DNA of 64,000 bases from Ruegeria sp. R14_0 (GTDB lineage Bacteria > Pseudomonadota > Alphaproteobacteria > Rhodobacterales > Rhodobacteraceae): NCBI RefSeq assembly GCF_017743975.1, contig NZ_JAGHRC010000001.1, positions 620,001 through 684,000 of the forward strand, written 5' to 3'. Positions 1 to 64,000 of the stretch are shown here, in pieces. The stretch's first letter is position 1; each line of letters opens with the position of its first letter. The position numbers and the translations under genes were made by a program. The notes beneath the pieces were generated by a model that worked only from the letters and a program-made list of their open reading frames with translations, had not been told where the DNA came from and did no database searches.

Positions 1-2
1 AT

Positions 3-296
3 CTGGATGCTTTTGCGATGCTCAAGCACCGGCACCTGGCGCCGAAGCGCTGGCTGCCACGGGTCAAGGCCCCGGATGTTTTTAAGTTCGCCGCCCGCTT
101 GCGGCGCAAGCCGGACCTGAAAAAGGCGATGATGCGGATGCCGCCATTGCTGCGCACCTACCTGATGATGGGCGGTTGGGTCAGTGATCACGCGGTGGTC
201 GACCGGCATATGAACACGCTGCATGTGTTCACAGGGCTTGAAATCGGAGCGATCCCCCCGGCACGGAAAAAGTTGCTGCGGGCGGTGGCCGGGTGA
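3..296 (+). CDS. olsB: Ornithine-acyl-ACP N-acyltransferase, C-terminal part (cut by window start)
   Basis: The reading frame is open from the first bases, so the 5' part lies outside the window; 97 codons remain. The tail contains PPLLRTYLMMGGWVSDHAVV followed by a DRHMNTLHVF segment, which resembles the C-terminal end of the OlsB/hemolysin-like GNAT acyltransferases (D-x-x-F/M-NT). OlsB N-acylates ornithine with a 3-hydroxyacyl chain in the first step of ornithine lipid synthesis at the inner membrane, a common phosphate-free lipid in roseobacters. The conserved acyltransferase core is not visible, so the assignment rests on the tail only. A dispersed repeat follows directly after the stop codon. 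Confidence 0.65.
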   Translation: MDAFAMLKHRHLAPKRWLPRVKAPDVFKFAARLRRKPDLKKAMMRMPPLLRTYLMMGGWVSDHAVVDRHMNTLHVFTGLEIGAIPPARKKLLRAVAG

Positions 297-299
297 GTT

Positions 300-321
300 G
301 AGTATTTTTGAAAAGATGAAG
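300..321 (+). repeat. Dispersed intergenic repeat, copy 1
   Basis: GAGTATTTTTGAAAAGATGAA follows the olsB stop. The same 21 bases recur at 46536-46556, and related forms occur at 35646-35667 and 44431-44452. This copy is the short core without a GC-rich hairpin arm. Confidence 0.7.
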
Positions 322-364
322 CAGGGGCGTTGACGCTTTGTGTCCTCCGGTTTAGCTGGCGGAC

Positions 365-2173
365 ATGGCGAGAGTTCCTTTGTTGCAGATGTCCGACATC
401 TCCCTGACCTTTGGGGGTGATCCGGTTTTTTCCGAGCTTGATCTGGTTGTTCAGCCGGGCGACCGGGTGGCGCTGGTGGGGCGGAACGGGTCCGGTAAAT
501 CCACGCTGATGAAAGTGATGGCCGGCCTAGTCGAACCCGACAAGGGTGAGATCGTTGTCCCGCCGGGGAAATCTGTCGGGTACATGGAGCAAGACCCTAG
601 CATGCATGGGTTTGCCACATTGGGTGACTATGCCTCGAGCGGGTTGGAGCCCGGTGAACTTTATAAGGTCGAGCGCGCAGGCGAGGGGCTTAAATTCGAT
701 CCTTCGCGTGCGGTTGAAACCGCATCAGGCGGGGAACGGCGACGTGCGGCGCTGGCCAAGCTGATGGCCGAGGCACCCGATCTGATGCTGTTGGACGAGC
801 CGACCAACCATTTGGATATCGAAGCGATTGCGTGGTTGGAGCGCGAGCTGGGCGCGACCCGCGCGGCCTATGTGCTGATTTCGCACGACCGTGCCTTCCT
901 GCGCGCATTGACCCGCGCGACGCTGTGGATTGATCGTGGCATGGTCCGGCGACAGGAACAGGGGTTCGAGGCGTTTGAAGCGTGGCGCGACAAGGTTTGG
1001 GAAGAAGAGGATCAGCAGCGCCACAAGCTGAACCGCCTGATCAAGTCCGAGGCGAAGTGGGCCGTTGAAGGTATCAGTGCCCGGCGCAAGCGGAACCAGG
1101 GCCGGGTACGGGCACTGCAGGCATTGCGGGCCGAGAAGGCGGCGCAGATCAAGCGTCAGGGCGCAGCCGCCATGACATTGGAGGCCGGACCAAAGTCGGG
1201 CCGAAAAGTGATCGAAGCCAAGGGCTTGGCCAAGTCTTTTGGCACGCAGCAGATTGTCAGGAATTTTGATCTGTTGGTGCAGCGCGGTGATCGCGTGGCC
1301 TTTGTCGGCCCGAACGGCGTGGGCAAGACAACGCTGCTGAAGATGTTGTTGGGCCAGGAACAGCCGGATGAAGGCTCGGTAACGCTGGGCACCAATCTTG
1401 AGATTGCCGTTTTTGACCAAACCCGTGCACAGCTGGACCCGGAAATGACCCTGTGGGACAGCCTGACCGGAGATCCCGAGATGCGGGTTTCAGGCAAGGC
1501 CGATCAGGTGATGGTGGGTGGTCAACCCAAGCATGTGGTTGGTTATCTCAAGGAATTCCTGTTTGACGATGCACAGGCAAGAGCGGCCGTTAAGTCCCTG
1601 TCGGGCGGAGAAAAAGCGCGTTTGCTTTTGGCAAAGCTGATGGCCAAGACGTCTAACCTGTTGGTTCTGGACGAACCGACCAACGATCTGGATGTCGAAA
1701 CGCTAGACCTGTTGCAAGAACTTCTGGACGACTATGACGGCACCGTCCTTTTGGTCAGCCACGACCGGGATTTTCTGGACCGCGTTGCGACGACGACCAT
1801 CGCGATGGAGGGCAATGGCCGCGCGACCGTCTATGCGGGCGGGTGGTCCGATTACATTGCGCAGCGTGGCGATGCCGTGGAGAAGAAGGTTGAAAAAGCA
1901 AAAACTTCCAAGCCGAAGCAAAAGCAAGAGACGCAACCGAAATCAGGGCTGTCTTTCTCGGAAAAGCACCGGCTAGAGAAGTTGCCCGCCGAGATCGCCC
2001 GCCTCGAAGCCGAGATTGGCAAGCTTGAGGAACTGATGTCAGATCCCGAGTTGTTCACGCGCGAGCCCGTCAAGTTCCAGAAGGCGACTGAGGCTCTGGT
2101 CGAGCGACAAGAGAAGCTGGCGGCAGCCGAGGACGAGTGGTTGACGCTCGAAGAAAAGGCCGAGGGCGCTTAG
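365..2173 (+). CDS. uup: ABC-F family ATPase, Uup-like
   Basis: A 602-residue protein with two ABC ATPase domains and no membrane segment, the ABC-F plan. Domain 1 has Walker A GRNGSGKST near residue 39, signature SGGERRRAAL near 120 and Walker B LMLLDEPTNHLD near 140. Domain 2 has GPNGVGKTT near 315, LSGGEKARLLL near 415 and LLVLDEPTNDLD. Between them is a charged linker, and residues about 520-600 form the C-terminal coiled coil typical of Uup. Family members act on ribosomes or branched DNA rather than in transport; the exact role here is inferred only from the tail. Its stop codon overlaps that of the convergent acetyltransferase gene. Confidence 0.85.
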   Translation: MARVPLLQMSDISLTFGGDPVFSELDLVVQPGDRVALVGRNGSGKSTLMKVMAGLVEPDKGEIVVPPGKSVGYMEQDPSMHGFATLGDYASSGLEPGELYKVERAGEGLKFDPSRAVETASGGERRRAALAKLMAEAPDLMLLDEPTNHLDIEAIAWLERELGATRAAYVLISHDRAFLRALTRATLWIDRGMVRRQEQGFEAFEAWRDKVWEEEDQQRHKLNRLIKSEAKWAVEGISARRKRNQGRVRALQALRAEKAAQIKRQGAAAMTLEAGPKSGRKVIEAKGLAKSFGTQQIVRNFDLLVQRGDRVAFVGPNGVGKTTLLKMLLGQEQPDEGSVTLGTNLEIAVFDQTRAQLDPEMTLWDSLTGDPEMRVSGKADQVMVGGQPKHVVGYLKEFLFDDAQARAAVKSLSGGEKARLLLAKLMAKTSNLLVLDEPTNDLDVETLDLLQELLDDYDGTVLLVSHDRDFLDRVATTTIAMEGNGRATVYAGGWSDYIAQRGDAVEKKVEKAKTSKPKQKQETQPKSGLSFSEKHRLEKLPAEIARLEAEIGKLEELMSDPELFTREPVKFQKATEALVERQEKLAAAEDEWLTLEEKAEGA

Positions 2174-2715
2174 GTCACCGGTCGGGCCGGATTGCCGACG
2201 ACGGTTTCCCCTGCGGTGACGTCTTTGGTTACGACGCTGCCTGCGCCGATAATCGCGTTGTCGCCAATGGTGATGCCGGGCATCAGTATAGCGGCCCCGC
2301 CAACCCAGACGTTTCGGCCAATGGTTACGGGCAGACCAACCTCAAGACCCTGTGCGCGCTCCGCCGGGTCCTTGGCGTGCTGGGCGCAATAGATTTGCAC
2401 ATGAGGGCCAAACATCGTGTCATCGCCGATCCGAACCGGGGCTGTATCCAGTACCACGCAACCTGTGTTAAAATAGACTCGCGCGCCGAGGTGGATGTTC
2501 AACCCATAGGCGCAATGAAACGGGGCTTCGAGATAGCAGTCGGGCCCGATTTCAGCGAACAAATCCCTTAGGTCCGAAGCCATCGCACCGCGGGCATCCG
2601 GCGGGCAGGTGTTGTGCGAATAAACTGCTCGGCGTGCCCGCGCCCGCAAGGCTTCCAGTTCAGGGTCCAGGCAGCAGTACCACTGCCCGGATTTCATTTT
2701 TTCCCACTCGGTCAT
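2170..2715 (-). CDS. Sugar O-acetyltransferase (maltose acetyltransferase/NodL type)
   Basis: 181 residues. Residues 5-35 match the helical Mac domain of maltose acetyltransferases. The rest is a left-handed beta-helix of hexapeptide repeats ending in GAGSVVTKDVTAGETVVGNP, the typical acetyl-CoA binding end. His113 in YCAQHAKDP sits where the catalytic His is expected. It transfers acetyl from acetyl-CoA to a sugar or glycan in the cytoplasm; the acceptor cannot be read from sequence. It lies 9 bp downstream of the SDR gene on the same strand and shares its terminal TTA with the opposite-strand uup stop. Confidence 0.85.
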   Translation of the reverse strand: MTEWEKMKSGQWYCCLDPELEALRARARRAVYSHNTCPPDARGAMASDLRDLFAEIGPDCYLEAPFHCAYGLNIHLGARVYFNTGCVVLDTAPVRIGDDTMFGPHVQIYCAQHAKDPAERAQGLEVGLPVTIGRNVWVGGAAILMPGITIGDNAIIGAGSVVTKDVTAGETVVGNPARPVT

Positions 2716-2724
2716 GAGACAGGA

Positions 2725-3483
2725 TTAACGCATGCGCAGCGCTCCGTCGATGCGGATGACCTCTCCGTTCAGGTACCCCATTTCGACGATGAACCCGGCC
2801 AGCCGCCCGTATTCGCGCGGATCACCCAGGCGGGCAGGGTTGGGAACATCCGCTGCCAGTTGCTGCTGCACTTCTTCGGGCAGGCCGGCCAGCATCGGGG
2901 TCATGAAAATTCCCGGTGCGATGGTCATCACCCGAACCCCGGTCGAAGCCAGATCGCGTGCCATCGGCAGTGTCATTCCGACCACGCCACCTTTTGAGGC
3001 CGCATAGGCGGCCTGGCCCTTTTGTCCGTCAAATGCAGCGATTGAGGCGGTGTTGATGATCACGCCGCGCGCGCCGTCCGGTTCAGGGTCGTTCTTGGCC
3101 ATCTCTGCAGCAGCCAGACGCGAGACGTTGAACGTGCCCACCAAATTGATGTCGATTGTGCGTTGAAACGCGTCCAGAGGGTGCGGGCCATCTTTGCCGA
3201 CCGTCTTGATGCCGTAAGCGATCCCGGCGCAGTTCACCGCGACCGTGATGCGACCCATCTTGCTCATCGCCTGCGCGATTGCCGACCCGACCGAGCCTTC
3301 ATCGGTCACATCCGTTTCTGCAAAATGCCCGCCGATCTCTGCGGCCACCTTGGGGCCGCGTTCGGCGTCGCGATCCAGGATCGTCACCTGTGCGCCCTGT
3401 TCTGCGAAATAGCGGGCGGTGGCCTCACCTAGACCTGACGCGCCGCCAGTTACGATTGCAGCGGATGACGACAGTTGCATCAT
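2725..3483 (-). CDS. SDR dehydrogenase, 3-hydroxyacyl-CoA dehydrogenase type II (HSD10-like)
   Basis: About 252 residues. The N-terminal Rossmann motif is TGGASGLG. The active site is a Ser in INTASIAAF with YAASK. The stretch GQAAYAASKGGVVGMTLPMA is very like bacterial and mitochondrial HSD10 enzymes, which oxidise short-chain 3-hydroxyacyl-CoA with NAD+. An upstream extension is possible, but the ATG at 3483 (or 3480) has a GGAAGGGT Shine-Dalgarno just before it, so I chose 3483. It is probably co-transcribed with the acetyltransferase 9 bp downstream, with which it has no clear pathway link. Confidence 0.8.
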   Translation of the reverse strand: MMQLSSSAAIVTGGASGLGEATARYFAEQGAQVTILDRDAERGPKVAAEIGGHFAETDVTDEGSVGSAIAQAMSKMGRITVAVNCAGIAYGIKTVGKDGPHPLDAFQRTIDINLVGTFNVSRLAAAEMAKNDPEPDGARGVIINTASIAAFDGQKGQAAYAASKGGVVGMTLPMARDLASTGVRVMTIAPGIFMTPMLAGLPEEVQQQLAADVPNPARLGDPREYGRLAGFIVEMGYLNGEVIRIDGALRMR

Positions 3484-3718
3484 GGATACCCTTCCATAAT
3501 TTTGACACTTTTCCGCCACTTTTAACGTGGCGGTCGGAATAGATCTTGTATATGTGGCCTACCGGACCGTCACAACTGGTGTCGCGCCCGAAATTTATGA
3601 GTGGTGATGAGCCTAAGTTAACGCATCTTCAGCGGGCATTTACCCGCACTTCATTTGCGGCTCTCACTTGGTAACCGAAGGCCCTGACGCACTTGGGTGT
3701 TAAGGCGCAAGGAGTTAA

Positions 3719-4816
3719 ATGATGCGAATTAAACTGAAATCCAGCGTTTCGGCTTTGGTAGCCTCTCCGTTTGTCGGGGCGTTGTTGGTAACCGCAGCGC
3801 AGGCTGCACCTGGGGTTTGCGACGCACGGACAGCACGGATCGCTGCGAACGCCGGAGACTATCAAGCGCTATGTGATTGCACACAGGTGACACCGAGTTT
3901 CCTGAGCCGGTTGCAACGGCATTCCGATTTCGATTCGATTCTGGCCGCAACTGGCGAACAATGCCCAGGTTTGGCCGCATTGTTGACGGATTTTTCAACC
4001 GGAACGATTGCGACGGCGGTCACCTCAAACGGTGAAGACCGCGATTCCAGCGGTTCATCTGGGACCGGTTCCAACTCCAGCGGTGAGAATGGTTCGGGCG
4101 GCGAATCTTCTGGAGGAGGTAGCTCCTCTGGCGGCGGATCTGGCGGCGGCGGTAACGATAGTGGCGGCGGCAATGGCGGTGGTGGCGCCCCAGGTGATCC
4201 GCGCGGCGGAGGCGACGGTGGCGGCGGCAACGACGGCGGCGGCGGTAACGATGGTGGCGGCGGCAACGACGGCGGCGGCGGTAATGATGGCGGCGGCGGC
4301 AACGACGGCGGCGGCGGTAATGATGGCGGCGGCGGCAATGATGGCGGCGGCGGCAACGACGGCGGCGGCGGCAACGACGGTGGCGGCGGCAACGATGGTG
4401 GCGGCGGCAACGACGGCGGCGGCGGTAACGACGGTGGCGGCGGCAACGATGGTGGCGGCGGCAACGATGGCGGCGGTGGCAACGGTGGCGGCAACGGTAA
4501 CGGCGGCGGAAACGGTGGCGGCAACGGCAACGGTGGCGGCAACGGTAACGGCGGTGGAAACGGCGGCGGCAACGGCAACGGCAACGGAGGAAACAACGGT
4601 GGTCCCGGCAATGGCAACGGGAATGCTGGAAACTCCGGAAACGGTGGCGGCAACAACGGCGGTTCAGGCCCCGGCACCGGCAATGGCGGCAGCAACAACG
4701 GCCAAGGTAAGGGCGGTGGCGGCCATGGCAATGGCGGCAGCAACGGTGGTGGCCACGGTCACGGCGGCGGCCACGGAAATGGCGGCAGCAACGGCGGCGG
4801 GAAAGAAGAGCGTTAA
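3719..4816 (+). CDS. Secreted Gly/Asn/Asp-rich repeat protein, function unknown
   Basis: 365 residues. A signal peptide (about 1-29, ending AAQA) is followed by a small unique domain to about residue 100 with four cysteines (34, 52, 54, 82), which suggests two disulfides in the periplasm or outside. Then come a Ser/Gly linker, 14 perfect GGGGND hexapeptides (DNA 4217-4468), and a Gly/Asn and finally Gly/His-rich tail ending KEER. No LPXTG or beta-barrel anchor is visible. The repeats resemble no catalytic fold; an extended surface or matrix protein is an inference. SD AAGGAG lies before two adjacent ATGs (3719 and 3722). A strong terminator follows. I do not recognise a named family. Confidence 0.8.
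   Translation: MMRIKLKSSVSALVASPFVGALLVTAAQAAPGVCDARTARIAANAGDYQALCDCTQVTPSFLSRLQRHSDFDSILAATGEQCPGLAALLTDFSTGTIATAVTSNGEDRDSSGSSGTGSNSSGENGSGGESSGGGSSSGGGSGGGGNDSGGGNGGGGAPGDPRGGGDGGGGNDGGGGNDGGGGNDGGGGNDGGGGNDGGGGNDGGGGNDGGGGNDGGGGNDGGGGNDGGGGNDGGGGNDGGGGNDGGGGNDGGGGNGGGNGNGGGNGGGNGNGGGNGNGGGNGGGNGNGNGGNNGGPGNGNGNAGNSGNGGGNNGGSGPGTGNGGSNNGQGKGGGGHGNGGSNGGGHGHGGGHGNGGSNGGGKEER
4217..4468 (+). repeat. 18-bp coding minisatellite, 14 tandem units
   Basis: Fourteen consecutive 18-bp units each encode GGGGND. The units differ only at synonymous third positions (ggc/ggt, aac/aat, gac/gat), so the protein repeat is perfect while the DNA repeat is not. Degenerate GGGN/GN units continue to about 4590. 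Confidence 0.9.
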
Positions 4817-4841
4817 GCCGGGCTGTTTCAGCTCTCGATAC

Positions 4842-4871
4842 AAAAAAGGCCACCCGTCGGGTGGCCTTTTT
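4842..4871. terminator. Bidirectional intrinsic terminator
   Basis: GGCCACCC (4848-4855) pairs with GGGTGGCC (4859-4866) around a 3-base loop. It is flanked by an A tract on the left and a T tract on the right, so it can end both the Gly-rich gene (+) and tyrS (-), which converge here. Confidence 0.9.
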
Positions 4872-4891
4872 CTATTCGTAGTGTGTTTGTA

Positions 4892-6142
4892 TCAGCCCAA
4901 CTGGACCAATGCGTGACGCTTTTTGCCGGCGCTCAACTTGATTGGGGACGCCAACGCAACTGCGTCGATCATCAGCCCCGCATCGGTCAGCGGCGCGTCG
5001 TCCAGCTTGGCACCATTTTCGGCGATCAGGCGTTTGGCCTCTTTGCCTGACTTTGCAAGCCCGGACTTCACGATGACCTGCACGATGGACATGCCATCGC
5101 CGAGCTCATCCGCGCTTAGGGTCAGAGTCGGAAGATCCCCGCCAACGCCACCTTTCTCGAACACTTCGCGGGCAGTCGCCTCGGCCTTTGCTGCGGCTTC
5201 GGCCCCGTGCAGCAGGGTGGTGACTTCGTTCGCGAGGCGGATTTTGGCCTCGTTGATCTCGGATCCTTGCAGGGCGGCCAGACGGTCGCATTCGTCCACG
5301 GGCAGTTCGGTGAAGATTTTCAGGAAGCGGCCCACATCGGCGTCGGTCGTGTTGCGCCAGAATTGCCAGAACTCGTAAGACGACAGCATATCGCCGTTCA
5401 GCCACACCGCGCCGCCCTGAGACTTGCCCATTTTGCGGCCGTCGCTGGTGGTCAGCAGAGGCGTGGTCAGGCCATAGATCTCGTGATCCAGCACGCGGCG
5501 GGTCAGGTCAATACCGTTGACGATGTTGCCCCACTGGTCCGAGCCGCCCATCTGCAGAACGCAGCCGTAACGGCGGTTCAGTTCCAGGAAGTCATAGGCC
5601 TGCAGGATCATGTAGTTGAACTCGAGGAAGCTCAGCGACTGCTCGCGGTCCAGCCGCGATTTCACGGACTCGAAGGACAGCATCCGGTTGACCGAAAAAT
5701 GCCGTCCGATATCGCGCAGGAAATCGAGGTAATTCAAGCCGTCCAGCCATTCGGCATTGTTCAGCATCAGCGCACCGGTGTCGCTGTCATCATAGGACAG
5801 GTATTTCGAGAACACCTGCTTCATGCCAGCGATATTCGCATCGATCTGCTCGGGGCCCAGCAGGGGGCGTTCGTCCGAGCGGAACGAGGGGTCACCCACC
5901 TTGGTGGTACCACCGCCCATCAAAGTGATCGGCTTGTGGCCGGTCTTTTGAAGCCAACGCAGGACCATGATGTTCATCAGGTGACCGACGTGCAGCGACT
6001 GCGCTGTGGCGTCATAACCGATATAGGCTGTTTGCACCCCGCTGATCAGCGCCTCATCAAGGCCCTGATAATCGGTGCAGTCGGCGAGAAAGCCGCGCTC
6101 GATCATCGTGGCGATGAAATCCGATTTGGGGTGGTAGGTCAT
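4892..6142 (-). CDS. tyrS: Tyrosyl-tRNA synthetase
   Basis: About 416 residues. It charges tRNA-Tyr with tyrosine in the cytoplasm. The class I signatures are present: a HIGH-like HVGH in SLHVGHLMN near residue 40 and a KMSKS-like [11 protein letters not shown] near 230. The tyrosine-pocket segment GGSDQWGNI is also present. The last 60-70 residues ([17 protein letters not shown] and on) form the S4-type RNA-binding domain of bacterial TyrS. I start at MTYHPKSDF (6142) because GAGG lies 6 bases upstream; an upstream start would add ten unconserved residues. Convergent with the Gly-rich gene across a shared terminator. Confidence 0.95.
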
Positions 6143-6232
6143 ATCGTGCCTCGGGTTAGTGTTGCGGGGCACTGTATAGGCGGGGTGCCGGTTAAGGAAA
6201 AGCCACCATTTCCAATAAAAATGCGGGCTGTT

Positions 6233-7498
6233 TCAGCTTTTGACCGGTGGCAGGCGAAACGCATAGGCCACGGCGATCAGGTTCAGCACCAATAGGGCAA
6301 AAATCGGCGTAAGTGGATCGTGCAGATGCGCCACGGCCCCAAGGATCGCCGCAAAGACCATTCCGACGAGACCCGCGCTGACGTCTCCCAAAGCGACCAG
6401 GTAGGGGCGCTCTTGCTCGGCGCTCATCTGAATAAGGTAAAGGTAGCGCCCGTATATGACCCCGTTCCCGCCCAGTGAAAGCAGCATGATCACCAGTGCA
6501 TAGGCCCAGACATTCTGGGCATAGCCGAGGAAAGTGAAGCCCAATGCCATCGCGGCCGATACCGCGGCGATCATGCAACCCAGCCACATGACCGGTTTGA
6601 CCGAGATCCGATTGCTGAGCCATCCCCACAGGATCGAACCGATGACCATCCCCAGGCTGGCACCGATCACGAAATAGCTGAGTGAGTGCTTGGTTCCCAT
6701 GTGCAGCGTCGCGGCGTGGATGGTGTAGAAGGGCATTGCCAGCTCGACCGAGACAAAGATCAGACGCGCCGTCAGGAACTTGCGGTACCACCGATAGGCC
6801 ATGCCGGTCTTGAACCCGGTTGCCAACTCGGCCAATGGTTTATGCTTTTTCGCAGGATTTAGTGCGACGGCCTGTTCCTCTTCCAGCAGTTGCACGCCAG
6901 CAAAAGCGACGCCAGCGGCGAACATCGCGATGACACCGCACCACAGGACGACGATGTGGCGTTGCATCGGTTGATCGCCCGAAAGCAGGTCGCGGGTAAC
7001 CAGCACAACGATGATGGCGAGAACGCCGGAAATGGTGGCCTGCGCGAACACCATCCGGTTCCGTTTCTCGGCCGGGACCGACATGCCGTAGATCTGGCTG
7101 GTGCCAAGGCTGGTGATCCCCTGACACAACCCCAAGACAATCGCGGTGGTCAGGAACAGCAGCACGATCATGAGGCCGGGTAGTTTGGTTGAAAACAACG
7201 CAACGGTCGCCAGCACACCCGCAGTCAACAGGTTCGGAGCATAAACCGCCAGCTTTGCGCGGGTGATGCGGTTGATGAAAGGCGAGACAAATATCTCAGC
7301 AATCAGCCGCGACCCGGTGACAAAGGGCAGAAGCATGCCGGCAAAGAAGGTTGGCGCGCCCAAGGCCAGATAGAGGAAGGGCAGAACAAGGTTGGGGTTG
7401 ATCAACTGTCCCCCGATCGTCGCCAGCGCCCCGGACCAGAAGATCAGGAAATAGTTTCTGCCTTCCGAGGGTTGTTTTTGCGAGTATGTGTCCGCCAT
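6233..7498 (-). CDS. MFS transporter, substrate unknown
   Basis: About 421 residues with 12 predicted membrane helices in two halves around a loop with [17 protein letters not shown] near the middle. This layout fits the major facilitator superfamily. The N-terminal half carries the motif [20 protein letters not shown] in place of the usual motif A loop. I see no residues that fix the substrate. The ATG at 7498 is chosen over an upstream TTG. It is divergent from anmK (162 bp apart), so a role in anhydro-muropeptide or sugar uptake is possible but only inferred from position. Confidence 0.75.
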
Positions 7499-7660
7499 GT
7501 GCACCAAATTCCGATTTGTGTTCCTTATACCAAACTACAGGGAAAAAGCGCGCGCCTTGTGCGATCTGCCTTGCCTTGGCTTTTGATCAAGGGGCAGTTT
7601 AAACGGGCAACGCCGCTCAACCATGACGGTGTTCACGTACCAAGCGCAGGAGAGACAAGC

Positions 7661-8767
7661 GTGGGCCGGGCCAACAAACAATCAGGCGCGATCAGGGTTT
7701 TGGGCGCAATGTCCGGCACCTCGATGGATGGGGTGGATGCTGCTGTTGTGGAAACGGACGGACACCGGATCATCGGCTTTGGCCCCAGCGGCTATCGGCC
7801 TTATTCAGACGATGAACGCGCGGTGCTGCGCGCGGCGCTGGGCCAATGGCACGGGCCAGACGTCGACGCCGCGGCCGAACTGGTGACCGTGGCCCATGCC
7901 GAGGCTCTGTCCGAGTTTGACGAGGTCGATCTGATCGGCGTGCACGGCCAGACGTTGGCGCACGAACCCCGCGGACGCGGAACGCTGCAGGTGGGCGATG
8001 GCAAAGGGCTGGCGCAAGCTCTGGGCGTCCCGGTCGTTTGGGATTTCCGCAGCGATGACGTCGCGATGGGGGGCGAGGGCGCTCCGCTGGCGCCGTTCTT
8101 TCACTTTGCCTGTGCCAAATGGATCGGTGCAACTCAGCCGCTGTGTTTCCTGAACCTGGGTGGTGTCGGCAACCTGACCTATGTGGACCCCAGCTTTGAC
8201 GGCCCCGAGGCCCCAGGCGCGTTGCTGGCCTTTGACACAGGCCCCGCAAATGCGCCCATTGATGACCTGATGCAGGCGCGCCTTGGCCTGCCTATGGATC
8301 GAGACGGCGCGGTCGCGCGTGGCGGAACGGTCGAGATGGGCGCGCTCGAGCTGTTTCTGGCCGAGCCGTACTTTTCCCGGATGCCGCCGAAATCGCTGGA
8401 TCGGAACGATTTTGCCGAGATGATCAAGCTGGTGCAGGAGCTTAGCGATGCGGATGCTGTGGCCACGCTGACCGGCATGTGCGCCGCAGGTGTGGTGCAG
8501 GGGATGGAATATTGCCCCAAACGCCCCACACGCTTGCTGGTGACCGGAGGCGGTCGGCACAACCCGGTGCTGATGGAGATGCTGCGCGCCGCCTTGAATT
8601 GCCCGGTCGAGCCGGTCGAGGCGGTGGGTCTGGACGGCGACATGCTCGAGGCGCAGGCCTTCGCGTACCTCGCCGCCCGCGTCTCGCGCAGGTTGCCGAC
8701 GTCATGTCCGGGGACGACGGGGGTCAAAGCGCTGGTTGGGGGTGGGGTTGTGAGTTCTGTTGCGTGA
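7661..8767 (+). CDS. anmK: Anhydro-N-acetylmuramic acid kinase
   Basis: 368 residues, the usual length. AnmK opens the 1,6-anhydro ring of anhydroMurNAc and phosphorylates it to MurNAc-6-P in cell-wall recycling. The family start [18 protein letters not shown] is seen near residue 12. [26 protein letters not shown] and [11 protein letters not shown] mark the sugar kinase/actin-like ATPase fold. The frame is open far upstream, but the family begins here, and a GTG at 7661 has AGGAGA 8 bases before it. The last residues are a short unconserved tail. Confidence 0.92.
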
Positions 8768-8949
8768 GGGGGCGGTGGAAAAAGTGGTTGCTTGGATACC
8801 ACTTCGCGGACAAAGTTGACATTCCGGGCCACCGCATATGGCTTTAATTTCCTTGCAAAAAACCGCCTGAACGGTCCTTCCAGCCGTTCTCCGCGTAATA
8901 GAAAGCCGTGAAAGAAATCGCATTTTTCGGCATGCGATCTGTCCGCAAA

Positions 8950-8985
8950 AAAGGAAACGGCTCCCAATTTTTTTCGGGAGCCGTG
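8950..8985 (-). terminator. Terminator of the HlyD operon
   Basis: ACGGCTCCC (8957-8965) pairs with GGGAGCCGT (8976-8984). Read on the minus strand, the stem is followed by TTTCCTTTTTTGC. It lies about 30 bp past the HlyD stop codon. Confidence 0.8.
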
Positions 8986-9013
8986 TTTACTGAACCGGAG
9001 GGTCTTCGGAAAA

Positions 9014-10231
9014 TCAGGCGTGTCCGCCACCGATCAGGCCGATGCCCGAGGTCAGGCCAAACCAGGCTTTGACCCGCAGACCAACCGCCTTGATGATACC
9101 CATTGCCTGGATACCGTGGGCGACAAGTGTTCCTTCCATGTCACCTTCAAAACTGGTGGTGTAGGATTGGACGATACAACCACTTCCGGGTACCAGAAGT
9201 TCGCGGTGCTCTGGGTGTACGAGGTCCAGATGAACGACGACCTGACCCCGTTTCGCCTTTTCACTAGGCTCGATCAGTCGACCGCTGGGCGCAAGCTGCC
9301 CGGAAGAGATCGACTCTTGAATGCGTACGATCCTTGCTGGAAGAACCGTATTGCGCATCGAGATGTTGAAGTTGCTTTCACACGCCACTTCCGCAGCCAT
9401 GCCTTCGTACAACTCAGTGCGGGAGACTTGCGAGAACCCGGCCACGATACGTCCGCGCTCAGCGTCTTTGCGGTCAGGGACGATCAGCATAGCGGGGCTC
9501 ATGGCCGCCTGAGCGGCACGCGATCCAACGTTGAGCGTGACCTGTTCGACCACACCGTTCACCGAGCTAAGCGTCAACGTTTTGGACAGTTCGACCTGGG
9601 CCTGTTTCAGCGACGCACGCGCCGACGCAAGCTGGGCTGGCAAAACGGCGTTCGCCTGAACTTGCGCTACACCCAGTTGTGTTTCAGCGGCTTCAACTTC
9701 TGCCTCGCGCGTATCCAAGGTCGCTTGGGCCCGTTCCAATTGGCTTACCTGAAACGCGGCAGACCCTTTGGCTTGCAAAGCGCGGTGATCCAACAGAACC
9801 AGTTTTGCCTGCTCTCTGGCGGTGAGCGCCGCGTCCAGAACGGCCTGTGCCGTTTCGACTTGCAACTCGGCCGCCAGTTTCGCGCTTTCGATTTCCTCGA
9901 CTTTGCGCTGCGCGAAATCAACTGCGGCCTGTTCAGACGCGTTCTCGACGGCGAACAGCGGGTCACCAGGCTGGACACGTTCTCCGCCCTTTACGAATAC
10001 GTCCGTGACGGTCCCACCATTTTCGGCCACGACAGGTACAGTCCGGAACGGGACAAGGCCGGTGTAGGACTTGGGATAGTAATAGAACACCGCAAAAAAG
10101 ACGATCAGGGCCAGTACAAACCACATAAAGACCGCACGATGGACGTTGTAGAGCGTTACGGGCATCCCGCGCCATTTCAGATAGATCACGCGCAGGACAA
10201 ACGGAAAAGATGTGACGAGAAGTTCGATCAT
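9014..10231 (-). CDS. HlyD-family membrane-fusion (periplasmic adaptor) protein
   Basis: About 405 residues. A single membrane helix (about residues 28-50, AVFMWFVLALIVFFAVFYYY) anchors it in the inner membrane. Then come a half-lipoyl segment (VVAENGGTVTDVFVKGGERV), a long alpha-helical hairpin rich in Ala/Glu/Gln (about 100-190), the second lipoyl half (SSVNGVVEQVTLNVGSRA) and a beta-barrel domain. Such adaptors bridge inner-membrane pumps to outer-membrane channels, but no pump or TolC gene is nearby. The ATG at 10231 overlaps the stop of the upstream 126-residue membrane protein by ATGA, so the two are translationally coupled. The operon is preceded by a putative AraC-type site at 10925-10957. 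Confidence 0.85.
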   Translation of the reverse strand: MIELLVTSFPFVLRVIYLKWRGMPVTLYNVHRAVFMWFVLALIVFFAVFYYYPKSYTGLVPFRTVPVVAENGGTVTDVFVKGGERVQPGDPLFAVENASEQAAVDFAQRKVEEIESAKLAAELQVETAQAVLDAALTAREQAKLVLLDHRALQAKGSAAFQVSQLERAQATLDTREAEVEAAETQLGVAQVQANAVLPAQLASARASLKQAQVELSKTLTLSSVNGVVEQVTLNVGSRAAQAAMSPAMLIVPDRKDAERGRIVAGFSQVSRTELYEGMAAEVACESNFNISMRNTVLPARIVRIQESISSGQLAPSGRLIEPSEKAKRGQVVVHLDLVHPEHRELLVPGSGCIVQSYTTSFEGDMEGTLVAHGIQAMGIIKAVGLRVKAWFGLTSGIGLIGGGHA

Positions 10232-10608
10232 TTCACCATCTCCTCTTTCGAAGGACGCCACCACAACATGAAGTCGCGAGCGATTGCGGTCAGGATCAGG
10301 GCGCCCGGCAGCAGGTTGCTAAAGTGGCTGAGTGCAGGCATCAGCTCATACGCCAGCGCCACGGTCAGCATCGTCGGAATAGTTGTCCGCAGCGGAGTGC
10401 CGATTGATTTGTGTTCGGTATAGCGTTCAAAGCGCGCATAGAGATGTACGACCAGCAGGATGGCAAGGGCGAGAACGACCAAGCCGACCCATGCATAAGT
10501 GTCGGTTTGATTGGGCGCGACCCACCATCTGGGATCGCCGCCTGCGGCAAAGGCAGGCGTTGAGATGAGCCCAAGTACAGGCGCCATCAGGAACGTGGGT
10601 GGTTTCAT
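10228..10608 (-). CDS. Small inner-membrane protein, unknown, coupled to the HlyD protein
   Basis: 126 residues. A possible signal peptide or first helix (residues 5-22, ending AFAAGG) is followed by a Trp-rich periplasmic segment (GGDPRWWVAPNQTD). Two to three further hydrophobic helices (about 40-60, 78-95 and 100-117) and a charged end KEEMVK follow. I do not recognise a domain. Its stop overlaps the HlyD start (ATGA), so it may be the membrane partner of that adaptor, replacing the small YibI/DUF-type partners seen with some HlyD proteins elsewhere; this is inference. Confidence 0.75.
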   Translation of the reverse strand: MKPPTFLMAPVLGLISTPAFAAGGDPRWWVAPNQTDTYAWVGLVVLALAILLVVHLYARFERYTEHKSIGTPLRTTIPTMLTVALAYELMPALSHFSNLLPGALILTAIARDFMLWWRPSKEEMVK

Positions 10609-10671
10609 GTTTCAAGTCCTTTTGTTGCGCAGCCAAGCTGCGCGTGTCGGTTTTTTGGTGTCTTGAGAACG

Positions 10672-10869
10672 TCAATTCTCGGTTGGTTTTTGTACGGGTT
10701 CTGATGGTCTCTCCTGCGGAGAGTAGGGTGGATCCCAACGACGCCCGTTCGGTGTTTTCTCGCCAAGTGGTGAGGTGTGCAGACCGTGGATGTTCCCCCC
10801 GGACCACTCTTGTTTGGCGGAGTTTTGGATTGCCCTTAGTACGCGGTAGTACCTTGCGAAGTAGATCAT
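10672..10869 (-). CDS. Small unknown protein, first gene of the HlyD operon
   Basis: 65 residues, MIYFARYYRVLRAIQNSAKQ at the start and a Pro/Arg-rich polar remainder. No membrane helix or known domain is seen. It is kept because an AAGGA Shine-Dalgarno lies 7 bases before the ATG, the gene is 63 bp from the next on the same strand, and it begins at the right distance from the putative regulator site. Coding potential could not be tested further; it may instead be part of a leader. Confidence 0.45.
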   Translation of the reverse strand: MIYFARYYRVLRAIQNSAKQEWSGGNIHGLHTSPLGEKTPNGRRWDPPYSPQERPSEPVQKPTEN

Positions 10870-10924
10870 GGTCGTTTCCTTTCTGATGACCTGGACCTAA
10901 CCGCGCTCGCGATCGCGATCCTGA

Positions 10925-10957
10925 GGGTTCTGGACATTTGTTATTGGCTTCTGGACA
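10925..10957 (-). promoter_or_regulatory. Putative AraC-type operator: 21-bp direct repeat (HlyD operon/regulator)
   Basis: On the minus strand TGTCCAGAACCC (10936-10925) and TGTCCAGAAGCC (10957-10946) are repeated 21 bp apart. On the plus strand TTCTGGACATTTG and TTCTGGACAATTG agree at 12 of 13 positions. The site lies 55 bp before the small ORF that opens the HlyD operon and 49 bp before the regulator's GTG, so it could also serve autoregulation. The motif is nearly identical to the one upstream of cydA. Confidence 0.65.
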
Positions 10958-11006
10958 ATTGCAGTGGCTGCAGGGGGTTGCGTGCAAATCAGGGGAGGAC
11001 GTACGA

Positions 11007-12014
11007 GTGCCACGCATCAGCGCTTACAGATTGCAAAACGTTGGGTTGCGCTATTCGCAAGAACCCGGAGCGCGCATTCCGTTTCCTGAAGTCTTAGAGA
11101 TGGCTGGGGTACCCGTTGATATCGGCAACAGCCCCGACGCCACTGTCGAGCTGCTTCATGAGGCGGGTGCAGTTGAAACTGCGTGCCGGGTTCTGGAAGA
11201 CAAAACCTTCGCCGCGCGAGTGGGGCTTGCGGCGCAAGGTCCGGGAACGCTTCTGGCTTACATCGTGCGGGCAGCCGAAACGGTGGAAGACGCGCTGGCT
11301 TTGACACAGCGCTTTTATGCAATGCAAGACCCTGACCTGCGCTTAGACGTCGTGGGGGCACCAGATGAGCCAAAGATCACTCTGGAGAGCAGTGTTATCC
11401 CAGCGCATCAATATCCTCGCCACCGTGAAATGCTGATATTTGGTCTTTACAAGCGAGTTCAACAAATCACCTCTGGCGGGCTTGCCCCGATCTCTATCGA
11501 GTTGGAAACGGACGATGCCGAGCACTGTAGGCAACTGGCGGATTTGGCAGGATGTGAAGTCTCAGGCTTCAAATCCGGATACGCCTTGGCTCTGCCCTCA
11601 AACGGCATGAGTTTTCGGATACCAACGGCAGACCCCACCTTATTGGGGCATTTACGCAGGCACGGAGAAGAGCAATTGAAGGCTCGGCCTGATGCTGTCC
11701 GCAGTCTATCCGACCGCATTGTAGACATGCTTGGAGAGCGTCTTCCCGGACCGATACCAAATGGCGACGATATAGCCGGAGAGCTTGGACTGACGCGGCG
11801 CACTATGACCCGGCACCTGTCGGCCGAGGGAACAAGCTTTAAAGCACTTTTAGAAGGGGTGTTGTGCGACTTGTCCAAGCGGATGCTTCGTAGTGGAGAA
11901 GGTGTTGCCCGGGTTGCCTTCATGCTTGGATTTGCAGATCAGGCCGCCTTTTCGGTGGCGTTCAAGCGCTGGACAGGTGAAACACCCGCCAGGTTCCGTA
12001 GAGCTGGCCGATAA
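11007..12014 (+). CDS. AraC-family transcriptional regulator with N-terminal sensing domain
   Basis: 335 residues. The first 200 residues resemble the Arabinose_bd-like sensing and dimerisation domain of OruR-type AraC regulators. The last 90 hold a two-helix-turn-helix AraC domain: DIAGELGLTRRTMTRHLSAE for the first motif and VARVAFMLGFADQAAFSVAF with FKRWTGETPARFR for the second, the typical family end. The GTG at 11007 has a GGGGAGG Shine-Dalgarno 8 bases upstream, so I prefer it to a longer form. It lies between the HlyD operon (divergent) and the glycine-zipper and cydAB genes, all preceded by similar 21-bp repeats, so it is the natural candidate to bind them. The ligand is unknown. Confidence 0.88.
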   Translation: MPRISAYRLQNVGLRYSQEPGARIPFPEVLEMAGVPVDIGNSPDATVELLHEAGAVETACRVLEDKTFAARVGLAAQGPGTLLAYIVRAAETVEDALALTQRFYAMQDPDLRLDVVGAPDEPKITLESSVIPAHQYPRHREMLIFGLYKRVQQITSGGLAPISIELETDDAEHCRQLADLAGCEVSGFKSGYALALPSNGMSFRIPTADPTLLGHLRRHGEEQLKARPDAVRSLSDRIVDMLGERLPGPIPNGDDIAGELGLTRRTMTRHLSAEGTSFKALLEGVLCDLSKRMLRSGEGVARVAFMLGFADQAAFSVAFKRWTGETPARFRRAGR

Positions 12015-12040
12015 AGGGCTTAGCGTCAGGGGTCGAAAGA

Positions 12041-12073
12041 TGTCCAAGATCCACAAAACCTTGTCCCGTCTCC
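12041..12073 (+). promoter_or_regulatory. Putative AraC-type operator, weak copy (glycine-zipper gene)
   Basis: TGTCCAAGATCC (12041) and TGTCCCGTCTCC (12062) are 21 bp apart. They match the TGTCCARAACCC consensus at 10 and 8 of 12 positions. The position before the glycine-zipper gene and the spacing support it; the second half-site alone would not be convincing. Confidence 0.4.
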
Positions 12074-12148
12074 AAAAGAAAGCAGGCCGCGGGGTCACCT
12101 AGTTCAGTGGCACACAGCAGCCACGGTGGTTGCTGACCAAGAACAAGG

Positions 12149-12448
12149 ATGAACCCTATGAAGACCTCGAAGAAACTTTTTATCGCCCCGATCTCAGGCG
12201 CACTTCTGATCACCATGGCTGCGACTGCTCATGCTGACTACGTCACCGACAAAGCGATTAAGGGTGCAGTTGTCGGTGCCACTGTCGCCGGTATCGCTGG
12301 CGAAAGCATCGTGGGTGGCGCTGCAGCGGGTGCCGCAGTTGGGGCCGTGGGCGGCGCGATCCAGAAGGACAACTTCGAAGACGCGCAGGACGAAGCTCAA
12401 GAGCGTCGTGACGACTTCAAAGAAGAGCATAATGACTGGAACGACTAA
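12149..12448 (+). CDS. Small exported glycine-zipper protein
   Basis: 99 residues. A signal peptide (about residues 1-29, ending ATAHA) is followed by a hydrophobic Gly/Ala segment with repeated GxxxG spacing (GAVVGATVAGIAGE, then GGAAAGAAVGAVGGAI). A highly charged tail (DEAQERRDDFKEEHNDWND) ends the protein. This is the YMGG/glycine-zipper layout seen in small periplasmic or outer-membrane associated stress proteins. A second ATG four codons in (MKTSKK) could be the true start. A perfect-looking hairpin terminator follows about 130 bp downstream, so it is probably monocistronic. Function unknown. Confidence 0.8.
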   Translation: MNPMKTSKKLFIAPISGALLITMAATAHADYVTDKAIKGAVVGATVAGIAGESIVGGAAAGAAVGAVGGAIQKDNFEDAQDEAQERRDDFKEEHNDWND

Positions 12449-12578
12449 AGCTTGACCGCCAGCGAAATAGAAAAAGGAGAAACACAGCCGAACAAACCCG
12501 ACCGGTCAGCATGCTCTGTTAGCATCCAGACGCAGTTTGACTGACCATCCCGCACAGAACTCGCACAGTTTCTGATAG

Positions 12579-12624
12579 GTTGCCATTCGGCTCGTAATCG
12601 AGCCGGGTGGCAACTTTGTTTTTG
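12579..12624 (+). terminator. Strong intrinsic terminator upstream of cydA
   Basis: The arms 12579-12594 and 12599-12614 pair over 16 bp, including two G-U pairs, around a TAAT loop. TTTGTTTTT follows. It would isolate cydAB from the glycine-zipper transcript. Confidence 0.85.
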
Positions 12625-12694
12625 GGCCTTTGAACGTCACACGCCCGAGGCGCTCGCGGTTTCAATTTTCAGTCGACTAACTCGAACCGAGTTT

Positions 12695-12727
12695 TGTCCA
12701 AAACCCAAAAACAACCGTCCAGAACCC
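12695..12727 (+). promoter_or_regulatory. Putative AraC-type operator: 21-bp direct repeat (cydAB)
   Basis: TGTCCAAAACCC (12695) and CGTCCAGAACCC (12716) are 21 bp apart and match the motif at 10925-10957; the second unit with its flank (CAACCGTCCAGAACCC) agrees with the minus-strand HlyD site at 14 of 16 positions. The start codon of cydA is 121 bp downstream. Confidence 0.65.
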
Positions 12728-12847
12728 AAACGAACTGAAACCGGCACCACCCCAAATCCGGCTCATCTGAATGACATCGACGAGCTGGCAGCTGAAGTGC
12801 TTTTGTTCCCTGCCACACTTTGCAACCCAATGCCAAAGGACACGGCA

Positions 12848-14230
12848 ATGAACCTATTCGCAAACTTCGACGCAGAGACCCTGGCACGCATCCAGTTTGC
12901 CTTTACTGTGTCGTTCCACATCATCTTCCCGGCCTTCTCCATTGGCTTGGCCAGCTTTTTGGCCGTTCTCAACGGCCTCTGGCTATGGCGCAAAGACAAG
13001 GTCTACCTCAACCTCTTCAACTACTGGAAAAAGATCTTCGCCGTAGGCTTTGCCATGGGCGTCGTGTCCGGCATTGTGATGTCTTACCAGTTCGGCACGA
13101 ACTGGAGCGTATTCTCGGACACCGCAGGCCCTGTTATTGGGCCCTTGATGGCCTACGAGGTCATGACAGCCTTTTTCCTCGAGGCTGGTTTCCTCGGCAT
13201 CATGCTCTTTGGTCGTGAACGCGTCGGTCCCAGTTTGCACATGATGGCCACGGCGATGGTCGCCCTTGGCACGTTGATTTCGGCCACGTGGATCTTGTCG
13301 GTCAATTCATGGATGCAAACCCCGGCTGGTTTCGACATCAACGAACTGGGGCAGTTCATTCCCGTTGACTGGTGGTCGATTGTTTTCAATCCGTCTTTTC
13401 CGTACCGACTGACACACATGGTTCTTGCCGCCTATCTCACCACTGCTTTCGTGGTGGCCGGGGTTGCGGCCTGGCATTTACTACGCCGCAATCGCACGGC
13501 TGAGGTCACCCGAATGTTCTCGATGGCAATGTGGATGGCCGTTCTGGTCACCCCTGTGCAGATCGTTGCCGGCGACCTTCATGGTTTGAATACGCTGGAG
13601 CATCAGCCGCAGAAAGTGATGGCGATGGAAGGTCACTTTGACAGCCACCCCGAAGGTGCACCGCTGATCCTGTTCGGCATTCCAAACGAAGAAGAAAAGC
13701 GCGTGGACTACGCCATCGAAATCCCGAAACTTTCATCGTTGATCCTGAAACATGACCTGAATGCGCCGCTTGATGGGCTGGACACTATTCCTGACGACGA
13801 AGAACCCCCGGTCGCAATCGTATTCTACAGTTTCCGCATCATGCTCGCCATCGGCTTTGCCATGCTGGGTATCGGCTTGTGGTCGCTTGTTCAGCGAGTT
13901 CGCGGCCGCCTCAACGACGATCGCTGGTTGCAGCGGACATCCGTTCTGTTGGCGCCTAGCGGGTTTGTGGCGGTACTGGCCGGTTGGATCACTACCGAAG
14001 TGGGGCGCCAGCCGTACACGGTTTACGGGCTCATGCGGACATCCGATTCCCTCTCCCAAGTTGATGCGCCTGCAGTTGCCGCGTCTCTTGTTGCCTTCAT
14101 CGTCGTGTACTTCGCGGTGTTCGGAGCGGGCACATTCTACATGCTGCGCTTGATGGGAAAACCACCCGTCGAAGCTTGCCACAAAAGTCACAAACCCACT
14201 GAAATCTTGACCAAAGCGGAGGCAGCGTAA
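12848..14230 (+). CDS. cydA: Cytochrome bd-type quinol oxidase subunit I (cyanide-insensitive type)
   Basis: 460 residues, about nine membrane helices. Subunit I holds the haems and the quinol site and reduces oxygen to water at the inner membrane. His24 in FTVSFHIIFPAF is the expected haem b595 ligand. The helix with YRLTHMVLAAYLTT carries the haem b558 His, and GRQPYTVYGLMRT is the conserved GRQPW-like motif. The Q-loop is short, as in the CIO/CioA branch. I start at MNLFANFDAETLARIQ because AAGGA lies 8 bases before this ATG. The TAATG junction couples it to cydB. No cydDC assembly genes are nearby. Confidence 0.93.
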   Translation: MNLFANFDAETLARIQFAFTVSFHIIFPAFSIGLASFLAVLNGLWLWRKDKVYLNLFNYWKKIFAVGFAMGVVSGIVMSYQFGTNWSVFSDTAGPVIGPLMAYEVMTAFFLEAGFLGIMLFGRERVGPSLHMMATAMVALGTLISATWILSVNSWMQTPAGFDINELGQFIPVDWWSIVFNPSFPYRLTHMVLAAYLTTAFVVAGVAAWHLLRRNRTAEVTRMFSMAMWMAVLVTPVQIVAGDLHGLNTLEHQPQKVMAMEGHFDSHPEGAPLILFGIPNEEEKRVDYAIEIPKLSSLILKHDLNAPLDGLDTIPDDEEPPVAIVFYSFRIMLAIGFAMLGIGLWSLVQRVRGRLNDDRWLQRTSVLLAPSGFVAVLAGWITTEVGRQPYTVYGLMRTSDSLSQVDAPAVAASLVAFIVVYFAVFGAGTFYMLRLMGKPPVEACHKSHKPTEILTKAEAA

Positions 14231-15231
14231 TGCTTGAGCTTTCGACAATCTGGGCAGTTATCATTTCCTTTGCCGTTCTGACTTATGTGATCCTAGATGG
14301 GTTCGATCTTGGAATTGGGATCCTCTTTCCATTCGCAAAAACCGACAAAGATCGCGATGTCATGATGAACTCGGTCACGCCTGTGTGGGACGGGAACGAG
14401 ACTTGGCTGGTCATGGGAGGCGGAGGTTTGTTCGCCGTTTTTCCGCTAGCGTACTCTGTGGTGATGCCCGCGATCTATTTGCCCGTTATCGTGATGCTTC
14501 TCGCGCTTGTCTTCCGCGGTGTCGCCTTCGAATACCGGTGGCGCACGGTGCGCGGGCGTTGGCTTTGGGATGTTGCGTTTTACGGTGGGTCAACCGTAGC
14601 CGCCCTCTGCCAGGGCATCGCGCTTGGCGCGCTGGTCCAGGGTATCCCGGTCGAGGAACGGCTGTACGCAGGCGGGCAGTGGGATTGGCTGACGCCGTTC
14701 TCTGTCCTCACGGGTGTGGCCTTGGTGATCGGGTATGCCTTGCTAGGCGCGACCTGGCTCAATATGAAAACAACGGGCGGAATACAGCGACAGATGCGTT
14801 CTTATGCCCGCCCGCTGATGCTTATGACGCTCGGGTTGATTGGCCTAGTCAGTCTTTTGACCCCGCTCCAAGATCCAATCTATCTGATCAGATGGTTTTC
14901 TTGGCCCGGTGTCGTTTTCTCTGTGTGTGTGCCGGCTGTTGTTGCTCTCATTGCATGGATGCTTCATCGCGGCCTGAAGACACAGCGCGACTATCTGCCC
15001 TTCTTCTGCGCAATTGCCTTGTTCGTCGTGTGCTTCTTTGGCATTGGGATCAGTTTCTATCCCTATATGCTACCCCCAAGCCTCACGATTGCCGAAGCCG
15101 CAGCGCCGGACAGCAGCTTGGCCTTTGCTCTGGTCGGAGCCGTCATACTTCTGCCTGTGATCCTGGCCTACACCGCCTACACGTACTGGGTTTTCCGCGG
15201 AAAGATCGATCCAGAGGAGAGTTTCCATTGA
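14230..15231 (+). CDS. cydB: Cytochrome bd-type quinol oxidase subunit II
   Basis: 333 residues with eight or nine membrane helices. The N-terminal VILDGFDLGIGILFPF and the VWDGNETWLVMGGGGLFAVF motif are characteristic of CydB/CioB. It pairs with CydA to form the oxidase heterodimer and has no haem ligands of its own. The start codon overlaps the cydA stop by one base (TAATG), and its own stop overlaps the TTG of the small third subunit, so the three are one operon. Confidence 0.93.
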   Translation: MLELSTIWAVIISFAVLTYVILDGFDLGIGILFPFAKTDKDRDVMMNSVTPVWDGNETWLVMGGGGLFAVFPLAYSVVMPAIYLPVIVMLLALVFRGVAFEYRWRTVRGRWLWDVAFYGGSTVAALCQGIALGALVQGIPVEERLYAGGQWDWLTPFSVLTGVALVIGYALLGATWLNMKTTGGIQRQMRSYARPLMLMTLGLIGLVSLLTPLQDPIYLIRWFSWPGVVFSVCVPAVVALIAWMLHRGLKTQRDYLPFFCAIALFVVCFFGIGISFYPYMLPPSLTIAEAAAPDSSLAFALVGAVILLPVILAYTAYTYWVFRGKIDPEESFH

Positions 15232-15329
15232 AACTGCTAAAGCAAGTTTTCTGGTTCAGCGCGATCTGGTTCGGCAGCGTCCTTTGCCTAGCGATATTCG
15301 CTTACGCAATCAGGTTGTTCATCACTTGA
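15228..15329 (+). CDS. Small bd-oxidase-associated membrane protein (DUF2474-like)
   Basis: 33 residues with one membrane helix (FWFSAIWFGSVLCLAIFAYA) preceded by basic KLLKQ and followed by IRLFIT. The W-F-x-x-I-W-x-x-S-V pattern resembles the DUF2474 peptides found after cioAB, the counterpart of CydX. It starts at a TTG overlapping the cydB TGA (TTGA), with GAGGAGA 7 bases upstream. Small single-helix subunits stabilise bd oxidases in other bacteria; the same role is inferred here. It is easy to miss because of its size and rare start codon. Confidence 0.75.
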   Translation: MKLLKQVFWFSAIWFGSVLCLAIFAYAIRLFIT

Positions 15330-15483
15330 AAACGGCAAGGACACCAATGTTCGCGCGTCGGCATGTCTAGATCGCGCAGATATTAGTCCAAGCGCCGAAA
15401 GAAACTCCGTTCCGGGCTACCAGATTCCCAAGAACAAGCGGCTGGCTAGGTGGTCTCAAAATCAACTATTCAAGGGGGCTTTC

Positions 15484-16050
15484 ATGCTTTCTAGTGCAAA
15501 ACCAATGTCTGTGCAGTGGGATCATATTGACCCGGCTCTGCCCATACCAGCTAAAAACAACTACGGCGGTAGCGGTTCGCCTGGCGTGTTGCCAAAGCTA
15601 TTCACAGGGCTCGTTGCTGCAGGGCTTGTGACCTTCGTTCTATTGCCCTTAACCTCGGCCGTCAGCGGGGCGGTCTCGAAAGACCTACCCCCAGTTTTGG
15701 ACATGTCACTAGTCCTGTTCTCTGTGCTTCTCGTTTTTGCGTCCACAGCTGCGATAGTACTGAAAGGGTCAACACTGCGTGCCGTCTTCGGCCGAGGATT
15801 GGTCTCTCTCGGCACAGCGCTTATCGTTTCGCCCATAGGGCTCTCGGTCTTGTTCGCATTATACCTTCAAGACTGGGTATCGATCGTAGTAGATACGTCT
15901 GTCGAGCAGGCGGGAAGAGCAGCAATATCCTTGTTTGGCGGCATCTTCGTTGCCAATGCTCTCGCTATCGGATTGGCTTTTGGATGTTTGTCTCTACTAC
16001 TTGGGGTCAGGCTAATGCAAAACCGTCCAAAACCACTCGTTTCGCTTTAG
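15484..16050 (+). CDS. Unknown membrane protein downstream of the bd oxidase
   Basis: 188 residues. A polar N-terminal segment of about 40 residues (with NNYGGSGSPGVLPKL) precedes four hydrophobic helices (about 40-60, 75-95, 105-130 and 145-175) and a short basic tail. No family is recognised. CAAGGGGG lies 5 bases before the ATG. It is 154 bp beyond the DUF2474-like gene on the same strand. A half-match to the regulator motif lies upstream but lacks the 21-bp partner, so membership of that regulon is unproven. Confidence 0.65.
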   Translation: MLSSAKPMSVQWDHIDPALPIPAKNNYGGSGSPGVLPKLFTGLVAAGLVTFVLLPLTSAVSGAVSKDLPPVLDMSLVLFSVLLVFASTAAIVLKGSTLRAVFGRGLVSLGTALIVSPIGLSVLFALYLQDWVSIVVDTSVEQAGRAAISLFGGIFVANALAIGLAFGCLSLLLGVRLMQNRPKPLVSL

Positions 16051-16097
16051 GAAAATGAACTTCCGCCTTGGGCTCAAAGCTGCCTTGCCGCAGCGGG

Positions 16098-17000
16098 CTA
16101 GCTGAACGATTGGGGCTTCACGCTTTGTACATAGTCCCTTGTAAACTGCGAATATCCGTCCGAACTCGACTGCAAGTGTTTCCGCGTCCACTCGTGCAAC
16201 GCAGGCAACTGATGGAACGGAACATTCGGAAAGGCGTGGTGTTCGGCGTGGTAGGGCATGTTCCATGCCACGAACCGCACGATTCGATTGGTGAAGGTGG
16301 TGCGAGAATTCTCGAGCATATTGGCAACCGGCGGGCAGAGGCCGTGCTCGGCCAGAAGATAGAGCCGAAGAAACGGTTGACCGATCAAAACTGGCAAAAT
16401 CCACAACCACAGCAGTAGCGAGGAGGCGAACAGGCTTAGTGCAGCGACCAGATAGAGGGCCAGCAGCAGGCGTGCCTCGATCCGCATGGCTTTATGCTGG
16501 CGCGCTGGCAGGTATGGGGCGTCAATCCGGCTAAAGGCATTTTGGAACAGGACGCGCGTCATCCCTGACCAGTAGGGCCAGCCGGACAGGTAGATCAGCA
16601 GGCTCCGCCGATCTTGCGGGCGCGGCTTGCCACCCAGTTCGGGATCTTTTTCGGGGTGGTTTGTCCACTTGTGGTGCGCAAGATGAAAGTACCGGAACCA
16701 TGTAAAGGGCAGGGCAATTGCCACTGAAGCAAGATGCCCGACAACGTCATTCACCCAGCCGGTTTTAAAGGGCGTCTTGTGGGTGCATTCATGGCTGAGC
16801 GTGAATAGAAACACCAACAAAACGCCCTGAGGCAGGATCAGCAGCGGCCACAATGGCGCCTGCAGTGCGATGCCTGCACTGGTCACACCCAGCAGCGCCA
16901 GATAGCCCGCCAGATGACACAACCCCGCCCAATCCGAACGCTGTTGCAGCCGCTCTTTGGCCTCGGTCGGCAGGGACGCTATGAGGGCGCGGTGATCCAT
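16098..17000 (-). CDS. Membrane fatty acid desaturase family protein
   Basis: 300 residues. The three histidine boxes of di-iron membrane desaturases/hydroxylases are present: HECTH (70-74), HLAHH (106-110) and HAEHH (near 253). Four hydrophobic helices lie between them. These enzymes introduce double bonds or hydroxyls into acyl chains or carotenoids using O2; the substrate cannot be read here. It is 3 bp downstream of the cupin gene on the same strand, and its end faces the unknown membrane protein gene across 47 bp. Confidence 0.85.
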   Translation of the reverse strand: MDHRALIASLPTEAKERLQQRSDWAGLCHLAGYLALLGVTSAGIALQAPLWPLLILPQGVLLVFLFTLSHECTHKTPFKTGWVNDVVGHLASVAIALPFTWFRYFHLAHHKWTNHPEKDPELGGKPRPQDRRSLLIYLSGWPYWSGMTRVLFQNAFSRIDAPYLPARQHKAMRIEARLLLALYLVAALSLFASSLLLWLWILPVLIGQPFLRLYLLAEHGLCPPVANMLENSRTTFTNRIVRFVAWNMPYHAEHHAFPNVPFHQLPALHEWTRKHLQSSSDGYSQFTRDYVQSVKPQSFS

Positions 17001-17003
17001 GCC

Positions 17004-17423
17004 TCAGCCGCGTGGGATGTCGAAGCCGGGCTGGGCCAGCTCAAACCCTTCGAATTCAAACCCCGGTGAGACGGTGCAACTGACCAGAGTGTAATCCCCG
17101 GTGCTGCGCGCGGCCTGCCAATGGTTTTCGGGCACTATCAGTTGCGGCGCGCCTTTCGACAGGTCTGGGGTCAGCAGGTGATCGGTGGCGGGACCGTCAT
17201 CCGTGGCGCTGAGCGACAGGACCAAAGGCGCGCCCGCGTGATACAGCCAGATCTCAGTCGCATCCACGCGGTGCCAATGGCTGCTTTCGCCTGCAGCCAG
17301 CAGGAAATAGATGCAGGTGCCGGTGGCGCGGCCTTCGTTCTCGGCACGCCAGGTTTCGCGGAACCAGCCGCCCTCGGGATGTTGCTGCAGGTTCAGGTGG
17401 TCGATGATGTCTTGTGCGGTCAT
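17004..17423 (-). CDS. Cupin-fold DUF985 protein
   Basis: 139 residues. The start [20 protein letters not shown], the [21 protein letters not shown] core and [16 protein letters not shown] near the end are the pattern of the DUF985/YML079-like cupin family, a double-stranded beta-helix with His residues suited to a metal or sugar ligand. No activity is established for close relatives that I can name. It precedes the desaturase gene with a 3-bp gap, probably co-transcribed, and is divergent from selO. Confidence 0.85.
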
Positions 17424-17508
17424 GGGGCCTCTCGATTTTCGGGCTGATTATGCACGCGATCCGTTGATCCGCTATGGTATTCGTGCGCGCAAGGAATATG
17501 TTTGCGAC

Positions 17509-18927
17509 ATGACCCTGACGATCCCTTTCGACAATAGCTACGCCCGCCTTCCTAACAGCTTCTATGCACGGCAGGCGCCGATCCCTGTACGTGCGCCGCG
17601 CCTGATCGCGTTCAACGCGGAATTGGCCAAGATTCTGAACGTCACGCCGGGTGATGTCGAAGAAATGGCCGAAGCCTTCGCAGGCAATACGCTGCCGGAT
17701 GGGGCCGAGCCGATTGCGCAGCTTTATTCCGGCCATCAGTTCGGCAGCTATAACCCACAACTGGGTGATGGACGCGCTGTTCTGCTGGGCGAGACCGTTG
17801 GAGCGGACGGCGTTCGTCGAGACATTCAGCTGAAAGGCTCGGGCCCGACACCATTCAGTCGTCGCGGAGACGGGCGCGCCTGGTTGGGTCCCGTGCTGCG
17901 CGAATATGTGGTGTCCGAGGCGATGCATGCGCTGGGCATTCCGACGACCCGAGCCCTGGCAGCGGTTGAGACCGGAGAGATCGTGCTGCGCGAAGGACCG
18001 ATGCCCGGAGCCGTTCTGACCCGTGTGGCCCAAAGCCACCTGCGCGTCGGCACGTTTCAGGTGTTTGCCGGACGCGGGCAGTTGGACAGCCTGCGTCAAC
18101 TGACGGACTACGCCATCGCGCGCCACTATCCGGATGCCGACGGCCCCATGGACCTGTTGCGCGCCGTGGTCGAGGCCCAATCGCAGCTGATCGCGGCTTG
18201 GATGAGTGTGGGCTTTATCCATGGGGTGATGAACACCGACAATTGCTCGATCGCCGGTGAGACCATCGACTATGGCCCTTGCGCATTCATGGACAGCTAT
18301 CATCCGAATACCGTTTACAGCTCAATCGACCGGATGGGACGATACGCCTATTCCAACCAGCCCGACATCGCGGTTTGGAATCTGGCGCAATTGGCGACGG
18401 CCCTGATCCAGCAGATGGAGGACAAGGACGCTGCCGTAGAAGAAGCGACCGAGATCGTACACGCCATGCCCGGGCTGCTGCAGGAGAACTGGTTGAAACG
18501 GTTCCGTGCCAAGATCGGACTGGTGACTGAGGAAGAGGGCGATCTTGAGCTGATTTCGGACTTGCTGACGCGGATGGCGCAGAATCAGGCCGATTTCACC
18601 AATACGTTCCGGGCGCTGGGCGGAGGGGCTGCGCGGGATCAATTCACCGATCCGACAGCCTATGACAGCTGGGCCGAGTTGTGGACCGCGCGTATTGGCC
18701 GCGAACAGGATCCAAAGGCCGTTATGGCTGCCGTAAACCCGGCCTTCATTGCCCGTAACCATCGCGTTGAGCAGATGATTCAGTCGGCAGTTCAAAGGGA
18801 CTACGAGCCATTCCATCGGCTGAACTCGGTTCTGTCTCGACCCTACGAAGATCAGCCGGATGCGGACGACCTCAAACGACCTCCAGCCGATAGCGAAGTG
18901 GTGCACGCAACGTTTTGCGGAACCTGA
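17509..18927 (+). CDS. selO: Protein adenylyltransferase SelO (YdiU/UPF0061)
   Basis: 472 residues. SelO is a pseudokinase-fold enzyme that moves AMP from ATP to Ser/Thr/Tyr of target proteins in redox homeostasis. The markers are the N-terminal [34 protein letters not shown] (the unusual nucleotide-binding loop) and [20 protein letters not shown] (catalytic and metal-binding Asn/Asp). I start at [15 protein letters not shown], which matches family N-termini; the open frame further upstream overlaps the divergent cupin gene. Confidence 0.92.
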
Positions 18928-18931
18928 CTGC

Positions 18932-19903
18932 TTAAGCCTCGTCGCGATAGGGATTAATTTCGTCCGGCCAGCGTCGCGCATATTGCGAGATCATCAGATA
19001 CACGTCTGCACCGTCGATAGCCTGCCGCGCATCGGCGATCATGCGCAGGTTCAGTGTGTCGACCTGATCGGCGGTGATCGCACGCAGCGGGTCATAGTAG
19101 ACCGTAATCAGAACGGTGCGGCCTTGTTTGGTCACGGACATGTCCCGCAATGCGCCGCCATCCTCGGTGATCGCGGGGCGCAAGGCGCGGCGCGCGGCGG
19201 CCAGAAGGTCAGGGCTGGCCGTGGCATATGCCAGCTCTCCCAACCCGCCGCGGAAGTCGCGCAGATAGGATCCGATGGCCAGCAAACACAGGAACAGCAC
19301 GATGATCGAGTCACCTATGGGCGCAATGCCCGCGAGCGCTCCGTCCCGGAATAGGTAAATGGCACCAAGGCCAATCGCAGCGGCCGCGGTGAACAACCCG
19401 TCGAAAAGCGCCGCTTTGGCTTCCAGCCGCAGGATCGCGCTGGCTTTGCCGGTCTTGCGCCAAGTGAAAAAGTGAAACGCCCACAAAAGCAGGCAGGTCA
19501 GACCAATCGTGGCAAAGTAGAGGAACATAGGGCCGAAAATCAGCGGCTCAGGCGTCATGCCGGTGTAGTAGCTGTAGATGTTCTTGCCCGCGTTGGTGAT
19601 GGCAAACAGCACCAGACCCAGCAACGAGAGCGCGCGAAAAGTGGAAAAGATCGCCTCATCCGCCGCATAGCCGAAGGGTCGGCGCTTGTCGGGGCCTGCG
19701 TCGATCCGCAAACTGATCTGACGACCCAGGAATGCAGATCCAAACCCCACCAGCGAGAACAAGCCATCCATCATGATCGCGTTCGAGTTGGACAGAATCC
19801 CGGCCAGAATACCCGCCGCACCCATGAAAAGGTTGCCGATCATCGCTACGATCAGCGCGCGCCCCTCAAGCTGTTTTCGGCGGTCCGCGGTTGGCATCGA
19901 CAT
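18932..19903 (-). CDS. Cation diffusion facilitator-like transporter
   Basis: About 323 residues with five to six membrane helices in the first 210 and a cytoplasmic C-terminal domain. NSNAIMMDGLFSLVGFGSAF corresponds to the helix-2 metal site of CDF proteins, which normally reads xxxxDxxxS/HxxxD. Here Asp is kept but the second metal ligand is not obvious, and the second site helix (KAALFDGLFTAAAAIGL) again has only one Asp. It may therefore export a metal with altered specificity, or not at all. AGGA lies 8 bases before the ATG at 19903. It converges on selO with a 4-bp gap. Confidence 0.75.
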   Translation of the reverse strand: MSMPTADRRKQLEGRALIVAMIGNLFMGAAGILAGILSNSNAIMMDGLFSLVGFGSAFLGRQISLRIDAGPDKRRPFGYAADEAIFSTFRALSLLGLVLFAITNAGKNIYSYYTGMTPEPLIFGPMFLYFATIGLTCLLLWAFHFFTWRKTGKASAILRLEAKAALFDGLFTAAAAIGLGAIYLFRDGALAGIAPIGDSIIVLFLCLLAIGSYLRDFRGGLGELAYATASPDLLAAARRALRPAITEDGGALRDMSVTKQGRTVLITVYYDPLRAITADQVDTLNLRMIADARQAIDGADVYLMISQYARRWPDEINPYRDEA

Positions 19904-19989
19904 GGGCAACGTCCTGATATGGCATCAAACACCCGAACAGATACCGGTTTGTCGGGGCAAGTCCAACACGTGGGATACGCGCTATCTCG

Positions 19990-20877
19990 CTAGTCCCTCA
20001 GGATCTCGAGGACTGCGGCTGAAACGATCAGCACCGCTCCTAACAGTTCGCGCAGACCAAACGGTTCGCCGGCAAACGCAGCGGCCGAGGCCAAGCCCAC
20101 GACCACTTCGCTCATCAGCAACAACCCGACGCGGGCAGGGGAGAGCTTGGTGGCGGGCCAGATCGTCATGAACACCATCGGCAGAGTGTAGAACGCAGAC
20201 AGCAGAACGAACTGTAGGGTCCAGATCAGATCAGCCTGGGCAATGACCGGCAGCACAGGTTCCGGCAAGACGATGAGGCTGAGCAGCGACAGGACCAGCG
20301 CGCCCGCGACGAAAGCAAAGACCTGTCCAGAGGCCGAGATCGTGCTGGTCCGGTACAGGCCAAGTGTCCCCAGCGCCCAGCACATACCCGACGCCAGCGC
20401 CAGCCAGTCGCCCGTGTTCTGTGGCAGGGGGATGCCGCCCGATCCCCCAAGCACAACGAACAAGCCGCCGACGCCGCAGACAAGACCCGCAAGTCGCCCG
20501 ACGCTCAGGCGTTCGCCCAAGAACACACGCCCCAAAATCGTGCCCCAGATCGGCGTGAGGTAGAACAGAAGGATCGACCGCACCACGTCCGTATAGACAA
20601 GGCTGATGGAGTAAAGGCTGAAGGCTGCACCGGTAAACATCCCGCTGAACACCAGATCACGCCACTGCAAGGCCAGTGTTCCGCGTTCTGCCCAGATGAA
20701 GGGAACCAGCGCCAACAGGGCCACGCTGTACATCGCGATCCCCGGCCAGGGTCCGGTCAGGCCAAGATCGTAGAAAAAGCGCACCGGGATCCAGTAAAGA
20801 CCCCACATCATCCCGCCGATCACCAGAACGATGCTGGCCCAAGCGCGATTGTTCGAAATTGTGTCGCTGGAAACCAT
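19990..20877 (-). CDS. EamA/DMT-family permease
   Basis: 295 residues with ten hydrophobic helices in two repeated EamA halves; the second begins near residue 150. GGMMWGLYWIPVRFFYDLGL and FLGERLSVGRLAGLVCGVGG are typical of the first half, and FAGEPFGLRELLGAVLIVSA of the second. These permeases move amino acids, metabolites or drugs; no specificity can be assigned. It is on the same strand as the CDF gene, 86 bp upstream of it. Confidence 0.82.
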   Translation of the reverse strand: MVSSDTISNNRAWASIVLVIGGMMWGLYWIPVRFFYDLGLTGPWPGIAMYSVALLALVPFIWAERGTLALQWRDLVFSGMFTGAAFSLYSISLVYTDVVRSILLFYLTPIWGTILGRVFLGERLSVGRLAGLVCGVGGLFVVLGGSGGIPLPQNTGDWLALASGMCWALGTLGLYRTSTISASGQVFAFVAGALVLSLLSLIVLPEPVLPVIAQADLIWTLQFVLLSAFYTLPMVFMTIWPATKLSPARVGLLLMSEVVVGLASAAAFAGEPFGLRELLGAVLIVSAAVLEILRD

Positions 20878-21087
20878 TGGTGCTCCGGGTATGAGGCCGT
20901 GTGCTGCCGGGATAGAGTATCGGCAACATAAGGATCAAGCATGGCGTTCATACGCGCGCCACTTGCCTGAATTTTGTGCAGTGACGCCTTGTTTCAATCC
21001 GCTGCAGGACCCGCATGCGGCACACTGAGGGGTTGCGCCCGGCCACAAGCGTGGCACTTTGGCGTTCAGTGATTTGATCGGAACCCT

Positions 21088-21792
21088 ATGTCGCCTACGT
21101 CAACCCTGCGGATTGCAAGCTATAACATCCAGAAATGCGTTGGGCTGGACTTTCGCCGTCAGCCACAGCGTATCCTGCAGGTTATCGAAAGCATGCAGGC
21201 TGACATTGTCGTGCTGCAAGAGGCCGACAAGAGGTTGCCGCCACGGCCCGCTGCTCTGCCGCATTTCATGCTGGATGAAGCAGGCTGGGAAATTGTTGAT
21301 CTGGGTGGCGCGGGCAGTCTGGGCTGGCACGGGAATGCGGTCATCTGGCGCGGCGACAGGATCGACGTGCGTCAGACCGGACACCACGATTTGCCGGGGT
21401 TCGAACCGCGCGGCGCGGTTCGGGTCGAGTTTGACACCCAGATCGGCCCGCTGCGCGTCATGGGTATGCATCTGGGTCTTCTGCCCGCCTCCCGGCGGCA
21501 GCAAATCCACCAGCTGCGGCGGTGCGACGATGAACTGGACGAAATGCCAACTGTCTGGGCCGGGGATTTCAATGAATGGTCACGTCAACCGGTGCTGGAT
21601 CACCTGGCCCCGGATATGCGTTTTTTGCCGCCGGTGCCGAGTTTTCCCGCCGCTCAGCCGTTGGGCGCTTTGGACCGGATCGCGCTGGGCGAAGGGCTTG
21701 AGGCAGTGGTGCACGGCGTCCACAGCGCGCGACCTGCGCATATCGCATCTGACCATCTGCCGATCTGGGCAGACTTGCGGCGGGTGGCCTAA
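21088..21792 (+). CDS. Endonuclease/exonuclease/phosphatase (EEP) family protein
   Basis: 234 residues covering one EEP domain. IASYNIQKCVGLD (metal Asn), DIVVLQEADKR (metal Glu), GMHLGL (catalytic His region), WAGDFNEW (Asp/Asn pair) and ASDHLPIWAD (Asp-His) are the five conserved motifs, so an active Mg-dependent phosphodiesterase is likely. Members cleave DNA, phospholipids or inositol phosphates. No signal peptide is visible, so it should be cytoplasmic. It is a single gene between a divergent permease and fur. Confidence 0.85.
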   Translation: MSPTSTLRIASYNIQKCVGLDFRRQPQRILQVIESMQADIVVLQEADKRLPPRPAALPHFMLDEAGWEIVDLGGAGSLGWHGNAVIWRGDRIDVRQTGHHDLPGFEPRGAVRVEFDTQIGPLRVMGMHLGLLPASRRQQIHQLRRCDDELDEMPTVWAGDFNEWSRQPVLDHLAPDMRFLPPVPSFPAAQPLGALDRIALGEGLEAVVHGVHSARPAHIASDHLPIWADLRRVA

Positions 21793-21863
21793 GCGCAATT
21801 CCCCTGTGGCGCCAGCGCAGCAGACGTATTAAGACAGAAGCCCGAACTACTTTGAGGGTAACT

Positions 21864-22277
21864 ATGTCCGACACGATCATCGCCCGTTGTGAAGCCAAAG
21901 GCCTGCGCATGACGGGGCAGCGCCGTACGATTGCTCAGGTGTTGCAGCAGAGCGATGACCACCCGGATGTGGAAGAGTTGTATGCACGAGCCTCGGATGT
22001 CGATGCAGGCATCTCGATTGCTACGGTTTACCGGACCGTGAAACTTTTCGAAGAGGCCGGGATTCTCGAGCGTCTGGAATTTGGCGACGGGCGCGCGCGC
22101 TATGAAGATGCCGAACGTGACCATCACGACCACCTGATCGACATGCAATCGGGCGAGGTGATCGAATTCGTCGACCCCGAGATCGAGGCCCTGCAGGAAA
22201 AAATCGCAGCCAAACTTGGGTACCGGCTAAAAGGGCATCGGCTGGAACTGTACGGCGTTCCGCTGGAACAGGACTGA
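21864..22277 (+). CDS. fur: Fur-family metalloregulator (Fur/Mur type)
   Basis: 137 residues. The winged helix contains MTGQRRTIAQVL and GISIATVYRTVKLFEEAGI (recognition helix). The dimerisation domain starts at HHDHLIDMQSGEVIEF and carries the conserved His/Asp metal site. It lacks the HHH haem motif of Irr and the Cys pairs of Zur/PerR, so it belongs with Fur/Mur, which in Rhodobacterales often senses manganese and controls Mn or Fe uptake. I start at MSDTIIARCEAKGLRMT with GAGGG upstream. Which metal it senses cannot be decided from sequence. Confidence 0.85.
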   Translation: MSDTIIARCEAKGLRMTGQRRTIAQVLQQSDDHPDVEELYARASDVDAGISIATVYRTVKLFEEAGILERLEFGDGRARYEDAERDHHDHLIDMQSGEVIEFVDPEIEALQEKIAAKLGYRLKGHRLELYGVPLEQD

Positions 22278-22412
22278 TCCATCACCAAACGCGATTGATG
22301 GCCCCACGGCAATTCATGAAACTTGTCGCAATATCGCTTGCGACGTCGCGGATGATACGGTTTCTGTGAGGTAACGGCCCGGATTTTTCGGCCCAATCCT
22401 ACGGACACGCGC

Positions 22413-23294
22413 ATGAACAACGTACACGGCATTTTGCTGATCGTCGGCTCGATGGCCGCCTTCGCGCTTGAGGACATGTTCATCAAGCACCTGTCGGCCA
22501 GTGTCTCGACCGGTCAGATCATGATCATCCTTGGCGTGGTCTGCGGCCTTGTGTTTGTGGGCATGTCGGTGGTTACCCGTAAACGCATCTTTGACCCGCT
22601 GGCGTGGCAACCCTTGCCGCTGTTGCGTGCCGGGTCCGAGGCGTTTGGTGCGGTGACCTTTGTCACCGCGCTGTCTCTGGTCGATCTGTCCACCGTTGCG
22701 GCTGTCTTTCAGGCCATGCCGCTGGCGGTAACTGTAGGGGCAGCATTGTTCTTGGGCGAGCAGGTCGGCTGGCGACGGTGGAGCGCCATCGGTGTTGGTT
22801 TCGTCGGCGTGCTGATGATCATCCGACCGGGTTTGGCCGGGTTCCAGCCTGAGTCCCTGTTTGTGGTGGCCACCGTTATTGCCATAGCCGCGCGCGATCT
22901 GATCACGCGCAAGCTGGATGCGCGCGTTGCCTCGTCCGTTGTGGCCTTGCAAGCCTATCTGGGCATAGCGTTGGCCGGCGCGGCCCTGATGGTGTTTATG
23001 GGCCAGCCTGTGGTTCCACTGCAATCCGCGCATGTTGGCCCGTATCTAGGCGCGATCGGCTTTGGCGTTCTGGCCTATTACGCCATCGTGACGGCCATGC
23101 GGATCGGCGAGGCCTCAGCCCTGACACCGTTCCGGTACACCCGACTGGTGTTCTCTATTGCGGCCGGCATGATGATGTTTGGTGAGCGTCCTGACATGAT
23201 GACGATAGCGGGCGCGACGCTGATCATCGGGTCGGGTATGTATACCTTTTTGCGCGAACGCCGCCTGGCCCGCGCAATGGCGGTTGCGGCCTGA
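22413..23294 (+). CDS. EamA/DMT-family permease
   Basis: 293 residues, ten helices in two EamA repeats. GSMAAFALEDMFIKHLSA marks the first helix and FLGEQVGWRRWSAIGVGFVGVLMIIRP-like sequence closes the first repeat; MMFGERPDMMTIAGATLIIG closes the second. This is the RhaT/RarD-like subset often annotated as a putative riboflavin, amino acid or drug exporter; the substrate is unknown. It stands alone between fur and eno. Confidence 0.82.
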   Translation: MNNVHGILLIVGSMAAFALEDMFIKHLSASVSTGQIMIILGVVCGLVFVGMSVVTRKRIFDPLAWQPLPLLRAGSEAFGAVTFVTALSLVDLSTVAAVFQAMPLAVTVGAALFLGEQVGWRRWSAIGVGFVGVLMIIRPGLAGFQPESLFVVATVIAIAARDLITRKLDARVASSVVALQAYLGIALAGAALMVFMGQPVVPLQSAHVGPYLGAIGFGVLAYYAIVTAMRIGEASALTPFRYTRLVFSIAAGMMMFGERPDMMTIAGATLIIGSGMYTFLRERRLARAMAVAA

Positions 23295-23326
23295 CGGATC
23301 GTCGCACGTTTGCGCAAACAGAAGGC

Positions 23327-24716
<1,390 letters not shown>

Positions 24717-24735
24717 TCTCAACACTGCTAAACTG

Positions 24736-24758
24736 GTCCTCAGTTGTTTTCTGAGGAC
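24736..24758 (+). terminator. Hairpin between eno and a GNAT gene, covering its Shine-Dalgarno
   Basis: GTCCTCAG (24736-24743) and CTGAGGAC (24751-24758) form a perfect 8-bp stem with loop TTGTTTT, followed by ACTGTTTTG. It can act as a weak terminator for eno. Its right arm contains the GAGGA used by the TTG start at 24765. Confidence 0.55.
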
Positions 24759-24764
24759 ACTGTT

Positions 24765-25304
24765 TTGTTAGATGTTATTGAAGCCAAGACGCCGGACCAC
24801 TTTGATGAGGTTCGGCGTTTGTGTTGGGAATACCGCGATTTTCTGATGACGCTGGACGAAAAGTCCGTGCGCGTCGCAAAAACCTATTATCCCGAAGATG
24901 TTTACACCAAGCTGATGGATCAGATCGAAGTCGAGCATGCCACGCCCAGCGGTGGCGTGAGGCTGGCACTCAAAAACGGACAAGCCGTTGGGTGCGGTAT
25001 GTTCCGGACAATTGAGCCGGGCGTCGCCGAAATCAAACGGGTCTTTGTGAGTGATGCAGCCCGCGGGACGGGGGCGGGATTCGCGATAATGACGTCCCTT
25101 ATTGATCAATGCCGCAAGCAGGACTTTGATGTCATTCGCATGGACACCGGAAAACCACTGGAAGCGGCGATCCGTTTGTACCTTTCGATGGGGTTCAATC
25201 CACGCGACGCATATTTCGAAGTGCCGGAGATCGCGAAAGACACATTAGTGTTTTTTGAGATGCCCCTGCGCAAGGGCATGGTGAAAAAACCGCAGAACTC
25301 CTAA
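24765..25304 (+). CDS. GNAT-family N-acetyltransferase
   Basis: About 179 residues. The acetyl-CoA pyrophosphate loop lies in VAEIKRVFVSDAARGTGAGF (motif A, R/Q-x-x-G-x-G/A), and the YLSMGFNPRDAYFEVP end is motif B. The substrate is not evident. The TTG at 24765 has GAGGA 7 bases upstream; another TTG at 24744 would add seven residues. No ATG is available near the N-terminus. It sits just after eno and could be read from the eno transcript. Confidence 0.78.
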   Translation: MLDVIEAKTPDHFDEVRRLCWEYRDFLMTLDEKSVRVAKTYYPEDVYTKLMDQIEVEHATPSGGVRLALKNGQAVGCGMFRTIEPGVAEIKRVFVSDAARGTGAGFAIMTSLIDQCRKQDFDVIRMDTGKPLEAAIRLYLSMGFNPRDAYFEVPEIAKDTLVFFEMPLRKGMVKKPQNS

Positions 25305-25452
25305 AAATTTTTGCGCTGTTTCACTTTGTTTTTCCTAGGGAAATCAATTTAGCCTGCAAATTGGCGGCATAATTTCTGTTTTGTGTGAACTTTTTCCTAT
25401 TTGTATCACTTTGAGATGCATAGGTTGGCTGCATTACAGAAAGGAGAACGCC

Positions 25453-25620
25453 ATGACTGGTTCGAAATTCCTTCTCGTAGCTTCAGTGATCAGCGCTGTT
25501 TTTCTGGCGGCCTGCGCAGGGCCGGGCACGTATCCGATCACCGGGGCGCAGGTGTCAGCCAACGACCCGGTTCTGGAAATGCAATCGCCAACGTACATGT
25601 ATCGCGGCGAAGCTCGCTAG
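25453..25620 (+). CDS. Small lipoprotein, unknown
   Basis: 55 residues. The start MTGSKFLLVASVISAVFLAAC is a type II signal peptide with lipobox LAAC (Cys21). The mature part is about 35 residues (AGPGTYPITGAQVSANDP and on) without a known domain. AAGGAG lies 6 bases before the ATG, which fixes the start. The upstream 130 bp are AT-rich compared with the neighbourhood and probably hold its promoter. Expected in the inner or outer membrane facing the periplasm. Confidence 0.75.
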   Translation: MTGSKFLLVASVISAVFLAACAGPGTYPITGAQVSANDPVLEMQSPTYMYRGEAR

Positions 25621-25635
25621 GGCTTCCACGGGGGG

Positions 25636-25653
25636 AAGGGCGGCAACGCCCTT
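25636..25653. terminator. GNRA-loop hairpin between convergent genes
   Basis: AAGGGCG and CGCCCTT pair around a GCAA tetraloop 16 bp after the lipoprotein stop. There is no T tract, so termination is uncertain; it may stabilise the 3' end instead. Confidence 0.4.
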
Positions 25654-25668
25654 GAATACCGATCTGTT

Positions 25669-26118
25669 TCAGAGCTTACGGCTCATCAGCACATAGCGAT
25701 CGCGCGGTTTGAACCCGGTGCGCAGGTACAGTTTCTGTGCGGTTTCGTTGGTGCGATCAACTTCGAGGTGAAGGGCTGTCAAGCCAGCCTCGGCCAGCGC
25801 TTTGGGCAGATCCAAAAGAACTTCGGTGGCAATGCCACGGCCGCGGACGGCGGGGCGGATGTAAATCTCGTCCACGAACGCGTCCATGCCGCCGAACTCG
25901 ACCGACCAACCGAAGGTCAGGATGACATAGCCCAAGGGCGCGCGCCCTGGGCCGATCAGGTAGACGCACCCATGGGGGATCCCTTCAAGCAAAGGGGCCA
26001 ACGCGTTGCGGGTCTGATCCATGTTCTGCGCGATCTGCGTTTCGGTGTGAAACGCGGTGACCAGACCCATCAAACGGTCCAGATCCTCGGGGCGGGCCAG
26101 GCGGAGTGCGGCGCTCAT
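25669..26118 (-). CDS. GNAT-family N-acetyltransferase
   Basis: 149 residues, a single GNAT domain. VDEIYIRPAVRGRGIATEVL is the acetyl-CoA loop (R-x-R-G-I-A), and LYLRTGFKPRDRYVLMSR is the C-terminal motif B. The acceptor is unknown. The start codon overlaps the stop of the nucleoside hydrolase gene by ATGA, so the two are coupled, but no functional link between them is known to me. Confidence 0.82.
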   Translation of the reverse strand: MSAALRLARPEDLDRLMGLVTAFHTETQIAQNMDQTRNALAPLLEGIPHGCVYLIGPGRAPLGYVILTFGWSVEFGGMDAFVDEIYIRPAVRGRGIATEVLLDLPKALAEAGLTALHLEVDRTNETAQKLYLRTGFKPRDRYVLMSRKL

Positions 26119-27056
26119 AGCCGAGCCAGCCGTTCGGTGAGCAGGTCGAAGAACCCCTGAGCGTCAACATCGCCCATGAACATGGCATTTGGTGCGCGGT
26201 CGGTGACCCGCCACCAGTCGGCTACAGTCATGCCCAAGGTCAATTCTGACTGTGTTTCGATCTCAACATTGATGTGGCGGCCCGAGAACAACTCAGGGCG
26301 GATCAGATAGGCGGTGACGCAGGGGTCGTGCAGCGGCGCGCCTTCCGAGCCGTATTTCTCTTTGTCGAAGCGTTCGAAGAAATCGGTCATCTCTGCCACG
26401 GCATGTCCAACTTTGCTGTCCAGTGCCCGGAATGCATCATTGCGGTGTGGTGTGACCAGCGCGTCATGGGTCACGTCCAATGGCATCACGACAATATGAG
26501 CGCCGGATTTGAACACGATATCAGCGGCTTCGGGGTCGACATAGATGTTAAACTCAGCAGCCGGAGTGATGTTCCCAACCTCAAAATATGCTCCGCCCAT
26601 CAGAACGATTTCCTGAACCCGGTCGACAATATCGGGGGCTTTTTGGAACGCTGTCGCAATGTTGGTCAGCGGCCCCAGCGGGCACAGCGTCACCGTGCCG
26701 GGGTCGTGTGCGCGCAGGGTTTCAATGATGAAGTCAACCGCGTGCCCCTCGGCCAGCGGCATTTCGGGATCGGGTAGCACGGGGCCGTCCAGCCCCGTTT
26801 TGCCGTGAACATGCTCGGCCGTGACCAGAGGCCGATTCAACGGGCGGTCGCATCCGGCATAGACTGGAATCTGCGTGTGACCAGCCAGTTCGCAAACGAT
26901 CCGGGCATTCTTGGCTGTAAGCTCCAGCGGTACATTACCGGCGACGGCAGTAACGCCAAGAACATCAACCTCTTCCGGGCTGGCCAGGGCCAGCAGGATG
27001 GCGACGGCGTCGTCCTGACCGGGATCGGTGTCGATGATGATTTTGCGCGGTGCCAT
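26115..27056 (-). CDS. Nucleoside hydrolase (IunH family)
   Basis: 313 residues. It splits ribonucleosides into base and ribose for salvage. The calcium and ribose site DTDPGQDDAVAILLAL lies near the N-terminus, VLMGGAYFEVGNITPAAEFN in the middle and HDPCVTAYLI near the end, all typical of inosine-uridine preferring hydrolases. GGAGG lies 7 bases before the ATG at 27056, which I chose over an upstream extension with unconserved residues. Coupled by ATGA to the following GNAT gene. Confidence 0.9.
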   Translation of the reverse strand: MAPRKIIIDTDPGQDDAVAILLALASPEEVDVLGVTAVAGNVPLELTAKNARIVCELAGHTQIPVYAGCDRPLNRPLVTAEHVHGKTGLDGPVLPDPEMPLAEGHAVDFIIETLRAHDPGTVTLCPLGPLTNIATAFQKAPDIVDRVQEIVLMGGAYFEVGNITPAAEFNIYVDPEAADIVFKSGAHIVVMPLDVTHDALVTPHRNDAFRALDSKVGHAVAEMTDFFERFDKEKYGSEGAPLHDPCVTAYLIRPELFSGRHINVEIETQSELTLGMTVADWWRVTDRAPNAMFMGDVDAQGFFDLLTERLARL

Positions 27057-27119
27057 GCTTTGCCTCCGGGGTCTTGAAGCGCGGACACTCGCAAGTGTCA
27101 CCGCACTTGTCCAGCGGTT

Positions 27120-27977
27120 TCAGACCCCGTTCGCGGCATCCACAGGCGGGAGTTTGCCGTTGGCGCGATGCTCCTCGGTTTTCACCTCGTCCCACAGCGC
27201 GTCCATCTCGGCCAAATCACTTTGTGACGGTGTTTTGCCCCGGGCGGCCAGACGTGCTTCGACCTGTTCGAACCGACGAGTGAACTTGGCGTTGGTGCGG
27301 CGCAGGGCGGCCTCGGGTTCGATCCCCAGATGGCGGCCCAGATTAACCATTACGAACAGCAGATCGCCAAATTCATCCTCCAGCGCATCGGCATCCATGC
27401 TGTCACGCGCCTCTTCCAGTTCGGCTGCCTCTTCGGTGATTTTGGCCAGCACATGGCTGGCATCCGGCCAGTCGAATCCCACGCGGGCGGCGCGTTTTTG
27501 CAATTTATGCGCACGCAATAGCGCAGGCAGGTTCGCCGCCACACCGTCCAGCGCGCCTTTCTGTTCCTTGCCTGCGCGCTCAGCCGCTTTGATGGTTTCC
27601 CAATCCACGGTCTGCTGGTCTGCCGATTTGTCACGGGATTCATCGCCAAACACGTGTGGGTGACGGGCAACCATCTTGTCCGACATGGTGCGGACCACAT
27701 CCTGAAAGGTGAAATGCCCAGCCTCTTCAGCCATTTGCGCGTGGAAGACCGACTGGAACAGCAGATCGCCCAACTCACCTTTCAACTCATCGTAAGCATT
27801 GCGTTCGATGGCGTCGGCGACCTCATAGGCCTCTTCGATTGTGTAAGGCGCGATGGTGGCAAAATCCTGTTCTATGTCCCACGGGCACCCCGTTTCAGGG
27901 TCGCGCAGGCGACGCATGATTTCCAACAGGCGCTCGATACCTGCGTCGCTGTCATGGATCAGAGGATTTTCGGCCAT
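27120..27977 (-). CDS. mazG: Nucleoside triphosphate pyrophosphohydrolase MazG
   Basis: 285 residues with two MazG domains. The first has CPWDIEQDF and EEAYEVADAIE with GELGDLLFQSVFHA; the second has EEAAELEEARDS with EDEFGDLLFVMVNLGRHL. The paired EExxE and ExxD motifs bind Mg and mark the long house-cleaning form that hydrolyses NTPs. I start at MAENPLIHDSDAGIERLLEIM (27977), where the family begins, with AAAGGG before it. It is divergent from the M20 hydrolase gene. Confidence 0.92.
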   Translation of the reverse strand: MAENPLIHDSDAGIERLLEIMRRLRDPETGCPWDIEQDFATIAPYTIEEAYEVADAIERNAYDELKGELGDLLFQSVFHAQMAEEAGHFTFQDVVRTMSDKMVARHPHVFGDESRDKSADQQTVDWETIKAAERAGKEQKGALDGVAANLPALLRAHKLQKRAARVGFDWPDASHVLAKITEEAAELEEARDSMDADALEDEFGDLLFVMVNLGRHLGIEPEAALRRTNAKFTRRFEQVEARLAARGKTPSQSDLAEMDALWDEVKTEEHRANGKLPPVDAANGV

Positions 27978-28043
27978 TGCGAACCCTTTCGTTCCGGTGT
28001 CAGATGCATCCATTCCGCAGTCCCGATCAGGAGTCCACCCCAG

Positions 28044-29207
28044 ATGCCCGTCGTCAACCGAATTGCCGATTACTCTGCCGATATGGCCGCATGGCGCCAG
28101 CACCTGCATACGATCCCCGAGTTGGAGTTCGAATGCCACGAAACGGCAGCCTTCGTAGCAGACCGCCTGCACGAGTTCGGAGTGGATGAGCTACACGAAG
28201 GCATCGCCAAAACCGGAATCGTCGCCATCATCAATGGTCAGGGCGAGGGGCCGACCATTGGTTTGCGCGCGGACATGGATGCTCTGCCGATCCCGGAAGA
28301 GACGGGGGTCGAATACGCCTCGACCAACCCGGGCAAGATGCATGCCTGCGGTCATGACGGACATACGACGATGTTGCTGGGTGCCGCGCGTTACCTGGCC
28401 GAGACGCGGAACTTTCGCGGCCGCGTCGCTTTGATCTTTCAACCGGCCGAAGAAGAAGGCGGCGGCGCAGGCATCATGGTGGATGAGGGGATCATGGACC
28501 GGTTCGACATCTCTCAAGTCTATGCGTTGCACAATGCGCCGGGCCTGCCCGAGGGGTCGTTTCACACCACACCGGGCCCGATCATGGCGGCCGTGGACAC
28601 GTTCGAGGTTCATATCCAAGGTGTCGGCGGTCACGGAGCCATGCCGCATGAGACCCGCGATCCGGTGATGGCGGCCTGTGGCATCGCACAGGCAATCCAG
28701 ACCATCGTCAGCCGCAACAACTATGCGCTGGATGATCTGGTTGTTTCGGTCACTCAAATCCACACCGGTACCGTGAACAACGTGATCCCGGACACGGCAT
28801 ACATCAACGGCACGGTGCGCACATTCGACCCGACCGTCCAAAAGATGGTGATGGAACGGATGGAGCAGATCGTGCAGGGGCAGGCGCAATCCTATGGCGT
28901 CGAGGCGCGGCTGGATTACGAGGTTAACTACCCCGCCACCATCAATGACGCGACCAAGACAGACTTCGCAGCTGGGGTCGCCCGCGATATTGCCGGAGAC
29001 ACTCAGGTCATTGCCAATATCGACGCGATGATGGGGGCCGAGGACTTTTCGTTCATGCTGCAATCCCGTCCCGGTGCCTATCTGTTCGTCGGGCAGGGTG
29101 ACAGCGCCGGGCTGCACCACCCAAAATACAACTTCAACGACGAGATCGCGCCGGTTGGGGCTTCGTTCTTTGCACGCATCGTCGAAAAGGCGCAGCCGCT
29201 GGGCTGA
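28044..29207 (+). CDS. M20D-family amidohydrolase (hippurate hydrolase-like)
   Basis: 387 residues. Dinuclear metal peptidase/amidohydrolase. The metal and catalytic residues are in GLRADMDALPI, HACGHDGHTTMLLGAARYL and FQPAEEEGGGAGIM, and the inserted dimerisation domain follows (VHIQGVGGHGAMPH). HipO-like enzymes cleave N-acyl or N-carbamoyl amino acids; the true substrate is unknown. AGGAG lies 10 bases before the ATG. Two ureohydrolase genes follow on the same strand (12-bp gap to the first), which suggests a shared role in guanidino or N-acyl compound breakdown. Confidence 0.88.
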   Translation: MPVVNRIADYSADMAAWRQHLHTIPELEFECHETAAFVADRLHEFGVDELHEGIAKTGIVAIINGQGEGPTIGLRADMDALPIPEETGVEYASTNPGKMHACGHDGHTTMLLGAARYLAETRNFRGRVALIFQPAEEEGGGAGIMVDEGIMDRFDISQVYALHNAPGLPEGSFHTTPGPIMAAVDTFEVHIQGVGGHGAMPHETRDPVMAACGIAQAIQTIVSRNNYALDDLVVSVTQIHTGTVNNVIPDTAYINGTVRTFDPTVQKMVMERMEQIVQGQAQSYGVEARLDYEVNYPATINDATKTDFAAGVARDIAGDTQVIANIDAMMGAEDFSFMLQSRPGAYLFVGQGDSAGLHHPKYNFNDEIAPVGASFFARIVEKAQPLG

Positions 29208-29219
29208 TAAGGGGAAGAC

Positions 29220-30188
29220 ATGGCACTGGAAGACGCAAAGAATCAGGTGGATGAGGCGTTCACCAACCCGGACCTCAAGGGGCTGTCCTACGAGAATACC
29301 TTTGGCGGGGCGACATCGTTCCTGCGACGGCTCTATACCAAGGACCTGAAAGGCGTCGATATCGCCGTGACCGGTGTGCCGTTTGACCAGGCCGTGACGA
29401 ACCGTCCCGGCACCCGCTTGGGACCGCGCGCCATTCGCGAAGCCAGTGCCTTGCAATCCCCCGATGCGCCCTATGGCTGGCCTTTCGATGCGCTTAGCGA
29501 GCTGGCCATCGTGGATTATGGCGACATGGCCTATGATTACGCCAATATCCCGGCTTTCCCCGATACGCTGACCGACCATATTCGCACCATTCTGGCTGCT
29601 GATGTGTCCTCGGTTACGCTGGGCGGCGATCACTACATCAGCTTCCCGATCCTCAAGGCTTATGCCGATAAATACGGGCCGATGTCTTTGCTGCAATTTG
29701 ATGCCCATACCGATACCTGGGCCGATGACGACATGTCCCGCGTAGACCACGGGACGATGTTCTACAAGGCGGTGAAGTCTGGGATTGTGGACCCGAAACG
29801 GTCCGTTCAGGTGGGTATCCGCACAACAAATGAGGACACTCTGGGCGTCAACATCATCGACGCACGCGAGGTCTACGAAGCCGGCCCCGCCGCCGTGGCG
29901 CAAAAGATCAAGAGCATCCTCGGTGACAGTCCGGTTTACCTGAGCTTTGACATCGACGGTCTGGACCCAGCCTTTGCTCCAGGCACCGGCACGCCAGTTT
30001 GGGGTGGTCTGACCTCAATCCAGACCCAGATCATCCTCCGCGATATTGCCGGCATCAATATCAAGGGCGGGGACGTGGTCGAGGTCTCTCCGCCCTATGA
30101 CACCTCGGGCGCTACGGCCATCGCGGGTGCGCATGTTGCGACGCAGATCATCTGCCTGTTGGGGTGGAACAAGCTGGTGCAGGATTAA
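29220..30188 (+). CDS. speB: Agmatinase (ureohydrolase family)
   Basis: 322 residues. Mn-dependent hydrolysis of agmatine to putrescine and urea is the expected reaction. The binuclear site is complete: GGDHYIS, DAHTDTW and SFDIDGLDPAFAPGTGTP. HGTMFYKAVKSGIVDPKRSVQVGIRT is very like the E. coli agmatinase loop, which supports agmatine over arginine or guanidinobutyrate. It begins 12 bp after the M20 hydrolase, with AAGGGGAAG before the ATG, so they are probably one operon. Confidence 0.82.
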   Translation: MALEDAKNQVDEAFTNPDLKGLSYENTFGGATSFLRRLYTKDLKGVDIAVTGVPFDQAVTNRPGTRLGPRAIREASALQSPDAPYGWPFDALSELAIVDYGDMAYDYANIPAFPDTLTDHIRTILAADVSSVTLGGDHYISFPILKAYADKYGPMSLLQFDAHTDTWADDDMSRVDHGTMFYKAVKSGIVDPKRSVQVGIRTTNEDTLGVNIIDAREVYEAGPAAVAQKIKSILGDSPVYLSFDIDGLDPAFAPGTGTPVWGGLTSIQTQIILRDIAGINIKGGDVVEVSPPYDTSGATAIAGAHVATQIICLLGWNKLVQD

Positions 30189-30190
30189 CC

Positions 30191-30227
30191 TTTGGTTAGC
30201 CATCTTTCCGGTATCTGGTTAACCAAA
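30191..30227. repeat. Inverted repeat between the two ureohydrolase genes
   Basis: TTTGGTTAGCC and GGTTAACCAAA are complementary at 10 of 11 positions around a 15-base loop. There is no T tract. It could protect the upstream message end or attenuate readthrough. Confidence 0.5.
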
Positions 30228-30250
30228 AGCCGGACGGGAGACATACGGGC

Positions 30251-31198
30251 ATGACTGACTTTAACCAACCGATCAGCGGCAATGATTTGGCGCGGTTTTC
30301 CGGGCCGAACACGTTCATGCGGTTGCCGCAGGCGGACTCGCTGGCTGGTCTGGATGTGGCGGTGCTGGGTATTCCGATGGATATCGGCACCTCGTGGCGG
30401 TCGGGAACGCGGTTCGGGCCCAAGCAAATCCGCAGCGAAAGCGCGATGATCCGGCCCTATAACATGGCCAATTCCGCAGCCCCGTTTGACAGCCTGCAGA
30501 TCGCGGATATCGGGGATCTGGCGATCAATACGTTCTCACTGGCCGACAGTCTGAAGATCATCAAGGAGAGTTATGACGCGATCCTGGATCAGGCCGTGAT
30601 TCCGGTGGCGATGGGGGGCGATCATTCGATCACTCTGCCGATCCTGCGTGCCGTTGCAGCGAAACACGGGCCGGTCGCGCTGGTTCATGTGGATGCGCAT
30701 GCGGACGTGAATGACGAGATGTTTGGCGAGCGTGAAACCCACGGCACCGTCTTTCGACGCGCTTACGAAGAGGGGCTGATCGTCCCGGAAAAGACGTTTC
30801 AGATCGGTATTCGCGGTTCGGGCTACGCCGCCAGCGATTTCTCTGAGGCGCGGGATTGGGGTTTTCGTCAGTTCCCCGCGTGGGAGCTGTGGCAGCAGAA
30901 CCTAACTGAGATCGGCTCGCAGATCCGCAAGACGATCGGTGATCACCCGGTCTATATCACCTACGACATCGACAGCCTCGACCCGGCCTATGCCCCTGGC
31001 ACCGGCACGCCCGAGATCGGAGGGCTGACCACGCCGCAAGCCTTGCAACTGATCCATGCGCTGGCGGGTGTGAACGTGGTCGGATGCGATCTGGTCGAGG
31101 TATCTCCACCCTATGACCCAACGGGGAACACAGCGCTGACGGCAGCCAATCTGTTGTTCGAGCTTTTGTGCATTCTGCCCGGTGTGACGTCACGGTAG
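30251..31198 (+). CDS. Ureohydrolase family protein (guanidinobutyrase/agmatinase-like)
   Basis: 315 residues. The Mn ligands are in GGDHSIT, DAHADVND and TYDIDSLDPAYAPGTGTP. The substrate loop ETHGTVFRRAYEEGLIVPEK differs from the preceding agmatinase, and the N-terminal PMDIGTSWRSGTRFGPKQIR is typical of GbuA/GpuA-like guanidinobutyrate or guanidinopropionate hydrolases. The exact guanidino acid is not decidable. It lies 62 bp after speB on the same strand, so the pair may divide related substrates. Confidence 0.8.
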   Translation: MTDFNQPISGNDLARFSGPNTFMRLPQADSLAGLDVAVLGIPMDIGTSWRSGTRFGPKQIRSESAMIRPYNMANSAAPFDSLQIADIGDLAINTFSLADSLKIIKESYDAILDQAVIPVAMGGDHSITLPILRAVAAKHGPVALVHVDAHADVNDEMFGERETHGTVFRRAYEEGLIVPEKTFQIGIRGSGYAASDFSEARDWGFRQFPAWELWQQNLTEIGSQIRKTIGDHPVYITYDIDSLDPAYAPGTGTPEIGGLTTPQALQLIHALAGVNVVGCDLVEVSPPYDPTGNTALTAANLLFELLCILPGVTSR

Positions 31199-31261
31199 GC
31201 AGGTTCACGGCTTGCTCCACCGGTCGGTCGGGATATTCTTTCCCAAAGGGACTGGATTGGG

Positions 31262-31669
31262 ATGAAGATGATAGCGCTTTGGCTTGGTATTGGTGCGGTT
31301 TTTCTGCTGTGGGCGTATATCCGTCTCGCCCCCTCGGATCCTGCGAAATGGCATGTGGCTCCCAATGGTGAGCAAAACCGCGATCTCGAAGGAGGGGCCG
31401 TTCGCGCGGTCGAGACCGGGCCGGACGGCCTGGCAAAACTGGACGCAATTGCACGCGACACGCCGCGCACGTCAGTTCTGGCCGGTTCGATCGACGAGGG
31501 GATGATCACCTATATCACCCGAACCAAAGTGATCGGCTTTCCCGACTACACGACCGTGCAGCAGGACGGCGACACCCTGCGCATCTACGCGCGCCTTCGC
31601 TTTGGGCGCTCAGATTTTGGGGTAAACCGGGCCCGTGTTGAGGGGTGGCTTGCTCTGCTGCAGCCCTGA
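31262..31669 (+). CDS. DUF1499 family protein
   Basis: 135 residues. An N-terminal hydrophobic helix (about 3-21) acts as anchor or signal, followed by a DUF1499-type domain (ITYITRTKVIGFPDYTTVQQ, then RLRFGRSDFGVNRARVEGWL). The family has no defined activity. Its last 60 bases are overlapped by the opposite-strand secreted protein gene, so both stop inside or next to each other. Confidence 0.78.
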   Translation: MKMIALWLGIGAVFLLWAYIRLAPSDPAKWHVAPNGEQNRDLEGGAVRAVETGPDGLAKLDAIARDTPRTSVLAGSIDEGMITYITRTKVIGFPDYTTVQQDGDTLRIYARLRFGRSDFGVNRARVEGWLALLQP

Positions 31670-31897
31670 GGACAAGCAGCCTTCCTGCACCTCGCGCCAC
31701 ATGGGAACGTTCAGCGACATCTGGCACTGCGCCATGAACATGCGGCCGTCGACCTGCAGACAGATCATCTCGCCCAGTTCAACTCGTGAGCCCGATTTGT
31801 CGGTGCAATAGCAGTCCTGAACCTTGCCTCCGGGGCCGACCACATCGGCCAGTGCGGGCGTTACGAACAGTGTTAAAGCAAGTATCAACCGTTTCAT
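31610..31897 (-). CDS. Small secreted Cys-containing protein, unknown
   Basis: 95 residues. A signal peptide (MKRLILALTLFVTPALA) is followed by a short domain with five cysteines (DCYC, MICLQ, AQCQM and EGCLSS), suggesting disulfides in the periplasm. The pattern looks conserved rather than random and I recall similar short proteins in roseobacters, but no family name. The start is fixed by the signal peptide; a Shine-Dalgarno is weak. The 3' end lies inside the DUF1499 gene on the other strand (60 bp convergent overlap). It is divergent from prfA by 63 bp. Confidence 0.65.
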   Translation of the reverse strand: MKRLILALTLFVTPALADVVGPGGKVQDCYCTDKSGSRVELGEMICLQVDGRMFMAQCQMSLNVPMWREVQEGCLSSGLQQSKPPLNTGPVYPKI

Positions 31898-31960
31898 GTG
31901 CAGTAACCTAGCACACGGACGGGCCTTGACCAAAGGCCCGGATTGATAGACACCGCCGGG

Positions 31961-33016
31961 ATGATCCCCGAAGAACGTCTTGAACAGATAACCCAGCGAT
32001 TCCAGTACCTCGAAGCCGCCATGGCCGATGGCGCCTCGGGCGGGGACATCGCTGTGCTGGCAAAAGAGTATTCCGACCTCAAGCCGGTGGTCGATCAGAT
32101 CATGGCATGGCGTCAGCTGGTGGCCGATCTCGCCGAGGCCGAGGCGATGCTGGCTGATCCTGACATGAAGGAACTGGCCGAAGAGGAAATTCCTGCGCTG
32201 CAGGCGCGCATCCCCGAGGCTGAACATGCCTTGCAGTTGGCGTTGCTGCCCAAGGACGCAGCAGATGCGCGCCCGGCCATGCTGGAAATCCGCCCCGGAA
32301 CCGGCGGGGATGAGGCCGCGCTGTTCGCAGGCGATCTGCTGCGCATGTACCAGCGCTATGCCGAGACGCGCGGATGGCAGTTTGAGATCATCGAGGAGCA
32401 GGCATCCGATCTGGGCGGGATCAAAGAGGTCGTCGCCCATATCAAGGGCGAGAACGTCTTTGCCCGGATGAAGTACGAATCCGGCGTGCACCGGGTGCAG
32501 CGCGTGCCCGAAACCGAAAGCGGCGGGCGGATTCATACCTCGGCCGCGACGGTCGCGGTGCTGCCCGAGGCCGAAGATGTGGACATCCAGATCGACGCGA
32601 ATGACATCCGTATCGACACCATGCGCAGTTCGGGTGCAGGCGGGCAGCACGTGAACACCACCGACTCGGCCGTGCGGATCACGCATATTCCGACGGGTCT
32701 GGTGGTCACGAGTTCCGAGAAATCCCAACACCGCAACCGCGAGATCGCGATGCAGGTGCTCAAGACACGGCTATACGATATGGAACGTCAGCGGATCGAC
32801 AGCGAACGATCCGCCGACCGGGCCAGTCAGGTGGGGTCGGGGGATCGGTCAGAACGGATCAGAACCTATAACTTCCCGCAAGGCCGCATGACCGATCACC
32901 GCATCAACCTGACGCTCTACAAGCTGGATCAGGTAATGCAGGGTGATCTGGATGAGGTGATCGACGCACTGACCGCGGACGATCAGGCTCGGTTGCTGGC
33001 CGAGATGGCGCAATGA
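31961..33016 (+). CDS. prfA: Peptide chain release factor 1
   Basis: 351 residues. It recognises UAA and UAG and releases the finished peptide. The PxT recognition motif is in [15 protein letters not shown], and the catalytic GGQ is in [16 protein letters not shown] near residue 225. The long first domain ([18 protein letters not shown]) is the usual one. I start at MIPEERLEQ; a TTG six codons upstream with AAGG before it is an alternative. Its stop overlaps the prmC start (ATGA), so the factor and its methylase are coupled. Confidence 0.95.
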
Positions 33017-33858
33017 TCGCGGCTTTGACGGCAGCGCAGGCGATGGTCGCCGCCACAGCGCGTCTGCGGGCGGCGGGTGTTGACGATCCGGCGCGGGACG
33101 CGCGGGTTTTGCTGGCCCATGCGGCACGGATTGAGGCCAGCCGCGTGACCCTGATCGCCCCCGAGGAATTGTCGCCCGAGATCGCCGAGCGCTATGATCA
33201 ACTGATCGCTCTGCGCGCTGTTCGTGTGCCTGTGTCACATTTGTTGGGCGAACGCGAATTCTATGGCCGCCGGTTCCGGGTGAGTCGCGACGTATTGGAC
33301 CCGCGCCCTGAAACCGAAACGCTGATCGAAGCCGCGCTGAGCGAGCCGTTTGATCATGTTCTGGATCTGGGGCTCGGGTCTGGCTGTATCCTGATCACAC
33401 TGCTTGCCGAACGGACCAGTGCGGTAGGCGTGGGCGTCGATCTGAGCGAGGCCGCTTGTTTGCAGGCCAGCGCCAATGCAGTGCAGCATCATGTGCAGAA
33501 CCGCGTCGAGATTCTGCAATCCAACTGGTTCGAAAGCGTTGAGGGGCAGTTCGACCTTATCGTCTCGAATCCGCCCTATATTTCTCTGGCCGAAATGGAT
33601 GCACTTTCGCCCGAAGTACGTGAGCACGAGCCGCGCATGGCGTTGACGGACGAGGGCGACGGTCTGGGCGCATATCGGCACATTGCGGCTGGCGCGCCGG
33701 ACTTTTTGCTGCCCGGAGGGCGCTTGCTGGTGGAAATCGGCCCATCGCAGGGACGCAGTGTCGCAGCTTTGTTCGAGTCGGCCGGTTTGACGGCCGCTCG
33801 GATCATTCCTGATCTGGATGGTCGTGATCGCGTGGTTTTTGCCAGAATGCCCCAATAA
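33013..33858 (+). CDS. prmC: Release factor glutamine N5-methyltransferase
   Basis: 281 residues. It methylates the Gln of the GGQ motif of RF1 and RF2. The first 75 residues form the helical substrate domain; the SAM domain has [15 protein letters not shown] (motif I) and the catalytic NPPY in [13 protein letters not shown]. Its ATG overlaps the prfA stop by ATGA, the classic pairing of enzyme with substrate. Confidence 0.94.
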
Positions 33859-34098
33859 GCTGGCAACCTGACGCCGAAAAGCGCCGAATGATGTAAAAAA
33901 GCTGCGAAATTTTGGACAACCCCCTTGTCTGCACGCGCAGGACGTGTTTACTCAGGATCAGTCGGAGAGGTTGACGCTGTTTCAGCGGGCCCCTGACGCC
34001 AAGCCCAAAAAAGTCGACATCGCGTGACGGCTAAAGCCTTTGAGCAGTGCAGGACGCGAACAGATCGGCATCGAATGACAAGGCTGACGTAAAGTAAG

Positions 34099-34680
34099 AT
34101 GAGATCTTCCAAATCCCGCTCGCGGGCCAAGAACAACCGCAATCGCCCTTCTGGGGGTAACGTCGTTAACCGGGTTTTTGACAGCTCGGGTCCAGAAGGC
34201 AAGGTGCGCGGTACGCCCCAGCAGATCATCGACAAATACAACCAGCTGGCGCGCGACGCCCAGCTGTCCAACGACCGTGTGGCCGCCGAAAACTTTCAGC
34301 AGCACGCAGAACACTACCTGCGCCTGCTGAGCGAGGCGCAGCGTGAGATGGAAGCGCGTCGCGAAGAACAGGAGCGTCAGAACCGCGAGCGGCAGGCCGA
34401 GCGCGACCGCGAACGCGCCGAGCGTCAGGAACGCGAAGCCGCCGCGCGTCAGGCCGATCCTGCCGAAGCGCCGCAGCCCGACGTGATGGATTTCTCGCCC
34501 GAGGCTTCTGCGCCGGAATCCGGGTTGGTCGAAACCCCGGAAAGCCCGGTGGAGTCGCCGCCGGCAGACGCACCAGCGAAAAAGGAAAAAGCGCCGCGCC
34601 GCCCACGCACCCGCAAGCCCAAAGCGGCGGCTGAAGGCACTCCGTCAGGCGACGGCGATGCGCCAGAAGCAGCCGAGTAA
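34099..34680 (+). CDS. DUF4167 domain protein
   Basis: 193 residues. The first 85 (NRNRPSGGNVVNRVFDSSGP, GTPQQIIDKYNQLARDAQLS, NFQQHAEHYLRLLSEAQ) are the DUF4167 domain, found in nearly all alphaproteobacteria next to prfA-prmC. The rest is a charged Arg/Glu helix followed by a Pro/Ala/Lys-rich tail ending in basic repeats (KAPRRPRTRKPK). RNA or ribosome binding is plausible from the basic tail but not known. A good terminator follows. The 240-bp upstream gap probably holds its promoter; I see no clear sites there. Confidence 0.88.
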   Translation: MRSSKSRSRAKNNRNRPSGGNVVNRVFDSSGPEGKVRGTPQQIIDKYNQLARDAQLSNDRVAAENFQQHAEHYLRLLSEAQREMEARREEQERQNRERQAERDRERAERQEREAAARQADPAEAPQPDVMDFSPEASAPESGLVETPESPVESPPADAPAKKEKAPRRPRTRKPKAAAEGTPSGDGDAPEAAE

Positions 34681-34704
34681 TCTCGGCACCAGAATTTAGC
34701 GAAG

Positions 34705-34734
34705 AGCCCCGGATCCTGGTCCGGGGCTTTTTTC
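34705..34734 (+). terminator. Intrinsic terminator after DUF4167
   Basis: AGCCCCGGA (34705-34713) pairs with TCCGGGGCT (34720-34728), followed by TTTTT. It lies just before the convergent rsmA end. Confidence 0.9.
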
Positions 34735-34742
34735 GTTGTAGC

Positions 34743-35585
34743 TCAGCTTTTTTGAACTTCGCGGGCTAGGGCGCAGAACGCCTCGAGCGGGATTTGCTCG
34801 GCGCGTTCGGTCGGTTTGATGCCCGCAGCTTGCAAACGGTCCTCGATATCGGGGGCCAGGCCCTTCAACGACGCACGCAACATCTTGCGGCGTTGATTGA
34901 ACGCGGCGGCGACGACACGCGACAGCGTGGCAGCATCAGCCGGATAGCGTGGTTCCGGCAGGGCGGTGAGGTGCACCACCGCACTGGAAACTTTGGGTGG
35001 CGGGGTGAACGCTCCGGGTGGCAAGGACATGGCAATGCGCGCCTCGGCCCGCCACTGGGCGAGAATGGCCAACCGGCCGTAAGCCTTGCTGCCCGGTTGC
35101 GCGACGATCCGCTCGGCAACCTCGCGCTGGAACATCAGGGTCAGGCTTTGCCAAAACGGCGGCCAATTGGGCGGGGTCAGCCAGCGGACCAGCAGTTCGG
35201 TGCCCACATTGTAAGGCAGATTGGCGGCAATGCGGATCGGCGGCGTCAGATGTGCCAGCGGGTCGATTTCCAGTGCGTCCCCGTTGATCACGTCGAGCCG
35301 GCCGGGATAGGCCGCCGCGATGTCGTTCAGAGCCGCGATACAGCGGGTATCTTTTTCAACGGCCACGACCTTGCGCGCACCCTCGGAGAGCAGGCCACGG
35401 GTCAGGCCGCCCGGGCCAGGGCCGATCTCGAGCACGTCGCACTCGGTCAGATCGCCTGCTTGCCTTGCGATCTTGGCGGTCAGGTTGAGGTCCAGCAGAA
35501 AGTTCTGCCCCAGCGACTTGCGCGCTGAAAGCTGGTGGGTCGCGATGACCTCACGCAGGGGGGGAAGGGTGTCGATTGCGCTCAT
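34743..35585 (-). CDS. rsmA: 16S rRNA (adenine1518/1519-N6) dimethyltransferase
   Basis: 280 residues. It dimethylates two adenines in the helix 45 loop of 16S rRNA during 30S maturation. [17 protein letters not shown] at the start, [17 protein letters not shown] (SAM motif I) and the catalytic NLPYN in [14 protein letters not shown] are intact, and the C-terminal helical domain has [13 protein letters not shown]. It is the last gene of the lptG-lptD-surA-pdxA-rsmA run, separated from pdxA by 84 bp that hold a dispersed repeat. Confidence 0.95.
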
Positions 35586-35634
35586 GATCCGATTACCGTG
35601 GCGCGTGTGGATGGGTGAGCGCCAGAGATTTTTT

Positions 35635-35667
35635 GCCTCCGGCGGGGATATTTTCAGCCAGGTGAAG
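35635..35667 (+). repeat. Dispersed intergenic repeat, copy 2
   Basis: GGATATTTTCAGCCAGGTGAAG (35646-35667) preceded by GCCTCCGGCGG is a diverged form of the element at 44431-44452. It lies between pdxA and rsmA and is inverted relative to those genes. Confidence 0.6.
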
Positions 35668-35669
35668 GG

Positions 35670-36635
35670 TCAAGAGGCCTGCGCCATCCGCTGGGCGAGT
35701 TTCAGCGCCTCGATCAGGCTGGTGGGGGTGGCGATTCCGTTGCCGGCAATGTCCAGAGCCGTGCCATGGTCCGGCGAGGTGCGTATGAATGGCAGGCCCA
35801 GGGTCACATTCACACCCCGGTCGAAATCCAACGTTTTGATAGGTATCAACGCCTGATCGTGGTACATCGCGACCGCCGCATCGTACTGCGCGCGCGCGGC
35901 GGCGTGGAACAATGTGTCTGCCGGATGGGGGCCGGTCACCAGATACGAATCGTTGGGCAATTCCGCAATCAGTGGCGCGATCCAGTCGAGTTCTTCCTGC
36001 CCCATCTTCCCACCTTCGCCAGCATGCGGGTTCAGCCCGGCAACCGCGATGCGTGGATGTGGAATGCCAAACTGATTTCGCAGACCTTCGACCGTGATAG
36101 CGATGGTTTCACGCAGCAGCTCGGGGGTGAGCTCGGAGGGAACGCGCGACAGCGGGATGTGAATCGTGGTGGGGACCACACGCAACTGATCGCTCGCCAG
36201 CATCATGACGACGCGTTTTTGCCCGGCCAGTGCAGCCAGAAACTCGGTATGGCCGGGATAGGCGAACCCGGCCCCATCGATCAGCGCCTTTTTGTGGATG
36301 GGCGCCGTGCAAAGTGCCGATGCCGCGCCGGATTGGACTAGATTGACACCGGTCTCGATGGCATCAATCACGCTGGGTGCGTTGGCCGGTTCGGGCTGCC
36401 CTGGCGTGTTCGGGGCAGGAAAATCCAATTGCAATACGGGCAGGGCGGTCGCGCAGATTTCGGTGGCCGCTGCCGGGTTGTCGATCCGTTGAACGGGGGT
36501 ATCCGCAGGTAGGTGTGCAGCATCCCCGATGTAGAAAAACGGGCAGGAGACGCGCAATTCCGCCCAGGCTTTGGCGGCGATCTCGGGCCCGATACCCGCC
36601 GGATCGCCGCAGCTGAGCGCGATGGGCGCGCTCAT
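35670..36635 (-). CDS. pdxA: 4-hydroxythreonine-4-phosphate dehydrogenase
   Basis: 321 residues. It oxidises 4-phosphohydroxy-L-threonine with NAD+ in pyridoxal phosphate synthesis. The start IALSCGDPAGIGPEIAAKAW, CTAPIHKKALIDGAGFAYPGHTEF-like substrate region (metal His), LNPHAGEGGKMGQEE (second metal His) and MYHDQALIPIKT (third metal His) are present. The ATG overlaps the surA stop (ATGA), the usual surA-pdxA-rsmA order. Confidence 0.94.
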   Translation of the reverse strand: MSAPIALSCGDPAGIGPEIAAKAWAELRVSCPFFYIGDAAHLPADTPVQRIDNPAAATEICATALPVLQLDFPAPNTPGQPEPANAPSVIDAIETGVNLVQSGAASALCTAPIHKKALIDGAGFAYPGHTEFLAALAGQKRVVMMLASDQLRVVPTTIHIPLSRVPSELTPELLRETIAITVEGLRNQFGIPHPRIAVAGLNPHAGEGGKMGQEELDWIAPLIAELPNDSYLVTGPHPADTLFHAAARAQYDAAVAMYHDQALIPIKTLDFDRGVNVTLGLPFIRTSPDHGTALDIAGNGIATPTSLIEALKLAQRMAQAS

Positions 36636-37885
36636 TGCTCGATGATCGTGGCGTCGGCGCGCATCTGTTCGATCAGGCTGTCAGCAAAGGCTTGCAGGCG
36701 CTGCTGAGTCAGGGCGTTGGCCACATCCACGCGTGAGGTGTCCTCGCCGCGATCCAGCGTGCGGGTGCACAGCATCAGGAACTTCAACGTCTGGCCATTG
36801 TTGCCGGTCAGCGTTGTCGAGACTTCGTTCAGGTCCAGCTTGGACAGCTCAATCGCGACATCACGCGGGATCTCGGATGGGCTGGCGTCGACCCGCTGCA
36901 GAACCCCAGCCGGTTGATCCTTGGCGATACCATACAGGTCATCACACGTGTCGATCTCTTCGCGCAGTTTGGCGGCGCGAGCCAGGGTTTCGGCGCTGCG
37001 GCCACCCGCCATGTTGTAGACGGCGTAATCGATCTTGGAATAGCGTGGGGCGCTGGCTGTGGTCTCTCGCAATCCGCGCAGTTGGAACAATGCGATAGCA
37101 TTGGGCAGTGAAAGCGGCTGCGTGATATCGCCGTTTTTCAGTTCCAGAATCACCGGCTGCAGTGCAGGGGGCAGATCGGTCAGGTTCAGCCATTCCAATC
37201 GTCCGCCGTCATTGCGCGTGCCGGCAGCGGAGTATTGGGTCGCAGCCGCAGAGAAGGCGTCAAACCCTTCCAAAAGCGCGATTTCCTCGGCCAGCAATTC
37301 GGCCTGCGCAACGGTCTGCTGTGTCACCGGGATGATGATCTCGGACAAAAGGACCTGAAGCCCGCCACTGCCTGCCTGACCCATGGCGCGGTTGATCTCA
37401 TCCTCGCTGGGACGGGCCTGCGACAGAAAGCGCGCGCTGACAAAGTCGCGCCACGACAACTGATCGGCAACGAAGTCCCGCACGGTTTCAGGTGAAACCC
37501 CAGCATCAGCCAGCAAATTCAGAAATTCGTCCGTCGACAGTCGACCACGGGCGGCAAACTCGTCAATACCCACTTGGATATCTTCAGGAGCGGCCTCGAT
37601 TCCAGCCTCGCGCATGGCTTGCTTGCGCAGCCGTTCGTCAATCAATGCTTCGCGAACTTCGGCCTCGGTCGCGCCGGGTGCGCCCAGTGCTGACAGGAAT
37701 TGCTGACGCTGCTCAAGCTCGTACCAGGTGACAATGTCCTGATTGACCTTGATCGCAGGCGAAAACAGGCTTTGCGCCTGCACCTGCGCGCCGGAGAGGG
37801 TCACCAGAACGGCAGCCAGCGCCGGTGCGACCGGTTTTAGCCAACCGGAACGAATGAATCGGGAGAAACCTGAAATCAACTGCAT
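36632..37885 (-). CDS. surA: SurA-like periplasmic peptidyl-prolyl isomerase/chaperone
   Basis: 417 residues. The signal peptide ends AQVQAQS near residue 38. The SurA N-terminal helical domain follows (VNQDIVTWYELEQRQQFL, then RLRKQAMREAGIEA and a second helix pair), and one parvulin-like domain lies at about 165-280 (LLSEIIIPVTQQTVAQA, GGRLEWLNLTDLPPAL). The C-terminal part is more diverged than in E. coli. It escorts outer-membrane proteins across the periplasm. The start overlaps the lptD end by 10 bp and the stop overlaps pdxA by 4 bp. Confidence 0.88.
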   Translation of the reverse strand: MQLISGFSRFIRSGWLKPVAPALAAVLVTLSGAQVQAQSLFSPAIKVNQDIVTWYELEQRQQFLSALGAPGATEAEVREALIDERLRKQAMREAGIEAAPEDIQVGIDEFAARGRLSTDEFLNLLADAGVSPETVRDFVADQLSWRDFVSARFLSQARPSEDEINRAMGQAGSGGLQVLLSEIIIPVTQQTVAQAELLAEEIALLEGFDAFSAAATQYSAAGTRNDGGRLEWLNLTDLPPALQPVILELKNGDITQPLSLPNAIALFQLRGLRETTASAPRYSKIDYAVYNMAGGRSAETLARAAKLREEIDTCDDLYGIAKDQPAGVLQRVDASPSEIPRDVAIELSKLDLNEVSTTLTGNNGQTLKFLMLCTRTLDRGEDTSRVDVANALTQQRLQAFADSLIEQMRADATIIEQ

Positions 37886-40038
37886 CTTCTCTTGTACTGT
37901 TGGCCGCCACCCTCGACGGAGTAACCTGTCAGGGCAACGGTAAACCCGAATTCTGTCGAAGGCTCAATACTTGATGACGAGGTAAATCGTCTACTGACAG
38001 TCATGTTAACCCGCACACATTCGTTCTGGTAGGTAATCCCCAGCCCATAGCGGATCGGTTCGGATTCGCTAAAGTCATATCGTGCCAGCGCCGTTGTCAG
38101 CCAGTTCTGATCCACACGGTAACGCCCGTCCACCCAGATCTCGGAGATCTCGTCATCCACGTTTTCCGCCGGGTCCGGCTCTTGCCAGACATAGCTGCCG
38201 ACAACATCAGCGTTTTCCCCAACCCAAGCGGCGCGCACCTCGGCCTTGGCAAAGCTAAAGTCGCCGTTCAACAGACCGCGGCCCGCCAGGGACCAGCCAT
38301 TCGCTGTCTGTAGCTGACCCGCCAGCAAGATGTCAGATGCGGTGCCCTGAAGGCCCGAGGTCAGGTTAAAGTTCGGGTCCGCGGTCGAACGAAAGACTTG
38401 ACCGACAGTGGCCAGTGCCCGCCATCCATTGGGGGCCTGGCGCGACCAGTTCAGCCCGAAAACAGCTGTCGTGCCATCTTCACGCCGATCGGGTGCCGGA
38501 AAGCGGGACAGGGACAGCAGGTTACCCTGATCGAATTCCTGAAAGGTGCTTTCGTCATTGGGCACGTCCTGATCCGTCACATGCGTCCAGCCAATCTGCG
38601 CGATGGGTTCAAGAACCTGTATCGCGCCGGAGGTCTCGCGTCGGCTCATGGGATACCGCAGCGTCAGCGCCGCGCGCGGCGTGGCCCGTGTCACGCGATC
38701 AGGAAACTGGCTGTCGTCACGGATATTGAAGGTGTCCACCGACGTCCCAAGCTGCGCGTCAGCACGCAAACCCGAGGCAAATGTCCAGCTGCGCAGCCAT
38801 TGCGCATCAAATGTTCCGCGCGCCACGTCGCGGCCCACGATGTCCTCATCGCTGGTGCGCTTGTGGGTGTGGGTCACAAAGCCCAGACGCACTTCACCGC
38901 CGACCGAGGTCGGGAAGTAGCGTTTTTGGAAGTAGAGGTCGAAGATACGCGACGGAATCTCTTCTTCATTTTCGCTGTCGCGCAAAGATTTATAGTGGAT
39001 AAAACTGGTGCGGAAGGCGGTATCGCGTTTGATACGTTCTAGCGCCACCTCGCTGCGCAGGCGGTCAAAGTCGGGCAGGCCGTAATCGGCCAGATAGGCG
39101 TTGTCAGACGTTGTCTTTAGATCAAACAGTAAGCGGAAGTCGTTGTTCAGGTTAAAGAAACCATTGGCGAACAAATAGCCGCGATCCTCGCCTTGTTGCA
39201 GGTCATCGCGGGTGAATGCGCCGGTGAACTCGATCCGCCCGCGTCTGAATGCCTGTCGATAACGATACCCCAGCGTGCGGGTTTTGGACGATAGATAGGG
39301 TGTCAGGGTCAGGTCTTTGTGGTCGCCCATTTTGATGAAATACGGCACCTGCAGCCCCGTACCCAGCTGCGATGTCGTGCGCAGCGACGGGACGAGGAAG
39401 CCGGTGGCCCGTTCCAGTGTCGGGTCAGGCAGGCGCAGGTAGGGCAGGTAGAAGACCGGCACATCCAGAAGGCGAAACTGCGCCCCTTCGAAATACAGCT
39501 GACGTTCCAGCTGATCATGCGTCACCTTGCGCGCCCTTATCTGCCAGATTGGCGGTTTGCCATTGGCGCAGACGTGGCACGATGTGGCCGAGACTTTGCT
39601 GAACTGCGTATAGCGCCCACTGGCCCGCGTGGCCTGGACCGAAGCGATCTGGACCTGTTGATCAAACACCATGCGCGCGCCGATCAGAAGGCCGTTCATG
39701 ATGCCGTCATCCAACTCGGCCGAATCTGCCAGCAAGGTCGTGGCACCACCCTGATCAATGCGAACCGGCCCCTCCAGCGACAGATTGCCGGTCTCTCGGT
39801 CGTATGTGATGCGTGACGCGGTGACTTTAGTGTCACCCTGGAACGCCTCGACATTGCCTTCGGCGACCAGATTGCGCTCGGGCGTGATAAAGATGCGGTC
39901 GGCGACCAGAAGGGCCGGTTGATCCTCTTGCGCGGTACTTTGGGGCGCGTTTGTGGCGGGTTGCGACTGGGCCAAAGTGCCTGCAGGCATTGCCAGTGCG
40001 ACGGCACCGGATAGCAGCAAGCCGGTTAAAATCCGCAT
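37876..40038 (-). CDS. lptD: LPS-assembly outer-membrane protein LptD
   Basis: 720 residues. The signal peptide ends GTLAQS near residue 24. The periplasmic OstA/LptA-like jellyroll (LLVADRIFITPERNLVAEGNVEAF...) comes next, then a Cys pair in SCHVC for inter-domain disulfides and the 26-strand barrel (FYLPYLRLPDPTLERATGFL onward). It receives LPS from LptA/C and inserts it in the outer leaflet with LptE. The family's C-terminal Cys is present in GGQQYKRRCS. The start overlaps the lptG stop by one base. Confidence 0.93.
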   Translation of the reverse strand: MRILTGLLLSGAVALAMPAGTLAQSQPATNAPQSTAQEDQPALLVADRIFITPERNLVAEGNVEAFQGDTKVTASRITYDRETGNLSLEGPVRIDQGGATTLLADSAELDDGIMNGLLIGARMVFDQQVQIASVQATRASGRYTQFSKVSATSCHVCANGKPPIWQIRARKVTHDQLERQLYFEGAQFRLLDVPVFYLPYLRLPDPTLERATGFLVPSLRTTSQLGTGLQVPYFIKMGDHKDLTLTPYLSSKTRTLGYRYRQAFRRGRIEFTGAFTRDDLQQGEDRGYLFANGFFNLNNDFRLLFDLKTTSDNAYLADYGLPDFDRLRSEVALERIKRDTAFRTSFIHYKSLRDSENEEEIPSRIFDLYFQKRYFPTSVGGEVRLGFVTHTHKRTSDEDIVGRDVARGTFDAQWLRSWTFASGLRADAQLGTSVDTFNIRDDSQFPDRVTRATPRAALTLRYPMSRRETSGAIQVLEPIAQIGWTHVTDQDVPNDESTFQEFDQGNLLSLSRFPAPDRREDGTTAVFGLNWSRQAPNGWRALATVGQVFRSTADPNFNLTSGLQGTASDILLAGQLQTANGWSLAGRGLLNGDFSFAKAEVRAAWVGENADVVGSYVWQEPDPAENVDDEISEIWVDGRYRVDQNWLTTALARYDFSESEPIRYGLGITYQNECVRVNMTVSRRFTSSSSIEPSTEFGFTVALTGYSVEGGGQQYKRRCS

Positions 40039-41138
40039 CAGCCGTCCTCCGCGTGCAGCAAAAGGCCGAGGGAGAGAAGAATGGCTGCAAAGGGCGGGGC
40101 CCAGGCCGCGACAAAGATAGGCAATTGACCGTTTTCCCCCAGAATTTGGGCAAAGTTGCGAATGAAGTAGATGCCAAAGCCCAGCAATACGGCGGTCAGA
40201 ACGGCGATCCCGGTGCCGCCGAAACGCACATGGCGCATGGTGAATGCGGCACCGATCAGAACCATCGACATCAAGAACAGCGGGCGGGCCAGCTGGACCT
40301 GCAGCCAGACCTCGTATTGCTTGGTCGAAAACCCCGCTTCGCGCAGATCGCGGATGAGTTCCGGCAGATCATAGATGGATACAGAATCCTGCTCGCCCAG
40401 CGTGTCCAGGATCCGCTGACGCGTCAGCGATGTCGGGATTTCAAGCCGCGCGTGTTCCTTTGAGTGGGTTTCGGGATTCACGCCGTCTTCCAATGACCAG
40501 ATCTTGGCGTTGCTCAGCACCCATGTACCGCCCTCAAGATCGGCCTGATCTGCCGTGATCTGTTGGATCGGTGTTCCGTCCGGGGAAAAGGTTATGATCG
40601 TGACTTCGTTCAGCGTGAATGTGTCCCCGTTCGACGTTTCGCGCGCGTGGATCACTGATTGCCCATTGGCCGAGCCCTGACGCAACCACAGCCCTTCGGC
40701 ACTGATCGACAGGGTTGAACCGCCGTCGTTCTTGTAGCTTTCGGCCAGTCGCTTGTACTCCTCGGACGTGGCCGCAGCGATTGGGTTCAACAGGCCAACC
40801 GCCATCGCGCCGATGATCAATGCAATGACCACGGGCGCCAAAAGGGCGCGGATGCCCGACCGTCCCGTGGCACGGGTCACCACCAGCTCGGAACTGCGGG
40901 CCAGCCCGATGAACAACGCGATTGTGGACAGAATAATCAGCAGCGGCAGCATCTCGCTGATCGCGGCGGGTGTGTTCAGCAAGGTCAGTTGCAGCAATTG
41001 GCCGAACGAGAGGTTTACTTCGTCAAAGCGGCGGACCTGCTCGATCAGGTCGATCAGAATCATCAGAGTCAGAAAAATAACGCCGATAACCAGAAAGCTT
41101 TGAACGAAACGGCGGGCGAAATAACGGTCGAGGATCAC
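40038..41138 (-). CDS. lptG: LPS export ABC transporter permease LptG
   Basis: 366 residues. Three N-terminal helices, a periplasmic jellyroll domain (about 130-270) and three C-terminal helices give the YjgP/YjgQ plan. LDRYFARRFVQSFLVIGVIFL, SSELVVTRATGRSG (the LptB coupling region) and MVLIGAAFTMRHVRFGG mark it as LptG rather than LptF. A GTG at 41138 has GGAGGG 7 bases upstream. LptG normally pairs with LptF, usually encoded immediately upstream; no lptF lies between this gene and pepA. Confidence 0.9.
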   Translation of the reverse strand: MILDRYFARRFVQSFLVIGVIFLTLMILIDLIEQVRRFDEVNLSFGQLLQLTLLNTPAAISEMLPLLIILSTIALFIGLARSSELVVTRATGRSGIRALLAPVVIALIIGAMAVGLLNPIAAATSEEYKRLAESYKNDGGSTLSISAEGLWLRQGSANGQSVIHARETSNGDTFTLNEVTIITFSPDGTPIQQITADQADLEGGTWVLSNAKIWSLEDGVNPETHSKEHARLEIPTSLTRQRILDTLGEQDSVSIYDLPELIRDLREAGFSTKQYEVWLQVQLARPLFLMSMVLIGAAFTMRHVRFGGTGIAVLTAVLLGFGIYFIRNFAQILGENGQLPIFVAAWAPPFAAILLSLGLLLHAEDG

Positions 41139-41378
41139 GCGGGACCCTCCGCAACGCAAATTTTCAACCGGTTCAGTGCCGGGTACAGACCAGAATCACC
41201 GCAGCGCACCCATGTGCGTGACGGCCTATGCCTGCCCTGTCTTGCCAAGATCTTCTCCCCCGAGCCTGTCGGATTTTTTCCGGGACTGTAATGCAAATGC
41301 GGGCCGGGGAAAACTGCTATCTGGTCAAGGCGCGCGGCGCGGGCTAGGTCTTGGGGAACTGATTTTGAGGAGTTTGCA

Positions 41379-42845
41379 ATGAGCAGTCTTGTACCGATCC
41401 GTTTTCAGGCTTTCGACGTGGATGAAATGGCACAGGCCGAGGGGCGCGTTGTCGTCATCGTAACACCCGAGGCCAAAATGGGTCCGGCTGTGCGGCGCGC
41501 CAACCGATTGACCCGCGGCGCGATTGCCCGTCTGGTTGAAAGCGACCGGTTCGAAAAGGTCAAAGCGGGGGATGTGGTCTCGCTGGCCTGGCCCAGCGGC
41601 ATGGCGGCCGAGGCGCTGGACATTCTGATCCTGGACCGTCGCCCCGATCCAGCCGAAGCGCGCAAGGCAGGGGCCAAACTGGCCAAGTTGGCGGACGGCC
41701 GGCCTGTGCTGGTCATGGCCGGAAATCAGGTCCGTACCGAAGATCTGGCGATGGGGCTTGCGCTGCGCAGCTATGACTTTGACGCGCACAAGTCCAAAGA
41801 GGCGGATCAGCCCGGTGCCTTCACCATCAGCCACCAAAAGGCCGATGAGGTCGAGGCCAGCTTTGCACCGCTCTACGCGGTGGCCGACGGTGTGCGCATG
41901 ACGCGCGACCTGACCAACGAACCGGCCAACGTGCTGACCACCACCGAATTCGCCGACCGGCTGGATGAGATGAAAGAGCTGGGGCTTGAGGTCGAAGTTC
42001 TGGAGGAAGACAAGCTGGCCGAGCTGGGCATGCGCACACTGCTGAGCGTCGGGCAAGGCTCGGTCAGCCCCTCGAAGGTTGTGGTGATGCAGTGGAATGG
42101 TGGCGACAAGGATGACGCGCCGTTGGCTCTTGTCGGCAAGGGCGTAGTGTTCGACACCGGTGGTATCTCGCTCAAACCAGCGGGCGGCATGGAAGACATG
42201 ACCATGGACATGGGCGGTGCGGGCGTTGTCGCGGGTACTATGCGGGCGCTGGCCAAGCGTAAAGCCAAGGCCAATGTAGTGGGGCTGGTGGGTCTGGTCG
42301 AGAATATGCCGTCTGGCAACGCCACCCGTCCGGGTGATGTGGTCAAATCCATGAAAGGCGACACGGTCGAGATCATCAATACCGATGCCGAGGGCCGCTT
42401 GGTTCTGTGCGACGTGATGTGGTACGCGCAGGAACAGTTCCAACCTGTGGGTATGATTGATCTGGCCACTCTGACCGGTGCAATCATCATCGGGCTGGGC
42501 CATGAGAATGCCGGTGTCTTTTCGAACAACGACACGTTCTGCAACGCCTTCCTGAAAGCCGCGGGTGCCGAGGATGAAGGCGCGTGGCGGATGCCTTTGG
42601 GTGACGCCTATGACAAACAGCTGAAATCGCGGATTGCCGACATGAAGAACGTGGGGGGCCGTCCGGCAGGCTCGATCACGGCTGCGCAGTTCCTGCAGCG
42701 CTTCGTGAAAGAGGATACGCCGTGGATTCACCTGGACATCGCAGGTGTGGCCTCGGTCTCGTCCGAGACGTCCTATGCGCCCAAAGGCGCGACCGGCTGG
42801 GGTGTACGCGCGCTCAGCCGTTTTGTGCAGGACAATTTCGAGTAA
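41379..42845 (+). CDS. pepA: Leucyl aminopeptidase (M17)
   Basis: 488 residues. Removes N-terminal residues from peptides in the cytoplasm. The dinuclear metal site is in VGKGVVFDTGGISLKPAGGM and the family signature in NTDAEGRLVL, with the catalytic Lys and Asp in those segments. The N-terminal 160 residues are the macro-like PepA domain, which can bind DNA in E. coli. GAGGAG lies before the ATG. holC follows 4 bp downstream, a standard pairing. It is divergent from lptG by 240 bp. Confidence 0.95.
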   Translation: MSSLVPIRFQAFDVDEMAQAEGRVVVIVTPEAKMGPAVRRANRLTRGAIARLVESDRFEKVKAGDVVSLAWPSGMAAEALDILILDRRPDPAEARKAGAKLAKLADGRPVLVMAGNQVRTEDLAMGLALRSYDFDAHKSKEADQPGAFTISHQKADEVEASFAPLYAVADGVRMTRDLTNEPANVLTTTEFADRLDEMKELGLEVEVLEEDKLAELGMRTLLSVGQGSVSPSKVVVMQWNGGDKDDAPLALVGKGVVFDTGGISLKPAGGMEDMTMDMGGAGVVAGTMRALAKRKAKANVVGLVGLVENMPSGNATRPGDVVKSMKGDTVEIINTDAEGRLVLCDVMWYAQEQFQPVGMIDLATLTGAIIIGLGHENAGVFSNNDTFCNAFLKAAGAEDEGAWRMPLGDAYDKQLKSRIADMKNVGGRPAGSITAAQFLQRFVKEDTPWIHLDIAGVASVSSETSYAPKGATGWGVRALSRFVQDNFE

Positions 42846-42849
42846 GCAC

Positions 42850-43308
42850 ATGGGGGCCGTCTATTTCTACCACCTGACCCGCCAGCCACTGGAATACACC
42901 TTGCCGGTGCTGCTGGACAAGGCGCGGCAGGCCGGGTGGAAGATTGCCGTGCGGGGCACTGATCCCGCACGGATGGATTGGTTGGATGAAAAACTGTGGC
43001 TGGGACCCGAGGAGGGCTTTCTGCCACATGGTCGGACCGGTGGCCCGCATGATGCAGCACAACCTATTCTGCTGACGACCGAGGCGCAGGCTGCCAATGA
43101 CCCGACCTGCGTCATGGCGGTGGACGGCGCGTCGGTCGAGCCTGACGAGGTCAACAAACTCGACCGCGTTTGCATTCTGTTTGACGGCAATGATGGGGAA
43201 GCCGTCCAGCACGCGCGTGAACAATGGAAAGCGCTGACCGGCGCGGGGTGTTCGGCACAATACTGGTCCGAGGAGACGGGCCGTTGGGAAAAGAAAGCCG
43301 AGGCCTGA
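42850..43308 (+). CDS. holC: DNA polymerase III subunit chi
   Basis: 152 residues. VYFYHLTRQPLEYTLPVLLDK at the start, DEKLWLGPEEGFLPHG and RVCILFDGNDGEAVQHAREQW are typical of HolC, which links the clamp loader to SSB. It starts 4 bp after the pepA stop (TAAGCACATG), and the pair is co-transcribed in many proteobacteria. Confidence 0.92.
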   Translation: MGAVYFYHLTRQPLEYTLPVLLDKARQAGWKIAVRGTDPARMDWLDEKLWLGPEEGFLPHGRTGGPHDAAQPILLTTEAQAANDPTCVMAVDGASVEPDEVNKLDRVCILFDGNDGEAVQHAREQWKALTGAGCSAQYWSEETGRWEKKAEA

Positions 43309-43345
43309 GCGTCAGGCCTTACAAGTGATTTCAGGAGAGTGACAG

Positions 43346-44392
43346 ATGGACATGAAGCCTTTGGGCCGCACCGGTATCGAGGTCAGCGACCTGTGTCTGG
43401 GTACAATGACATTCGGCACCCAGACATCCGAAGCGGACGCGCACCGGCAGTTGGACATGGCACTGGCCGCCGGGATCAATTTTGTGGATGCGGCCGAGAT
43501 GTATCCGGTCAACCCGATGTCGAAAGAGACGGTCGGGCGGACCGAAGAGATTCTTGGAAACTGGAGCGCCGCCAACAAGGCGCGACGGGATGAGTACATT
43601 CTGGCCACCAAGCACTCCGGCGCGGGGTTCATGCACGCGCGCGACGGAGCCGCGATTTCGGCAGAGACAATCCCCGTGGCGATCGAAGGCTCGCTGGGTA
43701 GGTTGCAGACGGAGTGCATTGATCTTTACCAGTTTCACTGGCCCAACCGCGGCAGTTATATGTTCCGGCAGAACTGGGACTATGCGCCGTCCGGGCACAA
43801 TACCAACGAAGTGTTGGAGAACATGCAGGAATGCCTTGAGGCACTGCAGCAGCAGGTCGACAAGGGCAACATCCGTGCTTTTGGTCTGTCGAACGAAAGC
43901 GCCTGGGGCACCGCGCAATGGCTGCGCCTGGCCGAGCAGATGGGCACCCCGCGCGTGGCATCTGTTCAGAACGAGTATTCCTTGCTGTGCCGTCACTTCG
44001 ACACGGATATGGCCGAACTGAGCGTGCATGAGGATGTGGGCCTGATGGCGTTCTCTCCGCTTGGGGCCGGGTTCCTGACGGGCAAGTATCAAGGCGGGGC
44101 GGTGCCCAAGGGATCGCGCATGGATCTGGTACCCACCATGGGCGGACGCAAGTATGAGCGCGTGTTTGGTGCCGTCGATGCCTATCTGGCGGTCGCGGAA
44201 CGACATGGACTGGACCCGGTTCATATGGCGCTGGCCTGGTGCCGGACGCGGCCCTTCATGATGTCGGCCATTTTCGGGTCTACGACCGTGGCCCAGTTGG
44301 AACACATCCTTGCCGGGAAAGACCTGCGGTTGTCAGATGAGGTTCTGGCCGAGATTGGTCAGGCGCATCGCGCGCATCCCATGCCATTCTAG
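43346..44392 (+). CDS. Aldo/keto reductase (Tas-like)
   Basis: 348 residues, a TIM-barrel NADPH-dependent reductase. The start PLGRTGIEVSDLCLGTMTFG, the catalytic tetrad Asp/Tyr in NFVDAAEMYPVNP, Lys in LATKHSG and His in YQFHWPNRG are present, and VASVQNEYSLLCRHFD is typical of the Tas/YajO group. Physiological substrate unknown. It ends with a dispersed repeat and converges on the GlxA-like regulator. A link with the carnitine genes beyond is not supported by strand or overlap. Confidence 0.88.
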   Translation: MDMKPLGRTGIEVSDLCLGTMTFGTQTSEADAHRQLDMALAAGINFVDAAEMYPVNPMSKETVGRTEEILGNWSAANKARRDEYILATKHSGAGFMHARDGAAISAETIPVAIEGSLGRLQTECIDLYQFHWPNRGSYMFRQNWDYAPSGHNTNEVLENMQECLEALQQQVDKGNIRAFGLSNESAWGTAQWLRLAEQMGTPRVASVQNEYSLLCRHFDTDMAELSVHEDVGLMAFSPLGAGFLTGKYQGGAVPKGSRMDLVPTMGGRKYERVFGAVDAYLAVAERHGLDPVHMALAWCRTRPFMMSAIFGSTTVAQLEHILAGKDLRLSDEVLAEIGQAHRAHPMPF

Positions 44393-44455
44393 GGGGCGCC
44401 GCCCCCGCCGCGCTGCGCGCGGCTCCCCTGGGATATTTTTGGCCAGATGAAGCAG
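44393..44455 (+). repeat. Dispersed intergenic repeat, copy 3 (full form)
   Basis: A GC-rich palindromic arm (GGGGCGCCGCCCCCGCCG and GCTGCGCGCGGC segments) is followed by GGATATTTTTGGCCAGATGA (44431-44450). It sits between convergent genes, where the hairpin could end transcription. Confidence 0.75.
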
Positions 44456-44461
44456 ATCCCG

Positions 44462-45448
44462 TTAGTGATGGGTGGGCAGCGTGCGGTCCTGACGCAGGTC
44501 GCGGGCAGAAAGGCCATGCGCCGTACGAAACGCGCGGGCAAAGCTGGATTGTGAGGCAAAGCCAGTGGCCAGCGCCACGTCCATTAGGGGCATGTCTGTA
44601 TCGGTAACCAGGCGGCGGGCCTCGGCCAGACGCAGTTGCAGGTAGTGATCCTGTGGAGTGGTGTTCAGGCGCAGGCGGAATTGCTGCTGAAGGGTGCGGG
44701 GGCTGGTCCCAAGCGTTTCGGCGATGTCGGCCAGCGGCAAGGGGTCTTCCAGGGAAGACTCCATCAGGGAGTTTGCTTTGGCCGTCAGGGCAGTGTGCCG
44801 ATGTGGAGCGCCTGTGCGGCTCTGCGGCTTGGTTGGGCTGGGCGCGCCGTCGTACAGAAACAGGCCCGAGACCCGGGCGGCAAAACCGGCACCATGTCGC
44901 GCGGCGATGATATGGAGCATCATCTCGACCGCGGGGATCGCACCGCCCGATGTCAGGCGGTTTTCAGATACCGTAAACCGGTCGGGGCGTACGTCGACCT
45001 CTGGAAAGCGGTTGGCGAAATTGTCCAGGTCTTCCCAGTGCGTGGTTGCTGCGTGGCCGTTCAGCAGACCGGCCTCGGCGAGCAGCCAAGGGCCGCCATC
45101 GATCCCGGCCATGGTGGCGCCGGTGGCCGCGATACGGCGCAGACCGGCCAGTAGGCTGGGGGTTGCGTGGCGGGCCAGTTGAAACCCGGCGACGACGATC
45201 ATCAGGTCGCAGCTTTGCAAGCGGGCCAGAGGAATGCCGGGAACCATCAGCGCACTGGTCAGCATCGCAGGTTCGGCCGTCGCGGTCACGTAATCCCAGT
45301 CAAATGCCGGTCGATCCGCCAGCCGGTTTGCGGCGCGCATTGGATCCACGGCGGATGCGAAGCTGAGCGTGTTGCATTCGTCCAGAACCAGCACCGCTGT
45401 TTTCAGGGCGCGATGTTCAGGCTGCAATATGTTTTTTGCGGATTTCAT
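44462..45448 (-). CDS. GlxA/CdhR-type AraC-family regulator of carnitine catabolism
   Basis: 328 residues. Residues about 20-190 form a DJ-1/PfpI-like domain (TAVLVLDECNTLSFASAVDP, IDGGPWLLAEAGLL, TSGGAIPAVEMMLHIIAARHG), followed by an AraC HTH pair (LADIAETLGTSPRTLQQQFR and MDVALATGFASQSSFARAFR). This is the architecture of GbdR and CdhR, which sense glycine betaine or carnitine. Its divergent position next to the dehydrocarnitine cleavage and carnitine dehydrogenase genes supports CdhR. Start at MKSAKN (45448); an in-frame upstream codon would add eight residues. Confidence 0.82.
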   Translation of the reverse strand: MKSAKNILQPEHRALKTAVLVLDECNTLSFASAVDPMRAANRLADRPAFDWDYVTATAEPAMLTSALMVPGIPLARLQSCDLMIVVAGFQLARHATPSLLAGLRRIAATGATMAGIDGGPWLLAEAGLLNGHAATTHWEDLDNFANRFPEVDVRPDRFTVSENRLTSGGAIPAVEMMLHIIAARHGAGFAARVSGLFLYDGAPSPTKPQSRTGAPHRHTALTAKANSLMESSLEDPLPLADIAETLGTSPRTLQQQFRLRLNTTPQDHYLQLRLAEARRLVTDTDMPLMDVALATGFASQSSFARAFRTAHGLSARDLRQDRTLPTHH

Positions 45449-45454
45449 CAAGTT

Positions 45455-45517
45455 CGATTCGCATTCTGGCAAGTGTTTTCACAAGGCTGCGTCAGAGTCG
45501 GGGGTGAACGCAAATCG
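45455..45517. promoter_or_regulatory. Inverted repeat in the divergent carnitine promoter region
   Basis: CGATTCGCATTC (45455-45466) and GAACGCAAATCG (45506-45517) are complementary at 10 of 12 positions, 51 bp from start to start, about five helical turns. It lies between the regulator and the BKACE gene, where a shared operator is expected. Confidence 0.4.
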
Positions 45518-45580
45518 GAATCCGGGGAGAAGCCTGAGGATAAGTCAGGGCGAAACCCGGTATAACTTGGGGAAAACACC

Positions 45581-46498
45581 ATGCCTCTGGAAATGAACCG
45601 CGACGTCTTCATCACCTGCGCTGTGACAGGCTCGGGTGGAACGCAGGATCGCAGCCCGCATGTGCCACGCTCGCCGAAGCAGATTGCCGAAAGCGCGATC
45701 GCGGCGTCCAAGGCTGGCGCGGCGATTGTCCACTGCCATGTGCGCGACCCCGAAACCGGTACGCCCAGCCGTCGTCTGGACCTGTATCGCGAGGTGACCG
45801 ACCGCATTCGCGAGGCCGAGGTGGATGTGGTTTTGAACCTGACCGCCGGGATGGGCGGCGACATCGTGTTTGGTGGCGTGGAAAGCCCGTTTCCCGTGAA
45901 CGAGGCTGGCACGGACATGATCGGCGCGTCCGAGCGGGTCGCTCATATCGCGGAATGCTTGCCCGAAATCTGCACGCTGGATTGCGGCACCATGAACTTT
46001 GCCGAGGCCGATTACGTCATGACCAATACCCCGGGCGCGCTGCGGGCGATGGGGAAGATGATGACGGATATGGGGGTGAAGCCCGAGATTGAGGCATTCG
46101 ACACCGGTCATCTGTGGTTTGCTAAACAACTGGTGAAAGAGGGGATTCTGGAGCCAAACGCCCTGGTTCAGCTATGCATGGGCGTTCCGTGGGGCGCACC
46201 CGATGATCTGAACACCTTCATGGCAATGGTGAACAACGTGCCTGATGAGTGGACCTTTAGTGCGTTCTCGCTAGGCCGGAACCAGATGGCCTATGCGTCG
46301 GCGGCTGTGCTGGCGGGTGGCAATGTGCGCGTCGGGTTGGAGGACAATCTGTGGCTGGACAAAGGCGTGTTGGCTGAAAACTGGCAGCTGGTTGAGCGGG
46401 CGAACACCATTGTCTCGAACATGGGTGCGCGGGTGATCGGCGCGCAGGAGGTGCGAGAGAAGCTGGGGCTGACCAAGCGGGCGCCGGTCGCGCGGTGA
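45581..46498 (+). CDS. BKACE (DUF849) 3-dehydrocarnitine cleavage enzyme
   Basis: 305 residues. The zinc HxH is in AAIVHCHVRDPETG and a TIM-barrel NLTAGMGGD follows. BKACE enzymes cleave beta-keto acids with acetyl-CoA; the carnitine member makes betainyl-CoA and acetoacetate from 3-dehydrocarnitine (called CdhC in Pseudomonas). The substrate is assigned from the neighbouring carnitine dehydrogenase and CdhR-like regulator rather than from binding-site residues. Start at MPLEMNRDVFITCAVTG with GGGGAAA before it; a MNRD start four codons on is possible. Confidence 0.85.
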   Translation: MPLEMNRDVFITCAVTGSGGTQDRSPHVPRSPKQIAESAIAASKAGAAIVHCHVRDPETGTPSRRLDLYREVTDRIREAEVDVVLNLTAGMGGDIVFGGVESPFPVNEAGTDMIGASERVAHIAECLPEICTLDCGTMNFAEADYVMTNTPGALRAMGKMMTDMGVKPEIEAFDTGHLWFAKQLVKEGILEPNALVQLCMGVPWGAPDDLNTFMAMVNNVPDEWTFSAFSLGRNQMAYASAAVLAGGNVRVGLEDNLWLDKGVLAENWQLVERANTIVSNMGARVIGAQEVREKLGLTKRAPVAR

Positions 46499-46502
46499 AT
46501 CA

Positions 46503-46557
46503 CCTGGGATATGGGGGCCAGCCCCCAAACCCCCGGAGTATTTTTGAAAAGATGAAA
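46503..46557 (+). repeat. Dispersed intergenic repeat, copy 4
   Basis: A small hairpin (GGGGGCCAGCCCCC) is followed by CCCCCGGAGTATTTTTGAAA; its core GAGTATTTTTGAAAAGATGAA is identical to copy 1. It lies between the BKACE and dehydrogenase genes and could reduce readthrough. Confidence 0.75.
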
Positions 46558-46583
46558 AGACGTACTTGGACAGGCGGGATGGC

Positions 46584-48047
46584 ATGAAAACAGCAGCTAT
46601 CATAGGTGGCGGCGTAATCGGTGGCGGATGGGCTGCTCGGTTTCTTCTGAACGGCTGGGATGTCCGGGTGTTCGACCCTGATCCCGAGGCCGAGCGCAAG
46701 ATTGGCGAGGTTCTGGAGAATGCGCGTCGGTCTTTGCCGGGGCTCAGCGATGTGCCTTTGCCGCCTGAGGGCGCTTTGACGTTCCACGACGAGCTGGCGG
46801 ACGCCGTTCAGGGGGCGACCTGGATTCAGGAAAGCGTACCAGAGCGTTTGGACCTGAAGCTGAAGGTTTACAAAGGGTTGCAGGAGGCCTGTGACCCGCA
46901 TGCGATCATCGGATCGTCCACCAGCGGGTTCAAGCCATCCGAGTTGCAGGAGGGCGCTCTGCGACCGGAGCAGATCGTGGTGACGCACCCGTTTAACCCG
47001 GTTTACCTGCTGCCGTTGATCGAGCTGGTTCCGACCGACAAGAACCCGCCCGAGATGATCAAGCGGGCGCAGGACTTGTTGAAATCTGTGGGTTTCTTCC
47101 CGCTGCACATCAAAAAAGAGATCGACGCGCATATTGCCGATCGGTTCCTTGAGGCTGTGTGGCGCGAGGCGCTGTGGCTGGTCAAGGACGGCATTGCTAC
47201 GACCGAAGAGGTCGATGAGGCCATTCGTATGGGGTTTGGCATCCGTTGGGCTCAGATGGGCTTGTTCGAGACCTATCGTGTGGCGGGCGGTGAGGCCGGG
47301 ATGCGGCATTTCATGGCGCAATTCGGCCCGGCGTTGAAATGGCCCTGGACCAAGCTGATGGACGTGCCGGAATTCACGGATGAGCTGGTTGATATGATCG
47401 CGGATCAGTCGGATGCGCAGTCGGGCATGCACTCGATCCGTGAACTTGAACGGATTCGCGACAACAACCTTGTCGGGATGATGCGGGCGTTGAAAGCGCA
47501 GAACTATGGGGCCGGCGCGGTGCTGAACCAGCATGATGCTGCGCTGAAGCCGGGTGCCTTGCCAACGATGGAGCGAGCCGATCTGAGCCAGCCGATCCTG
47601 ACCCTGTCACGTGCCGTTCCGCTAGACTGGACCGACTATAACGGCCACATGAACGAGGCACGCTATCTGGAAGCCTTTGCCGCAGCCACCGACCGGTTCA
47701 TGGAGATCATGGGCTGCGATGCGGACTATATCTCATCAGGTGGAAGCTACTTCACCGCTGAGAATCACATTCGGTATATCGACGAAGTGCATGCGGGTGC
47801 GAAGATCGAAGTGCGGACTCAGCTGTTGCTGGGGCAGGGTAAGAAACTGCACGTGTTCCACTCGATGTATCAGGGGGACAAGCTGCTGGCCACGGGCGAG
47901 AGCTTCTTGTTGCATGTCAGTCTGGAAACACGTCGTCCCAGTGCCCCATCAGCCGAGATCGAAGCGGCTATGGCTCGCATCGCCGAAGCGCAGGCTGGCT
48001 TGCCGTATCCCGAGGGTGCCGGGGCCGCGATCCGCAAACCGGCATGA
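46584..48047 (+). CDS. L-carnitine dehydrogenase fused to a betainyl-CoA thioesterase
   Basis: 487 residues in two parts. Residues about 1-310 are a 3-hydroxyacyl-CoA-dehydrogenase-like NAD enzyme: Rossmann motif AAIIGGGVIGGGWAARF, VVTHPFNPVYLLPLIELV and FLEAVWREALWLVKDG. Residues about 340-480 are a hotdog thioesterase (VPLDWTDYNGHMNEARYLEA, with catalytic-type Asp/His). The first oxidises L-carnitine to 3-dehydrocarnitine and the second would hydrolyse betainyl-CoA to glycine betaine. In Pseudomonas these are separate CdhA and CdhB. I start at MKTAAIIGGG. The stop overlaps the SDR start by ATGA. Confidence 0.88.
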   Translation: MKTAAIIGGGVIGGGWAARFLLNGWDVRVFDPDPEAERKIGEVLENARRSLPGLSDVPLPPEGALTFHDELADAVQGATWIQESVPERLDLKLKVYKGLQEACDPHAIIGSSTSGFKPSELQEGALRPEQIVVTHPFNPVYLLPLIELVPTDKNPPEMIKRAQDLLKSVGFFPLHIKKEIDAHIADRFLEAVWREALWLVKDGIATTEEVDEAIRMGFGIRWAQMGLFETYRVAGGEAGMRHFMAQFGPALKWPWTKLMDVPEFTDELVDMIADQSDAQSGMHSIRELERIRDNNLVGMMRALKAQNYGAGAVLNQHDAALKPGALPTMERADLSQPILTLSRAVPLDWTDYNGHMNEARYLEAFAAATDRFMEIMGCDADYISSGGSYFTAENHIRYIDEVHAGAKIEVRTQLLLGQGKKLHVFHSMYQGDKLLATGESFLLHVSLETRRPSAPSAEIEAAMARIAEAQAGLPYPEGAGAAIRKPA

Positions 48048-48805
48048 GCGGGCGCGTTCTGATCACGGCCGGCGCTTCGGGCGTTGGCCGTGCCATGGCC
48101 GAAGCGTTTGATGACGCGGGCGCGCAAGTTTGGGTGGCGGATGTCGATCCCAAGGCTCTGTCGAACTGCCCTGACCATTGGCGGCGATCTGAGGTAAATG
48201 TCGTGGATGAATCGGCGGTTTCAGTCTTGTTTGGTGAGATCGAAGCGGAATGGGGCGGGTTGGATACGCTTTGCGCCAATGCCGGGATCGCGGGACCGAC
48301 CGCGCTGGTCGAAGACGTCGCGCTGGAGGAGTGGCGCTTGTGTCTGGCGGTAAACCTTGAGGGGGCGTTCCTGTGTGCTAAATACGCCTCTCCGCTGATG
48401 AAGCGCCAGGGCAGCGGGGCGCTGGTCATCACGTCGTCAACCGCCGGGCAATATGGCTATCCCAACCGCGCGCCGTATGCGGCCGCGAAATGGGGGATGA
48501 TCGGTCTGGCCAAAACCCTGGCGATGGAACTGGGCCCACATGGCGTGCGATGCAACGCGATCTGTCCGGGCGCGGTTGAGGGCCCCCGCATGGAGGGCGT
48601 GCTGCACCGCGAGGCGCAAGCCAAGGGAATGACCCGGGATCAGGTCTATGCAGGTTACGCTTCGGGCACCTCGATGGGGCGTTTTGTCGAAGGGCGGGAC
48701 ATCGCGAATATGGCGGTGTTCCTGGCCTCAGACGCAGCTCGGTTGGTGTCGGGGCAGGTAATTGCCGTCGACGGGCATACGGTCAACCCGGACCCAAAGG
48801 TTTAA
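48044..48805 (+). CDS. SDR-family oxidoreductase in the carnitine operon
   Basis: 253 residues. The NAD motif is TAGASGVGRAMAE (first Gly replaced by Ala), and the active site is in TSSTAGQYGYPNRAPYAAAK (Ser and YxxxK). PGAVEGPRMEGVL and the family end SGQVIAVDGH follow. The ATGA overlap with the dehydrogenase-thioesterase gene implies a part in the same pathway, perhaps 3-hydroxybutyrate or acetoacetate handling or oxidation of a carnitine stereoisomer; this is inference. The stop shares bases with the convergent small gene. Confidence 0.82.
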   Translation: MSGRVLITAGASGVGRAMAEAFDDAGAQVWVADVDPKALSNCPDHWRRSEVNVVDESAVSVLFGEIEAEWGGLDTLCANAGIAGPTALVEDVALEEWRLCLAVNLEGAFLCAKYASPLMKRQGSGALVITSSTAGQYGYPNRAPYAAAKWGMIGLAKTLAMELGPHGVRCNAICPGAVEGPRMEGVLHREAQAKGMTRDQVYAGYASGTSMGRFVEGRDIANMAVFLASDAARLVSGQVIAVDGHTVNPDPKV

Positions 48806-48984
48806 CCCTGATTGGGACCGCGTATCTGGCGGATCGACTGGCGGACCGCCTGCCAATCGCGGGCTTGGTCCATGTTCCCCGCGGCTTCGCATTCGCGCAT
48901 TTTCTGCGCGGCTTCCGCCTCGGCCTGGTCTCCGTGGGCCGAATATAGGGCCCGGGCGTATTGAGCGGTTTTCAGTGCGTCCAT
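48802..48984 (-). CDS. Small soluble helical protein, unknown
   Basis: 60 residues, Ala/Gln/Glu-rich and predicted helical (MDALKTAQYARALYSAHGDQ, AEAEAAQKMRECEAAGN, QARDWQAVRQSIRQI). It is kept because GGAGGAG lies 9 bases before the ATG and I recall similar short proteins in Rhodobacteraceae. No domain is known. The stop codon TAA overlaps the opposite-strand SDR stop. Confidence 0.65.
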   Translation of the reverse strand: MDALKTAQYARALYSAHGDQAEAEAAQKMRECEAAGNMDQARDWQAVRQSIRQIRGPNQG

Positions 48985-49078
48985 TCCTGTGCTCCTCCGT
49001 CTGGGATCGGATTGCCTGAAGGTTCGCGCCCAACGACAGTAACACAGGATGACCCAGCTTGCATCTTTGGCATTATGT

Positions 49079-49942
49079 TCAAGCGGGAATCGCCGATCGC
49101 AGATGTCTGAGATGATCGGGAAAATCCCGGGCGGTCACATCCGCTTCGCGTACTAACGTATCGAAATGACGACTAAATATCTCGATTCGATCGCGGTCGC
49201 GAAAGGCCATGTAATGGCTGCCTGCGTAGAACACGCATAGCAGAGGACCAAAGATGGTCACCGGTGCAGAGTAGAGGCGTTTCGCGTCGAACAGATAGAT
49301 GCGCATCCGGGGATAAAGCTGCTCGCACAGTTCAAGCAGATGATCGATCTGGTTCAGGCGGATGTTGGGGCAAAGACCCTCGTAGTATCCGGTTGCGCGG
49401 GCAAAGCTGTCCAATTCGAACAGGGGCATCGCGATTTCATAGTCCGATTGCGCGCTGCGCATCCATGTCAGGCGGTCGGCTGAGGCGCCGATGGCCTGAT
49501 CTGCCGTGCGGCCCAGATGCGGGGCGTATTCCCACTCCAATACCGCGCGCGTCTTCAGCATGTCGGGCAGGGTGGCCGGGACATATCGGATCTTGTATCC
49601 GGCGGCCTCTTGGTGCCACTCGAAAATCCGTTCATCGACCAGTGCACGCGGGGCCTCGGTCATGCTGAGCGAACTGGCCAGCAACTCGGCCGCGCTTTCG
49701 GGGCGATCCGACAGGCTAAGCAACCAATCCGCCGATACTCCAAGCGCCGAGGCGCAGCTGCCGACCACATGGGCGTTGGGCAGGCGTGCGCCTTCACCGG
49801 TCAACAACTGGGACACGGTCGAGCGGTCCACGCCAATATCCCGGGCAAGTGCGCTTTGGCTCACATGCTGTTCTTCCATGGCGCGGGCAAGGCGCAGTCG
49901 GAACTGTGCGGCGCGGTCTCGTTTGTCTATTTTATCCTGCAT
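49079..49942 (-). CDS. XRE-family transcriptional regulator with C-terminal sensor-like domain
   Basis: 287 residues. A helix-turn-helix of the Cro/CI type lies at about residues 14-70 (LRLARAMEEQHVSQSALARD, GVDRSTVSQLLTGEG). The rest, about 200 residues, has no family I can name; it includes a Trp/Tyr-rich middle segment and VTIFGPLLCVFYAGSHYMAF, which look like a folded sensor or effector domain. A palindrome GTGATAAATATCAC lies 4 bp upstream of the start codon. No Shine-Dalgarno is visible, so the mRNA may be leaderless or autoregulated there. Confidence 0.8.
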   Translation of the reverse strand: MQDKIDKRDRAAQFRLRLARAMEEQHVSQSALARDIGVDRSTVSQLLTGEGARLPNAHVVGSCASALGVSADWLLSLSDRPESAAELLASSLSMTEAPRALVDERIFEWHQEAAGYKIRYVPATLPDMLKTRAVLEWEYAPHLGRTADQAIGASADRLTWMRSAQSDYEIAMPLFELDSFARATGYYEGLCPNIRLNQIDHLLELCEQLYPRMRIYLFDAKRLYSAPVTIFGPLLCVFYAGSHYMAFRDRDRIEIFSRHFDTLVREADVTARDFPDHLRHLRSAIPA

Positions 49943-49945
49943 GTG

Positions 49946-49959
49946 GTGATAAATATCAC
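49946..49959. promoter_or_regulatory. Palindrome overlapping the XRE regulator start region
   Basis: GTGATA-AA-TATCAC is a perfect 6-bp inverted repeat with a 2-base centre. Its place immediately before the regulator's ATG suggests a self-repression site. Confidence 0.4.
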
Positions 49960-50001
49960 AGATGATGAGTTTTGTTAATCATATTCAGAATTTTCAAACT
50001 G

Positions 50002-50012
50002 GGGTCAGACCC
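50002..50012 (+). repeat. GGGTCAGACCC hairpin
   Basis: GGGTC-A-GACCC followed by GTATTTTTTAAAA in an AT-rich 100-bp patch. The motif resembles the GGGGTCAGA ends associated with REP/RAYT elements in other bacteria; no RAYT gene is present. Confidence 0.4.
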
Positions 50013-50049
50013 GTATTTTTTAAAATATAACAACAATATGGGTGACGGA

Positions 50050-50253
50050 ATGGAAACGCGACGAAGATCGGTCGTGAAGGCAGTGCTGTGGAATGCGATG
50101 GGCTTGGCCGTGATGACGGTGGTGGGTCTGGTCGCGACGGGCTCGGCAGCCGTAGGCGGAACACTGGCGATTGTGAACACCGCAATCGGCCTGACGATGT
50201 ATGTGATCTACGAGCGCGTGTGGGCGGGTATCTCGTGGGGCAGAAATGTCTGA
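50050..50253 (+). CDS. DUF2061 family membrane protein
   Basis: 67 residues. METRRRSVVKAVLWNAMGLA and two hydrophobic helices with TAIGLTMYVIYERVW at the end fit the DUF2061 family of small inner-membrane proteins. Its 3' end overlaps the desaturase start by 8 bp, so they are translationally linked. An ATG four codons upstream (50038) is the alternative start; the family usually begins at METR. Function unknown. Confidence 0.8.
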   Translation: METRRRSVVKAVLWNAMGLAVMTVVGLVATGSAAVGGTLAIVNTAIGLTMYVIYERVWAGISWGRNV

Positions 50254-51130
50254 GCGTCCGGGACCCGAGTGGGGCACTTTCGCCCTGATCCTCGTGTGTT
50301 ATGCGGTGTGGCTCATGGTGGTTTTCACATTGCCGGTCTGGCTTGCAATTCCAGCCATGGGACTGGTCGCGGCGCTGCATTCGTCGCTGACACATGAGGC
50401 GCTGCACGGCCACCCGTTCCGCACTCGTTGGCTGAATGAGGCGCTGATGGCGCTGCCGCTGACTTTGTTCATCCCGTACAACCGGTTCCGCGACCTGCAT
50501 CTGGCGCACCACCGCGATGCGACGCTGACCGACCCTTATGACGACCCCGAGTCGAACTATCTGGATCCCAAGGTCTGGAACGCTCTGACGGGGTGGCAGC
50601 GGAAACTGCTGCGGGCGAATAACACGTTGCTTGGGCGTATGGTTCTGGGGCCGGCGATCGGCCAGTATACGTTCCTGCGCGATGAGTTGCGCGGGGCCAT
50701 GCGCGGGGATGGGGCCATACTGCGGGCCTGGGCGCTTCACTTGGTCGGAGTGGCCGTCGTTCTGTGGATCGTATCTCAGTCCCCGATGCCGATTTGGGCC
50801 TTTGTGCTGTCGGCTTACATCGGGTTGGGGCTGGTCAAGATTCGCACCTTTCTGGAACACCGGGCGCACGAGAATTCCAGTGCCCGCACTGTGATCGTGG
50901 AAGATCGGGGGCCTTTGGCTTTTCTGTTTTTGAACAACAACCTACACGTCGTTCATCACATGAACCCAGGTGCGCCATGGTATCGATTGCCTGCGCTGTA
51001 TCGTGCGGGAAAGGATCGCTATCTGGCCAGCAATGAAGCCTACGTGTACCGCTCCTACGGGCAGGTTTTCCGCTCGTACTTCTGGCGCGCGAAAGATCCG
51101 GTGGCGCATCCGCTCTGGCCAAAGGGTTGA
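50246..51130 (+). CDS. Membrane fatty acid desaturase family protein
   Basis: 294 residues. The three His boxes are HEALHGH (50-56), HLAHH (85-89) and HVVHH (near residue 232), with hydrophobic helices between them. It is a di-iron oxygen-dependent desaturase or hydroxylase of lipid or carotenoid chains; the substrate is unknown. It is a distant relative of the desaturase at 16098-17000. It overlaps the DUF2061 gene by 8 bp and precedes a permease gene by 21 bp. Confidence 0.85.
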   Translation: MSERPGPEWGTFALILVCYAVWLMVVFTLPVWLAIPAMGLVAALHSSLTHEALHGHPFRTRWLNEALMALPLTLFIPYNRFRDLHLAHHRDATLTDPYDDPESNYLDPKVWNALTGWQRKLLRANNTLLGRMVLGPAIGQYTFLRDELRGAMRGDGAILRAWALHLVGVAVVLWIVSQSPMPIWAFVLSAYIGLGLVKIRTFLEHRAHENSSARTVIVEDRGPLAFLFLNNNLHVVHHMNPGAPWYRLPALYRAGKDRYLASNEAYVYRSYGQVFRSYFWRAKDPVAHPLWPKG

Positions 51131-51151
51131 TTTGTCGACACAAGGGGCTCC

Positions 51152-52054
51152 ATGAGTTTGTGGATTCCCGTCACCATTGCCGCCGCTGCGTTTCAGACCG
51201 TGCGGTTCATGCTGCAAAAGTCGCTCAGCACTGTAAAGCTTTCGGCAGCGGGGGCGACCTTTGCGCGCTTTGCCTATTCCATGCCTCTGGCTGTGCTGGG
51301 ACTGATCGTGGCGATGCAGGTCACAGGTTTCAGCCTGCCGCCTCTGACCGGGCGGTTCTGGTTTTTTGCAATGATCGGTGGAACGACGCAGATTCTGGCG
51401 ACCATTTGCGTCGTGGCGTTGTTCAAGCAGCGCAACTTCGCGGTTGGTATCACGTTCAAAAAGACTGAGGTCATCCAAACGGCCATCGTCGGTTTTCTGG
51501 TGTTGGGCGACCAGGTGTCGGCAGGCGCCTTGTTCGCCATCGTTGTGGGTTTGATGGCGGTTTTGCTGTTGTCAAAAAATCCCGGTGGTGACGGGGTTTG
51601 GTGGACGCACCTCACCAACCGGGCATCGCGGCTTGGGTTGGGCTCAGGCGTTCTGTTTGCCTTCTCATCTGTCAGCTATCGGGGTGCTTCATTGGAACTG
51701 GGTGATATTGACGCCTGGTACCGGGCGTTGATCACGCTGGCCGTCGTGGTCACATTCCAGTTTCTCAGCATGGGGCTGTGGCTGCTGTGGCGTGATAGGG
51801 CAGAATTGCGCGCGGTCTGGCAGACGCGCAGGACCGGCGTTTTTGTTGGACTCACAAGCCTTTGCGGGTCGTTCTGCTGGTTCTTGGCGTTCACGCTGCA
51901 AAACGCGGCCTATGTCAAAGCGCTGGGGCAGGTCGAGCTGATCCTCAGCCTGTTTGCCTCGATCCTGTTTTTTCGCGAAAGCATAACCCGGCGTGAGATC
52001 GCCGGGATGGCATTGCTTGGTGTGTCGATATTGGCGCTGGTACTGGCGATTTAG
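51152..52054 (+). CDS. EamA/DMT-family permease
   Basis: 300 residues, ten helices in two EamA halves (TIAAAAFQTVRFMLQKSLST at the start; FRESITRREIAGMALLGVSI at the end). FKKTEVIQTAIVGFLVLGD closes the first repeat. Substrate not assignable. It is probably the third gene of the DUF2061-desaturase unit. Its TAG stop shares bases with the stop of the convergent helicase gene. Confidence 0.82.
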   Translation: MSLWIPVTIAAAAFQTVRFMLQKSLSTVKLSAAGATFARFAYSMPLAVLGLIVAMQVTGFSLPPLTGRFWFFAMIGGTTQILATICVVALFKQRNFAVGITFKKTEVIQTAIVGFLVLGDQVSAGALFAIVVGLMAVLLLSKNPGGDGVWWTHLTNRASRLGLGSGVLFAFSSVSYRGASLELGDIDAWYRALITLAVVVTFQFLSMGLWLLWRDRAELRAVWQTRRTGVFVGLTSLCGSFCWFLAFTLQNAAYVKALGQVELILSLFASILFFRESITRREIAGMALLGVSILALVLAI

Positions 52055-53409
52055 CCTGCGCGGCGCTCATCAAAGCTCAGCGCGATGAAGCTGGGCAGGT
52101 GATCGCCCATGCCGACAACCGCTGGCCCGCCGTCGTCCCGGCGGCCACGACCTTTGGAGTCCTTGTCCTTTTTGCGGTCGCCGCGTTTGCTGTCGGTTTT
52201 CTTGCCTTCGGGAGATTTGGCTTTCTTCTCGGGCTTTTGTGCTTCTTCCTTGGGCTCATCCTTGATCGGGTTTTCGATCCGCGGGATGTCCTTTTGAATC
52301 AGCTTTTCGATCGCATCCAGCGCCTTTTCATCACGCTTCGAACAGATGGTGATGGCTTTGCCCTCACGCCCGGCGCGACCCGTACGGCCAATGCGGTGCA
52401 CGTAGTCTTCGGCATGGCCGGGAACATCGAAGTTGAACACGTGGCTGACCGAAGGAATGTCCAGACCACGGGCAGCAACATCGGACGCGACCAGAAGACG
52501 AAGTGAGCCATCACGGAATCCGTCCAGCGTTTTCATACGCTGCGACTGATCCAGATCGCCGTGAATGGCAGCGGCGTTGTAGCCGTATTTCTTCAGCGAT
52601 TTCGCACAGATATCCACATCTGTCTTACGATTGCAGAAGATGATCGCATTGGTGCATTTTTCGCCCTCGGCGTCGATCAGCGCGCGCAGAGTCTTGCGCT
52701 TGGCGCTGGCCTCACGATCACGGCGGCCGCCTTTGAACATCACCACGCCCTGTTCGATGGTCTCGGACGCGGTGGCCTGGCGGGCGACCTCGATCCGAGC
52801 GGGCGCGGACAGGAAGGTGTCGGTGATCCGCTCAATCTCGGACGCCATGGTGGCCGAGAAGAACAGGGTCTGACGGGTGAATGGCGTCAGCGAGAAGATG
52901 CGTTCGATATCTGGGATGAACCCCATGTCCAGCATCCGGTCGGCCTCATCCACCACCATGATCTGAACGCCGGTCAGTAGCAGCTTGCCGCGTTCGAAAT
53001 GGTCCAGCAGACGGCCCGGAGTGGCGATCAGAACGTCCACGCCCCGGTCGATCAGTGCCTCTTGTTCCTTGAAACTGACACCGCCGATCAACAGCGCCTT
53101 AGTCAGTTTCAGGTGCTTGGTGTAGGTATCAAAGTTTTCCGCGACCTGTGCGGCCAGTTCCCGCGTTGGGCACAACACCAGCGAACGCGGCATCCGCGCA
53201 CGGGCGCGGCCACGGGCCAGCAGTGTGATCATCGGCAGGGTAAAGCTGGCGGTCTTGCCAGTACCGGTCTGAGCGATCCCCAGCACATCGCGCCCTTCAA
53301 GCGCGGGGGGGATGGCGCCCTCCTGAATCGGGGTGGGCGTTTCGTATCCGGCTTCCTCAATGGCTTTGAGGACCTTCGGGTTCAGGTTCAGTTCGTTGAA
53401 TTTTGTCAT
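52051..53409 (-). CDS. DEAD-box RNA helicase (RhlE-like)
   Basis: 452 residues. Q motif TPTPIQEGAIPPAL, Walker A AQTGTGKTA, DEAD in VVDEADRMLD, SAT in LFFSATMASEI, and HRIGRTGRAGREG of motif VI are all present. The last 85 residues are a Lys/Arg/Glu-rich low-complexity tail (EEAQKPEKKAKSPEGKK) that would add RNA affinity. It unwinds RNA in ribosome assembly or decay. I start at MTKFNELNL (53409); the longer frame lacks conserved residues. No good Shine-Dalgarno is visible. Confidence 0.9.
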   Translation of the reverse strand: MTKFNELNLNPKVLKAIEEAGYETPTPIQEGAIPPALEGRDVLGIAQTGTGKTASFTLPMITLLARGRARARMPRSLVLCPTRELAAQVAENFDTYTKHLKLTKALLIGGVSFKEQEALIDRGVDVLIATPGRLLDHFERGKLLLTGVQIMVVDEADRMLDMGFIPDIERIFSLTPFTRQTLFFSATMASEIERITDTFLSAPARIEVARQATASETIEQGVVMFKGGRRDREASAKRKTLRALIDAEGEKCTNAIIFCNRKTDVDICAKSLKKYGYNAAAIHGDLDQSQRMKTLDGFRDGSLRLLVASDVAARGLDIPSVSHVFNFDVPGHAEDYVHRIGRTGRAGREGKAITICSKRDEKALDAIEKLIQKDIPRIENPIKDEPKEEAQKPEKKAKSPEGKKTDSKRGDRKKDKDSKGRGRRDDGGPAVVGMGDHLPSFIALSFDERRAG

Positions 53410-53593
53410 GTATGTCCGGTTTTTGCGGACACTAGACCTGGCCCGCGCGTCAATGGAGTGCCGGGCCCGGATGGCCATGCGCTGTCAGGCACATTTCGGC
53501 TTTGCGCGGACATAACAAAATCATGAGGCAGGGTCAAATGAAGAGCCTTTAACCTAACGTCGCCAAAGGCCGCTGCTGATTTTGCGCAACAAT

Positions 53594-54523
53594 TCAGCAG
53601 CTTCCGGGAAAGTGTTTCGCGATCTTGGTGTCCAGATCCAGAGGCCTGTGCCGGATTAGGCCGTGTTCTTGCAGTCGCGCCCGGACCTCGGGGTCGGCTC
53701 CGCTGATCTCATCGTAGAACGCGCGCAGGCCGTCCGTGCCTTGTTCTTCCTCGATCCAGCTGAACAGTTCGTTCTTGTTCAATCCCCCCAACTCGCGTGG
53801 GACGTTGGGCGACATGCCGGCCTGGTACGATCCGCGGTCCATGCGGAACCGGTAATGTGCCATCCAGTGTTCCCAGTCTGGGGCATGCCGGTGGCACAGC
53901 TCCAACCCCGACAGTTCGAACTTGCAGGTCAGGGGTTCTTTGTTCTGAAACAGGTTGTGGATGCGAAAGTTCAGCTTTTCCATGCCTGTGCGGGCAATCA
54001 GCTTACCCTGGGTATGGCTGAGGAACCCTCCCAGAACGAATTCGCCATAGTTGGGATAGAGCGACTGCACCAACGCCGAGCGGTCGGGTCCGCTCGGGAT
54101 ATAAGCCTTATACAAATCCTCGCCGCCTGCCATTTCCTCCATCGGGCGGACGCGGACGGCAGGGATTTCGTTGGGGACGGCATTCAACTGTTCCCGGATC
54201 GGTTTTTCGGACCACAAGAACTCATCCACATCGAGATGCGCCAGCCAGTCCAGATCGGTGTTGCGATAGGCGAATGTCGCGTGCAGCGTCTGGCGGACCT
54301 GATGGCGTTCCGGCCGGTCCCGCTTGCGGTTCTTCCAAAAGGCATCATCGCAGATTCGCACCCGGATTTTCGGGTGATTCCTGAGGGTGCGGTGCGCCGC
54401 GTGATTGGGCTCGTCCATATAGATATACAGATAGTCCGCACCCAGACCGAGGTGATGCGCCGCAAATCCAAGTATGTCGCGGGTCGAGCCGCGAACCATC
54501 GACACGATACCCCAGGTCGTCAT
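53594..54523 (-). CDS. Glycosyltransferase family 2-like protein (Glyco_tranf_2_4)
   Basis: 309 residues. GIVSMVRGSTRDILGFAAHH at the start and DLDWLAHLDVDEFLW with a DxD metal motif are typical of the Glyco_tranf_2_4/DUF23-like group, which often glycosylates surface polysaccharide. The Arg/His-rich C-terminal part has LELCHRHAPDWEHWMAHYRF. No signal peptide, so cytoplasmic. The ATG overlaps the stop of the preceding hypothetical gene (ATGA). Acceptor unknown. Confidence 0.8.
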   Translation of the reverse strand: MTTWGIVSMVRGSTRDILGFAAHHLGLGADYLYIYMDEPNHAAHRTLRNHPKIRVRICDDAFWKNRKRDRPERHQVRQTLHATFAYRNTDLDWLAHLDVDEFLWSEKPIREQLNAVPNEIPAVRVRPMEEMAGGEDLYKAYIPSGPDRSALVQSLYPNYGEFVLGGFLSHTQGKLIARTGMEKLNFRIHNLFQNKEPLTCKFELSGLELCHRHAPDWEHWMAHYRFRMDRGSYQAGMSPNVPRELGGLNKNELFSWIEEEQGTDGLRAFYDEISGADPEVRARLQEHGLIRHRPLDLDTKIAKHFPGSC

Positions 54524-55275
54524 TGTCGCGCCGCCCGGCGCGCTTCACGCGCCTCACGCATTTTGGCCAGGCGTCGGAACACGGTGCCGGGATCGCGGTT
54601 CAAAGCGGTGAACAGATGGTCGGCAAGTGGGGCGATCGTCTGGTCGGTTTTCGCCTGCGCCCATACGGGCGTCAGGATGTTGATGTCCAGCCCTCCGGCT
54701 TCGAACGAGAAACTGTTCATCTCCATCGGCAGTTCAGCATCCGCCTTGCGCCGCAGCGGATAGGGCACGTCGGGCGGGCGACCAGAGAAAAGACGTTCAA
54801 ACTCATAAAGCTTCATGATGCCGAACAGCATGCGCATCGCGCTCCCGACTTCGCGTTGCGCCTGTGTGGCGCCGTGGTCGGCAAATGTCTGAATGGAAGA
54901 CACCTGCCAACGCAGATCAAGCTGTTGCAACAGGTGTTCCGAATGCTCGGCCCACAACCGGCAAAACAGGGCAGGGGCGTGACTGGGCCACGCCCGTTTT
55001 CGCAGGTTCGAGATCAGCTGTGCATTCAGAAAGGCCAGTTCCGATTTGCCGACGAATTCCCGCGCGATTTGCTGGCGTTTGCGGGTCCAGGATGTGTCCG
55101 CTTTGCCGGGATCCGGCCGTGTCGCGCTTTCGGGCACGATCTGATGCGTCAGCGGGACCAAATCGGCATCTGCCGCGGGAAAATCTACGTCCGACCATTC
55201 GAAAGGCGCACGTCGCCTTTCGAACCTGTCTTGGAGGGCGGGCAGACCACCCGAATACGTCAGATCATCATCCAT
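54520..55275 (-). CDS. Hypothetical protein coupled to the glycosyltransferase
   Basis: 251 residues, soluble, no signal peptide. The sequence is Arg/Ala/Leu-rich with helical segments (KRQQIAREFVGKSELAFLNA, RLWAEHSEHLLQQLDLRWQV) and ends in a basic RRLAKMREAREARRAARQ tail. I do not recognise a domain; similar proteins may occur in Rhodobacteraceae only. It lies 21 bp after prfC and overlaps the glycosyltransferase start by 4 bp, so a common role in surface glycan work is possible. Confidence 0.7.
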   Translation of the reverse strand: MDDDLTYSGGLPALQDRFERRRAPFEWSDVDFPAADADLVPLTHQIVPESATRPDPGKADTSWTRKRQQIAREFVGKSELAFLNAQLISNLRKRAWPSHAPALFCRLWAEHSEHLLQQLDLRWQVSSIQTFADHGATQAQREVGSAMRMLFGIMKLYEFERLFSGRPPDVPYPLRRKADAELPMEMNSFSFEAGGLDINILTPVWAQAKTDQTIAPLADHLFTALNRDPGTVFRRLAKMREAREARRAARQ

Positions 55276-55296
55276 TCGGACTTTCGGCCCGCACCA

Positions 55297-56904
<1,608 letters not shown>

Positions 56905-57013
56905 GAACGCGCGTATATGCGGGGAATCCTGCCGAGGCAAGACAAAGGGACTGGTTCGAATCGCTGGGCTGTGGCAATGAGAACATATGGTGAACAAATG
57001 ATGGAGAGGTGAT

Positions 57014-57376
57014 ATGAATTTAAAAGAAATTGCAAACGAACTGGTCGCCGGTTGCCGCGAAGGCCGCGCCAAAGCGAATTTGGACAAACTCTATGCTGAC
57101 GATGCTGTTTCTGTCGAAGCGGCGGATGCAATGGGCATGGGCCGCGAGGCGAAGGGCCGCGAAGCCATACATGGCAAGCATGACTGGTGGGAAGGCGCGC
57201 ATGACGTGACCGACGCGTCGGTCAGCGATCCCTTCATGCATGGCGAAGACCGCTTTGCGGTGATCTTCGAAGTCAAGGGAACCGTGAAAGAAAGTGGTGA
57301 CAGCTTTGATATGCGCGAAGTGGCAATTTATCATGTCGCTGACGGTAAGATCGTGCGCGAAGAGTTCTTTTACTGA
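57014..57376 (+). CDS. SnoaL-like/NTF2-fold protein
   Basis: 120 residues forming one NTF2-like cone: the helix ANELVAGCREGRAKANLDKLY, the AIHGKHDWWEGAHDVTDAS middle and DMREVAIYHVADGKIVREEF at the end. It is a small cytoplasmic protein of the SnoaL-like family, whose members are either enzymes or ligand binders; no activity can be given. GGAGAGG lies before the ATG. It precedes an SDR gene on the same strand by 69 bp. Confidence 0.82.
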   Translation: MNLKEIANELVAGCREGRAKANLDKLYADDAVSVEAADAMGMGREAKGREAIHGKHDWWEGAHDVTDASVSDPFMHGEDRFAVIFEVKGTVKESGDSFDMREVAIYHVADGKIVREEFFY

Positions 57377-57445
57377 TCCCAGAACGGTTACTGGTCTTCC
57401 CTGAAAGGCTGGTGCTACATGTGCGGCAAAGACAGGGAGGATCGG

Positions 57446-58225
57446 ATGGATCTGGGAATCAAAGGAAAACGCGCGCTGGTTTGTGCCAGCAGCAAGGGCT
57501 TGGGCCTGGGCTGTGCCGAGGCTTTGGCCGCTGCGGGTGTCGATCTGGTGATGAATGCGCGTGGGGCCGAGGCTTTGGAGGCGTCGGCCGACAGTATCCG
57601 CGCGGCGCATGGTGTTCAGGTCCAGACCATTGCCTGCGATGTGACCTCGGCTGAGGGGCAGGCGCAGGTGATCGAAGCGGCGCAGGGCGTTGATATTCTT
57701 GTGACAAACGCGGGCGGGCCACCTCCGGGGCTGTGGTCGGACTGGGATCGCGACGATTTCATCAAGGCGTTGGATTCCAATATGCTGACCCCGATTGCGT
57801 TCATGAAGGCGTTGCTGCCGGGCATGATGGACAAGGGCTGGGGCCGGGTGGTCAACATCACGTCGCAATCCGTGCGCGCGCCTATCCCGGCTTTGGGCCT
57901 GTCCAACGCGGCGCGCACAGGGTTGACCGGATACGTGGCCGGAACCGCGCGTCAGGTCGCCCCTAACGGCGTGACGATCAACAACCTGTTGCCGGGAATC
58001 CATGCCACCGACCGGGCAAATTCGCTGGACGGCGGAGTTGCGGCGCAAAAAGGGATCTCGATCGACGAGGCCCGGGCGCAACGCGAGGCGACGATCCCTG
58101 CGCGCCGATACGGAACACGGCAAGAGTTCGGGGCAGCCTGCGCCTTCCTGTGTTCGCAGCACGCCGGGTTCATTGTCGGGCAAAACATCCTGCTGGACGG
58201 CGGCGCGACCAACCTGACGATTTGA
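57446..58225 (+). CDS. SDR-family oxidoreductase (3-oxoacyl-ACP reductase-like)
   Basis: 259 residues. NAD(P) motif CASSKGLGLGCAEALAAAG (TGxxxGxG variant starting with Cys-Ala-Ser-Ser), DILVTNAGGPPPG and a variant active site: TSQSVRAPIPALGLSNAARTG, where the usual YxxxK is replaced by LSNAAR. Loss of the catalytic Tyr and Lys is seen in a known divergent branch of SDRs (the GGPPPG type), so activity is uncertain. GGGAGG lies 5 bases before the ATG. The next gene starts 2 bp after its stop. Confidence 0.83.
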   Translation: MDLGIKGKRALVCASSKGLGLGCAEALAAAGVDLVMNARGAEALEASADSIRAAHGVQVQTIACDVTSAEGQAQVIEAAQGVDILVTNAGGPPPGLWSDWDRDDFIKALDSNMLTPIAFMKALLPGMMDKGWGRVVNITSQSVRAPIPALGLSNAARTGLTGYVAGTARQVAPNGVTINNLLPGIHATDRANSLDGGVAAQKGISIDEARAQREATIPARRYGTRQEFGAACAFLCSQHAGFIVGQNILLDGGATNLTI

Positions 58226-58227
58226 CG

Positions 58228-59340
58228 ATGGCACAGAACTTTTCGCTCAAGGATCAATTGTTTAACGCAGAAAAGACCCGCTATCTGGCGGGCCTTTTTG
58301 CCGGTGCTGACGCATCCTTTGACGCCGATGCATTTCAAACGCAGGTCATGTCGCGCCTGCTGGACCTTGAGCTGAAAGAGCGGATGGCCTGGATCGCCGA
58401 GTGCCTGCAACAGGCCGTGCCCGGTGATCTGCCCGAGGTCGCACCGACGCTGCTGCGCGCTTTGCCGCCGCCGTTAGACCCAACCAAGACAGATGACGAC
58501 TTTGGTGATTTCATCTTTGCGCCTTTGGGTGACTGGGTCGTGTCCGTTGGGTTGGATCACCCGGATCAGGCGCTGGATGTTCTGGAGCAGATTACTCAGA
58601 GGTTTTCAATGGAATGGGCCATTCGCCCGTTCCTGAATGAATACCCCGAACAGGTTCTCGCGCGGATGGAGGCGTGGTGCGCTCATGACAGTTACCATGT
58701 TCGCCGATTGGTCAGCGAAGGCACCCGCCCGCGTTTGCCGTGGGGGCAGGCGGTGGGGTTGGAGCTGAGTGATCCGCTGCCACTGCTGGACCGGTTGCAT
58801 GCTGATGGTACGCGGTACGTCACGCGGTCAGTCGCGAACCATTTGAACGATATTACCAAGAAAGACCCCGAACTTGTATTGGACCGATTGCAGGTCTGGG
58901 CCGAAGATGCGCAACAAGACCGCGCCGAGCTGGAGTGGATGACCGCACACACCTTGCGCGGGCTTGTGAAGTCTGGTCATCCGCGCGCGATGAAGATGCT
59001 AGGTTTTGACCCGGACGCGGATATCCGCGCGGATATCACGATCACCGGCGAAGCACGGATCGGCGGAGCGTTGGAGTTCGATGTGGCGCTGAGCGGAGCG
59101 GGTCGTCAGCCCGTTCTGGTCGATTATATCGTTCATTTTCAGCGCCCTGGTGGAAAAACCTCAGCCAAGGTTCACAAGCTGAAGCAGGCCGCGCTGAAGG
59201 AAGGCGCTCTGACGCTGAGCAAAAGACATAAGCTCAAGGGCGACGCGACCACGTTCAAACTTGTCCCCGGCGCGCATCGGCTTGAGATACAGGTGAACGG
59301 TCAGGTCCGCACGGGTGTGGACTTCGAACTGCTGGCTTAG
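58228..59340 (+). CDS. DNA alkylation repair protein, AlkC-like
   Basis: 370 residues. Residues about 1-270 are HEAT-like repeats (ERMAWIAECLQQAVPGDLPE, RPFLNEYPEQVLARMEAWC, HDSYHVRRLVSEGTRPRLPW). The last 100 are beta-rich and Ig-like (ITITGEARIGGALEFDVALS, GVDFELLA). This combination is that of the AlkC glycosylases, which excise 3-methyl bases from DNA. The motif RRLVSEGTRPRLPWG is a hallmark of the AlkC/AlkD group. The ATG is 2 bp from the SDR stop. Confidence 0.82.
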   Translation: MAQNFSLKDQLFNAEKTRYLAGLFAGADASFDADAFQTQVMSRLLDLELKERMAWIAECLQQAVPGDLPEVAPTLLRALPPPLDPTKTDDDFGDFIFAPLGDWVVSVGLDHPDQALDVLEQITQRFSMEWAIRPFLNEYPEQVLARMEAWCAHDSYHVRRLVSEGTRPRLPWGQAVGLELSDPLPLLDRLHADGTRYVTRSVANHLNDITKKDPELVLDRLQVWAEDAQQDRAELEWMTAHTLRGLVKSGHPRAMKMLGFDPDADIRADITITGEARIGGALEFDVALSGAGRQPVLVDYIVHFQRPGGKTSAKVHKLKQAALKEGALTLSKRHKLKGDATTFKLVPGAHRLEIQVNGQVRTGVDFELLA

Positions 59341-59445
59341 TGCCCAAATATCCTCACGCTTTCGTCAGATCGCGAACGCCCGGATTGCACCGCGCCCGGC
59401 GCTGCATTAGCTGCAAAGCAGCGATCAGACAGAAGGGTAGCCGCA

Positions 59446-60492
59446 ATGAAGCATGAGGCAGTGCAGAATTACTATGGCGAGGTCCTGCAGGGCAGCGCGG
59501 ATTTGCAGACCAACGCGTGCTGCACGCCGGATGAGATGCCGGATCACCTCAAAAAAACCCTGTCGAAAATCCACGACGATGTGCTGACGCGCTACTATGG
59601 CTGCGGCCTGATCGCGCCGCTGGACCTTGAAGGGATGAGTATTCTAGACCTTGGCTGTGGTGCCGGACGCGATGTGTACGCCTTGTCCGACATGGTGGGC
59701 GAAAAAGGCCGCGTCGTGGGCGTGGACATGACGCCCGAGCAATTGGACGTCGCGCGCGCGCATCAGGACTATCACGCGCAGGCGTTTGGGCATGCCGCGT
59801 CGAATGTGGAATTCCACCACGGCTATATCGAAAAGTTGGATGAACTGGATCTTGAGCCGGGGTCTTTCGACATCATCGTATCGAACTGTGTCATCAACCT
59901 GGCCACGGACAAGGACGCCGTCCTGCGTGGCGCGCATCGGTTGTTGAAAGACGGGGGCGAGATGTATTTCTCAGACGTCTATGCAGACCGCCGCGTGCCG
60001 CAGGAAATGGCTGAAGATGAGGTTCTGTACGGTGAGTGCCTGTCGGGTGCGCTGTACTGGAACGACTTCCTGTCGATGTCGCGCAAGGCCGGTTTCGGTG
60101 ATCCGCGCCGTGTTACGCACCGCCCGCTGACCATCGAGAACCCGGTTCTGGAAGAGCGCGTCGCGCCCCTGAACTTCCTGTCCGCAACATACCGTTTGTT
60201 CAAGCTGCCCGAGCTGGAGCCCGCGTGCGAGGATTATGGTCAGGCCGTGATCTACAAGGGAACCATCCCGAACGCGCCGCATCTGTTCGAACTGGACGAC
60301 CACCACGCGATTGAGGCGGGCAAAGTGTTTCCCGTCTGCGGCAACACATGGATGATGCTGAAAGACACGCGGTTTGCACGGCATTTTGAATTCATTGGTG
60401 ATTTCTCGACCCACTACGGAATCTTCGAAGGCTGTGGCGGCGAAAGCCCGTTTGAGGCCACCGGCGAGGCCGCATCGGGCGGCTGCTGCTGA
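59446..60492 (+). CDS. arsM: Arsenite S-adenosylmethyltransferase
   Basis: 348 residues. ArsM methylates As(III) to volatile or less toxic organic forms using SAM. Motif I is ILDLGCGAGRDVYAL. Cys residues expected for As(III) binding are in TNACCTP, YYGCGL, SNCVINL and YGECLSGAL. A C-terminal Cys-rich end (GGCC) is present, as in several ArsM proteins. No arsR, arsC or efflux gene is nearby. A GC-rich hairpin separates it from the ABC gene. Confidence 0.9.
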   Translation: MKHEAVQNYYGEVLQGSADLQTNACCTPDEMPDHLKKTLSKIHDDVLTRYYGCGLIAPLDLEGMSILDLGCGAGRDVYALSDMVGEKGRVVGVDMTPEQLDVARAHQDYHAQAFGHAASNVEFHHGYIEKLDELDLEPGSFDIIVSNCVINLATDKDAVLRGAHRLLKDGGEMYFSDVYADRRVPQEMAEDEVLYGECLSGALYWNDFLSMSRKAGFGDPRRVTHRPLTIENPVLEERVAPLNFLSATYRLFKLPELEPACEDYGQAVIYKGTIPNAPHLFELDDHHAIEAGKVFPVCGNTWMMLKDTRFARHFEFIGDFSTHYGIFEGCGGESPFEATGEAASGGCC

Positions 60493-60508
60493 TCTCTTGC
60501 GCCTGAGG

Positions 60509-60529
60509 GGCGGGGTTGTTATCCCCGCC
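60509..60529 (+). terminator. GC-rich hairpin after arsM
   Basis: GGCGGGG and CCCCGCC pair around TTGTTAT. There is no T tract after the stem, so termination is only possible. Confidence 0.4.
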
Positions 60530-60572
60530 TAAGCCCGATGGAATTGATCGGGAAAGGCAACGGGGCCCATCG

Positions 60573-61658
60573 GTGACAGAAAACGCAACTCCTCCTCGGC
60601 TGGAAATCCGAAATCTGATCGCCCGGTACGAGGGGCGGGTCGTGGTGGACAATGTTTCGCTGACGGTGCAGGCGGGGCAGGTGACCTGTCTGTTGGGGCC
60701 GTCAGGCTGCGGCAAGTCGACAACTCTGCGCATGATCGCCGGGGTCGAGATGCAGGAATCCGGTGAAATCTATGTCGATGGCAAGCTGATCTGCGACACG
60801 GTGTTCCGGGTGCCGCCCGAGCGGCGTGAAATTGGGCTGATGTTTCAGGACTTTGCACTGTTCCCGCATCTGAGTGTGTCAGATAACGTGGCCTTTGGCC
60901 TGAAGGGGCACAAGGATGAAAAGCGTGCCCGCGTTGAAGAGTTGCTGACCAAGGTCGATCTGATGCGCTTTATCGACGACTACCCGCATCATCTGTCTGG
61001 TGGCGAACAGCAACGGGTGGCTTTGGCGCGCGCGTTGGCCCCGCGTCCACGGATCATGCTGATGGACGAGCCTTTCTCGGGCCTCGACAACCGCTTGCGC
61101 GACGGTATCCGGGATGAGACGCTGGCCATCCTCAAAGAGGAAGACGCGGCCGTCGTTCTGGTCACGCATGAGCCCGAAGAGGCGATGCGTATGGCCGATG
61201 AGATCGCCCTGATGCGCCGCGGAAAGATCGTTCAGCAAGGCGCGCCCTACAACGTTTACACCCGTCCGGCGGATAAAGCCGCTGTTGCTTTCTTTAGTGA
61301 TGTCAATGTATTGCCCGCCAAAGTGAATGGAGCTTTGGCGGAAACGCCCTTTGGGCAGTTTCTGGCGCCGGGCGTGCCCGACAACACCGATGTCGAGATC
61401 GTCTTCCGACCTCAACATGTGCGTCTGGATTTCGACCGAAATGGCAAGGGGCCGTTGCCAACACCAACCGATGGCGTTGCCGCGCGGGGCGTGGTCGAAC
61501 GGGCTCGGTTTCTGGGCAATGAAAGCCTTGTCGAGTTTCGGATGGACTATGACGGCTCGATCCTGAAGGCCACTGTTCCAAATGTCTTTGTCCCTAGTCC
61601 GGGGCGGGTGATGTGGCTGACGATCCGCCGCGACAAGTGTTTCGTATTCCCGGTTTAG
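60573..61658 (+). CDS. ABC transporter ATP-binding protein (FbpC/PotA-like), orphan
   Basis: 361 residues. Walker A LLGPSGCGKSTTLRMIAG, Q-loop FQDFALFPHLSV, signature LSGGEQQRVALARAL and Walker B IMLMDEPFSGLD are intact. The C-terminal third is a TOBE-like domain (VEIVFRPQHVRLDF, VERARFLGNESLVEFRM). The ferric-iron/polyamine/thiamine importer class fits. No permease or binding-protein gene is adjacent. It starts at a GTG (VTENATPPRLEIRN) with a poor ribosome site. Confidence 0.83.
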   Translation: MTENATPPRLEIRNLIARYEGRVVVDNVSLTVQAGQVTCLLGPSGCGKSTTLRMIAGVEMQESGEIYVDGKLICDTVFRVPPERREIGLMFQDFALFPHLSVSDNVAFGLKGHKDEKRARVEELLTKVDLMRFIDDYPHHLSGGEQQRVALARALAPRPRIMLMDEPFSGLDNRLRDGIRDETLAILKEEDAAVVLVTHEPEEAMRMADEIALMRRGKIVQQGAPYNVYTRPADKAAVAFFSDVNVLPAKVNGALAETPFGQFLAPGVPDNTDVEIVFRPQHVRLDFDRNGKGPLPTPTDGVAARGVVERARFLGNESLVEFRMDYDGSILKATVPNVFVPSPGRVMWLTIRRDKCFVFPV

Positions 61659-61778
61659 GCTCTGGTGTGACAGTTTAGCGCCAAGTGGTGCCCGAAAGCC
61701 TCAGATTGCGGGTGCGCTTTGCTTGCCGCCACGCGGGGGCATGATTATCAAGGTCAAAACGCTGGGATGGATGGGGCG

Positions 61779-62561
61779 ATGCGTATTCTTCTGACCAATG
61801 ATGACGGGATCAATGCTCCGGGGCTGATCGCGCTTGAGGCAATTGCCGCCGATCTGGCGGGCCCGGATGGCGAGATCTGGGTCGTGGCCCCGGCCTTCGA
61901 GCAATCCGGGGTTGGTCACTGCATCAGCTATACCCACCCGATGATGGTCGCCAAGCTGGGCGAGCGTCGCTACGCCGCCGAGGGGTCTCCGGCTGATTGT
62001 GTGCTGGCAGGTTTGCACGACGTCATGAAAGACACCCCGCCTGATCTGGTTTTGTCGGGTGTGAACCGGGGCAATAACTCGGCGGAAAACACGCTTTATT
62101 CCGGTACGATCGGGGGCGCGATGGAAGCTGCCTTGCAAGGCGTTCCGGCCATTGCGCTGTCGCAATACTTTGGCCCGCGCAATCTGGGGCTGGACGACCC
62201 GTTCGAAACCGCAACGCGGTTCGGGGCCGACCTTGTGCGCCGCATTCTGGATGCGACACCGGCCGAGCAGGGCGATTACCGGTTGTTCTACAACGTGAAT
62301 TTCCCACCCGTGCCAGCGGATGAGGTCAAGGGCACCCGCATTGCGGCGCAAGGCTATCGCCGCGATACGCGGTTTTCGGTCGAGCCGCACAGCTCGCCAT
62401 CGGGGCGTCGGTTCCTGTGGATCAAGGGCGGTTATCAGCACAATCCCACCGCGCCCGGTACGGACGCGGCGGTCAATCTGGATGGCTACATTTCGGTCAC
62501 GCCGATGCGTGCGGATCTGACGGCGCATGATATGCTGGATCAACTGAAGACAATCGAATGA
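61779..62561 (+). CDS. surE: 5'-nucleotidase SurE
   Basis: 260 residues. [20 protein letters not shown] with the Asp-Asp metal site and [20 protein letters not shown] (Asn and Ser in the site) are the family hallmarks. It removes phosphate from nucleoside monophosphates and polyphosphates. An ATG four codons upstream (MDGAM) is possible; I chose the canonical [10 protein letters not shown]. Its stop overlaps the pcm start by ATGA, the standard surE-pcm pairing. Confidence 0.95.
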
Positions 62562-63208
62562 CCGGACCCGATCCAGAAACCACCATGCAGTTCCTCTTTG
62601 CCCTGCGCTCACGCGGGGTGACGGATGCGCGCGTTCTGGCCGCGATGGAGCAGGTCGACCGTGGCCGTTTCGTCAAAGGACTGTTTGCCGAGCGCGCCTA
62701 TGAAGACACGCCGCTGCCAATTGCCTGCGGGCAGACGATCAGCCAGCCCTCGGTTGTGGGTCTGATGACGCAGGCACTGGACGTGCGGCCTCGGGATACA
62801 GTGCTGGAGGTTGGTACAGGCTCGGGCTATCAGGCCGCGATCCTGTCAAAGCTTGCGCGCCGGGTTTACACCGTGGAACGCCATAAGCGGCTGGTGCGTG
62901 AAACGTCCGATCTGTTTCGCGAGTTGGGGCTGACCAACGTGACTGCGATGTTGACGGATGGGTCCTTTGGGCTGCAGGAACAAGCGCCCTTTGATCGTAT
63001 CATTGTGACCGCCGCTGCCGAGGACCCGCCCGGGCCGCTCTTGGCGCAGCTCAAAATCGGCGGTATCATGGTTTTGCCGGTGGGACAGTCGGATGCGGTT
63101 CAGACCCTGATCCGGGTCAGGCGTACCGAGACCGGTCTGGACTATGACGAATTGTTGCCCGTCCGTTTTGTACCTCTGCTGGAGGGGCTAGGCAAAGACG
63201 AGGCGTGA
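62558..63208 (+). CDS. pcm: Protein-L-isoaspartate O-methyltransferase
   Basis: 216 residues. It methylates L-isoaspartyl residues to begin repair of aged proteins. Motif I is [18 protein letters not shown], preceded by [16 protein letters not shown], and [19 protein letters not shown] is typical. Coupled to surE by ATGA and followed by a LysM lipoprotein gene, an order often seen near rpoS/nlpD in other bacteria. Confidence 0.94.
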
Positions 63209-63270
63209 AGGAATATTTGCGATAAGCGCTGGAACCCCGGACAACAGGGGCAGGCGGTGAGGACAGTAAA

Positions 63271-64000
63271 ATGAGAGCAGTTTCCAAATCAGCAATCGCG
63301 GCAGGTGTGGCCTCTTTGGCCGTGCTCGCGGGATGCGAAGGCCCCATTGACTATGACCTGCGCGGAAACGTCGGCGGGTTTTCCACTGCGGATGCGGCGC
63401 AGGCGGCCACCGCCAACCGGCCCGCACCCGATGCGCGTGGCGTGATCACTTATCCGAATTACCAGGTGGTCGTTGCCCGTCGCGGCGATACGGTCAGCGA
63501 TGTGGCCGCACGTGTCGGCCTGCCAGCTGAAGAAGTCGCGCGGTTCAATGGGTTGCAGGCCGCAGATCAACTGCGCGATGGCGAAGTTGTTGCTTTGCCC
63601 CGAACAGTCAGCGCTGCCAGTTCGGTCGATATTGCATCCATTGCAGGGGCTGCGATTGAAGAGGCCCCGGCGGATGGCACAGTGCGTACGGCGATCTTGG
63701 AACCGGCGCAAACGGCTGCGACACCCGCTCCGGCACCCGCGCCGGTGGCGTCCGGGCCAGAGCCCATTCGTCACAAGGTAAAGCGGGGCGAAACCGCTTA
63801 TACGATCGCACGCCTCTATGATGTGCCGGTTGATGCGCTGGCCGAGTGGAACGGGTTGGGGTCTGACTTCACCGTGCGTGAAGGCCAGTTCCTGCTGATC
63901 CCGGTCAAGAACCAGCCCGCACCGCGACAAGCTGCGGCGGCGACGGTTCCCGCGACCACGATCACGCAGCCAGGGCAGGGATCCCCCACGCCGACGCCCC
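63271..64000 (+). CDS. LysM-domain lipoprotein (NlpD-like), 5' part, cut by window end
   Basis: At least 243 codons remain open to the window end. The signal peptide has lipobox LAGC (Cys near residue 22). Two LysM domains for peptidoglycan follow: VVVARRGDTVSDVAARVGLP through FNGLQAAD near residues 68-110, and IRHKVKRGETAYTIARLYDV near 168-215. An Ala/Pro linker joins them. NlpD-like proteins carry a C-terminal M23 peptidase domain and activate amidases in cell division; that part would lie beyond the window. GAGG lies 8 bases before the ATG. It follows surE and pcm on the same strand. Confidence 0.85.
   Translation, partial: MRAVSKSAIAAGVASLAVLAGCEGPIDYDLRGNVGGFSTADAAQAATANRPAPDARGVITYPNYQVVVARRGDTVSDVAARVGLPAEEVARFNGLQAADQLRDGEVVALPRTVSAASSVDIASIAGAAIEEAPADGTVRTAILEPAQTAATPAPAPAPVASGPEPIRHKVKRGETAYTIARLYDVPVDALAEWNGLGSDFTVREGQFLLIPVKNQPAPRQAAAATVPATTITQPGQGSPTPTP

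Follow-up and report, generated by a model that had tools for sequence, protein, structure and literature searches.

On the reverse strand of the window (the whole stretch of 64,000 nt from Ruegeria sp. R14_0 that was analysed), an operon codes for a small protein of 65 residues, a membrane protein of 126 residues (P0003), and a periplasmic adaptor of the HlyD type (P0002) (Table 1). A preliminary description of this DNA had claimed these three genes as one operon, and its gene order and coordinates are correct. So is the ATGA coupling between the latter two genes (10231-10228), an overlap which 22 of the 27 related loci examined for it have retained. The adaptor gene starts with the ATG at 10231, the listed ORF with a GTG start and extending to 10264 being 11 codons longer. 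A purine-rich stretch precedes the start codon of each of the three genes. The operon's own terminator, also claimed before, was recovered as a well-formed hairpin followed by a T run (the surrounding 74 nt fold with a z-score of -2.6, equalled by 4 of 200 shuffles); the terminator scan as a whole returned 5 terminator-like sites versus 4.6 from shuffles, i.e., no excess.

The divergently encoded regulator P0005 exceeds the cut-offs for the AraC family (PF12833 [HTH_18], 66.7 bits; PF12625 [arabinose-binding-type N-terminal domain], 50.6 bits). Further downstream on the same strand are the genes for the two subunits of a cytochrome bd oxidase, both over their cut-offs (CydA, PF01654, 557 bits; CydB, PF02322, 340 bits). 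Between the AraC gene and cydA, an ORF (12149-12448, forward strand) codes for a 99-residue glycine-zipper-like, secreted-looking protein without a Pfam match.

Table 1. Features of the adaptor operon and its divergent neighbours (positions within the window)
Feature	Position	Strand	Remarks
Intrinsic terminator of the adaptor operon	8957..8984	-	Hairpin of 11 pairs, then T run
HlyD-type periplasmic adaptor P0002, 405 aa	9014..10231	-	Assigned by fold model
126-aa membrane protein P0003, paired with the adaptor	10228..10608	-	DUF3302-like in position, perhaps remotely related
65-aa small protein	10672..10869	-	Ruegeria-type loci only; dN/dS 0.20; in frame in 16/16 loci
Operator-like direct repeat TGTCCAGAA-N12-TGTCCAGAA	10928..10957	-	58 nt before the 65-aa gene
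AraC-family regulator P0005, divergent	11007..12014	+	Probable GTG start at 11007, from relatives; ORF opens at 10938
Second operator-like repeat	12695..12724	+	Upstream of cydAB
CydA, cytochrome bd oxidase subunit I	12848..14230	+	Probable ATG start at 12848; ORF opens at 12797
CydB, cytochrome bd oxidase subunit II	14230..15231	+	Family match

The reading frame of the 65-codon ORF is intact in all Ruegeria-type loci compared, with the median dN/dS calculated from 113 pairs. By these measures, it is a real gene on which purifying selection acts in these 16 loci. It was not found in the loci from Roseibium or Pseudovibrio. For the 126-residue protein, the same comparison gave a dN/dS of 0.08, by which purifying selection on this protein is strong.

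P0002 exceeds none of the curated adaptor cut-offs (best score 48 bits to TIGR00998, with a cut-off of 391), and no Pfam adaptor family matched over its cut-off. Judged from its predicted structure, it is an HlyD-type adaptor by fold, not by the Pfam and NCBIfam models. The structure model (mean pLDDT 77, pTM 0.49) has the adaptor fold with a lipoyl/barrel-sandwich domain and an alpha-hairpin; it contains a membrane helix (27-51), two hairpin helices of about 56 residues each (98-154 and 162-216), and a C-terminal helix (369-398) that is modelled with low confidence. The nearest solved fold is that of EmrA (8zal, 8zar; Foldseek E 2.3e-18), and a second comparison gave a Z-score of 16.6 with an rmsd of 14.0 over 314 residues. 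Structure matches to colicins, Tc-toxin stalks, and cilia proteins cover the coiled-coil hairpin part only and were disregarded. EmrA from the EmrAB-TolC system shares the long hairpin with P0002, but sequence identity is 16-17% and the partner of EmrA is the MFS pump EmrB, for which the operon in the window has no such gene. Similarly, the AaeX-AaeA-AaeB system has the gene for a small membrane protein before the adaptor gene and a divergent regulator gene (aaeR), but it includes a pump gene (aaeB). The energised inner-membrane pump by which tripartite efflux is defined is not encoded in the operon, nor is there an evident energy source for active export by the pair. The absence of a pump and of an outer-membrane channel from the operon, as previously described, is thus confirmed.

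Against Pfam and NCBIfam, the 126-residue protein matched nothing better than chance. DUF3302 (PF11742) gave no match at E-values up to 1, and the protein is therefore not classed as a member of that family. Its structure model is weak (mean pLDDT 65, pTM 0.37). Of 101 relatives searched (own genome included), 16 have a homologue, as do 14 of 295 genomes from the family and 2 of 385 from the class, these sets being overlapping. A scan of contigs for this protein type resulted in 27 loci, 14 from Ruegeria, 1 from an unclassified member of the Rhodobacteraceae, 5 from Roseibium/Labrenzia, and 7 from Pseudovibrio. Together with the window, L062, and 13 others, 42 loci are available, 41 of which are distinct since L107 and L037 represent one and the same place. 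The adaptor gene directly follows the gene for the P0003-type protein in all 42 (41 distinct) loci. In one Pseudovibrio assembly (L044), the genes are broken into pieces.

A pump gene always adjoining the operon in relatives, which had been named beforehand as a finding that would speak against the proposal, was not encountered: with five types of pump searched, a pump-like neighbour within 400 nt was detected at 1 of the 41 distinct loci. The references for this search were E. coli AcrB, EmrB (cut), MdtO, AaeB, and MacB, so that pumps of other types could escape. The one pump-like neighbour (L110, 7891-10088) is a MacB-like pair of ABC ATPase and permease, 163 nt downstream of the adaptor gene. 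The flanking genes mostly differ between genera; cydAB is common to 8 of the 27 scan loci, and a gene for an Arg-rich protein is common to Roseibium and Pseudovibrio.

Pairs of a small membrane protein and an HlyD-type adaptor are known from E. coli K-12, which carries two of them without a pump, YiaW-YiaV and YibI-YibH (DUF3302 + HlyD). As in the window, the small membrane protein is encoded immediately ahead of the adaptor in an operon devoid of a pump, and the adaptors YiaV and YibH resemble P0002 in their N-terminal anchor and in their C-terminal LR-x-x-x-W stretch. They differ by having only 21-22% sequence identity to P0002 and by lacking its pair of cysteines (see below). P0003 differs from YiaW and YibI in not matching PF11742, and the regulator adjoining the pair is of the AraC type in the window but of the LysR type (YiaU) at yiaV.

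Such pairs are widespread. A search of 398 genomes from the phylum gave a DUF3302 match at E 0.001 or better in 50 and one over the cut-off in 44. This search yielded 68 places, of which 60 were new to the locus survey, 3 were already part of it, and 5 are outside it; with further loci and those from E. coli, 67 loci were surveyed, L061 being left out (a weak DUF3302 match with stops, where neither gene was seen). The adaptor gene is directly downstream in 66 of the 67 loci, the exception being a weak match (L163). A gene for an outer-membrane factor comes next after 7 of the 66 pairs (L056, L059, L154, L155, L157, L158, and L160), and an RND pump is encoded upstream of a single pair (L161), where the pump is itself preceded by another adaptor gene. 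At four loci with distant DUF3302-HlyD pairs (L164, L166, L173, and L175), weak matches to the AraC family (22-25 bits) are found just upstream and divergent.

Two further pairs of this kind are encoded in the own genome. In L057, the adaptor is paralogous to P0002 (30% identity) and the protein encoded before it has a weak DUF3302 match (E 1.3e-5), which is below the cut-off. The other, on the same contig as the window (L056, 5684-8952), has a DUF3302 protein over the cut-off and an adaptor, followed by the outer-membrane factor gene. Apart from this one, the genome contains three genes for outer-membrane factors that exceed the cut-off. Given that pumpless HlyD pairs recur, with two of them in E. 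coli, the operon in the window is less odd than had been supposed. We are highly confident that it is a pumpless pair of the DUF3302-HlyD (YiaW-YiaV) kind.

Another close correspondence is to seven DUF3302-like pairs from the same class (L162, L165, L167, L168, L171, L172, and L174), here called group B. These and the L057 paralogue are the sister group in the adaptor tree and have the same gene order and the same cysteine pair; they differ in that their adaptors are 30-32% identical to P0002 (four compared) and in that their small protein is nearer to DUF3302. A profile comparison by hhalign gave 79.8% (E 1.4e-5) for P0003 against group B and 67% in a separate run, in which 0 of 40 shuffles exceeded 50%. 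The score was 49.5% against a mixed set of five and 29% against canonical DUF3302 proteins, for which 1 of 40 column-shuffled controls reached 99.4%. An initial comparison between P0003 and DUF3302, with a score of 99.7%, was discarded because proper grouping lowered it to the 29% (canonical) and 67% (group B) just given and because of that one shuffled control. HMM A1 matches L172 at E 7e-4. A P-x-x-x-D-like pattern near the N-terminus recurs in the small proteins of both the P0003 type and group B, which also resemble each other in layout. With moderate support from the profile comparisons, their common descent is likely rather than certain.

In the adaptor tree, 26 rows of the P0003 type and 9 rows from DUF3302-like pairs (7 from group B, L057, and L170) form a clade of 35 rows with an SH-aLRT support of 100 in both trees computed. 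The 26 rows are one side of a branch with support values of 91 and 81. EmrA, AaeA, MdtN, MacA, AcrA, and YhiI are outside of this clade but nested among other DUF3302-linked adaptors, with long branches, and thus a single family for all pumpless pairs is not established. Both trees were computed without 16 near-identical or duplicate rows and without adaptors of up to 290 residues (e.g., the partial one from L060); L161_124, which has a very long branch, was left out of the second tree.

Throughout the 35 rows of the clade, the cysteines C284 and C352 do not vary; they may possibly form a disulphide. This pair is absent from the 55 other DUF3302-linked rows, from the 3 rows to which no small-protein neighbour is assigned, and from 8 references (AcrA being out of frame there). 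The RLS motif, the part of which in TolC binding is addressed in the relevant passage of PMC3391258, was searched as a regular expression. It matches 2 of the 26 P0003-type adaptors and 4 of the 6 pump-linked references from E. coli (MdtN, MacA, YhiI, and AcrA, but not EmrA and AaeA). The hairpin tip has the leucine L152 without exception (27 of 27 rows), and the R and S positions of the motif are otherwise occupied in nearly all of them.

The preliminary description had suggested that the 126-residue protein may be the partner of the adaptor. This is partly borne out, the strict pairing in 42 of 42 loci and the parallel to DUF3302-HlyD pairs both being in line with it. Physical contact, which we infer from this pairing, is probable.

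In the window as well as in each of the 27 scan loci, the AraC gene is located beside the pair in divergent orientation; it was not found in L062, nor adjoining the pair in L108-L119. Between this gene and the operon, a direct repeat with a period of 21 nt is found in all 16 Ruegeria-type loci aligned (TGTCCA(G/A)AA-N12-TGTCCAGAA). The repeat in 9 aligned loci from Roseibium and Pseudovibrio is TGTCCA(G/A)AA-N12-TG(G/A)CCAGA. Because of its place, we assign the repeat to the AraC protein as its predicted binding site. When up to 2 mismatches were permitted, it was detected in 16 of 54 genomes from the genus, 15 of which carry the module while one has the AraC gene alone; the reversed pattern was found in none of the 54. 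That single genome (G003; L231, G003:C29:43000-53000) has kept the AraC gene, the repeat, and the glycine-zipper gene, but no adaptor pair, 65-aa gene, or cydAB was detected in it; the locus seems to be either a vestige or a case in which the regulator is used independently. G006, which has a diverged pair, has neither the AraC gene nor the repeat nearby. Group B loci have no such site at up to 3 mismatches, and L057 has one match with 3 mismatches. In the own genome as a whole, 24 matches with up to 3 mismatches (one without mismatch, two with 2, and 21 with 3) compare to 6 matches of the reversed pattern. One of the sites with 2 mismatches (G000:C11:5089-5118) was taken as a chance match; it is near the 3' end of an ORF (L205:5046-5804, reverse strand) and its spacer differs.

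What is new here is a second copy of the operator-like repeat ahead of cydAB, outside the coordinates of the operon; the preliminary description mentions neither the operator nor this copy. At up to 3 mismatches, the window has 2 matches versus 0.01 expected. The site precedes an adjacent cydAB in nine module-bearing genomes, the own genome included, with 29 of 30 columns invariant compared to a regional mean of 15.8. It is also kept in G033, which has its cydAB roughly 10 kb away from the module: identity is 17 of 18 positions for the half-sites, 8 of 12 for the spacer, and 209 of 417 for the whole aligned region, and 0 of 387 other placements are as good. Thus, the site is kept at cydAB in all 10 module-bearing Ruegeria-type genomes with an intact cydA (9 adjacent and G033). 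The repeat is absent, at up to 3 mismatches, from all 5 intact cydAB loci that are not linked to a module (G013, G016, G004, G042, and the second copy from the own genome), the CydA identity of which is 72-74% for G013 and G016 and 46-49% for the other three, which are of a more distant type; fragments in G029 and G025 are outside this count. An intact cydA is present in 10 of 15 genomes with the module versus 4 of 39 others, the Fisher p of 8e-5 not being independent evidence because most cases represent one linked locus in related genomes. In 5 of the 15 module genomes, there is no cydA. From this sequence conservation, we consider it very likely that one regulator controls both the operon of the pair and cydAB.

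In 8 genomes from Roseibium and Pseudovibrio, 11 sites were found with up to 1 mismatch: 8 before the module, one after the adaptor gene, and two in unrelated ORFs (the stray sites of L246 and L248, both inside coding ORFs other than cyd genes). None of the 11 is at a cyd operon, and for this reason the link to cydAB is so far a Ruegeria-type feature and the oxidase is not a general client of the pair. Five Roseibium-type loci have a second operator-like copy after the adaptor gene (L038, 7697-7726; L039, 7772-7801; L040, 7760-7789; L041, 7759-7788; L046, 4138-4167), 93-100 nt ahead of the gene for a small protein that is rich in Arg and has a signal-like start. In the Pseudovibrio loci, the Arg-rich protein is mostly present and the second site was not found. 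This protein family had no match in the other surveyed loci outside Roseibium and Pseudovibrio.

Our best explanation as a whole, which may equally well prove right or wrong, is that the operon codes for a pumpless pair like YiaW-YiaV, acting as a stress-induced trans-envelope unit that is co-regulated with an inhibitor-resistant oxidase. The 126-residue inner-membrane protein would replace a pump as the membrane platform of the adaptor, and the adaptor oligomer would span the periplasm up to an outer-membrane factor encoded elsewhere. The AraC-type regulator would sense a signal and turn on the pair together with the cytochrome bd oxidase. Tolerance of inhibitors, cyanide and nitric oxide among them, is a general trait of cytochrome bd enzymes, and it is for this reason that a defence against an inhibitor is proposed. 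The likeliest purpose would be protection from a membrane-active or respiration-blocking compound, which would combine resistant respiration with removal or exclusion of the compound. As to the individual steps, export through a shared outer-membrane channel is conceivable, with our view leaning slightly against it, and it is doubtful that the pair and the bd-type oxidase constitute one AraC-controlled defence against a respiratory inhibitor with the small protein as a substitute for the pump.

A different role fits nearly as well, and we hold it to be rather unlikely: the pair might be an envelope scaffold (a tether linking the membranes, or a factor for assembly or for the handling of lipids), from which the bd oxidase or the integrity of the membrane would perhaps benefit. 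The lack of an evident energy source, the lack of the RLS motif in most P0003-type adaptors, and the operator common to the pair and a membrane-bound oxidase are all consistent with a scaffold, but outer-membrane factor genes follow 7 of the 66 DUF3302-type pairs, and none of the sites with up to 1 mismatch in the 8 genomes from Roseibium and Pseudovibrio is at a cyd operon. The preliminary description had also suggested that the adaptor serves a distant pump. We consider it unlikely that P0002 works with a pump from another locus and that the small protein is an accessory of that pump, like AaeX beside AaeAB. While the fold of P0002 is nearest to that of EmrA, an adaptor of an MFS pump, and L110 has its MacB-like pair, the remaining 40 distinct loci have none of the reference pumps within 400 nt, and flanking genes mostly differ between genera. 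The window does contain an MFS transporter gene (6233-7507, reverse strand) 1.5 kb past the operon, separated from it by the terminator and by a gene for AnmK on the opposite strand. In the 27 related loci, with up to 6 kb covered on each side, neither of these two genes was detected. That the operon is the remnant of a pump operon which lost its pump, as the missing pump and the fragmented genes in L044 might indicate, is very improbable in view of the strong purifying selection on the small protein, the retention of the pair without a pump across several genera, and the conserved operator.

The statements on DUF3302-HlyD pairs that are cited here are those of individual passages or lists. 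YiaV is listed as an uncharacterised protein of the MFP family (PMC10971958) and yiaV as a predicted efflux pump component (PMC3646849). E. coli yiaV is said to affect antimicrobial drug tolerance, with earlier work cited for this, and yiaV is associated with clinical isolates of Vibrio vulnificus (both in PMC10485832). YiaW is given as an inner-membrane protein of unknown function, an insertion mutant having had no effect in a phagosome assay (PMC5495878). Deletion of yibI in E. coli UTI89 led to lower fitness in urine and to reduced adherence (PMC5404293), and a yibH knockout is among the low-growth strains in a table on ornidazole (PMC9405208). YiaU, encoded next to yiaV, is described as a regulator of yiaT and an LPS operon (PMC9068703). 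For a coral-associated Ruegeria population, enrichment in cytochrome bd is reported, with HlyD and AraC not occurring in the text (PMC13313319). Among the matches listed, titles and the opening parts of abstracts contain no link between an HlyD adaptor and cytochrome bd through an AraC regulator.

DUF3302-HlyD pairs are widespread and little studied, and the hints from these sources (drug tolerance, urinary fitness, a predicted efflux component) come without a mechanism or a partner. Because the pair in Ruegeria shares its operator with cydAB, its function becomes testable via the inducer. If true, defence against an inhibitor would be the first functional handle on trans-envelope units of the DUF3302-HlyD kind.
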